A stretch of DNA of 33,547 bases from Deltaproteobacteria bacterium (GTDB taxonomy: Bacteria; Desulfobacterota; Syntrophia; Syntrophales; JAIPED01), in the NCBI GenBank assembly GCA_021737325.1, contig JAIPED010000014.1:1-33547 (forward strand), given 5' to 3'. The translations under genes were made by a program, and so were the position numbers. Under the pieces are notes generated by a model. That model was not told the origin of the DNA, did no database searches, and was given only the letters and a program-made list of their open reading frames with translations. Positions 1 through 33,547 of this stretch are shown one piece after another (position 1 is the first letter of the stretch; every line of letters starts with the position of its first letter).

Positions 1-280
1 GGATAAGATTCAAAGAAATATAATGATAGGGTTACCAATCCGCTGTTTTTTACCGCCCTCATTGAAAAAAGGTTTTTGCTGTGGTACGGTCTGCTCGCAC
101 TTGTTGGTAATAGAGCGCGGGAGGGTTTCTTCGGGGAGAGATATGCCAAGGTACGCTGGCTTTTATTTCGTTTCTTTCTTTTTCTCATCGACAGTTTTCC
201 TCTCTGATGCTCGTGCCATTGTTGCGTTTTAGTGCGGACGCTATTAGGGGGAAGGAAAAAATAAAAAGGAGAGAAAGTGT

Positions 281-1786
281 ATGACAACACCCATTCAACA
301 AAAGATCAGAGACAAGAAGAGGACAGCCGAACAAATTGCCGACATGGTAAAATCTGGCGATTGGATTAACCACGGCACAACGGGTGGAGATTCCACAGTC
401 TGTACGGAGGCTGTCGCCAAGCGGCTAGGACCAGGACCTGGCCAATTGAGGGACATTGAGTTCTGGCTCTATGCGATGTTTTATCCGCATCACGAGTTGC
501 AAGAAATTGACCCATTGCAAAAGTATCATTGCCTTCATGACTTTTTCTTCTTTCCGTGGAATCGTAAGGCTCGCGATACCAACAATGTTTCGGACTGGGC
601 ACAGTGGGGTTGGGCATACGGAATGTGGGCTCATCACTATCGCTTTACCCACGCACAGAAAGAAAAGCGAGCCATGGATTGGTGGTTCAATGCCGCAACG
701 GCTCCCGATGCTCACGGCTATTTCAATATGTCATACGGAACCAACAACGCTAATATTTTTCGACAAACCGCCAAAAAGATAGTCTTTGAGGTTCGTTCCG
801 ACTACCCTTGGGCGGAGGGCGGCAGGTTCAACACCATTCATCTTGACGAGGTAGATTACTGGGTTGAGGTGGATTGCGAAAAATACAAATGGCCACAGGT
901 TAACGAAAAGGGAATTGAACCAAAGCCCGTGGAAAAAGAGATCGCCAAGCATGTCATGTCCATCATGCGGGATCGCGATGTTGTTCAACTCGGCATTGGC
1001 GCACTTCCTTCGGCTTGTGTCTCGGCGATGGCGGATGCGGGATTTAAGGATTTGGGTGTTCACACCGAAATGCTTAACTATGGCTTGATCAAGCTCATTG
1101 AATCGGGACAGGTTACCAACGCTTACAAACCCATAGATCGCGGCAAGAGCGTTTATACCTTTGCCTTCCCGGTGGATGTAAAATGGTATTACGACACGAT
1201 TCATCACAACCAAGCGATGGCCGTTTATGACATTGATTACACCAACAATTTGCACAACCTTACCCGCATTGACAATATGATCGCGATTAACAACGCGGTG
1301 GCGGTGGATTTGCTCGGACAAATTTGTACGGGATTTTATGAAAAACGTCCCATTTCCAGTTCTGGTGGCTTCTTCCAGTTTGTTTCCTTCTGCGCCCAAT
1401 CCCGAGGTGGCCGCGGTGTTGCCTCAATGACTTCACGCAGCAAGCACCAGACTTCACGCATTGTTCCCTTCTTGCCAGAAGGTTCAACGGTGGATGTACC
1501 CGCACAGCTTGCGAACTATGTCTGCACAGAATACGGAATTGTGAACCTTCGGGGGCTTTCCGGCTATGAAAGGGCCTCCGCATTAATTTCCATCGCGCAT
1601 CCCGACGACAGAGAATGGTTGGAACAAGAGGCCCGCAAGCATGGCTTGCTTGCTCCCAACTTCCCCGTTTCCATGCTCAACAACCGCCGTTATCCTGCCT
1701 ATGAAGAACGGAGAAAGTACAAGATTCCCATGCACTCCTCCATTTGGGGATATGATTGGGAAGACGGTTATCAATCAGGAAAATAA
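281..1786 (+). CDS. acetyl-CoA hydrolase/CoA-transferase family protein
   Basis: 501-aa ORF, SD AAGGAGAG upstream of ATG; motifs such as VVQLGIGALPSACVSAM, LGVHTEMLNYGLIKLIESGQVTN, SGGFFQFVSFCAQSRGGRGVASM and YVCTEYGIVNLRGLSGYERASALISIAHPDDREWL are typical of the acetyl-CoA hydrolase/transferase family. Confidence 0.88.
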   Translation: MTTPIQQKIRDKKRTAEQIADMVKSGDWINHGTTGGDSTVCTEAVAKRLGPGPGQLRDIEFWLYAMFYPHHELQEIDPLQKYHCLHDFFFFPWNRKARDTNNVSDWAQWGWAYGMWAHHYRFTHAQKEKRAMDWWFNAATAPDAHGYFNMSYGTNNANIFRQTAKKIVFEVRSDYPWAEGGRFNTIHLDEVDYWVEVDCEKYKWPQVNEKGIEPKPVEKEIAKHVMSIMRDRDVVQLGIGALPSACVSAMADAGFKDLGVHTEMLNYGLIKLIESGQVTNAYKPIDRGKSVYTFAFPVDVKWYYDTIHHNQAMAVYDIDYTNNLHNLTRIDNMIAINNAVAVDLLGQICTGFYEKRPISSSGGFFQFVSFCAQSRGGRGVASMTSRSKHQTSRIVPFLPEGSTVDVPAQLANYVCTEYGIVNLRGLSGYERASALISIAHPDDREWLEQEARKHGLLAPNFPVSMLNNRRYPAYEERRKYKIPMHSSIWGYDWEDGYQSGK

Positions 1787-1796
1787 CATCACCACC

Positions 1797-1830
1797 GGGG
1801 AGCCCTTTGAAGGGGGTTCCCCTATTTTTT
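1797..1830 (+). terminator. Rho-independent terminator
   Basis: GGGGAGCCC-TTTGAAGG-GGGTTCCCC hairpin (one G.T wobble) followed by TATTTTTT just after the CoA-transferase stop. Confidence 0.7.
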
Positions 1831-1862
1831 CAACAAAACTACCAGTGAGGAGCCCCTTCTTT

Positions 1863-2600
1863 ATGGATCAACCCAAAACAATTCAGGACCTTTCCCCGCA
1901 AGCGATGGCAAGTTTGGTGGTGGATATGTTTCAACGAATCATTATTCATCATGGCCTTTGGTTTGCCGAGGTTGAAAGGCAGTTAGGAATGGAAAAGGCT
2001 TTGGCGGTATATTCGCGGGCGGCAACCCGTAGCTACGGAATACAAATGGAGCGCTTGGGAAAGATTTTGGGCTTTGAAATGTCCCAGGGAGTACCCAAGC
2101 CATTAGCCGCTTTGTCAGCGGAGGAATTAAAGGCTTTACTTGATGGCGTTTGCGTTAATTGGCTTGCCAACGATGGTGTTTGGTTCCAAGCGGTGGAAGA
2201 AGAGCTGGGGATGTTCGATGCTAAGAGGTGCAACGACTCTTGCTGGGTGCGTTTTTCCCCATTTGAAGCACAAGCGATTAAAAATTTTCTCCAACTTGGT
2301 GATAATTCAGGATTGGAAGGGTTAAAGAGGGCACTTAATTTCCGCCTCTACGCGAATATCAACAAGCAATCCATCATTGATGAATCACCCAACAGCATCG
2401 TTTTTCAAATGAACGATTGTCGGGTACAATCGGCCCGTAAGAGAAAGGGTATGGAGGATTATCCCTGCAAATCGGGAGGTGTGGTGGAATACCGCACTTT
2501 TGCCAGCACGATAGATTCCCGCATCAAGACACAGTGTATCGCCTGCCCGCCAGATGAGCATCCAAAAGAATGGTTCTGTGCGTGGCGCTTTACCATATAG
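1863..2600 (+). CDS. DUF6125-like / ATC-hydrolase-like cytosolic protein with conserved Cys-rich C-terminus
   Basis: In-frame ATG at 1863 with upstream GAGGAG; C-terminus CRVQSARKRKGMEDYPCKSGGVVEYRTFASTIDSRIKTQCIACPPDEHPKEWFCAWRF; family recognised from memory. Confidence 0.65.
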   Translation: MDQPKTIQDLSPQAMASLVVDMFQRIIIHHGLWFAEVERQLGMEKALAVYSRAATRSYGIQMERLGKILGFEMSQGVPKPLAALSAEELKALLDGVCVNWLANDGVWFQAVEEELGMFDAKRCNDSCWVRFSPFEAQAIKNFLQLGDNSGLEGLKRALNFRLYANINKQSIIDESPNSIVFQMNDCRVQSARKRKGMEDYPCKSGGVVEYRTFASTIDSRIKTQCIACPPDEHPKEWFCAWRFTI

Positions 2601-2682
2601 GAGTAAAATCCATTGGCGGAAAAAAAGGTTTTTTTACCCTCTTTTCCGTCGGGGAAACGATAACCGAAAAAGGAGGAAGTAT

Positions 2683-3879
2683 ATGTCGTTAAATTTCAAT
2701 TTTTCCGAAGAACAAAAAATGTTGGAGGAAAGTGTTTATCGATGGGCAACATCTTGGTTGGAACCGCAGATGGAACATGCCTACGAGGCTGATGAGATGC
2801 CCTCGACGCTCTTCAAAGAAACCGCCAATCTAGGCATTAACGGAATTGTTTTTGAGGAAAAGCATGGCGGCGCGGGGATGGGCTATGTGGAAACGCTCAT
2901 TGCGTATGAAAATATCGCTCGTGTGAGTAACGCGCTTTCCATGACAGTCGGTGCTAGTCAAACTCTTTGCTTTGATAATTTCCGCAGAAATGCCACCGAA
3001 GCACAAAGAATCTCCGTACTTCCCAAAGCTTGTTCGGGCGAGTGGATCGGATGCTTGGGAATCACCGAACCTAATGCTGGCTCCGATGCGATGTCAATGA
3101 CGACCAAGGCGGAAAAGAAGGGCGATCGATATATCATCAACGGTAGCAAGATATTCATTACCAACGCACCTGTGGCACAATTTATGGTTTTCTATGCCAA
3201 AACCGATCCCAATGCCGGGCCGAAGGGTATTTCTACCTTCTTCTTTGAAATCGATAAGTACAAAGATAAGGGCTACAAGTGTGAAAAAATTAAAAAGTGG
3301 GGCATGCGCACTTCTCCGACAGGACTCGTAACCTTTGAGGATATGGAGCTTCCTGAAGAGAATTTGGTTGGTGGGCTTAATAAAGGGGTTGCGGTATTAA
3401 CCAGTGGGCTGTGTACCGAGCGAATCACGCTTTCGGGATGTACGCTGGGCTCGCAACGCTCTTGCCTGGAACTATCCATCAAGTATGCTAAAGAAAGGGT
3501 GCAGTTCAAAAAGCCCATCGCGGAATTTCAGAGCATTCAGGAAAAGATAGCCGACATGTACACGGGCTACCTTGCCTCTAAATGGCTTGCCTACAGCGCA
3601 GCATCATTCTGCGATTCGCTAACAAATAAGAGCGGCGGCAAGGGGACGGATCTTGATAGAATGGCGGCGGCTTCCCTGCTTTTCTGCGGAGAAATGGGAA
3701 CAAAGATCGCCCTAGACGCTATACAAATACACGGTGGTTATGGATATTGCACGGAATACGCCATAAGCAGACACTTCCTCGATCAGAAACTTTGGGAGAT
3801 AGGCGCTGGCACTTCCGAGGTGCGCCGCATGATCATCGCTCGTGAACTCTATCGAGATAACTTCCAATCGGGGCGCTAG
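2683..3879 (+). CDS. acyl-CoA dehydrogenase
   Basis: SD AGGAGG then ATG at 2683; ACAD motifs CLGITEPNAGSDAMSMTTKAEKKGDRYIINGSKIFITNA and IHGGYGYCTEYAISRHFLDQKLWEIGAGTSEVRRMIIARELY. Confidence 0.93.
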   Translation: MSLNFNFSEEQKMLEESVYRWATSWLEPQMEHAYEADEMPSTLFKETANLGINGIVFEEKHGGAGMGYVETLIAYENIARVSNALSMTVGASQTLCFDNFRRNATEAQRISVLPKACSGEWIGCLGITEPNAGSDAMSMTTKAEKKGDRYIINGSKIFITNAPVAQFMVFYAKTDPNAGPKGISTFFFEIDKYKDKGYKCEKIKKWGMRTSPTGLVTFEDMELPEENLVGGLNKGVAVLTSGLCTERITLSGCTLGSQRSCLELSIKYAKERVQFKKPIAEFQSIQEKIADMYTGYLASKWLAYSAASFCDSLTNKSGGKGTDLDRMAAASLLFCGEMGTKIALDAIQIHGGYGYCTEYAISRHFLDQKLWEIGAGTSEVRRMIIARELYRDNFQSGR

Positions 3880-3896
3880 TATCGTTACTATCAAAG

Positions 3897-3921
3897 CGGG
3901 TATGCTAGCGGTACCCGTTTT
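3897..3921 (+). terminator. possible weak terminator
   Basis: CGGGTA(TGCTAGCGG)TACCCG followed by TTTT after the acyl-CoA dehydrogenase. Confidence 0.45.
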
Positions 3922-4063
3922 ACCCCTTCATGTTTTTTGGTGCCATCAGTTTCTTCCCAGACACAATGATAACAGGCATTAATGAGTAAAATGTAGCTAT
4001 TAAGGGTCTGATATGGTAGCGGGGGGCGCATCGGCGGAAAAACAGCAGGAGAAGGAGGTAAGA

Positions 4064-4846
4064 ATGCGGAAAGTAGCAGTGAAGTTGGTTTTAGTGGCAA
4101 GTTTTGTGGGGTTATCTTTTGGCAATGCCCTGGCGTTGCTTGATGTTGATGTTGCGGCGGGTGTTTGGCAACAATCGCTGGATGGTAACATTTGCTATAA
4201 AGGTGATACGCTAGACGCAAAAAATGGATTAAAGTTGGACCAACAATTGAATCCTTATGTCAGTGCAAGGGTAAATCTGCCAATTCTCCCAGGTTTATAC
4301 TTCATGTACACCCCTGCAGGGTTTTCTGGTTCCGGTACACTTTCCCATAATTTTACATTCGGTGATACCCAGTTCCAAGCAAATCAGTGGTTTGACTCTA
4401 AATTGGTGCTGAACCACTACGATGTGGCGTTTTTTTATGGCATCCCTCTGTTAAACACTGCCACCATGGGTATCATGGATGCAGAACTGGGACTAAATGC
4501 GCGGTTCTATGATTTGGAGACTGAAATCACCCAAGGAAATCTCAAGAGGGGCATTAGAACAATCATTCCCGTTCCTATGCTCTATGCGCGGTTAAAGATA
4601 GCTCCTCCCGTCATTGATATTATAGCTCTGGAGACTGAAGGACGGGGAATTGTTGCCGGGAGCAACCATGTTGTTAGCGGAGTTGCTAGGCTGAAGGTTT
4701 TAGTGCCAGCTTTTCCGTTGCTAAAATTGAGTTTGGGCTACCGTTATGATTCGATTAAGGTAGATGCCAGCGATCTCGCTGGTGTTAGCGTTAGCACGGA
4801 TATGAAGGCTAGTGGTCCCTTTGCTGAGGTCGCGTTGGAGTTTTAG
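4064..4846 (+). CDS. outer-membrane beta-barrel protein (TIGR04219-like)
   Basis: SD GAAGGAGGT, ATG 4064; signal peptide MRKVAVKLVLVASFVGLSFGNALA; alternating beta-barrel pattern ending in FAEVALEF (terminal Phe). Confidence 0.75.
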   Translation: MRKVAVKLVLVASFVGLSFGNALALLDVDVAAGVWQQSLDGNICYKGDTLDAKNGLKLDQQLNPYVSARVNLPILPGLYFMYTPAGFSGSGTLSHNFTFGDTQFQANQWFDSKLVLNHYDVAFFYGIPLLNTATMGIMDAELGLNARFYDLETEITQGNLKRGIRTIIPVPMLYARLKIAPPVIDIIALETEGRGIVAGSNHVVSGVARLKVLVPAFPLLKLSLGYRYDSIKVDASDLAGVSVSTDMKASGPFAEVALEF

Positions 4847-4856
4847 CTAAAAACTT

Positions 4857-4887
4857 TTCTGCCCTGTGGCATTACCGCAGGGCAGAA
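4857..4887. terminator. strong intergenic hairpin, possible terminator
   Basis: TTCTGCCCTG(TGGCATTACCG)CAGGGCAGAA, 10-bp perfect stem; lacks a U-tract on the + strand. Confidence 0.5.
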
Positions 4888-4930
4888 CACTAACAATATC
4901 AACATTTTTGTTTCCTCTATAGATTCCCCT

Positions 4931-5040
4931 TGGCGACTACTCCGGTCGTTACTTGTTTCTCTGGTACCGTCATCATTTGCGAATTTGCTGGACAATTACG
5001 CCGCTACAGGCGACAGTAACCTCGTGGTGAAACAAAGACG
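4931..5040 (+). promoter_or_regulatory. structured 5' leader of nhaA, candidate riboswitch (nhaA-associated RNA class)
   Basis: Hairpin CGCC(GCTACA)GGCG at 4999-5012, long-range complement GTTACT 4948-4953 / AGTAAC 5015-5020, CGGT 4943-4946 / ACCG 4966-4969; leader runs directly into the nhaA ATG; class membership not verified. Confidence 0.5.
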
Positions 5041-6282
5041 ATGAAACTTTCTCCTTACCGACGACTAAAAACAAAAATTACCCTGTCCTTTTCTGCATTA
5101 CATAACTTTATGTACATGGAGGCAGCGGGGGGAATCACCCTGTTTGCCGCGGCCCTTCTGGGACTGTTCTTCGCCAATTCGCCCCTTGAAAGCCATTATG
5201 CTTCCCTGAGAGAAACGCAGTTTAGCGTGGCATTGGGGCATTTTTCTTTGGAGAAGCCTTTACTCCTCTGGATCAACGACGGCCTCATGGCGATTTTTTT
5301 CTTACTCGTGGGCTTGGAGTTAAAGAGAGAGCTTGTGGAAGGACATCTTTCTTCCTTTAAGCGGGCGATTTTCCCCGCCATTGCCGCCATAGGGGGAATG
5401 CTTGTTCCTGCAGGAATTTACTTTGCCATGAATTATCATGACGCAAAAGCTATTCCCGGATGGGCTATCCCCACGGCAACGGACATCGCATTTGCCATGG
5501 GGATAATCGCCCTTTTAGGAAAGCGGGTCCCTTCGGCGCTGAAGGTTTTTTTGCTTTCGGTAGCGATATTCGACGATATCGGAGCGATAATAATTATCGC
5601 CATTTTTTACACACCGCACCTTTCGTTTACCGCAATGGTGGTTGCCGCGATATTCATTGCGGCACTATTTCTTATCAACCGCATGGGGGTGCGGCGGTTG
5701 GCTCCCTATTTTGTGCTTGGTGTTCCTTTGTGGGTGGCGGTTTTAGAATCGGGTATTCATGCCACGCTAACAGGGGTTATTCTGGCACTGATGATCCCGC
5801 TAAAAAAACGATCCTCTACAAGCACGGATACCTTGCCCGACGAAGAAGCTCCTCTGCATCGTCTGATCCACGATTTACACCCCTGGGTAGCCTTCGGCAT
5901 CCTGCCGCTTTTTGCCTTTGTCAACACGGGTATATCTTTTGCCGATATGCACTATGCTAGTTTCTGGCATCATGTTCCATTAGGTATCATGCTGGGGTTA
6001 TTCATTGGCAAGCCGTTGGGAATTCTGGGTTTTACCTGGGTGGCCGTCAAGTTGCGCATTGCCCGCCTCGGCAAAGGACTTCAATGGCGGCAAGTATATG
6101 GCATTAGCATCATCTGCGGCACGGGTTTTACGATGAGCCTTTTTATTGCCTCCCTAGCGGCAGGACAAGGCGGAATGGAATATGTCGGACTCGATCGTCT
6201 GGGAATTCTGGGCGGCTCGTTAATTTCTGGTGTCGTTGGCTCGCTTTATCTAAAGCGCGTATGTCCTACCAAACGCCGCTAA
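5041..6282 (+). CDS. nhaA: Na+/H+ antiporter NhaA
   Basis: 413 aa; LLFFANSPL-like N-terminus, AIPTATDIAFAMGIIALLGKRVPSALKVFLLSVAIFDDIGAIIIIAIFYT, PLFAFVNTGI, IGKPLGI, GTGFTMSLFIASLA. Confidence 0.96.
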   Translation: MKLSPYRRLKTKITLSFSALHNFMYMEAAGGITLFAAALLGLFFANSPLESHYASLRETQFSVALGHFSLEKPLLLWINDGLMAIFFLLVGLELKRELVEGHLSSFKRAIFPAIAAIGGMLVPAGIYFAMNYHDAKAIPGWAIPTATDIAFAMGIIALLGKRVPSALKVFLLSVAIFDDIGAIIIIAIFYTPHLSFTAMVVAAIFIAALFLINRMGVRRLAPYFVLGVPLWVAVLESGIHATLTGVILALMIPLKKRSSTSTDTLPDEEAPLHRLIHDLHPWVAFGILPLFAFVNTGISFADMHYASFWHHVPLGIMLGLFIGKPLGILGFTWVAVKLRIARLGKGLQWRQVYGISIICGTGFTMSLFIASLAAGQGGMEYVGLDRLGILGGSLISGVVGSLYLKRVCPTKRR

Positions 6283-6303
6283 AACAGCCTACGGTGCTGT
6301 TTT
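6281..6303 (+). terminator. probable terminator after nhaA
   Basis: AAAACAGC(CTACGGT)GCTGTTTT hairpin overlapping the nhaA stop codon. Confidence 0.55.
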
Positions 6304-6560
6304 GGTGCTCTTCTTGATGAACAAATCTCTCTGCACAGCCCATTGTATGAGGCTTGCAAGATAACTCAACCTAGTCGTAGCTTAGCCTTAGATGCGGCAT
6401 TGATTTCCTTTGCGGAGTAGCTTGTCGTTTTGCCTCACTCATCTTTGAGCCCCAGCAGGAAGGACCCTAATCGCAGGAGTCATTTGGGGCAACATGTTCG
6501 CAATACTCTTTTATTATTGGTTCAATTGTTGTTTCTTCCATGACAAAACTTCAAGGAGTT

Positions 6561-7058
6561 TTATAACTCACAAATTCCTTTGATTTCACAGTTTTTTACT
6601 CTCAGCCGTGCTGCCCGTCGCGCCAGAGCCTCGCGTTGGCGCCGTTCTTCGGTTTCCGATTCCAGAGCAATTTCTGGTATCGGCAACGCCTTACCCGCCT
6701 TATCCAAGGAAACAAAGGTCAAATAAGCCGAAGCGGTATGGCGAACTTCGCCCGTCAAAGGATCCTCCGCTTCCACCCTAGCACCAATTTCCATGGATTT
6801 TTTGCCGACATAGTTGATGCTCGCATGGATTTTTAACAAGTCGCCGACATAAACGGGGGAGTGAAAGTCGATACGATCGATGGAAGCCGTAACACTATTC
6901 TTGCTGGAATGGCGAGATGCAACAATGCCAGCAGTGTTATCCACCAGCTTCATAATTGTTCCTCCGTGGATGTTTCCGGCTAGATTAGAATCGGTAGGCA
7001 TCATTTGCTGGATAACGGTTATGGAACTATCGGAAATTCTTTTAACAGACATGCTCAA
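6561..7058 (-). CDS. acyl-CoA thioesterase, hotdog fold (YciA-like)
   Basis: 165 aa; MMPTDSNLAGNIHGGTIMKLVDNTAGIVASRHS and VTASIDRIDFHSPVYVGDLLKIHASINYVGKKSMEIGARVEAED. Confidence 0.88.
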   Translation of the reverse strand: MSMSVKRISDSSITVIQQMMPTDSNLAGNIHGGTIMKLVDNTAGIVASRHSSKNSVTASIDRIDFHSPVYVGDLLKIHASINYVGKKSMEIGARVEAEDPLTGEVRHTASAYLTFVSLDKAGKALPIPEIALESETEERRQREALARRAARLRVKNCEIKGICEL

Positions 7059-7410
7059 TCTCCTTTAGAAGAATTAGGGCTTTTACCTTTGGGGTAATCT
7101 TTAACTACGCTGTTGTTAAGTGGTTACCCTTCTTTCAACGGCTCCGTTGTGATTACTGATGTAATTGGCAATTGCTGTAGCAGCAAAAGAAGGTTGTCAT
7201 CCCATTTTTTGAACGAAGTGATTTTTCCCCTTTGAGTTAACCCACCGCCGGGGCCACTGTCAAAAAACAGGTGGAAAGTAAAGTTATAAAACTTTTGCAC
7301 AACTGGTGTTTTGCTGGCAATGGCGCTACGGCGCGGTGCGCAATTAAATATAAAACATAACAAATTCAATATTTTCTTGACGCATGGTGCTATTGTATTT
7401 TGTTTTTGCG

Positions 7411-7432
7411 GTTACCGCTTTCGCGGAATGAC
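7411..7432. repeat. REP-like palindromic element, diverged copy in opposite orientation
   Basis: Reverse complement reads GTCATTCCGCGAAAGCGGTAAC, close to TCATTCCCGCGAAAGCGGGAAC at 15585-15606. Confidence 0.4.
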
Positions 7433-7631
7433 AATGTAAAATCAAACCGTGCGGTTCTACAAGCTCTAATGCTCTCCTACCATCTTAACAACTTCACCAA
7501 CCTAATACCAGAGTACAAACATACAGGGTCTCCTATGGCATAAGAGATATCATGCCATAACTATGAGGAATGGGTTATCAAGATAGCGTGCTTGTTTCTT
7601 TTAGGACATTTCTGAAAATATGCAGGAATTT

Positions 7632-8222
7632 TCAAATAAGCGAATATGTAATGGGAACGATGAGCCGTGCGGGCACGAGCGGTTGAGGAAACGGAGCACT
7701 CGCCACTATCGTTTCTACCGCGTTCTTGTCCAAAACTCCAACGCCTGATGTTTGGCGAACCCTAATGTTGGAAACCGAACCATCTTTTTCAACGATAAAG
7801 CTGACTATTGCCGTTCCTTGCCATCCCCTGCGTCTTGCCATTTCGGGATAGCGCAAGTTTTGAAAAATGCTCCTTTGAATGTAGAGGAGGTTTTCTCCGG
7901 CATAGCGGGAACTGTATTGTTCGTTCTCTTGCGCTTCAGCGGGCAACAACGGATTTACTCCTTGCTCGGGTGTAGGATCTTGCCGAGCTTTTTGCGGGGT
8001 GAGTCCTGCGACTGTTGTAGCTGGGGCGGTGATAGTTATTTGATGCTTTCTATCATTAACCGTATTTTTGCGCCCCGGTGTCGGGATTATCGTGAAATTT
8101 ACAACGAGATATTCGTTGAATCTGTTTTTTTGTGGGGGCGCAAATTTCGCAACAGATGAAACGGCAACGACCAACAAAAAGTGGATAATGATTGAGATTA
8201 CTAACGATTTTTTTGCCGTCAT
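7632..8222 (-). CDS. TonB family protein
   Basis: 196 aa; single N-terminal TM (SLVISIIIHFLLVVAVSSVAKF) and C-terminal TonB domain YPEMARRRGWQGTAIVSFIVEKDGSVSNIRVRQTSGVGVLDKNAVETIVASAPFPQP. Confidence 0.85.
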   Translation of the reverse strand: MTAKKSLVISIIIHFLLVVAVSSVAKFAPPQKNRFNEYLVVNFTIIPTPGRKNTVNDRKHQITITAPATTVAGLTPQKARQDPTPEQGVNPLLPAEAQENEQYSSRYAGENLLYIQRSIFQNLRYPEMARRRGWQGTAIVSFIVEKDGSVSNIRVRQTSGVGVLDKNAVETIVASAPFPQPLVPARLIVPITYSLI

Positions 8223-8244
8223 CGAGAGCTAGTATCCGTTCTTC

Positions 8245-8269
8245 AAAAGGATAAAGGTTATGCTATAAT
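8245..8269 (+). promoter_or_regulatory. candidate extended -10 promoter
   Basis: TGCTATAAT at 8261-8269 (TGn TATAAT) about 226 nt upstream of the HPr start; weak -35 (TTCAAA-like). Confidence 0.45.
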
Positions 8270-8494
8270 GGTAGTTTTCGTCGCCACCTTCGATTGCCGT
8301 TAGCGGCAGTCCGATTTTCTCCCCACCCCTCCCCTTCGCATCCTGAAGGTGTTCTCGCCCTAATTATCCCCGCCAAGGACTGTCAAGATAAAAGAGGAAG
8401 GATCTAAAAAGGTCAGGATAAACATTTTCGTTACCAATTATCCTTTTTTAGGTTAGTCTCCTCAACGGGTGTTCAGAAATGAAGGTTAATAGCA

Positions 8495-8764
8495 ATGCGT
8501 ATTGAAAGAGAATTGCAGATAAAAAACATGCTAGGAATACATGCCAGGGTGGCGGCAAGAATAGTAGCGGTAACGAATAAATACGCTTCCTCGGTGTTTT
8601 TTCGCACGAAAGAGCGGCAGGCAAACGCCAAAAACCTTATTGATCTCTTAACGCTATCATGCCCCCTGGGCAGTATTGTTACGGTGGAAATAGATGGCTC
8701 CGATGCAAAGGGCTTGTTTGAGGAATTGCAAACAATGGCGGACGATAAGTTCGGTGAGGAATAG
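8495..8764 (+). CDS. ptsH: HPr-family phosphocarrier protein
   Basis: 89 aa; IKNMLGIHARVAARIV (phospho-His motif) and QANAKNLIDLLTLSCPLGSIVTVEIDG. Confidence 0.88.
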   Translation: MRIERELQIKNMLGIHARVAARIVAVTNKYASSVFFRTKERQANAKNLIDLLTLSCPLGSIVTVEIDGSDAKGLFEELQTMADDKFGEE

Positions 8765-8773
8765 GTAAGTTTA

Positions 8774-10552
8774 ATGGCTGACAAAATTTACGACGATACG
8801 GTTTTTAAAGGGCTCGGCGTTTCTCCAGGAATCGCAATTGGAAAGGCTTTTCTTTTTGCTCAGATGGAAGCGCGGGCAGCGTATTATAACCTTGCTGATG
8901 ATACCCAAATAAAGAATGAAATTGAAAGATTAAAACAGGCAATCGCGAAATCCATTGAGCAGATAGAAGTAATAAAAACCAACCTTTTGGGCTTTGAAGT
9001 CAAGGATCCCATCTACATTCTGGAGATGTATGCGGCGATGTTGCGGGATGAATCCTTTGTTGAGCGCACCACGCAAAACATCAGAAATGAACGGGTCAAT
9101 GCAGAGTGGGCGGTAGGGATGACGGTAGATGCCTATGCGGAAATATTTTCTAAATTGGATAACGATTATATTCGTTCGCGAATAAGCGATGTTCAAGATA
9201 TTGGCAAACGAATAATTTGGAATCTTGCGGGCGAGAAACAACACCACCTACCAGAGGGAGAATCACCCGTGATCATCGTTGCTCGCGATCTTTCCCCCGC
9301 CGATACCGCACAGATGAAAATAGACCGCGTGCAAGGTTTTGTAACCGACATGGGTTCATCAACCTCACACACAACAATAGTTGCCCGCTCTTTGGAGATT
9401 CCTGCGGTTGTGGGAATGGAAAAAATTTCACAGGCAATCCGCACAAACGACACCGTTATTGTTGATGGCACTGCGGGCTTGGTTATCGTTAATCCTTCCC
9501 CCGAGTTGATCCGCCGATATGAGGCCAGGAGGCGTGATTATCTCATCGCCCGTAGCGAAATGCTCGTCTCGGCAAAACAACCAGCGATAACTGTCGATGG
9601 CTATCGGATGCAAATCGGTTGCAACATTGAATTTGCCGAGGAGATCCCTTCAGCGATAGAACACGGTGCGGAAGGAATAGGCTTGTATCGCACAGAGTTT
9701 TTGTACATTAACAGGCACAGTCTCGCCAGCCAAGAAGAACACCGTATCAACTATGAAAGCGTTATTGGAGTTCCCCCCTTGGAATGGGCAACGATAAGAA
9801 CTTTCGACCTCGGTGGGGATAAATTTTTTTCGGATCCCAAGCTTGCAAAAGAGATGAACCCCCAAATGGGATTGAGAGCAATTCGCTTCTGCCTTAAGGA
9901 AAAAGAAATTTTTAAAGAACAACTACGAGCGATACTCGGCGCGGCGCATAGGGGAACAACACGAATACTATTTCCCATGATTTCCGGGGTTGAAGAAATT
10001 CGTGAAACGAAAAAAATTTTGAACGGAGTAAAAACGGAAATACTGTCCCAAGGAGTAGTGATTCCGCAGGATATTGATATCGGAATTATGATTGAGGTGC
10101 CCTCAGCGGTAGTAATGGCGGATGAACTTGCCCACGAGGTTGATTTTTTCTCTATTGGCACTAATGATTTGATCCAATATGCCCTTGCGATTGATAGAAT
10201 AAATGAGCATGTACACTATCTTTATGAGCCGTTGCACCCCGCAGTACTCAGGCTCATCAGAACCGTTGTTATCGCGGGGCACAAGGCTAATATTCGGGTG
10301 GCGATGTGCGGTGAAATGGCCGGAGACCCATTAAATACCTTGATTTTACTTGCTTTGCGCATAGATGAGTTAAGCATGTATCCCTTGGCAATACCGCGGG
10401 TGAAAAAAATTATCCGCAGGGCGTCGCTACAAGAAGCCGACGCCCTCTTCGCACGGGTTATACATCTTTCTTCCGCTAAAGAAATAAGAGGCTTGGTCGA
10501 AGAGTATATGTGGGATAATTTTGCCGATATACTACCAGCTAGGGATGTCTAG
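8774..10552 (+). CDS. ptsI: phosphoenolpyruvate-protein phosphotransferase (PTS enzyme I)
   Basis: 592 aa; GLGVSPGIAIGKAFLF, TDMGSSTSHTTIVARSLEIPAVVG, GAEGIGLYRTEFLYINR, GIMIEVPSAVVMAD, FFSIGTNDLIQYALAIDR, VAMCGEMAGDP. Confidence 0.96.
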   Translation: MADKIYDDTVFKGLGVSPGIAIGKAFLFAQMEARAAYYNLADDTQIKNEIERLKQAIAKSIEQIEVIKTNLLGFEVKDPIYILEMYAAMLRDESFVERTTQNIRNERVNAEWAVGMTVDAYAEIFSKLDNDYIRSRISDVQDIGKRIIWNLAGEKQHHLPEGESPVIIVARDLSPADTAQMKIDRVQGFVTDMGSSTSHTTIVARSLEIPAVVGMEKISQAIRTNDTVIVDGTAGLVIVNPSPELIRRYEARRRDYLIARSEMLVSAKQPAITVDGYRMQIGCNIEFAEEIPSAIEHGAEGIGLYRTEFLYINRHSLASQEEHRINYESVIGVPPLEWATIRTFDLGGDKFFSDPKLAKEMNPQMGLRAIRFCLKEKEIFKEQLRAILGAAHRGTTRILFPMISGVEEIRETKKILNGVKTEILSQGVVIPQDIDIGIMIEVPSAVVMADELAHEVDFFSIGTNDLIQYALAIDRINEHVHYLYEPLHPAVLRLIRTVVIAGHKANIRVAMCGEMAGDPLNTLILLALRIDELSMYPLAIPRVKKIIRRASLQEADALFARVIHLSSAKEIRGLVEEYMWDNFADILPARDV

Positions 10553-10595
10553 GTGCCACCTCGTTTAACAACAGCGACGAACAAGGATAAATAAA

Positions 10596-13178
10596 ATGAA
10601 ACCCAAAAATGATACCCATAACTCCCATAGTTTTTACGCATATAATTACTGGACCAAGCTTTTGGTGAAGACGGTCTTGTCCGGACTGGTTATAGACCCT
10701 GTTACCGTGCAAAAAATCCGCGAAGCTGAAGTCAAGGGGGTGGTGGTCTATGCAATCAAACACCCCAGTGCGCTGGATGCCTTGGCGGTTCATGAATTGC
10801 TTAAAAATGCTAAACTCCCCTTGCCAGCATATGCCCATGGGGTGAACACGGCAGTGCTGTACAGCTTTTCAGAACTACTGAAACTCCTTTGGGCTTGGTT
10901 CCGACGGATTTTTTCCCCATCCACGCCAAGGGGGAGAAATACCGTTTTACGCCAGAACATTGAGCGGGGAAAAAGTGCGCTTTTTTATCTAGGCTCATCG
11001 GGCCATACCGCGAATCGTTATACGGAAAGTGCCCTACGACAACTCATTGCGGTGACAAACACGGGCAAAGAAGTTATCATTGTTCCTCTCCTTGTTGCTT
11101 ACGGGAGGAGAAGAGAGAAGGAAGAAGAAAATCTTTTCAGTATTGTGTTAGGACAGACCGAATATACTGGCTCTTTTCGTCGCCTCATAACTTTTGTCAG
11201 GTACGCCAGGCGGGTTATTGTTATGGCAGGTGAAGAGGTTGCCTTTTCCCCATATCTTGCCAGCCACAATATGCCTACCGACAAATTATTAACGGAATTC
11301 ACCAACGACTTAATCACCGCCATTGATAAAGAAAAAATGGCGATAATCGGCCCGACGCTAAAATCGACAAAAGAAATCGTCAATTCCATATTGGACGATC
11401 CTCAGCTTCTCAGATTCCTCGAGCAGATGGCGCAAGGGGATGCAAAGAGGCGAGCGAATCTCACCAAAAAGGCGCGTAAGAAATTACAAGAAATCGCCGC
11501 GGGCTACGACGATATCTACATATCGTTTTTCGACATGGTGTTAGGATTGCTCTGGAACAACATTTACGATGGTCTGGTGATTGATAAGCCAGGAATGGAT
11601 AAGATCCGCGCAATTGCCAAAGAAATGCCTTTCATCGTTATCCCCTGCCACCGTAGCCACATTGATTATCTGCTCCTCTCCTATGTTCTTTATCACCAAA
11701 ACCTCCCCCTGCCTTTCATTGCCGCGGGGGCAAATATGCAGTTTTGGCCTATGGGACCAATTTTCCGCCGCTGTGGAGCTTTCTTTCTGCGCCGCTCGTT
11801 TCAAGGCGATGATCTCTACCGCGAGGTTTTTTACCTCTACATGAAAAAGCTCATGGAAGAAGGGATTCCCTTGGAGTTTTTCATTGAAGGTGGCAGAAGC
11901 AGAACGGGAAAAATGGTAATGCCTAAATATGGTATCCTTTCCATGTTAATACAGGCCTTTCAAGAGGGCGCGATTGATGATTTAGCCTTGATTCCTGTTT
12001 ACCTGGGCTATGATAGAATAGTTGAGGAGCAATCCTATTTGCAGGAGTTGAGTGGAGGGGAAAAGCAGACGGAAAAAGCCACAGATATAATTAAGTCGGG
12101 AGGAATTCTACGCCGCCGTTTTGGCCAGGTTTATGTCAATGTGGGAGAGGCTATAACGCTCAAAAGTTACTTCGCTTCCCTGCCTGTCAGTTTTGAGAAT
12201 TTGTCAGAGAATGAGCGCCGCGCGCTTTATCGCAAGATAGGCTACGAGGTTGTTTTAAGAATTTCTGCAGTTTCGGTGGTGACTCCCTTTTCTCTTGTTG
12301 CTTCCGCGTTGCTTTCCCACGATTACAGGGGAATATCCCACGACGATTTGTGGGATTGCATTAGCAACTTTAAGGATTATCTGAAGTTTTCTGGCATGCG
12401 AATGGCGGAGACATTATTAAGTGAAGAAAAAACAATAAAAAACACCATCCTTAAATTTGCAGAGGCTAGATACATTGAGAAAATTGTGGATGACGAGGAT
12501 GATTCCCTGGAAATAGTCTATTCTTTGGAAGATGAAAAAAGGTTAGCGATTGAGTACTATAAAAATAACATCTTGCACTTCTTCGTCCCTATTTCTTTTT
12601 TTGCACTTACCGTCTTACAGCATGACGACAACGAAGTTTCACTTAAGAACATATTACAAGACTATTCCTACCTGAAGAAGTTGTTCCGCCATGAATTCAT
12701 CTTTGACGATTCCATCAGTGATTTCGATGAAATTGGGGCAATTATGGACTTCCTAAAGAAGCAGAACAGGATAGATGTTATTGCTGTTGGCGACGATGTT
12801 CGTATAACAACTAGAGGAGCTGGTAGAAAAATTCTGGAGAGATTTGCCGCCCTAACAAGAAACTACATAGAGTCATACTGGGTGACCGTGCGTTCTCTCT
12901 CTTTGCTCCGCAAAAAACCTCTTCGGGAAAAAGATTTTGTGAGAAGGATGATGCGCTTTGGCAGTATGCTCCATAAAAAAGGGGAAATACGCCGAGCAGA
13001 GTCCCTCTCTAACGCGAACTATCGCAATGCCCTCCGCTATCTCCGCGAAAAGGGTTTGCTTAAGGAAGAACATCAGAGGGAAAAGGGCGAACAAAAGGTT
13101 ACAATCTATTATTCGTTAGTGGACAGCAAACTCGCGTTAGAGGCTGTTCGCCACAACCTTTTTCGCTTTATTAGGTAG
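10596..13178 (+). CDS. plsB: glycerol-3-phosphate 1-O-acyltransferase (PlsB-like)
   Basis: 860 aa; IPCHRSHIDYLLLSYVLYHQNLPLPFIAAGANMQFWPMGPIFRRCGAFFLRRSFQGDDLY and EFFIEGGRSRTGKMVMPKYGILSM match PlsB acyltransferase motifs. Confidence 0.9.
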   Translation: MKPKNDTHNSHSFYAYNYWTKLLVKTVLSGLVIDPVTVQKIREAEVKGVVVYAIKHPSALDALAVHELLKNAKLPLPAYAHGVNTAVLYSFSELLKLLWAWFRRIFSPSTPRGRNTVLRQNIERGKSALFYLGSSGHTANRYTESALRQLIAVTNTGKEVIIVPLLVAYGRRREKEEENLFSIVLGQTEYTGSFRRLITFVRYARRVIVMAGEEVAFSPYLASHNMPTDKLLTEFTNDLITAIDKEKMAIIGPTLKSTKEIVNSILDDPQLLRFLEQMAQGDAKRRANLTKKARKKLQEIAAGYDDIYISFFDMVLGLLWNNIYDGLVIDKPGMDKIRAIAKEMPFIVIPCHRSHIDYLLLSYVLYHQNLPLPFIAAGANMQFWPMGPIFRRCGAFFLRRSFQGDDLYREVFYLYMKKLMEEGIPLEFFIEGGRSRTGKMVMPKYGILSMLIQAFQEGAIDDLALIPVYLGYDRIVEEQSYLQELSGGEKQTEKATDIIKSGGILRRRFGQVYVNVGEAITLKSYFASLPVSFENLSENERRALYRKIGYEVVLRISAVSVVTPFSLVASALLSHDYRGISHDDLWDCISNFKDYLKFSGMRMAETLLSEEKTIKNTILKFAEARYIEKIVDDEDDSLEIVYSLEDEKRLAIEYYKNNILHFFVPISFFALTVLQHDDNEVSLKNILQDYSYLKKLFRHEFIFDDSISDFDEIGAIMDFLKKQNRIDVIAVGDDVRITTRGAGRKILERFAALTRNYIESYWVTVRSLSLLRKKPLREKDFVRRMMRFGSMLHKKGEIRRAESLSNANYRNALRYLREKGLLKEEHQREKGEQKVTIYYSLVDSKLALEAVRHNLFRFIR

Positions 13179-13238
13179 ATCTTCAATGGCATTTCTTTGG
13201 CTATTGGGAAATAAAATAGCACCTGAAAGGAAAAAACA

Positions 13239-13619
13239 ATGAAGGCTGTTTACACAGAACTTGCCCCCAAGCCGATAGGAGCATACTCGCAGGCAATTAG
13301 CGCTAAAGGAAATACCGTTTTTTTTGCAGGGCAAATAGGGCTGGAACCGCAATCGGGGTTGTTGGTAGAAGGATTTACAAAACAGGCAGAACAGGTGTTT
13401 GCCAACATTGACGCGGTAGCACAGGCTGCTGGCGGTTCGCTAAAGAACATCGTCAAGGTTACGATTTTCCTTTTAGATATGAATCATTTTGCCCAAGTTA
13501 ACTCCCTGATGGAGCGATTTTTTGATGAGCCTTATCCCGCTCGTTCTACAGTACAGGTTTCTGCCTTGCCGAAGGGGGCCTTGATCGAAATTGAAGCGGT
13601 GATGATAATTACATCTTAA
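13239..13619 (+). CDS. ridA: RidA/YjgF family protein (2-iminobutanoate/2-iminopropanoate deaminase)
   Basis: 126 aa; APKPIGAYSQAISAKGNTVFFAGQIGL, RSTVQVSALPKGALIEIEAVMII. Confidence 0.94.
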   Translation: MKAVYTELAPKPIGAYSQAISAKGNTVFFAGQIGLEPQSGLLVEGFTKQAEQVFANIDAVAQAAGGSLKNIVKVTIFLLDMNHFAQVNSLMERFFDEPYPARSTVQVSALPKGALIEIEAVMIITS

Positions 13620-13637
13620 GAACAGAGGATTGGTAAC

Positions 13638-15011
13638 TTGCCAATAGAATATTACAGCACCAACAGAAATATCCTTGCCAGTGCAAGGAGAAAACCATTC
13701 ACAAAAGCGGTTTCCTTTGCGACCGCACTGCTAATGGGGCAGGCTCCCGATGAAGGGCTGTTCATGCCCAATGCCATCCCTCGTCTTGATCAGAATGCTG
13801 TTTTGGCTCTCAAAGGATTGCCGTACTCCGAAAGCGCAAAACTGGTAGCCAACCTTTTTCTTGCCGATGAAATTACTGTAAAGCAGCTAGAGCGGGTTGT
13901 TGAAGAATCCTATAATTTTGCCGTCCCTATGGAAAGGGTTTATGATCGCAAATACATTATGCGATTGGATGGCGGTCCTACAGCTTCGTTTAAGGATTTC
14001 GCTGCCAGAATGATGGCGCGTTGGATGTCGCTACTTAATGATAGGCACCTCAACATCCTCGTCGCGACATCGGGGGATACGGGAAGCGCTATCGGTAGCG
14101 CCTTCCATCATCTTGAAGGGATTACGGTAACGATACTTTACCCCCGTGATGAAGTCAGTGAGTTACAACAAAAGCAACTTGATACCATCGGAGATAATGT
14201 TCAGGCATTAAGCGTTGATGGCAAGTTTGATGATTGCCAACAGATGGTTAAACAAGCCTTCGCCGATGAGAATTTGGCAGATTATAACCTCAATTCGGCA
14301 AATTCTATTAACTTCGGCAGGATAATTCCACAGATAATCTACTACATCTACGCCTATGCCCAATTGGCTAATTCTACCGAAAAAATTATTTTTTCGGTAC
14401 CATCGGGAAATTTCGGCAACGCTCTGGGATGTGAATATGCGCGTAGAATGGGATTACCCGTTAAACGGTTGCTCATGCCCGTTAACGGCAATGATGAATT
14501 CCCCCATTTTTTAGCAACTGGTCATTATCAGATCATTTCCCCTTCGCGGGCTTGCCTGTCTAATGCGATGAATGTTGGTAATCCAAGTAATTTAGCGCGA
14601 TTCTTTGATCTCTATGGTGGCACAATTGACAGGGAGGGTTTCGTTCATCGCCAGCCAGATATCTCTGCCATGCGGAAAAATTTATTCTCCGTAAGCATTT
14701 CGGATGAGAAAACGGTGGCAACGATAAAAGCGATTTATGACAAATATGGAATTTTGCTTGAACCGCATGGTGCGGTTGCATGGTGTGGCTTGGAAGAATA
14801 TCTGCAAGTGGTTGGAGATGAGCCATTATGCGTTGCTCTGGAGACTGCACATCCTGCCAAATTTCCCGAGGCGATAAAAAAGGCATGTGGAATCACCCCA
14901 ACATCTCCACAAGCATTACGCGATCTGTCGCAGAAGCAAGGGGTTGCGGTGCGGATAGCTACCGATTATGAGGAATTCAAAAGTTATTTAACGCGTAATT
15001 TACCTAAATAA
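13638..15011 (+). CDS. thrC: threonine synthase
   Basis: 457 aa from TTG; LDGGPTASFKDFAARMM, LVATSGDTGSAIGSAFHHLEGITVTILYPRDEVSELQQKQL, NSINFGRIIPQIIYYIYAY, FSVPSGNFGNALGCEYARRMGLPV. Confidence 0.95.
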   Translation: MPIEYYSTNRNILASARRKPFTKAVSFATALLMGQAPDEGLFMPNAIPRLDQNAVLALKGLPYSESAKLVANLFLADEITVKQLERVVEESYNFAVPMERVYDRKYIMRLDGGPTASFKDFAARMMARWMSLLNDRHLNILVATSGDTGSAIGSAFHHLEGITVTILYPRDEVSELQQKQLDTIGDNVQALSVDGKFDDCQQMVKQAFADENLADYNLNSANSINFGRIIPQIIYYIYAYAQLANSTEKIIFSVPSGNFGNALGCEYARRMGLPVKRLLMPVNGNDEFPHFLATGHYQIISPSRACLSNAMNVGNPSNLARFFDLYGGTIDREGFVHRQPDISAMRKNLFSVSISDEKTVATIKAIYDKYGILLEPHGAVAWCGLEEYLQVVGDEPLCVALETAHPAKFPEAIKKACGITPTSPQALRDLSQKQGVAVRIATDYEEFKSYLTRNLPK

Positions 15012-15107
15012 AGAGGTTGCGGGTGCATTTCTTTTGTGTTAGTGGTGTGTCCCAGTTGCCGATCCAGAGATTATCACTGAGAAAACAATCGGCACATAGG
15101 TCGTAGG

Positions 15108-15136
15108 TTGGAAAAATTTTTAGCAAAAACTACATT
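15108..15136 (+). promoter_or_regulatory. candidate promoter for the cold-shock gene
   Basis: TTGGAA - 17 nt - TACATT, 4/6 matches in each box. Confidence 0.4.
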
Positions 15137-15223
15137 CATCAACGCTTGAACTTAGGTTTAAGGTTGGTGTTTTTTTGTTTTTGCGTTCCTACGGCATAAA
15201 AAACAATGGGAGGAGAAGCAGTA

Positions 15224-15421
15224 GTGGAAGGCAAGGTTAAGTGGTTTAATGAGAAAAAGGGGTTTGGTTTTATTGAGAGTGAGGATGGTAGCGATGTTTT
15301 TGTACATTTTAGCTCCATCGTTGGTGATGGCTTCAAGAATTTAGAGCAGGGACAAAGAGTTTCTTTTGATGTTGAAAAGGGCGGCAAAGGTCCTGCGGCG
15401 GTTAATGTGAAGGCTATATAA
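15224..15421 (+). CDS. cold-shock protein (CspA family)
   Basis: GTG start at 15224 after [40 protein letters not shown]; the ATG at 15206 lies immediately 5' of the SD. Confidence 0.93.
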
Positions 15422-15439
15422 ACCAAAAACAAATTATGC

Positions 15440-15473
15440 AGGCATCCCGGAGGTCTTCGGGATGCCTTTTTTC
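15440..15473 (+). terminator. Rho-independent terminator after csp
   Basis: AGGCATCCCG(GAGGTCTT)CGGGATGCCT followed by TTTTT. Confidence 0.88.
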
Positions 15474-15587
15474 ATTTATACTTTATCTCTATCGAAATTT
15501 TCCGCAGGACCATTGCACGACCCCACACTTCAATCAATAGTAGCGAAAGACTCTTGCACAACTGTACCTCTTTGCTTCCGACCATCA

Positions 15588-15605
15588 TTCCCGCGAAAGC
15601 GGGAA
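15588..15605. repeat. REP-like palindromic element
   Basis: TTCCCGC(GAAA)GCGGGAA within CATCATTCCCGCGAAAGCGGGAACGAC; a diverged inverse copy lies at about 7411-7432. Confidence 0.5.
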
Positions 15606-15685
15606 CGACGCCGAAAAGCAGAGCATCCCACTTGTGCAGGGGTCTTCCATTGGCTTCGGCAAGTTTCTCTCTGTAGTAATTCAAA

Positions 15686-16345
15686 TTATTTTCCATGAGA
15701 ATCTTGCCAGATAATTTTGTGTAGTTGTAGTTGCAATCTTACCCGAATCCGCGATGTTAGGATCCAATCGGCAAGAGTTTCAGGGCTTACGGCATGGAGA
15801 TTGGGTGCAAAGAGAGGCGCTTTGGTTAATCTGCCATTTTCCTTAGCGATTTTTTCTACCACCCCGCAGGCGAAATTAAAATCATTCCGTGAAGATATAA
15901 CGAACTTAACTTCATCTCGCTCGCTTAGCTTGCCTATATTGCCCCAGTCGTTTTTATGAGCCTCCCCGCTATCAGGGCACTTAAAATCAACGATACGATA
16001 GCATTCATCACTTATGGTATCCAGCGGCAGACTCCCGTTAGTTTCCACTAGAACTGTGTAACCGCTTCTTAACAAAGCATCAACTAGTAGCGGAGTTTCT
16101 TGCTGAAGAAGCGGCTCTCCGCCCGTTATTTCTACAAGAGAGCAATTGCTTTTTTGGGCTATAATCTGAACTTTTTCCAGAATACTCTCCGACTGATAAA
16201 ACTCCCCTTCGTTATAAGCGTAGGTCGTATCGCAGTAGTGGCAGCAAAGATTACAACCCGTTAGCCGCACGAAGATGCAGGGCATACCTGCGAATGAAGA
16301 TTCTCCCTGCAAAGAAAAGAATATTTCTGTGACTTTCAGTGCCAT
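15686..16345 (-). CDS. queE: 7-carboxy-7-deazaguanine synthase (radical SAM)
   Basis: Radical SAM motif CNLCCHYCDTTYAY, EIFFSLQGESSFAGMPCIFVRLTGCN, EITGGEPLLQ; ATG at 16345 preferred over GTG at 16354. Confidence 0.92.
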   Translation of the reverse strand: MALKVTEIFFSLQGESSFAGMPCIFVRLTGCNLCCHYCDTTYAYNEGEFYQSESILEKVQIIAQKSNCSLVEITGGEPLLQQETPLLVDALLRSGYTVLVETNGSLPLDTISDECYRIVDFKCPDSGEAHKNDWGNIGKLSERDEVKFVISSRNDFNFACGVVEKIAKENGRLTKAPLFAPNLHAVSPETLADWILTSRIRVRLQLQLHKIIWQDSHGK

Positions 16346-16355
16346 GTAAACCACC

Positions 16356-16390
16356 CCAAAAATAAAGGGGAGCCTTTTTCAAGGCTCCCC
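16356..16390 (-). terminator. Rho-independent terminator after the pyrophosphatase gene
   Basis: GGGGAGCCTT(GAAA)AAGGCTCCCC hairpin followed by TTTATTTTT on the minus strand. Confidence 0.82.
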
Positions 16391-16415
16391 CTACGGATTT
16401 ACTAATTCCCGTTGA

Positions 16416-18821
16416 TTACTTTTTGTCTGCAACAGGGATCCGCATGGAGTAGAACGACCTCCAAACGAAGATCAACGCGATGGCCAGGAAGATAACGCCA
16501 ACATAGCTGGCGGCAGCCTTCATATCGGGGGCAATAGCAATTTCCATCGCCAAGAGACCAAAAAGCGTTGTGAACTTGATTATCGGGTTTAGCGAAACTG
16601 AAGAGGTGTCTTTAAAGGGATCGCCAACGGTATCACCGATAACTGCGGCATCATGAAGCGGCGTACCTTTTTCTTTAAGATCAACCTCCACCACCTTCTT
16701 GGCGTTATCCCAGCAACCACCAGCATTTGCCATGAAAATCGCCTGGAAGAGACCAAAGAATGCAATCGCGATGAGGTAGCTAACAAAGAAGGAAGCCGCT
16801 TGGACCGAGTGCGCGGATAAAAATGCAAACGCCAAGGCGAAGAGGAAAACGGCGATAAAAATGTTAAACATACCCTTCTGAGCGTAGATGGTGCAGATCT
16901 TGACTACCTCTTTGGATGATTCCGTTGAAGCCGCCAGCGAAGCGCTGTCGTCAAGTTTAATGTTGTTCTTGATGTATTGAACCGCACGGTAGGCACCCGT
17001 AACAACCGCCTGTGTGGAAGCACCAGTAAACCAATAAATTACCGCGCCGCCGCAGAGAAACCCAAAGATCGTGTAGGGGTTTAGCAAGTTCAAAACCATT
17101 TCGGGGCTAACTCCCAACTCTTTTTCCAGAAGGAGGATAAGGGAGAAAATCATCGTGGTCGCACCAACAACGGCGGTGCCGATGAGCACGGGCTTAGCTG
17201 TTGCTTTGAAGGTATTGCCGCAACTGTCGTTCTCTTCCAACTGGTGTTTGGCAATATCAAAGCGGGGGGAGAAACCAAAGTCCTTCTTAATTTCCTGTTC
17301 AACATTGGGAACATTTTCAATAAGCGAAAGCTCATAGATGGACTGCGCATTATCCGTAACAGGACCGTAGCTATCAACGGCAATCGTTACAGGGCCCATT
17401 CCCAACATACCAAAGGCAACCAAACCAAAGGCAAAGATGGAAGAGTAGCGCATGAAATAATCCAGCCCGAAGGTGCTGGTGAAAAAGGCAATCACCATCA
17501 ATACGCATAGCGACATGCCAATCCAAAACGCACTCATATTCCCTGCGACAAAACCGGAAAGAATATCCAACGACGCTCCACCCTCACGAGCGGCGGTAAC
17601 CGCCTCTTGGCAATGCGCAGACTTAGAACTGGTGAATGCCTTTACCAATTCAGGAATCAGCGCGGCGGCAAGCGTGCCACAGCTAATGATGATTGAGAGG
17701 GTAAGCCAAAGGTTGTTGGGAAGATCACCTATCAAGAATTTGCTGATGAAAAAAGTAACAACGATGGAAACTAAGGAGGTAATCCAAACCAGCGAGGTGA
17801 GGGAGGCTTCAAAATTTACGGAAGACTTCTTGCCCCAAATCGCGCTAGATATTCCCTTATTTATGAAGTAAGATCCAATGGATGTCAGTATCATAAAGAT
17901 ACGCATAACAAAGATCCATACGAGCAACTCTGCTTGATACTGCGGCAAACAAGCGAGAACAATAAAAGAGATTAACGCAACACCCGTAACACCGTAGGTT
18001 TCAAAACCATCAGCGGTCGGACCAACAGAATCGCCCGCGTTGTCGCCAGTGCAATCCGCAATGACACCAGGGTTGCGGGGATCATCTTCCTTGATGGTAA
18101 AGACGATCTTCATCAGGTCGGAGCCGATATCAGCAATCTTGGTGAAAATACCGCCACAGATGCGCAAAACGCTCGCGCCAAGCGATTCTCCGATAGCAAA
18201 ACCAATAAAGCAAGCACCGGCAATTTCCCGTGGCATAAAAATAAAGATAATGAGCATCATGATAAGTTCAACAGCAACTAACATGACACCGATGCTCATA
18301 CCCGCTCTTAACGGAATATCCAACAACTTCATTGGCTTACCTTCAAGCGAAGCAAAAGCCATACGGGAGTTAGCAAGGGTGTTCATCCTGATACCAAACC
18401 ACGCGACACCGTAGGAACCGAGGATGCCGACGACAGTCCAACCCAAAATGGCGGCAACATGCCCCGCTGTCATGTGTTGCAGGTAACCGAAGTAGTAGAG
18501 GATACACGCGCCGATGAACACAAAAAGGATCAGCAAAAGTTTGCCCTGCTGAAACAGATAGGTCTTACAGGTTTGGAATATAACCTCCGCCACATCCAAC
18601 ATTGTTTTGTGGGCGGGCAGACCTTTAACCTTAATGTACTCGTAAACGCCAAAAAGCATTCCTACAAAACAAATTAGGAACCCGAACATCAGCAACTGAT
18701 TCTGCGAGTCCGTCAGTGGGGGAATAACCAAATCCGCTTCTGAAGCAAAAAGCGGAGCGGCTATCGCCACTGCGAAGACGGCAAGAAGAGCACCGAACAG
18801 AAATTGGATCTTTGCCTTCAT
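16416..18821 (-). CDS. hppA: membrane-bound ion-translocating pyrophosphatase
   Basis: About 801 aa from ATG 18821 (SD AGGAGA); EDDPRNPGVIADCTGDNAGDSVGPTADGFETYG, ANAGGCWDNAKK, DTVGDPFKDTSSVSLNPIIKF; many TM helices. Confidence 0.94.
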   Translation of the reverse strand: MKAKIQFLFGALLAVFAVAIAAPLFASEADLVIPPLTDSQNQLLMFGFLICFVGMLFGVYEYIKVKGLPAHKTMLDVAEVIFQTCKTYLFQQGKLLLILFVFIGACILYYFGYLQHMTAGHVAAILGWTVVGILGSYGVAWFGIRMNTLANSRMAFASLEGKPMKLLDIPLRAGMSIGVMLVAVELIMMLIIFIFMPREIAGACFIGFAIGESLGASVLRICGGIFTKIADIGSDLMKIVFTIKEDDPRNPGVIADCTGDNAGDSVGPTADGFETYGVTGVALISFIVLACLPQYQAELLVWIFVMRIFMILTSIGSYFINKGISSAIWGKKSSVNFEASLTSLVWITSLVSIVVTFFISKFLIGDLPNNLWLTLSIIISCGTLAAALIPELVKAFTSSKSAHCQEAVTAAREGGASLDILSGFVAGNMSAFWIGMSLCVLMVIAFFTSTFGLDYFMRYSSIFAFGLVAFGMLGMGPVTIAVDSYGPVTDNAQSIYELSLIENVPNVEQEIKKDFGFSPRFDIAKHQLEENDSCGNTFKATAKPVLIGTAVVGATTMIFSLILLLEKELGVSPEMVLNLLNPYTIFGFLCGGAVIYWFTGASTQAVVTGAYRAVQYIKNNIKLDDSASLAASTESSKEVVKICTIYAQKGMFNIFIAVFLFALAFAFLSAHSVQAASFFVSYLIAIAFFGLFQAIFMANAGGCWDNAKKVVEVDLKEKGTPLHDAAVIGDTVGDPFKDTSSVSLNPIIKFTTLFGLLAMEIAIAPDMKAAASYVGVIFLAIALIFVWRSFYSMRIPVADKK

Positions 18822-18850
18822 CCTTCTATCTCCTTTTTTTTGTATTACGC

Positions 18851-18870
18851 AAAACAATGTCCATTGTTTT
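18851..18870. promoter_or_regulatory. 20-bp inverted repeat in the hppA leader
   Basis: AAAACAATG-TC-CATTGTTTT, 9-bp perfect arms, 29 bp upstream of the hppA ATG. Confidence 0.5.
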
Positions 18871-18892
18871 ACCTGCGCATGAATGGGTGTGC

Positions 18893-18921
18893 GCGTAACA
18901 TAGCGGTTTTCCGATTGTCAA
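18893..18921 (-). promoter_or_regulatory. candidate hppA promoter
   Basis: Perfect TTGACA -35 on the minus strand (18921-18916); 17 nt to a weak -10 (TTACGC). Confidence 0.35.
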
Positions 18922-19043
18922 GGCTTTATAGAGGTTCCAGAGAGGTTTTTATCGGTGTTATCATATTAAAAACACTTGCTTTTATCCCAATGTTGCCCTC
19001 TGACGGTCAGTATTTACTCGCATGGAAAAAATCAGGCAAAAGC

Positions 19044-19307
19044 TCACTTTTCGGCCATTTTGTCATCATCTATCAGTGGTTTCCCGCAGGCGCCACATTT
19101 TAGCTGGCGCACGGACATTTCATCTTTTTTGGCGAGGCGATTTTTTTTGCCGCAGTACAAACAGGAAATAATGATTTCCTCCAGCGAAGCACCGCAAACG
19201 CCACAAAGAGCTTTTTTTTGGAGATTTGCCCTGCCAATGCGGTTTTTTACGCCACACTTGAGACACCTAACAACGATTTCTGTCTGCAACAAAAATTTAT
19301 CGTTCAT
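19044..19307 (-). CDS. small zinc-ribbon protein
   Basis: About 87 aa from ATG 19307; four CxxC motifs CLKC, CGVC, CLYC, CGAC; GGTGAG SD. Confidence 0.65.
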   Translation of the reverse strand: MNDKFLLQTEIVVRCLKCGVKNRIGRANLQKKALCGVCGASLEEIIISCLYCGKKNRLAKKDEMSVRQLKCGACGKPLIDDDKMAEK

Positions 19308-19376
19308 TCTGCTCACCATACATATACCAAGCCTCAATTATGATTACCGGCACCAACGATGCGTCCGTGCTACCTA

Positions 19377-19970
19377 TCAAAGATCCGAAGGAGAAGGCCG
19401 CCCTTTTTTCCCTTTGTAGATATCCATTATTTCCGAACGAGTTAGCATGGCCCGCACCTCAACACCCAGCTTCTCAATCTCGGCCTTGCCGCCTTCCTCA
19501 CGGTCAATTAAAACCACCACCTGTGCCACAAGCAAGCCCGCTTCCCGCGCCCGCTCAATGGCCATTATGGTTGATCCACCCGTTGTAATCACATCGTCAA
19601 TAATCAAAACCTTTTCGCCTGTCTGCACACCGCCCTCAATAGCGCTCTTTGTCCCATGCCCCTTAGCTTCCTTGCGGACTACGAAAGATTTTATCGGCTT
19701 ACCCTTTTGGAAGGATATCATGCTAAGCGCGATGGCAATAGGGTCGGCACCCAGGGTTAGCCCGCCGCAAGCGGTCAGGTCCGCATCCTCCACCATTGCA
19801 AACAGGATCCCACCGATAAGGTTCATCCCCTCAGGATCTAGCGTAGTCGGTTTGCAGTTGAAATAATAGTCGCTTTGTTTGCCAGAAGCGAGGGTAAATG
19901 GCTGTTCAGGAGAGTAGCGGAACGATTTTTCAATGATGATTGACGCCAGTTTTTTCTTTAATTCATCCAT
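19377..19970 (-). CDS. pyrE: orotate phosphoribosyltransferase
   Basis: KVLIIDDVITTGGSTIMAIERA (PRPP motif), FTLASGKQSDYYFNCKPTTLDPEG. Confidence 0.94.
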   Translation of the reverse strand: MDELKKKLASIIIEKSFRYSPEQPFTLASGKQSDYYFNCKPTTLDPEGMNLIGGILFAMVEDADLTACGGLTLGADPIAIALSMISFQKGKPIKSFVVRKEAKGHGTKSAIEGGVQTGEKVLIIDDVITTGGSTIMAIERAREAGLLVAQVVVLIDREEGGKAEIEKLGVEVRAMLTRSEIMDIYKGKKGRPSPSDL

Positions 19971-19977
19971 AATAACA

Positions 19978-22371
19978 TCACCTTTTAACAATTTTTTGTA
20001 TCAATGCGACGGCTCCAACGGCATCCTTGGCATAAAGGGCACCGATGGATTGAGCATAGTCGCTATTAAGCACCGCTCCACCAACGATGAATTTTGTTTC
20101 TAATCCCTTTTGGCGGGCGCGGTTAATAACCTCGGGCATTTTTATCATCGTCGTGGTCATTAAGGCAGAAAGTCCAACAAAATCAGGATTTTCTTTTTCG
20201 ATTGCCGTGATTATTTTTTCCGCAGGGCAATCTTTGCCCAGATCAAGCACCCGATAACCATGATTCTTCAGTAGCAAGCCGACGATGTTTTTCCCAATAT
20301 CGTGAATATCTCCTTCAACGGTGGCAAGGATGATTGTTCCCGCATTTTTTTCGATATCTCTTTGCGCCAGTAACCCCTCTAAAAAATCCATTCCCATCTT
20401 CATCGTTTCGGCGCTCGCAACAAGCTGCGGTAAAAAAAATTCCCGTCTTTCATAGCGAGAGCCAACCTCAACAATTGCGGGAATCATTATTTCATCAACC
20501 AGCGCCTTGGCATTAACCCCTGCTTGCAGTGCGCCTTGTATTTTCTCAAGGATGTTCTCCCTCGCGCCATTCATCAGGGCTTCGGCGACGATTGCGACGG
20601 GGGAAGCGTTTGGCACTTGCGGAGATGCTTGGGCAACTTCTTGCTGGGCTCCGATATTTTTTAAGAAAACTCGAGCGTCAGCATCAAATCCGAGTAGCAG
20701 GTCGGTGGCAAGGGCGGTGCTCCGAATTGCTTCTATAGCAGGATTAACTATTGCCATTGTCAGCCCTGAAGAACGCGCCATGGCAAGCATTGAAGCGTTA
20801 AGCTCACCGCGGGCGGGCATTCCAAACGAGACATTAGAAATACCCAAAACCGTTTTTAATTTAAGCTTTTCCGTGCAGTAGCGAATGGTCTTGAGCGTTT
20901 CTTCGCCCGCGGACATATCTGTGGCAACACTCAGCGTTAGCCCATCAACCACGGCGTCCTCTTTTTTTAATCCTTTCTTTGCCAGATGTTGGAGTAGCCT
21001 ATTAACCACCTTAACACGCTCTTCACTGGTCGGGGGTAAACCTTTATCGGTTAAGGGAAGTAAAACAAACATTGCGCCGTATTTTTTTGCCAAGGGAGGA
21101 AGCGTTTTGAGTTTTGTCTTTTCCCCAGAAATGGAGTTAAGCAAAACACGACCGGGGTACAGTCGTAGTGCGGCGGCAATGGCCTCAGGGTTGCCGGAAT
21201 CAATAACCAGCGGTTTGCTGGTGCAGGTGGCGAGAATGCTCACAATACGCCGCATCGCGGCAACTCCGACAATGCCGGGAATGCCAACATTAACATCAAT
21301 TAAATCTGCACCCTGCCGCTCCTGCTCCAAGGCAATGGCACGAATGCTGGCAAACTTGCCGGAGGAGATATCTGCTTGTAGCGCCTTTTTCCCCGTGGGA
21401 TTTAGCCGCTCGCCAATTAGAAGCAAACGCCCCTTAGCGGCAATTACAACGCTTTCTCGCGGAGAGCTCAACAGATTGGCGCTTTTTACCATTTTGCGGG
21501 GAGATAAGAGGGCAATTTTTTTACGGAGAGCTTTTATATGCGCAGGTGTGGTCCCACAACAACCACCAACAAAGTTTGCCCCCGCGTCCACCAGCGCCTT
21601 GCCATAGGAGGCAAACTCCAGGGCAGGCATATTAAAAAGCGTTTCCCCATTGACCATCTTCGGCAACCCCGCGTTGGGCTTAGCCACAAGCGGTACCTGG
21701 GCAAACGGCTTCATCTTGGCGATTAGTTCCACCATCCCGTCAGGTCCAAGCGAGCAGTTACAACCTACAGCATCAGCGCCCAAGGCTTGTAGTGTTACCA
21801 AAGCGCTGATGGGGTCAGTACCTCCGAGGGTACGACCGTCGGGCTCAAAGGTCATCGTTACGATGGTAAAAATTGGGGCTGTTTCTTTGATGGCGATTAA
21901 CGCCGCACGCGCCTCCTGAATGTCAATCATCGTTTCTATGGCAATTAAATCGGCCCCTCCCGCGATGAGCCCCTTCGCTTGTTCGCGAAAAATGCTTACT
22001 GCCTCTTCAAACGCGAGATCACCAAAAGGTTCTACAAATCGCCCGGTAGGCCCAATATCACCAGCGACAAGCACATTTTTGCCCACGGCTTGGCGGGCTA
22101 TCTGCACGAGCTTCTTATTGAGAGAAGCTATCTCCTTGGCGGAATACTGGGGAAGTTTGCCGCGGTTGGCACCGAAGGTGGCAGAATAGACAACCTCCGC
22201 ACCGGCTGCGGCATAGCTTTGATGAATACTAGCAAGTGTCTCTTGATTTTCCAGGCACCAGATCTCGGGCATAACACCCGCGGGCATCCCCTTTTTTTGT
22301 AGCTCCGTCCCCCAGCCGCCATCCAAGATTATAATGCGCCTTTTACTCCTGCTGCTGATTGTCTGTCTCAT
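19978..22371 (-). CDS. metH: cobalamin-dependent methionine synthase core (Hcy, pterin, B12 domains; no activation domain)
   Basis: SD GGAGG, ATG 22371; ILDGGWGTELQKKG, FVGGCCGTTPAHI, GERLNPTGKKALQ, TVEGDIHDIGKNIVGLLLKNHGYRVLDLG; ends right after the B12 domain. Confidence 0.92.
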   Translation of the reverse strand: MRQTISSRSKRRIIILDGGWGTELQKKGMPAGVMPEIWCLENQETLASIHQSYAAAGAEVVYSATFGANRGKLPQYSAKEIASLNKKLVQIARQAVGKNVLVAGDIGPTGRFVEPFGDLAFEEAVSIFREQAKGLIAGGADLIAIETMIDIQEARAALIAIKETAPIFTIVTMTFEPDGRTLGGTDPISALVTLQALGADAVGCNCSLGPDGMVELIAKMKPFAQVPLVAKPNAGLPKMVNGETLFNMPALEFASYGKALVDAGANFVGGCCGTTPAHIKALRKKIALLSPRKMVKSANLLSSPRESVVIAAKGRLLLIGERLNPTGKKALQADISSGKFASIRAIALEQERQGADLIDVNVGIPGIVGVAAMRRIVSILATCTSKPLVIDSGNPEAIAAALRLYPGRVLLNSISGEKTKLKTLPPLAKKYGAMFVLLPLTDKGLPPTSEERVKVVNRLLQHLAKKGLKKEDAVVDGLTLSVATDMSAGEETLKTIRYCTEKLKLKTVLGISNVSFGMPARGELNASMLAMARSSGLTMAIVNPAIEAIRSTALATDLLLGFDADARVFLKNIGAQQEVAQASPQVPNASPVAIVAEALMNGARENILEKIQGALQAGVNAKALVDEIMIPAIVEVGSRYERREFFLPQLVASAETMKMGMDFLEGLLAQRDIEKNAGTIILATVEGDIHDIGKNIVGLLLKNHGYRVLDLGKDCPAEKIITAIEKENPDFVGLSALMTTTMIKMPEVINRARQKGLETKFIVGGAVLNSDYAQSIGALYAKDAVGAVALIQKIVKR

Positions 22372-22433
22372 GTTACCTCCAATCTCCGCGCCTGGCTTCT
22401 TGTCCCCGCGAACATACTTTTGCGCAATACCAA

Positions 22434-23321
22434 TCACGCCGAACAATCCACCAGTAACGATATATCCGCCGCTTTTACCGAGTGGGTAAGGGCACCAACA
22501 GAAATAAAATCCACCCCCGTTTCCGCGACCATGCGGACATTGGCAAGCGAAATGTTCCCAGAAGCCTCGAGCAAAGCCATACCATTATTGATTGCCACCG
22601 CTTGGCGCATATCGGCAATGCTCATATTATCGAGCATTATTATCGCCGCTTCGGCATCTAAAGCTAAACGCAATTCTGCGATATTTTTCACTTCAATTTC
22701 TACCTTCATGCCCTTGGGGGATTGCGCCAGCACACGATTTAGGACATCCGTTATGCCTCCCGCCAAGGCAATGTGGTTTTCTTTAATCAAGATGCCGTCA
22801 TCAAGAGCAAAGCGGTGGTTAAACCCGCCACCGACCTTCACGGCATACTTATCCAATACCCGCAAATTGGGCGCGGTTTTGCGCGTATCCAAGATGCGGG
22901 CTCCCGTGTCATTAATTGCTCGGACAAACTCTCTGGTAATGGAGGCAATGCCCGACATGCGTTGCAAGAGGTTGAGAGCGGTGCGTTCACCCGCCAAGAT
23001 GCTCACTAACGGTCCTTCCAAGTTAGCGATAAGCTCGCCCTGTGCACATTTTTCTCCATCCCGCTTGTTTAGAGAAACGGCAATAGCCGGATTGAGCAGA
23101 TAAAACACCGCGGCAAAAACACCGATACCCGCTAGAATGAATTCCTCCTTGGCGATAAGCCGTGCACGGCCCTGGCGTGAGCGGGTGGCCTCATCAGTAG
23201 CAATGAGCTTGGTGGTTAAATCTCCCGCGCCAATATCCTCACTGAGGGCATTTTTAATTATCGCTTTAATTGCGCCTGTGGCTACAGCATTTTCGGAAAA
23301 TGAGTAAATGTTGGTGGGCAT
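22434..23321 (-). CDS. nadC: nicotinate-nucleotide pyrophosphorylase (carboxylating)
   Basis: ALSEDIGAGDLTT, ERTALNLLQRMSGIAS, LDTRKTAPNLRVLDKYAVKVGGGFNHRFALDDGILIKENHI; ATG 23321 with SD GAGAGGAAGG. Confidence 0.95.
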   Translation of the reverse strand: MPTNIYSFSENAVATGAIKAIIKNALSEDIGAGDLTTKLIATDEATRSRQGRARLIAKEEFILAGIGVFAAVFYLLNPAIAVSLNKRDGEKCAQGELIANLEGPLVSILAGERTALNLLQRMSGIASITREFVRAINDTGARILDTRKTAPNLRVLDKYAVKVGGGFNHRFALDDGILIKENHIALAGGITDVLNRVLAQSPKGMKVEIEVKNIAELRLALDAEAAIIMLDNMSIADMRQAVAINNGMALLEASGNISLANVRMVAETGVDFISVGALTHSVKAADISLLVDCSA

Positions 23322-23448
23322 TATTCCTTCCTCTCTTACAGAAACACCGCGTCGCCATACATCCCTGCGCAACCCATAAAGGTTTCTGCGGCTGACATGG
23401 CAACTATTTTGCTTTCATCCAAGATACAACCCAACCAATAAATAGCGG

Positions 23449-26076
23449 CTAGGACGAAAACTCCTTAAGCCGCATTAACGCCTTTTGTAAAAAGGCTAAC
23501 TTTTCCTTGGCTTCTTGAAAGCGCATTTCTTCTTTCTGGACAACGGCTGCGGAAGCTTTTTGCACAAAATCCTCGTTGGCCAGTTTTTGGGAAGCGGCTT
23601 CAATCTCCTTGCTAATTTTAGCGACTTCCTTTTCTAACCGCACTCTTTCGCTGGCAATATCAATCATCCCACCCAGTTCCACAAAGACCTTCGCCTTAAC
23701 GGTAACCCCCGTGGCACAGCCCTTGGGTTCAGGTGCTGTATGGTCCAGAATGACAACTTGCTGGCAGTTGGCGAGCGCCTCAATATAAGCTTTCCCCGCA
23801 GTAAACACGGCAACTTCCTCTGTGATAACGGTAACAGCAAGTTTTTTGGTCGTGGCTATTCCCATTTCTCCACGAACATTGCGTATCGCACCAATAACAT
23901 CCTGCAGCATGGTCATTTCCGCTTCTGCTTGCGCATCGTTGGCAACAGGATCATGGCGGGGGAAATCGCTAACCATGATATAGCCGCTGGCGAATTCTTT
24001 CCAGAGCCGTTCCGTTACAAAGGGCATAAAGGGGTGCAACAGTTGTAAGATGGTTTTAAATGTTGTCCGGAGTTGTGCTTGTGTCGCACGGCGTTGTGCC
24101 AGGTCCTCTTTGTTGTAAAGAGTTTGCTTAATAAGCTCCAAATACCAATCGCACAGTTCATGCCAAATAAAATGGTATATCCCCCCCGCAGCATCGTTGA
24201 ACCGATAGCTCTCAAGGGCCTCGGTAACTTCTTGGATCGTCTTATTTAACCGCGAACGAATCCATCTATCAGGTAGAGAGTTACTGCTATAGTCACTATC
24301 AGGGATAAAATCTTCCAAATTGATCAAGGTAAAGCGGGCTGCGTTCCAAATTTTGTTAACGAAGAATTTATATCCCTGAATGCGTTCTTCCGACATTCGT
24401 ACATCCCTACCCTGGGCGGTAAAAGCAACCAGCGTAAAGCGGAATGCATCTGCTCCGTATTTATCAATCATGTTTAGAGGATCAATGACATTACCCTTGG
24501 ATTTACTCATTTTTTCTCCCTGTTCGTCACGGACCAGGGCATGCAGATAAACATCGCGGAAGGGAACATCTCCCATCAGATAAAGCCCCATCATCATCAT
24601 GCGTGCCACCCAAAAGAAAAGGATATCAAAACCGGTTATTAGCAGCGATGTGGGATAGAAAGTTTTTAGCGCTTCTGTTTTTTCGGGCCATCCCGTTGTG
24701 GAAAAAGGCCAAAGCGCAGAGCTAAACCATGTATCAAGCACATCCTCCTCCTGGCGCAGGTTGCTCTCCCCGCATTGCGGGCAACAGCTAGGGTCATCGG
24801 TGGCAACGATTATTTTTTCACAATTTAAGCAGCGCCAAACGGGAATGCGGTGCCCCCACCAAATCTGTCGCGAAATACACCAATCGCGGATGTTATTTAG
24901 CCAATCAAAGTATGTCGCTTCCCACATTGAAGGGATGATGCGCGTGTTTCCCTTGACGACCGCAGCGATGGCCATTTTAGCAAGTGGCTCCATTTTTACA
25001 AACCACTGCCGCGAGACAAAGGGTTCAACCTCTGTAACGCAACGGGAACAGCCGCCTACCTTGTGCAGATAGGGCTCCACCTTGACAAGGTATCCCTGTG
25101 CCTCCAAATCCGCAACCACGCTTTTACGGCACTGATAACGATCCTGTCCCGCATAGGCTCCACCTTGGGCCGTTATTGTACCATCACCGCCGATTACCTT
25201 GACAATCTCCAGATGATGCCTCTCTGCCATGGCAAAATCATTAGGATCGCTGGCAGGAGTAATTTTTACGGCCCCCGAGCCAAATTCTGGAGAAACATAG
25301 TCATCAGCAATGATCGGAATTTCTTTGTTAACAAGGGGGAGGATGACCTTTTTGCCCACAACGGCGCTGTATCTTGCATCAGTGGGGTTTACTGCCACGG
25401 CCGTATCCCCTAGCATTGTTTCTGGCCTAGTCGTGGCAACGATAATTTCCCCCGAACCATCGGCAAAAGGATAGCGGATGTGCCAAAGATTTCCAGGAGT
25501 TTCCTTGTATTCCACCTCCAGGTCGGAAAGTGCGGTGTGGCAACGGGGGCACCAATTGACGATGTAGTCTCCCTGATAAATCAGCCCGTCGTTGTAGAGG
25601 CGGACAAAGGCTTCTCGCACAGCGCGAGAAAGCCCCGCGTCCATCGTAAAGCGTTCCCGTTCCCAATCGCAGGAAGATCCTAACCTCTTAAGCTGATTGA
25701 TGATAAGCCCGCCATATTTTCCTTTCCACTGCCAAACGCGCTCAACAAACTCCTCGCGCCCGAGCTGTTCCCTGTTTTTCCCTTCCTTCTCTAACTCTTT
25801 TTCCACAACATTCTGGGTGGCGATTCCCGCATGGTCGGTTCCCGGCATCCACATTGTATTATCGCCGCTCATTCGCCTAAATCTAATAATTAGATCTTGC
25901 AGGGTGTTGTTCAGCGCATGCCCCATGTGGAGCATCCCCGTTACATTAGGAGGGGGGATAACAATGGAGAACGGTTGTTTTTCACTGGTATCTGCGGCGT
26001 GGAAAAGATTCTCCCGTAACCACTCGGCATATATCTCTTTTTCCGCTATCGCTGGATCAAAAGCCTTTTCTATCAT
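23449..26076 (-). CDS. valS: valyl-tRNA synthetase
   Basis: 875 aa; PPPNVTGMLHMGHALNNTLQD, EKMSKSKGNVIDPL, C-terminal coiled coil. Confidence 0.97.
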   Translation of the reverse strand: MIEKAFDPAIAEKEIYAEWLRENLFHAADTSEKQPFSIVIPPPNVTGMLHMGHALNNTLQDLIIRFRRMSGDNTMWMPGTDHAGIATQNVVEKELEKEGKNREQLGREEFVERVWQWKGKYGGLIINQLKRLGSSCDWERERFTMDAGLSRAVREAFVRLYNDGLIYQGDYIVNWCPRCHTALSDLEVEYKETPGNLWHIRYPFADGSGEIIVATTRPETMLGDTAVAVNPTDARYSAVVGKKVILPLVNKEIPIIADDYVSPEFGSGAVKITPASDPNDFAMAERHHLEIVKVIGGDGTITAQGGAYAGQDRYQCRKSVVADLEAQGYLVKVEPYLHKVGGCSRCVTEVEPFVSRQWFVKMEPLAKMAIAAVVKGNTRIIPSMWEATYFDWLNNIRDWCISRQIWWGHRIPVWRCLNCEKIIVATDDPSCCPQCGESNLRQEEDVLDTWFSSALWPFSTTGWPEKTEALKTFYPTSLLITGFDILFFWVARMMMMGLYLMGDVPFRDVYLHALVRDEQGEKMSKSKGNVIDPLNMIDKYGADAFRFTLVAFTAQGRDVRMSEERIQGYKFFVNKIWNAARFTLINLEDFIPDSDYSSNSLPDRWIRSRLNKTIQEVTEALESYRFNDAAGGIYHFIWHELCDWYLELIKQTLYNKEDLAQRRATQAQLRTTFKTILQLLHPFMPFVTERLWKEFASGYIMVSDFPRHDPVANDAQAEAEMTMLQDVIGAIRNVRGEMGIATTKKLAVTVITEEVAVFTAGKAYIEALANCQQVVILDHTAPEPKGCATGVTVKAKVFVELGGMIDIASERVRLEKEVAKISKEIEAASQKLANEDFVQKASAAVVQKEEMRFQEAKEKLAFLQKALMRLKEFSS

Positions 26077-26114
26077 CGTTTAAAAACCTCCTTTTTATAA
26101 ACGGCTAAACACCA

Positions 26115-27284
26115 TCATTGTATTCCCAAACGCGCTTGGAATGGAGAGGTAACCGTATTCCTGTCCAACGAATTACTAACCTCCCGTTGTCGTTGTGAAG
26201 CTTTAATTATTTCCTTTGCGATAACCTCACCAAGTATCGGAGGTACAGCGTTTCCAATCTGCAAATTCTTGGCAACCTTGCTGCCATAAAAAATATAGGT
26301 GTCGGGAAAGCCTTGCAATCTTGCCCCTTCCCGCGTGCTTAGAGCTCTGTTTTGAAAAGGATGCACGCATCTAGACGATGATGGCGTTCCAAAATTCCTT
26401 GTTATTGTTGGGACTGGTTGATTAGGGGAAAGCCTTGCATAAGTATTCGCGAAGCATTTCTTCGGCGTTAACCGTGGGGGTAAATCGTTTACCGTGCCAC
26501 CTGGGGGAATGGAGGACAGAATTTCCAACATCCTTGGCCCATAATTAGCGCTGTTATGTTCAGTTAAATTTTTGGCTCCATTTCTGAGACAATACTGATA
26601 TTCGTTCTGTGGTTCTTTAGTATAAAAAAACTTTGCGTCATTTGCCTCTAGTGCAGGCAAATCGGAAATTGCATCCATTAAAGTTAACTTTTGGCGAAGA
26701 TGGAATAAACTATTGCCATCAAAATGTGTTGAGGCAGGCAGTGCGACTTCGCTTAACCCTTTTTTCCAACCGATTACGATAGTTCGTTTCCGTATTTGAG
26801 GAAGCCCAAAATCGGAACCATCTAACAGCGCTGAACGGGTATCGTATCCCAACTCACCAAGCTCATTGATTAGTTTTCTATATGTTGCCCCGTTGTACAT
26901 GGAGTAAAAACCGGCAACATTTTCAAAAATGAGATAATGTGGATTAATTTCAGCTATTGCCCTTAAAAATTCATGGAACAAACTATTCCGAGGATCCTTT
27001 TCATTCCTCGCACCAACCGTACTGAACCCTTGGCAGGGAGGGCCTCCAGCAACTAGATCTACATTCTTTATGGACATTTTGTTTAGCTCTTCTGCAAAGT
27101 CTATTTCATGTATGTCGTTACATAGCAAATTCGTGCTGGAATGATTCATCATGAATGTTCTAGCAAAATCCTCTTCAATTTCATTTGCCAGGACAATGTG
27201 AAATCCTGCATTTTTTAAACCTATACTTAATCCTCCAGCTCCAGAAAAAAGATCTACCGCTAAAGGCTTCGCATCTAAACTCAT
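26115..27284 (-). CDS. DNA (cytosine-5-)-methyltransferase
   Basis: 389 aa; LAVDLFSGAGGLSIGLKNAGF (I), VAGGPPCQGFSTVG (IV), FENVAGF (VI), QIRKRTIVIG (VIII), RLSPNQPVPTIT (IX), LQIGNAVPPILGEVIAKEI (X). Confidence 0.96.
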   Translation of the reverse strand: MSLDAKPLAVDLFSGAGGLSIGLKNAGFHIVLANEIEEDFARTFMMNHSSTNLLCNDIHEIDFAEELNKMSIKNVDLVAGGPPCQGFSTVGARNEKDPRNSLFHEFLRAIAEINPHYLIFENVAGFYSMYNGATYRKLINELGELGYDTRSALLDGSDFGLPQIRKRTIVIGWKKGLSEVALPASTHFDGNSLFHLRQKLTLMDAISDLPALEANDAKFFYTKEPQNEYQYCLRNGAKNLTEHNSANYGPRMLEILSSIPPGGTVNDLPPRLTPKKCFANTYARLSPNQPVPTITRNFGTPSSSRCVHPFQNRALSTREGARLQGFPDTYIFYGSKVAKNLQIGNAVPPILGEVIAKEIIKASQRQREVSNSLDRNTVTSPFQARLGIQ

Positions 27285-27382
27285 AGCAAAATTTCCAATT
27301 CGGCCAAAGATGGCAGATTTCGGTCAAGCAAACACCACTTAAAATAGTTTTGTTCAATCGTAAAGACGCTCTGACCTTCCAT
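27281..27382 (-). other. short ORF overlapping the methyltransferase start (ATGA); possibly frameshifted or a remnant
   Basis: MEGQSVFTIEQNYFKWCLLDRNLPSLAELEILL*; stop overlaps the MTase ATG; upstream frame (27423) MLDLPDNLKLFAQK would join it with one extra A in an A5 run. Confidence 0.35.
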
Positions 27383-27602
27383 TTTTGGGCAAATAACTTG
27401 AGATTGTCAGGCAAGTCAAGCATGGGAAGGATCGGTTCTTGCTACAGATGGGTGAAAGAATGTGCAAGGTGGTGAACAACTTAAGTGTTGGCTACTTGGT
27501 GGTGCCCTTTCTTGCTCCGCCCGTTTCGACACTCGCGGCAGACGGGCAATGATCATAAAATCCGAATGTGCTACAGTAGCTTTTTAGCGCCCGCAAAAAC
27601 AA

Positions 27603-27635
27603 AAAAGGGGGAAGGCAGTAGGTCTTCCCCCTTTT
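27603..27635 (-). terminator. Rho-independent terminator after the ferredoxin gene
   Basis: AAAAGGGGGAAG/CTTCCCCCTTTT 12-bp stem; minus strand continues TTTTTTGTTTTTG. Confidence 0.85.
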
Positions 27636-27649
27636 CAACATTGCCCAAA

Positions 27650-27829
27650 CTATTTGCTATCACTAGGAACTATCGCCTCAATCGGACAAATATCGGCGCA
27701 GGTTCCACAGTCATCGCAGAGCTTCGCGTCAATCACATATTTGTCTTCGCCTTCGCTAATCGCTCCTTTGCTGCATTCGCTCTCGCAAGAACCACACGCT
27801 ATGCAATCATCGGTAATCACATAAGCCAT
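27650..27829 (-). CDS. 2[4Fe-4S] ferredoxin
   Basis: 59 aa, not in the ORF track: MAYVITDDCIACGSCESECSKGAISEGEDKYVIDAKLCDDCGTCADICPIEAIVPSDSK; CxxCxxCxxxC (CIACGSCESEC) and CxxCxxxCP-type cluster ligands. Confidence 0.95.
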   Translation of the reverse strand: MAYVITDDCIACGSCESECSKGAISEGEDKYVIDAKLCDDCGTCADICPIEAIVPSDSK

Positions 27830-27857
27830 TTTCCTCTAAACCTCCTCAAAAACATTT

Positions 27858-28082
27858 TTAAGATACGGAAACCACTTCGGTAACTTCGGGTACGGCTTTT
27901 TTCAAAAATTTCTCCACGCCCATTTTCAGCGTTACTTGTGACATGGGACAACCACGACAAGCGCCACGAAGAGCAACCTTCACCACGCCGTCCTCTCCGA
28001 CATCGATTAGCTCAATGTCCCCGCCATCCGCCTGAAGATTCGGGCGAATCTGTTCTATTGCTTGCTGAACTTTCTCTCTCAA
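27858..28082 (-). CDS. NifU-like C-terminal domain Fe-S scaffold protein
   Basis: 74 aa from TTG; IRPNLQADGGDIELIDV and LRGACRGCPMSQVTLKMGVEKFLK. Confidence 0.92.
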   Translation of the reverse strand: MREKVQQAIEQIRPNLQADGGDIELIDVGEDGVVKVALRGACRGCPMSQVTLKMGVEKFLKKAVPEVTEVVSVS

Positions 28083-28131
28083 TTCTCTTTTCCCTTCTTC
28101 GTTTTATTTTGCCATCGTGGGCGAGGTAAAA

Positions 28132-28713
28132 CTATCTTGCAACAACCGCTCTGTCAAAGAGCGTCTCTTCAAGCATTTCCCGCGCAATATCCTTCAATTC
28201 GGGGCGAAACAACAACCAGTCCCTCTTCTCCAACACATTATCACGCAACAAAACCTTGCCGCTATGGGCATCTATCAAAAGTATCCCAAGCTGTACTACG
28301 GCATAATCATCTTCGCCGTGCTTTTCATAGCCCCATTCATTTACAAAAACCAACAGAAAATAATCGCACTCCAGGGCTTTTCCTAGAGGGGCACTCAAGC
28401 GGCCGTCGGAAAAGGAAAGGATCGAAATAAGGGAAGTGTACCTCTCGTATGGTGCCTGAAGCTCCGCATTAGCGTCCACTACTTCCCGCACTTCCTTTGC
28501 GGAAAGAACCTCCAAATCCATTTCCCTAAAGACTTCCGCGGCAATGTCTTCCACCTCTAACTTCGCTTCTTTGTGTTGCTTGACGAAAACAGGAAAAATC
28601 GCCACCTTCTTGCTCTCATCCAAACCTTCTGGATACTGATCCCCGAGGCTGGCACAACCCCCAAGGAAAAGAGCGCAAAGTATCCCACAGAAAAGTAAAC
28701 ATCGCCCGTACAT
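28132..28713 (-). CDS. putative lipoprotein
   Basis: 193 aa; signal peptide with lipobox LGGC (MYGRCLLFCGILCALFLGGCASLG); start codon directly abuts the upstream stop (TAAATG). Confidence 0.75.
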   Translation of the reverse strand: MYGRCLLFCGILCALFLGGCASLGDQYPEGLDESKKVAIFPVFVKQHKEAKLEVEDIAAEVFREMDLEVLSAKEVREVVDANAELQAPYERYTSLISILSFSDGRLSAPLGKALECDYFLLVFVNEWGYEKHGEDDYAVVQLGILLIDAHSGKVLLRDNVLEKRDWLLFRPELKDIAREMLEETLFDRAVVAR

Positions 28714-30405
28714 TTAATATACCTCTGAAATAACTAGATATAATCCCGCGAGCAGATAGCTGACCGCTAATAACCCGTCAAGAGCCACTCCGGAAACATT
28801 GGGAGAGCGGCTAGCATAAAGGCTTGCATAAATCCATAGATAAAAAAACGGAACCGCTAGTAAAGCCCGCAATGGTTCCGCAAAAGCAAGGAAAGTAATT
28901 AGAATAGTCGTTCCTGCCAAGACGCCCCGAACGACCGTCAGCGTCGTTTTTTTACCCCAAACTGTCGGCAAGGTTTTTCTTCCCGCGAAGCCATCTTCCT
29001 GCATCTCGCCAGTGTCGGAGAGCAAAGACCGGCAGAGCACCAAGGAGAAGATAACGATGATCGCCCACAAAGATGCCGCCGTAAAAGCGAAATCGCCACC
29101 AACAGGTAGTACTACGGTTGCCGAAGTCCAAGCCAACGCCACGGCAACATTTTTCCCCACCGTAATTTTTCGCAAAACATGTGAAATTGGGGAGGGAGTG
29201 TTGTAAAAAATTCCTGCAATTGCCAATATTACCAAAAACCAAAACGCCTCATCGGAATAGACCAGCACAAGGGATGCGAGCAACGGAAAAACCCCCAGCA
29301 GGAAAAAGAATTTTTCCCGTCCGAAGTATGCCGCCATTCTAAACGAACTGCCCCCATAAAAATCCCCCCCAATGCTACGGTGTAGGGTGTGCATGGCAAA
29401 GAGGAATAACACCGCCGCGCTAACGCCGGAGATGTCAATTGGTTTAGCTTGGATTTTCGCGCTGACCAAGCACAAAGATAAAGCACCAATTGCCGATAAA
29501 ATATCCGATTTCACCAGCAATGCTCCCAGACGAGAGGGAAGCATTTTAAGCGAGGAGCTGCTGTTCGCCTCGCGCAGACGCTGAACCACTCTATCTAAAA
29601 CCCAGTTGGGGGTTGATGCCCCAGCAGAAATTCCCACCCTATAACCCTGCATGGGCGGCAATGCGGCAAGCTCCTCTTCCGATTCAATGTGAAAGGTCCG
29701 CGTTCCTACGGCAGAAGCAATTTTCGCTAAGCGGCGGGTGTTGGCGCTATTTTTCCCGCCAACAACGATAACCGCATCAACGCTATGTGCCATTTTGCTA
29801 ATTTCTTTTTGCCGTTTTTCGGTGGAATCGCATATGGTGTCAAAAATGACAACTTCGGGAAAGCTCTGCTTTATTGCCTCCGTGATGGCTTGATAATCGA
29901 TTTCCGAGCAGGTTGTTTGCGCCACAACACACACCTTTTGCAGAAATGGAAGGTCTTTTGCTTCCGCCAGCGTCGCTACCGTAAACAAGGGAGCTTCGGC
30001 ATAGCCGCCAATCGCCCGTACCTCAGGGTGTTCGCTATCGCCAACTATCACGATGGCGTACCCCAGACGGCTATGTTTGCGCACGATTGCCTGCACCCTG
30101 CCTACCCTGGGGCAGGTGGCATCAACCATTTTTATTCCCCTAGCTTTAATCGCGGCCCTTTCCCCTGGAGATATGCCATGCGCTCTGATGATGAGAGTTG
30201 CGTCGCTACAATCCGCGGGTAAATCGCTGAGATCATTTATCTGTTTTACGCCTCGTTTTGCCAACAGTTCAACCGTCTGCGGGTTATGGATCAATTGTCC
30301 GTAGGTAAAAACCCTTCCTCGGGGCTGAGAAACCGCCAGGGCCAATTCCACGGCCCTTTTTACCCCCATACAAAAGCCCGCATTTTGCGCTACGATGATT
30401 TCCAT
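28714..30405 (-). CDS. ispH: 4-hydroxy-3-methylbut-2-enyl diphosphate reductase (IspH) fused to a UbiA-like prenyltransferase membrane domain
   Basis: 563 aa; N-terminal GFCMGVKRAVELAL, RAHGISP, DATCPRV, DTICDSTEKRQ; C-terminal ~280 aa polytopic with GIFYNTPSP...GKNVAVALAW and SDTGEMQEDGFAGRKTLPTVWGKK. Confidence 0.88.
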   Translation of the reverse strand: MEIIVAQNAGFCMGVKRAVELALAVSQPRGRVFTYGQLIHNPQTVELLAKRGVKQINDLSDLPADCSDATLIIRAHGISPGERAAIKARGIKMVDATCPRVGRVQAIVRKHSRLGYAIVIVGDSEHPEVRAIGGYAEAPLFTVATLAEAKDLPFLQKVCVVAQTTCSEIDYQAITEAIKQSFPEVVIFDTICDSTEKRQKEISKMAHSVDAVIVVGGKNSANTRRLAKIASAVGTRTFHIESEEELAALPPMQGYRVGISAGASTPNWVLDRVVQRLREANSSSSLKMLPSRLGALLVKSDILSAIGALSLCLVSAKIQAKPIDISGVSAAVLFLFAMHTLHRSIGGDFYGGSSFRMAAYFGREKFFFLLGVFPLLASLVLVYSDEAFWFLVILAIAGIFYNTPSPISHVLRKITVGKNVAVALAWTSATVVLPVGGDFAFTAASLWAIIVIFSLVLCRSLLSDTGEMQEDGFAGRKTLPTVWGKKTTLTVVRGVLAGTTILITFLAFAEPLRALLAVPFFYLWIYASLYASRSPNVSGVALDGLLAVSYLLAGLYLVISEVY

Positions 30406-30411
30406 TTTTTG

Positions 30412-31161
30412 CTACTTCCCGCATGTGTGGTTGATACAGTAGAGGAAAAACTCCTTGTTGCCATCATGTCCGGCAGGTTGCGCTTCGTAAACGCCGCGCA
30501 CCTCCAAGCCTTGCGCTCTTGCAAAGCTAACGATGCCCTGTATTGCCTTCTCACGCACCGCTTCATCGGTAATGATACCACCTGCCCCCACTTCTTCTCT
30601 CTTGGCTTCAAACTGCGGCTTAATCAAGGCGAGGACAATCCCTTCTTTGCGGACGGCCTGCGTAATAACAGGAAGAACCATCCTCAGTGAAATAAAAGAG
30701 ACATCAATCACAGCGATGTCAAGCGCTTCCGTGAGAACGGTGGTATCAAAATTTCTGATGTTAACTCCCTCCCAGACAACCACCCGCTCATCGCACCGCA
30801 ATTTCCAAGCTAACAACCCCTTGCCGACATCAACGGCGTAAACTCTTCGCACTCCCTGCTCAAGCAGACAATCGGTAAATCCCCCTGTAGAGGCTCCGAC
30901 ATCCATCGCGCAAAAACCGTCCACGGAGATGTTGAATTCATGGAGCGCTCCGAACAATTTTACCCCTCCCCTACTTACGAAGGGGTGCTTTTTGCTTCGC
31001 AGTTTGATGGTACTGTCAGGCGCAAAGCGATGACCAGCTTTATCCGCCAAAGATTCCTGAACAAATACTTCCCCCGCCATGATGGCACTTTGCGCCTGCG
31101 CCAGGGAAGGGAACAAGCCACGGGAAACAAGTAGTTCATCAAGTCGTATTTTCTTCGTCAT
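30412..31161 (-). CDS. tlyA: TlyA family rRNA (cytidine-2'-O)-methyltransferase
   Basis: 249 aa; S4 domain KIRLDELLVSRGLFPSLAQAQSAIMAGEVFV, GVKLFGALHEF, DVGASTGGFTDCLLEQGVRRVYAVDVG, LIKPQFE. Confidence 0.95.
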   Translation of the reverse strand: MTKKIRLDELLVSRGLFPSLAQAQSAIMAGEVFVQESLADKAGHRFAPDSTIKLRSKKHPFVSRGGVKLFGALHEFNISVDGFCAMDVGASTGGFTDCLLEQGVRRVYAVDVGKGLLAWKLRCDERVVVWEGVNIRNFDTTVLTEALDIAVIDVSFISLRMVLPVITQAVRKEGIVLALIKPQFEAKREEVGAGGIITDEAVREKAIQGIVSFARAQGLEVRGVYEAQPAGHDGNKEFFLYCINHTCGK

Positions 31162-31218
31162 AATGGTTACAAGAAGAGGTTGGCGCTGAAGGGGACTTGT
31201 TTCCTCTTTTCCGCCTGC

Positions 31219-33096
31219 CTACTTGGCGATTCCTAAAAGTTCTCTTGCTGCGCTTAACATCGCCGTCGCATCAATTCCGGCGGTCGCTTTAAGCTCATCT
31301 TGCGAGGCTTGGTGATGGAAACTGTCAGGAATGGCCAAGCGCTTCAGCCGCAGATCCGTAATACCGGCATCCATTAGCAATTCGGCTATTGCCGAACCCA
31401 ATCCCCCGACAATGCTGTTTTCTTCAACAGTGATAATGCGCTTAGTTGAGCCCGCCCATTCCTTAATAAGACGGGCATCAAGCGGCTTAACAAAGCGACA
31501 ATTGATAACGCTCACGGCTATTCCCTCTTCCGCCAATTTTTGCGCCACGCCTAGCGCGGGGTACACGGTTGCACCGATGGCAAAGATAGTTAAATCCTTG
31601 CCCTGCAGAAGCACTTCTCCCTTACCAATCGCCAATCTTTGCGGCTTTCTTGGTGTAACGCCTTCAGCCGTGCCTCGCGGATAGCGGATGGACATGGGCG
31701 CACCAGCATTTATTGCGGTGTAGAGTAAGTCGCGCAACTCATTCCCATCCTTGGGGGCGGAGATGATGATGTTGGGGATGGTCCGTAGATAGGAAAAATC
31801 AAAAACACCATGGTGGGTGGCTCCATCGTCGCCAACAAAGCCGCCGCGGTCCAAGGCAAAGACAACGGGGAGATTTTGCAGGCAAACATCGTGCAAAATC
31901 TGGTCGTAGGATCTCTGTAAAAAAGAGGAGTATATCGCCACTATCGGGCGAAACCCCGATAAAGAAAGGGCTCCGGCAAAGGTTACCGCGTGTTGTTCGG
32001 CAATACCAACATCAAAAAACCGCCGCGGAAATTCGCGAGCAAAACCTTCTAACCCCGTCCCATCTGTCATTGCGGCCGTTATGGCCACCACCCGCTGATC
32101 CTCACGGGCGATTTCCGTTAGCGTATCGCCAAACACTTTAGAGTAGGAGGGGAGCTTGCTTACAGTTTTGGAAGCACCTGTCGCAAGATCAAAGGCACCA
32201 ACGCCGTGGAATTTATGCGGCATTTTTTCGGAAGGTTTGTAGCCCTTGCCTTTCTGGGTGATCACATGCACAAGTACGGGACCGGGCATTTCGCGGATAT
32301 TTTCAAAATTTTTTATCAGGTTGTCCAAGCGGTGACCGTCAAGCGGTCCGACATAGGTGTAACCCAAATCTTCAAAAAAGCTTCCCGGCATAACAATGTT
32401 CTTGACGGATACTTCCAAGCTTTTGCCCAACTTCACCATGCCCTCGCCAAAATGGGGGATGGAGGAAAGCACCCTTTTGATCCCCGCTCGGGCTGTCAGG
32501 GTGTGCTGCCCCGTCATGATGCGGTTAAGATAGGAGGAAAGCGCTCCTACATTGGGTGAAATGGACATTTCATTATCGTTTAGTACAATGTTGAGATTCC
32601 GCGGACGGGAGCCAAACCAATTAAGTGCTTCCAGGGCAATGCCGCTATTGAGAGCACCATCGCCAATGACCGCAACAACCCGATTTGCTTCTCCTTGTAG
32701 ATGCATGGCTTCCACCATCCCCGTTGCGGCGGAAATGGAAGTGCTACTGTGGCCAACATTGAAGGTGTCGTAGGGTGATTCTTCGCGCTTAGGAAAACCG
32801 CTGATTCCTCCTGGCTGGCGCAGAGTGTGAAAACGATGACGACGACCAGTGATAATTTTGTGCGCGTAGGTTTGGTGGCCAACATCCCAAACGATTTTAT
32901 CAATGGGGGTGTTGTACACATAGTGCAGGGCAACCGTCATTTCTACGACTCCCAGCGAGGGAGCGAGATGCCCGCCCGTTTGCGCAACGGTCTGGATAAT
33001 TAGCTCCCGAATTTCCGCACAAAGAGCGTTAAGCTCCGCGATATCCAAATTTTTGATATCTGCGGGAGAGTTTATCTGGGTTAACAACTTTTTCAT
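31219..33096 (-). CDS. dxs: 1-deoxy-D-xylulose-5-phosphate synthase
   Basis: 625 aa; VGHQTYAHKIITGR, GHSSTSISAATGMV, VIGDGALNSGIALEALN, YVGPLDGH, DVGIAEQHAVTFAGALSLSGFRPIVAIYSSFLQRSYDQ, DRGGFVGDDGATHHGVFD. Confidence 0.98.
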   Translation of the reverse strand: MKKLLTQINSPADIKNLDIAELNALCAEIRELIIQTVAQTGGHLAPSLGVVEMTVALHYVYNTPIDKIVWDVGHQTYAHKIITGRRHRFHTLRQPGGISGFPKREESPYDTFNVGHSSTSISAATGMVEAMHLQGEANRVVAVIGDGALNSGIALEALNWFGSRPRNLNIVLNDNEMSISPNVGALSSYLNRIMTGQHTLTARAGIKRVLSSIPHFGEGMVKLGKSLEVSVKNIVMPGSFFEDLGYTYVGPLDGHRLDNLIKNFENIREMPGPVLVHVITQKGKGYKPSEKMPHKFHGVGAFDLATGASKTVSKLPSYSKVFGDTLTEIAREDQRVVAITAAMTDGTGLEGFAREFPRRFFDVGIAEQHAVTFAGALSLSGFRPIVAIYSSFLQRSYDQILHDVCLQNLPVVFALDRGGFVGDDGATHHGVFDFSYLRTIPNIIISAPKDGNELRDLLYTAINAGAPMSIRYPRGTAEGVTPRKPQRLAIGKGEVLLQGKDLTIFAIGATVYPALGVAQKLAEEGIAVSVINCRFVKPLDARLIKEWAGSTKRIITVEENSIVGGLGSAIAELLMDAGITDLRLKRLAIPDSFHHQASQDELKATAGIDATAMLSAARELLGIAK

Positions 33097-33125
33097 GTGG
33101 CTGGTTCCTTTGAGTAGTGTATCGT

Positions 33126-33547
33126 TTAGATAATCTTTATCCGACCAGCGTTATTATCCGTAACACTTCCCACAATCGCTACGCCGGTAAAACCCTCATC
33201 CTGAAGTACTCTCAACATCTCTTGCGCCTGCTTTAAAGGTAGCGAGATGAACAAGCCACCAGAAGTTTGCGGATCAAAAAGGCATTCAACGGCAAATTCA
33301 TCGGCGCTAGCGACAATCTCGGTGTGGGGAAGGTAAAACTTTTTATTGCGATAGAGCCCCCCCGGCAAGAAGCCTTCCATGGCTAGCTCCTTAGTACCGT
33401 CAATAATTGGTAGCGCATGGGAATCAATGATAAAGCCTGTTTCACTATCCTTGATCATCTCTAACGCATGACCAATCAAGCCAAAACCCGTTATATCGGT
33501 ACATGCGCTTACAGAACCCAAATCCTGGGCAATCTCACTTGCTCGTT
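33126..33547 (-). CDS. selD: selenide, water dikinase (partial, 5' end beyond the window)
   Basis: C-terminal part; ASEIAQDLGSVSACTDITGFGLIGHALEM and FDPQTSGGLFISLP; frame stays open to the window edge. Confidence 0.92.
   Translation of the reverse strand, partial: RASEIAQDLGSVSACTDITGFGLIGHALEMIKDSETGFIIDSHALPIIDGTKELAMEGFLPGGLYRNKKFYLPHTEIVASADEFAVECLFDPQTSGGLFISLPLKQAQEMLRVLQDEGFTGVAIVGSVTDNNAGRIKII

Follow-up and report, generated by a model that had tools for sequence, protein, structure and literature searches.

What does a UbiA-type membrane domain do when it is permanently joined to IspH, the HMBPP reductase at the end of the MEP pathway? The question is raised by a gene in the window, i.e. 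the stretch of 33,547 nucleotides analysed here (Table 1), in which the preliminary description recognised a single 563-aa reading frame with IspH, a membrane domain and no stop between them; the frame itself and its Pfam matches confirm this. Also the claim of a full-length IspH with its Cys motifs is borne out. The fusion protein matches LYTB with residues 3-277 (292.8 bits, Pfam cut-off 24.5) and TIGR00216 with 281.4 bits (cut-off 187.85), and 3dnf is the best match among the solved IspH structures. The cluster cysteines C12, C98 and C192 and the segments HPE, TT, SxN and GAST are intact and kept across an alignment of 64 fusions, and the active-site residues H40, H126, E128, T164-T165, S220, N222 and S264 are all present. 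Judged by these residues, the IspH half should be active.

The C-terminal half is UbiA-derived and, by its composition, predicted to be membrane-bound. Comparison of this region with the UbiA family, which had been suggested as a check, gave a score above the curated Pfam cut-off of 34.2 bits, both in the context of the fusion protein (residues 367-535 against PF01040, 37.4 bits) and for the domain searched alone (E 3.3e-10, 40.1 bits). Furthermore, a profile of fused UbiA domains (A1) aligned in hhalign with standalone UbiA proteins of order-mates at 98.5% probability (E 2e-15), so that the assignment to the UbiA superfamily was right. Hydropathy indicates about eight hydrophobic segments, and the UbiA fold has 8-9 transmembrane helices. 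Searching solved structures by sequence, with the domain alone or as a profile, found nothing related. An AlphaFold model of the window protein, made with a single close relative in the alignment (A2), is of moderate quality in the IspH part, and its residues 282-563 have pLDDT values below 50 and are unusable. The G+C content per codon position is level across the junction. An assembly error, a read error at the junction or a missed stop can be ruled out, since the same uninterrupted fusion recurs in about 110 independent genomes of the phylum, which also excludes the stop or frameshift that the preliminary description had named as the observation that would speak against a fusion.

Table 1. 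Features of the IspH-UbiA locus in the window, with the evidence for each.
Feature	Position	Strand	Evidence
IspH-UbiA fusion ORF	28714..30405	-	563 aa, ATG start, no internal stops
IspH (LytB) domain, residues 1-281	29563..30405	-	Pfam LYTB E 2.8e-87; 3dnf E 2.6e-61; conservation of residues across 64 homologues
UbiA-like membrane domain, residues about 290-563	28717..29538	-	Pfam UbiA E 2.2e-9; hhalign profile; hydropathy
Degenerate first aspartate-rich motif, residues 342-350, HRSIGGDFY	29356..29382	-	alignments; profile comparison; mutagenesis in PMC4106721
Y401, retained counterpart of UbiA Tyr139, which is near-universal	29203..29205	-	
Second aspartate-rich motif, residues 464-478, DTGEMQEDGFAGRKT	28972..29016	-	D471 invariant; E467 instead of Asp
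dxs, first MEP pathway enzyme, upstream of the fusion	31219..33096	-	TIGR00204 825 bits; synteny
tlyA rRNA methyltransferase, upstream of the fusion gene at a distance of 6 bp	30412..31161	-	TIGR00478 214 bits; synteny
Putative lipoprotein, abuts the fusion gene, conserved through the order	28132..28713	-	no Pfam match; synteny, 24-32% identity
NifU-type Fe-S carrier, conserved neighbour	27858..28082	-	PF01106 E 4.2e-30; synteny

The preliminary description left aside how well such a fusion has been described. IspH-UbiA 'Rosetta stone' proteins were named and surveyed in 2015 by Rao et al. (Chem Sci; PMC4746011), who regarded their C-terminal UbiA-like domain, PT_UbiA_5, as of unknown function. 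Their 47 fusions all came from sulfate reducers, carried two DXXXD repeats and occurred in genomes with a separate UbiA/MenA; full-length active protein was not obtained (PMC4746011). Beyond that study, a full-text literature search for 'IspH-UbiA' returned a single mention in a 2025 paper. The window protein resembles these fusions in domain order, size, broad group (deltaproteobacteria) and the position of the UbiA-like domain C-terminal to IspH, but its first repeat is gone, and neither dsrA nor a second UbiA protein was found in its genome. It also resembles the IspH-RPS1 fusions (NCBIfam NF000907) in having an IspH with a C-terminal partner, and its IspH part reaches 318 bits with that model; however, their partner consists of S1 repeats instead of a membrane domain, and the score lies below the cut-off of 624 bits.

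The fusion, published in 2015, is common in this phylum. Among 297 phylum genomes, 244 of them of high quality, a search with the whole protein gave full-length matches in a large share, in single open frames of mostly about 560-630 aa. Matches to the A1 profile occur in 115 of the 297 genomes (94 of the 244 of high quality), and about 110 of them lie in frames that are, judged from open-frame lengths, long enough for both domains. This gives the spread within the phylum of the two-domain protein, for which a survey had been proposed. Few matches are cut by contig ends, and a standalone relative was found in three of the 297 genomes only. A weak scan of genome contigs, our sole look beyond the phylum, yielded only two relatives. 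Pairwise identities of the IspH and UbiA halves are correlated (0.90, 2016 pairs), and in both the IspH and the UbiA tree the order of the window is a single clade, as expected for an old fusion with mostly vertical inheritance. Divergence has been faster in the UbiA domain than in IspH, with the largest difference in the window, where the domain sits on a very long branch: the mean ratio of UbiA to IspH identity is 0.78 in the order and 0.54 for pairs with the window protein, followed by 0.62 for genome G206. When ten further genomes were added, the ratio of the window was still the lowest, with G309 and G335 at 0.81-0.83. A relaxation of the fused domain through loss of other UbiA proteins was considered and is not claimed; the window and G206 fit this idea, but G309 and G335, in which only the fused UbiA was seen as well, do not.

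AfUbiA holds its Mg ions with N68 and D72 of the first motif and with D198 and D202 of the second; GPP binding is abolished by either of the exchanges N68A and D72A, and the equivalent variants of EcMenA lose function (PMC4106721). The UbiA-like signatures quoted in the preliminary description correspond to the TM4-loop and the second motif and stand; the first motif, which it did not mention, is degenerate. Where UbiA superfamily prenyltransferases (MenA, MqnP, UbiA; AfUbiA) have NDxxDxxxD, the window protein has H342 and G346 at the positions of N68 and D72 and no third Asp, and its Pfam match begins only at profile position 71, beyond the first motif. The comparison of the A1 profile with standalone UbiA proteins aligns the LNRfxD of the fused family with the canonical N-D-x-x-D. 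Of the 64 fusions, 54 have Asn at position 342; at position 346, Asp is kept in 39 (within the order of the window, in 6 of 24) and lost in 25. The third Asp is essentially missing throughout. Among the standalone relatives found, the closest (L172) keeps the motif intact as NRLTDVEED. Fusions of the L155, L168 and L170 types have no recognisable first motif and are still UbiA-like by profile, with weak Pfam hits; for the L155 type, the comparison reached 95% (E 2.9e-8). The membrane domains fused to IspH in L155, L156, L158, L160, L161, L166 and L167 likewise show no recognisable first UbiA motif. The very divergent fusions L157, L164 and L165, in which this motif is equally unrecognisable, were kept out of the argument, because the profile comparison (1.7%) does not support UbiA for them. 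With both first-motif ligands lost in the window and one or more in many relatives, the evidence speaks against ordinary Mg-dependent prenyl transfer.

Other features of the site persist. Besides the profile homology, the window domain shares with the UbiA prenyltransferases the equivalent of Tyr139, which is nearly universal in UbiA (PMC4106721), and the basic residue at position 412. Of the second motif, DxxxD, it keeps a conservative variant, ExxxD (E467 and D471, with D464 upstream). W426, G475 and T478 are also kept, and D471 is Asp in 64 of 64 fusions. Retention of D471, Y401, W426 and the basic residue suggests that something is still bound or that these residues are structurally needed.

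The source genome (G000) is a fragmented draft of 89% completeness. The fused gene is its sole PF01040 match, MqnA was not found in the draft, the only match to the MenD model reaches 62 bits (cut-off 244), and of the menA/MqnP models none matched the fusion protein over its cut-off, the only match being PRK12872.1-3 with 23.7 bits. G206 (97% complete) and G309 (91%) have one PF01040 match each, whose position is unlisted for G206, although this genome does contain the fused gene, and no MqnA or MenD over the cut-off; loss of all these genes through incompleteness in three genomes is unlikely. Since no UbiA protein besides the fused domain was found, and MqnA and MenD are absent, the domain is unlikely to serve menaquinone prenylation in G000. 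Many order-mates have other UbiA proteins, some of them MenA-like (e.g. L047). The near-complete genomes G157, G291, G271, G250 and G030, all of the same order, contain extra UbiA proteins, yet no MqnA or MenD over the cut-off. G000 and G206 each have two trans-prenyl synthases, in G000 an FPP synthase and an enzyme closest to octaprenyl diphosphate synthase. In G309, where the fusion is present, no trans-prenyl diphosphate synthase (PF00348) was found. Finally, dsrA was not detected in G000, and it is missing over the cut-off from 15 of the 36 fusion genomes tested, near-complete ones included; hence, sulfate reducers are not the only carriers of the fusion.

The gene order xseA-ispA-dxs-tlyA-ispH::ubiA-lipoprotein-nifU is conserved among order-mates; the window contains the portion from dxs to nifU, and a different contig of G000 carries xseA and ispA. 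It is plausible that the NifU-type protein serves as Fe-S carrier for IspH. In distant lineages the neighbours of the fusion gene differ, and those that recur there (family-2 glycosyltransferase, PlsY-like and ParA/ParB-like proteins, named from sequence) gave no functional lead. Elsewhere in the window, positions 19978-22446 encode a protein similar to MetH that has homocysteine, pterin and B12 domains and no match to the reactivation domain, and positions 33126-33521 at the contig end encode, from the translation alone, an apparent C-terminal part of selenophosphate synthase (SelD).

The simplest account of these observations, to which we give about an even chance, is that a UbiA-derived domain, in which canonical prenyltransferase activity is low or absent, tethers IspH to the membrane. 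A working HMBPP reductase would then be carried on a UbiA-fold domain whose main job is probably to hold it on the cytoplasmic side of the inner membrane, near the site where IPP and DMAPP become polyprenyl diphosphates. Because the substrate-gripping residues are lost, the membrane part of this copy is probably an anchor or a repurposed domain. Several lines of evidence point to tethering: both domains score over curated cut-offs and all IspH active-site residues are present; whole lineages without the first motif still retain the fused membrane domain; the UbiA-like domain occurs almost exclusively fused to IspH; G000 and likewise G206 have one UbiA protein and neither MqnA nor MenD; the gene lies in an MEP cluster; and its UbiA domain outpaces IspH in divergence. 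Against it stand the Asn at the N68 equivalent in most fusions, the invariant D471, Y401, W426 and the basic residue 412, which go beyond the needs of a bare anchor, and the second trans-prenyl synthase of G000 and G206, which might supply a real transferase with its donor. Moreover, His342 could still bind a metal. Of the interpretations in the preliminary description, which also rested on the correct IspH and UbiA assignments, membrane tethering of the last MEP step is still the best reading, while coupling to quinone metabolism is unsupported here, as MqnA, MenD and another UbiA protein were not found in the genome and the motif that canonically binds the donor is lost.

The same conserved residues can be read as those of an active, unusual prenyltransferase, which would place chains made from the product of IspH onto a non-quinone acceptor, in line with the Rosetta-stone reading of Rao et al. 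We consider this rather unlikely. Most fusions conserve the motif-1 Asn, the Tyr, the Trp, the basic residue and D471, the domain has been retained over great evolutionary distances, and a second, long-chain-type prenyl diphosphate synthase is kept where no other UbiA protein could use its product. However, the window protein has neither motif-1 metal ligand, the third motif-1 Asp is essentially absent from the family, a quinone acceptor pathway was not found in the genome, and the neighbours in other lineages include no obvious acceptor-pathway genes. A pseudo-enzyme sensor, in which a residual site binds prenyl diphosphate or polyprenyl phosphate and tunes the activity or placement of IspH as MEP feedback, would explain why a site with an invariant Asp, conserved in part and with an incomplete catalytic motif, is permanently joined to the last enzyme of the pathway; the lost N68 and D72 equivalents predict weak diphosphate binding, and we regard this possibility as improbable. 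That the domain is a decaying passenger sequence, at present functionless in the lineage of the window, would suit its very long branch and the lowest UbiA:IspH identity ratio in the order, but is very improbable, as decay should produce stops or frameshifts, and the domain's roughly 280 codons form an open frame in which D471, G475, T478, W426 and Y401 persist.

Compared with Rao et al., the loss of the first motif, the missing tie to dsrA, the sole UbiA protein in a genome without detected MqnA and MenD, and the conserved MEP cluster are new. For the family as a whole, we tentatively suggest that IspH-UbiA may be a widespread membrane-bound form of IspH, in which the UbiA fold would repeatedly have become a pseudo-enzyme that anchors the last MEP step or senses prenyl diphosphates for it, independently of quinone biosynthesis. 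The published view of a known fusion family is corrected, in that its UbiA half is often without the metal ligands that define the class, and persists in genomes without detectable quinone prenylation and without a tie to sulfate reduction. The question on the fused UbiA domain thereby narrows to whether it transfers prenyl chains at all or places IspH on the membrane.
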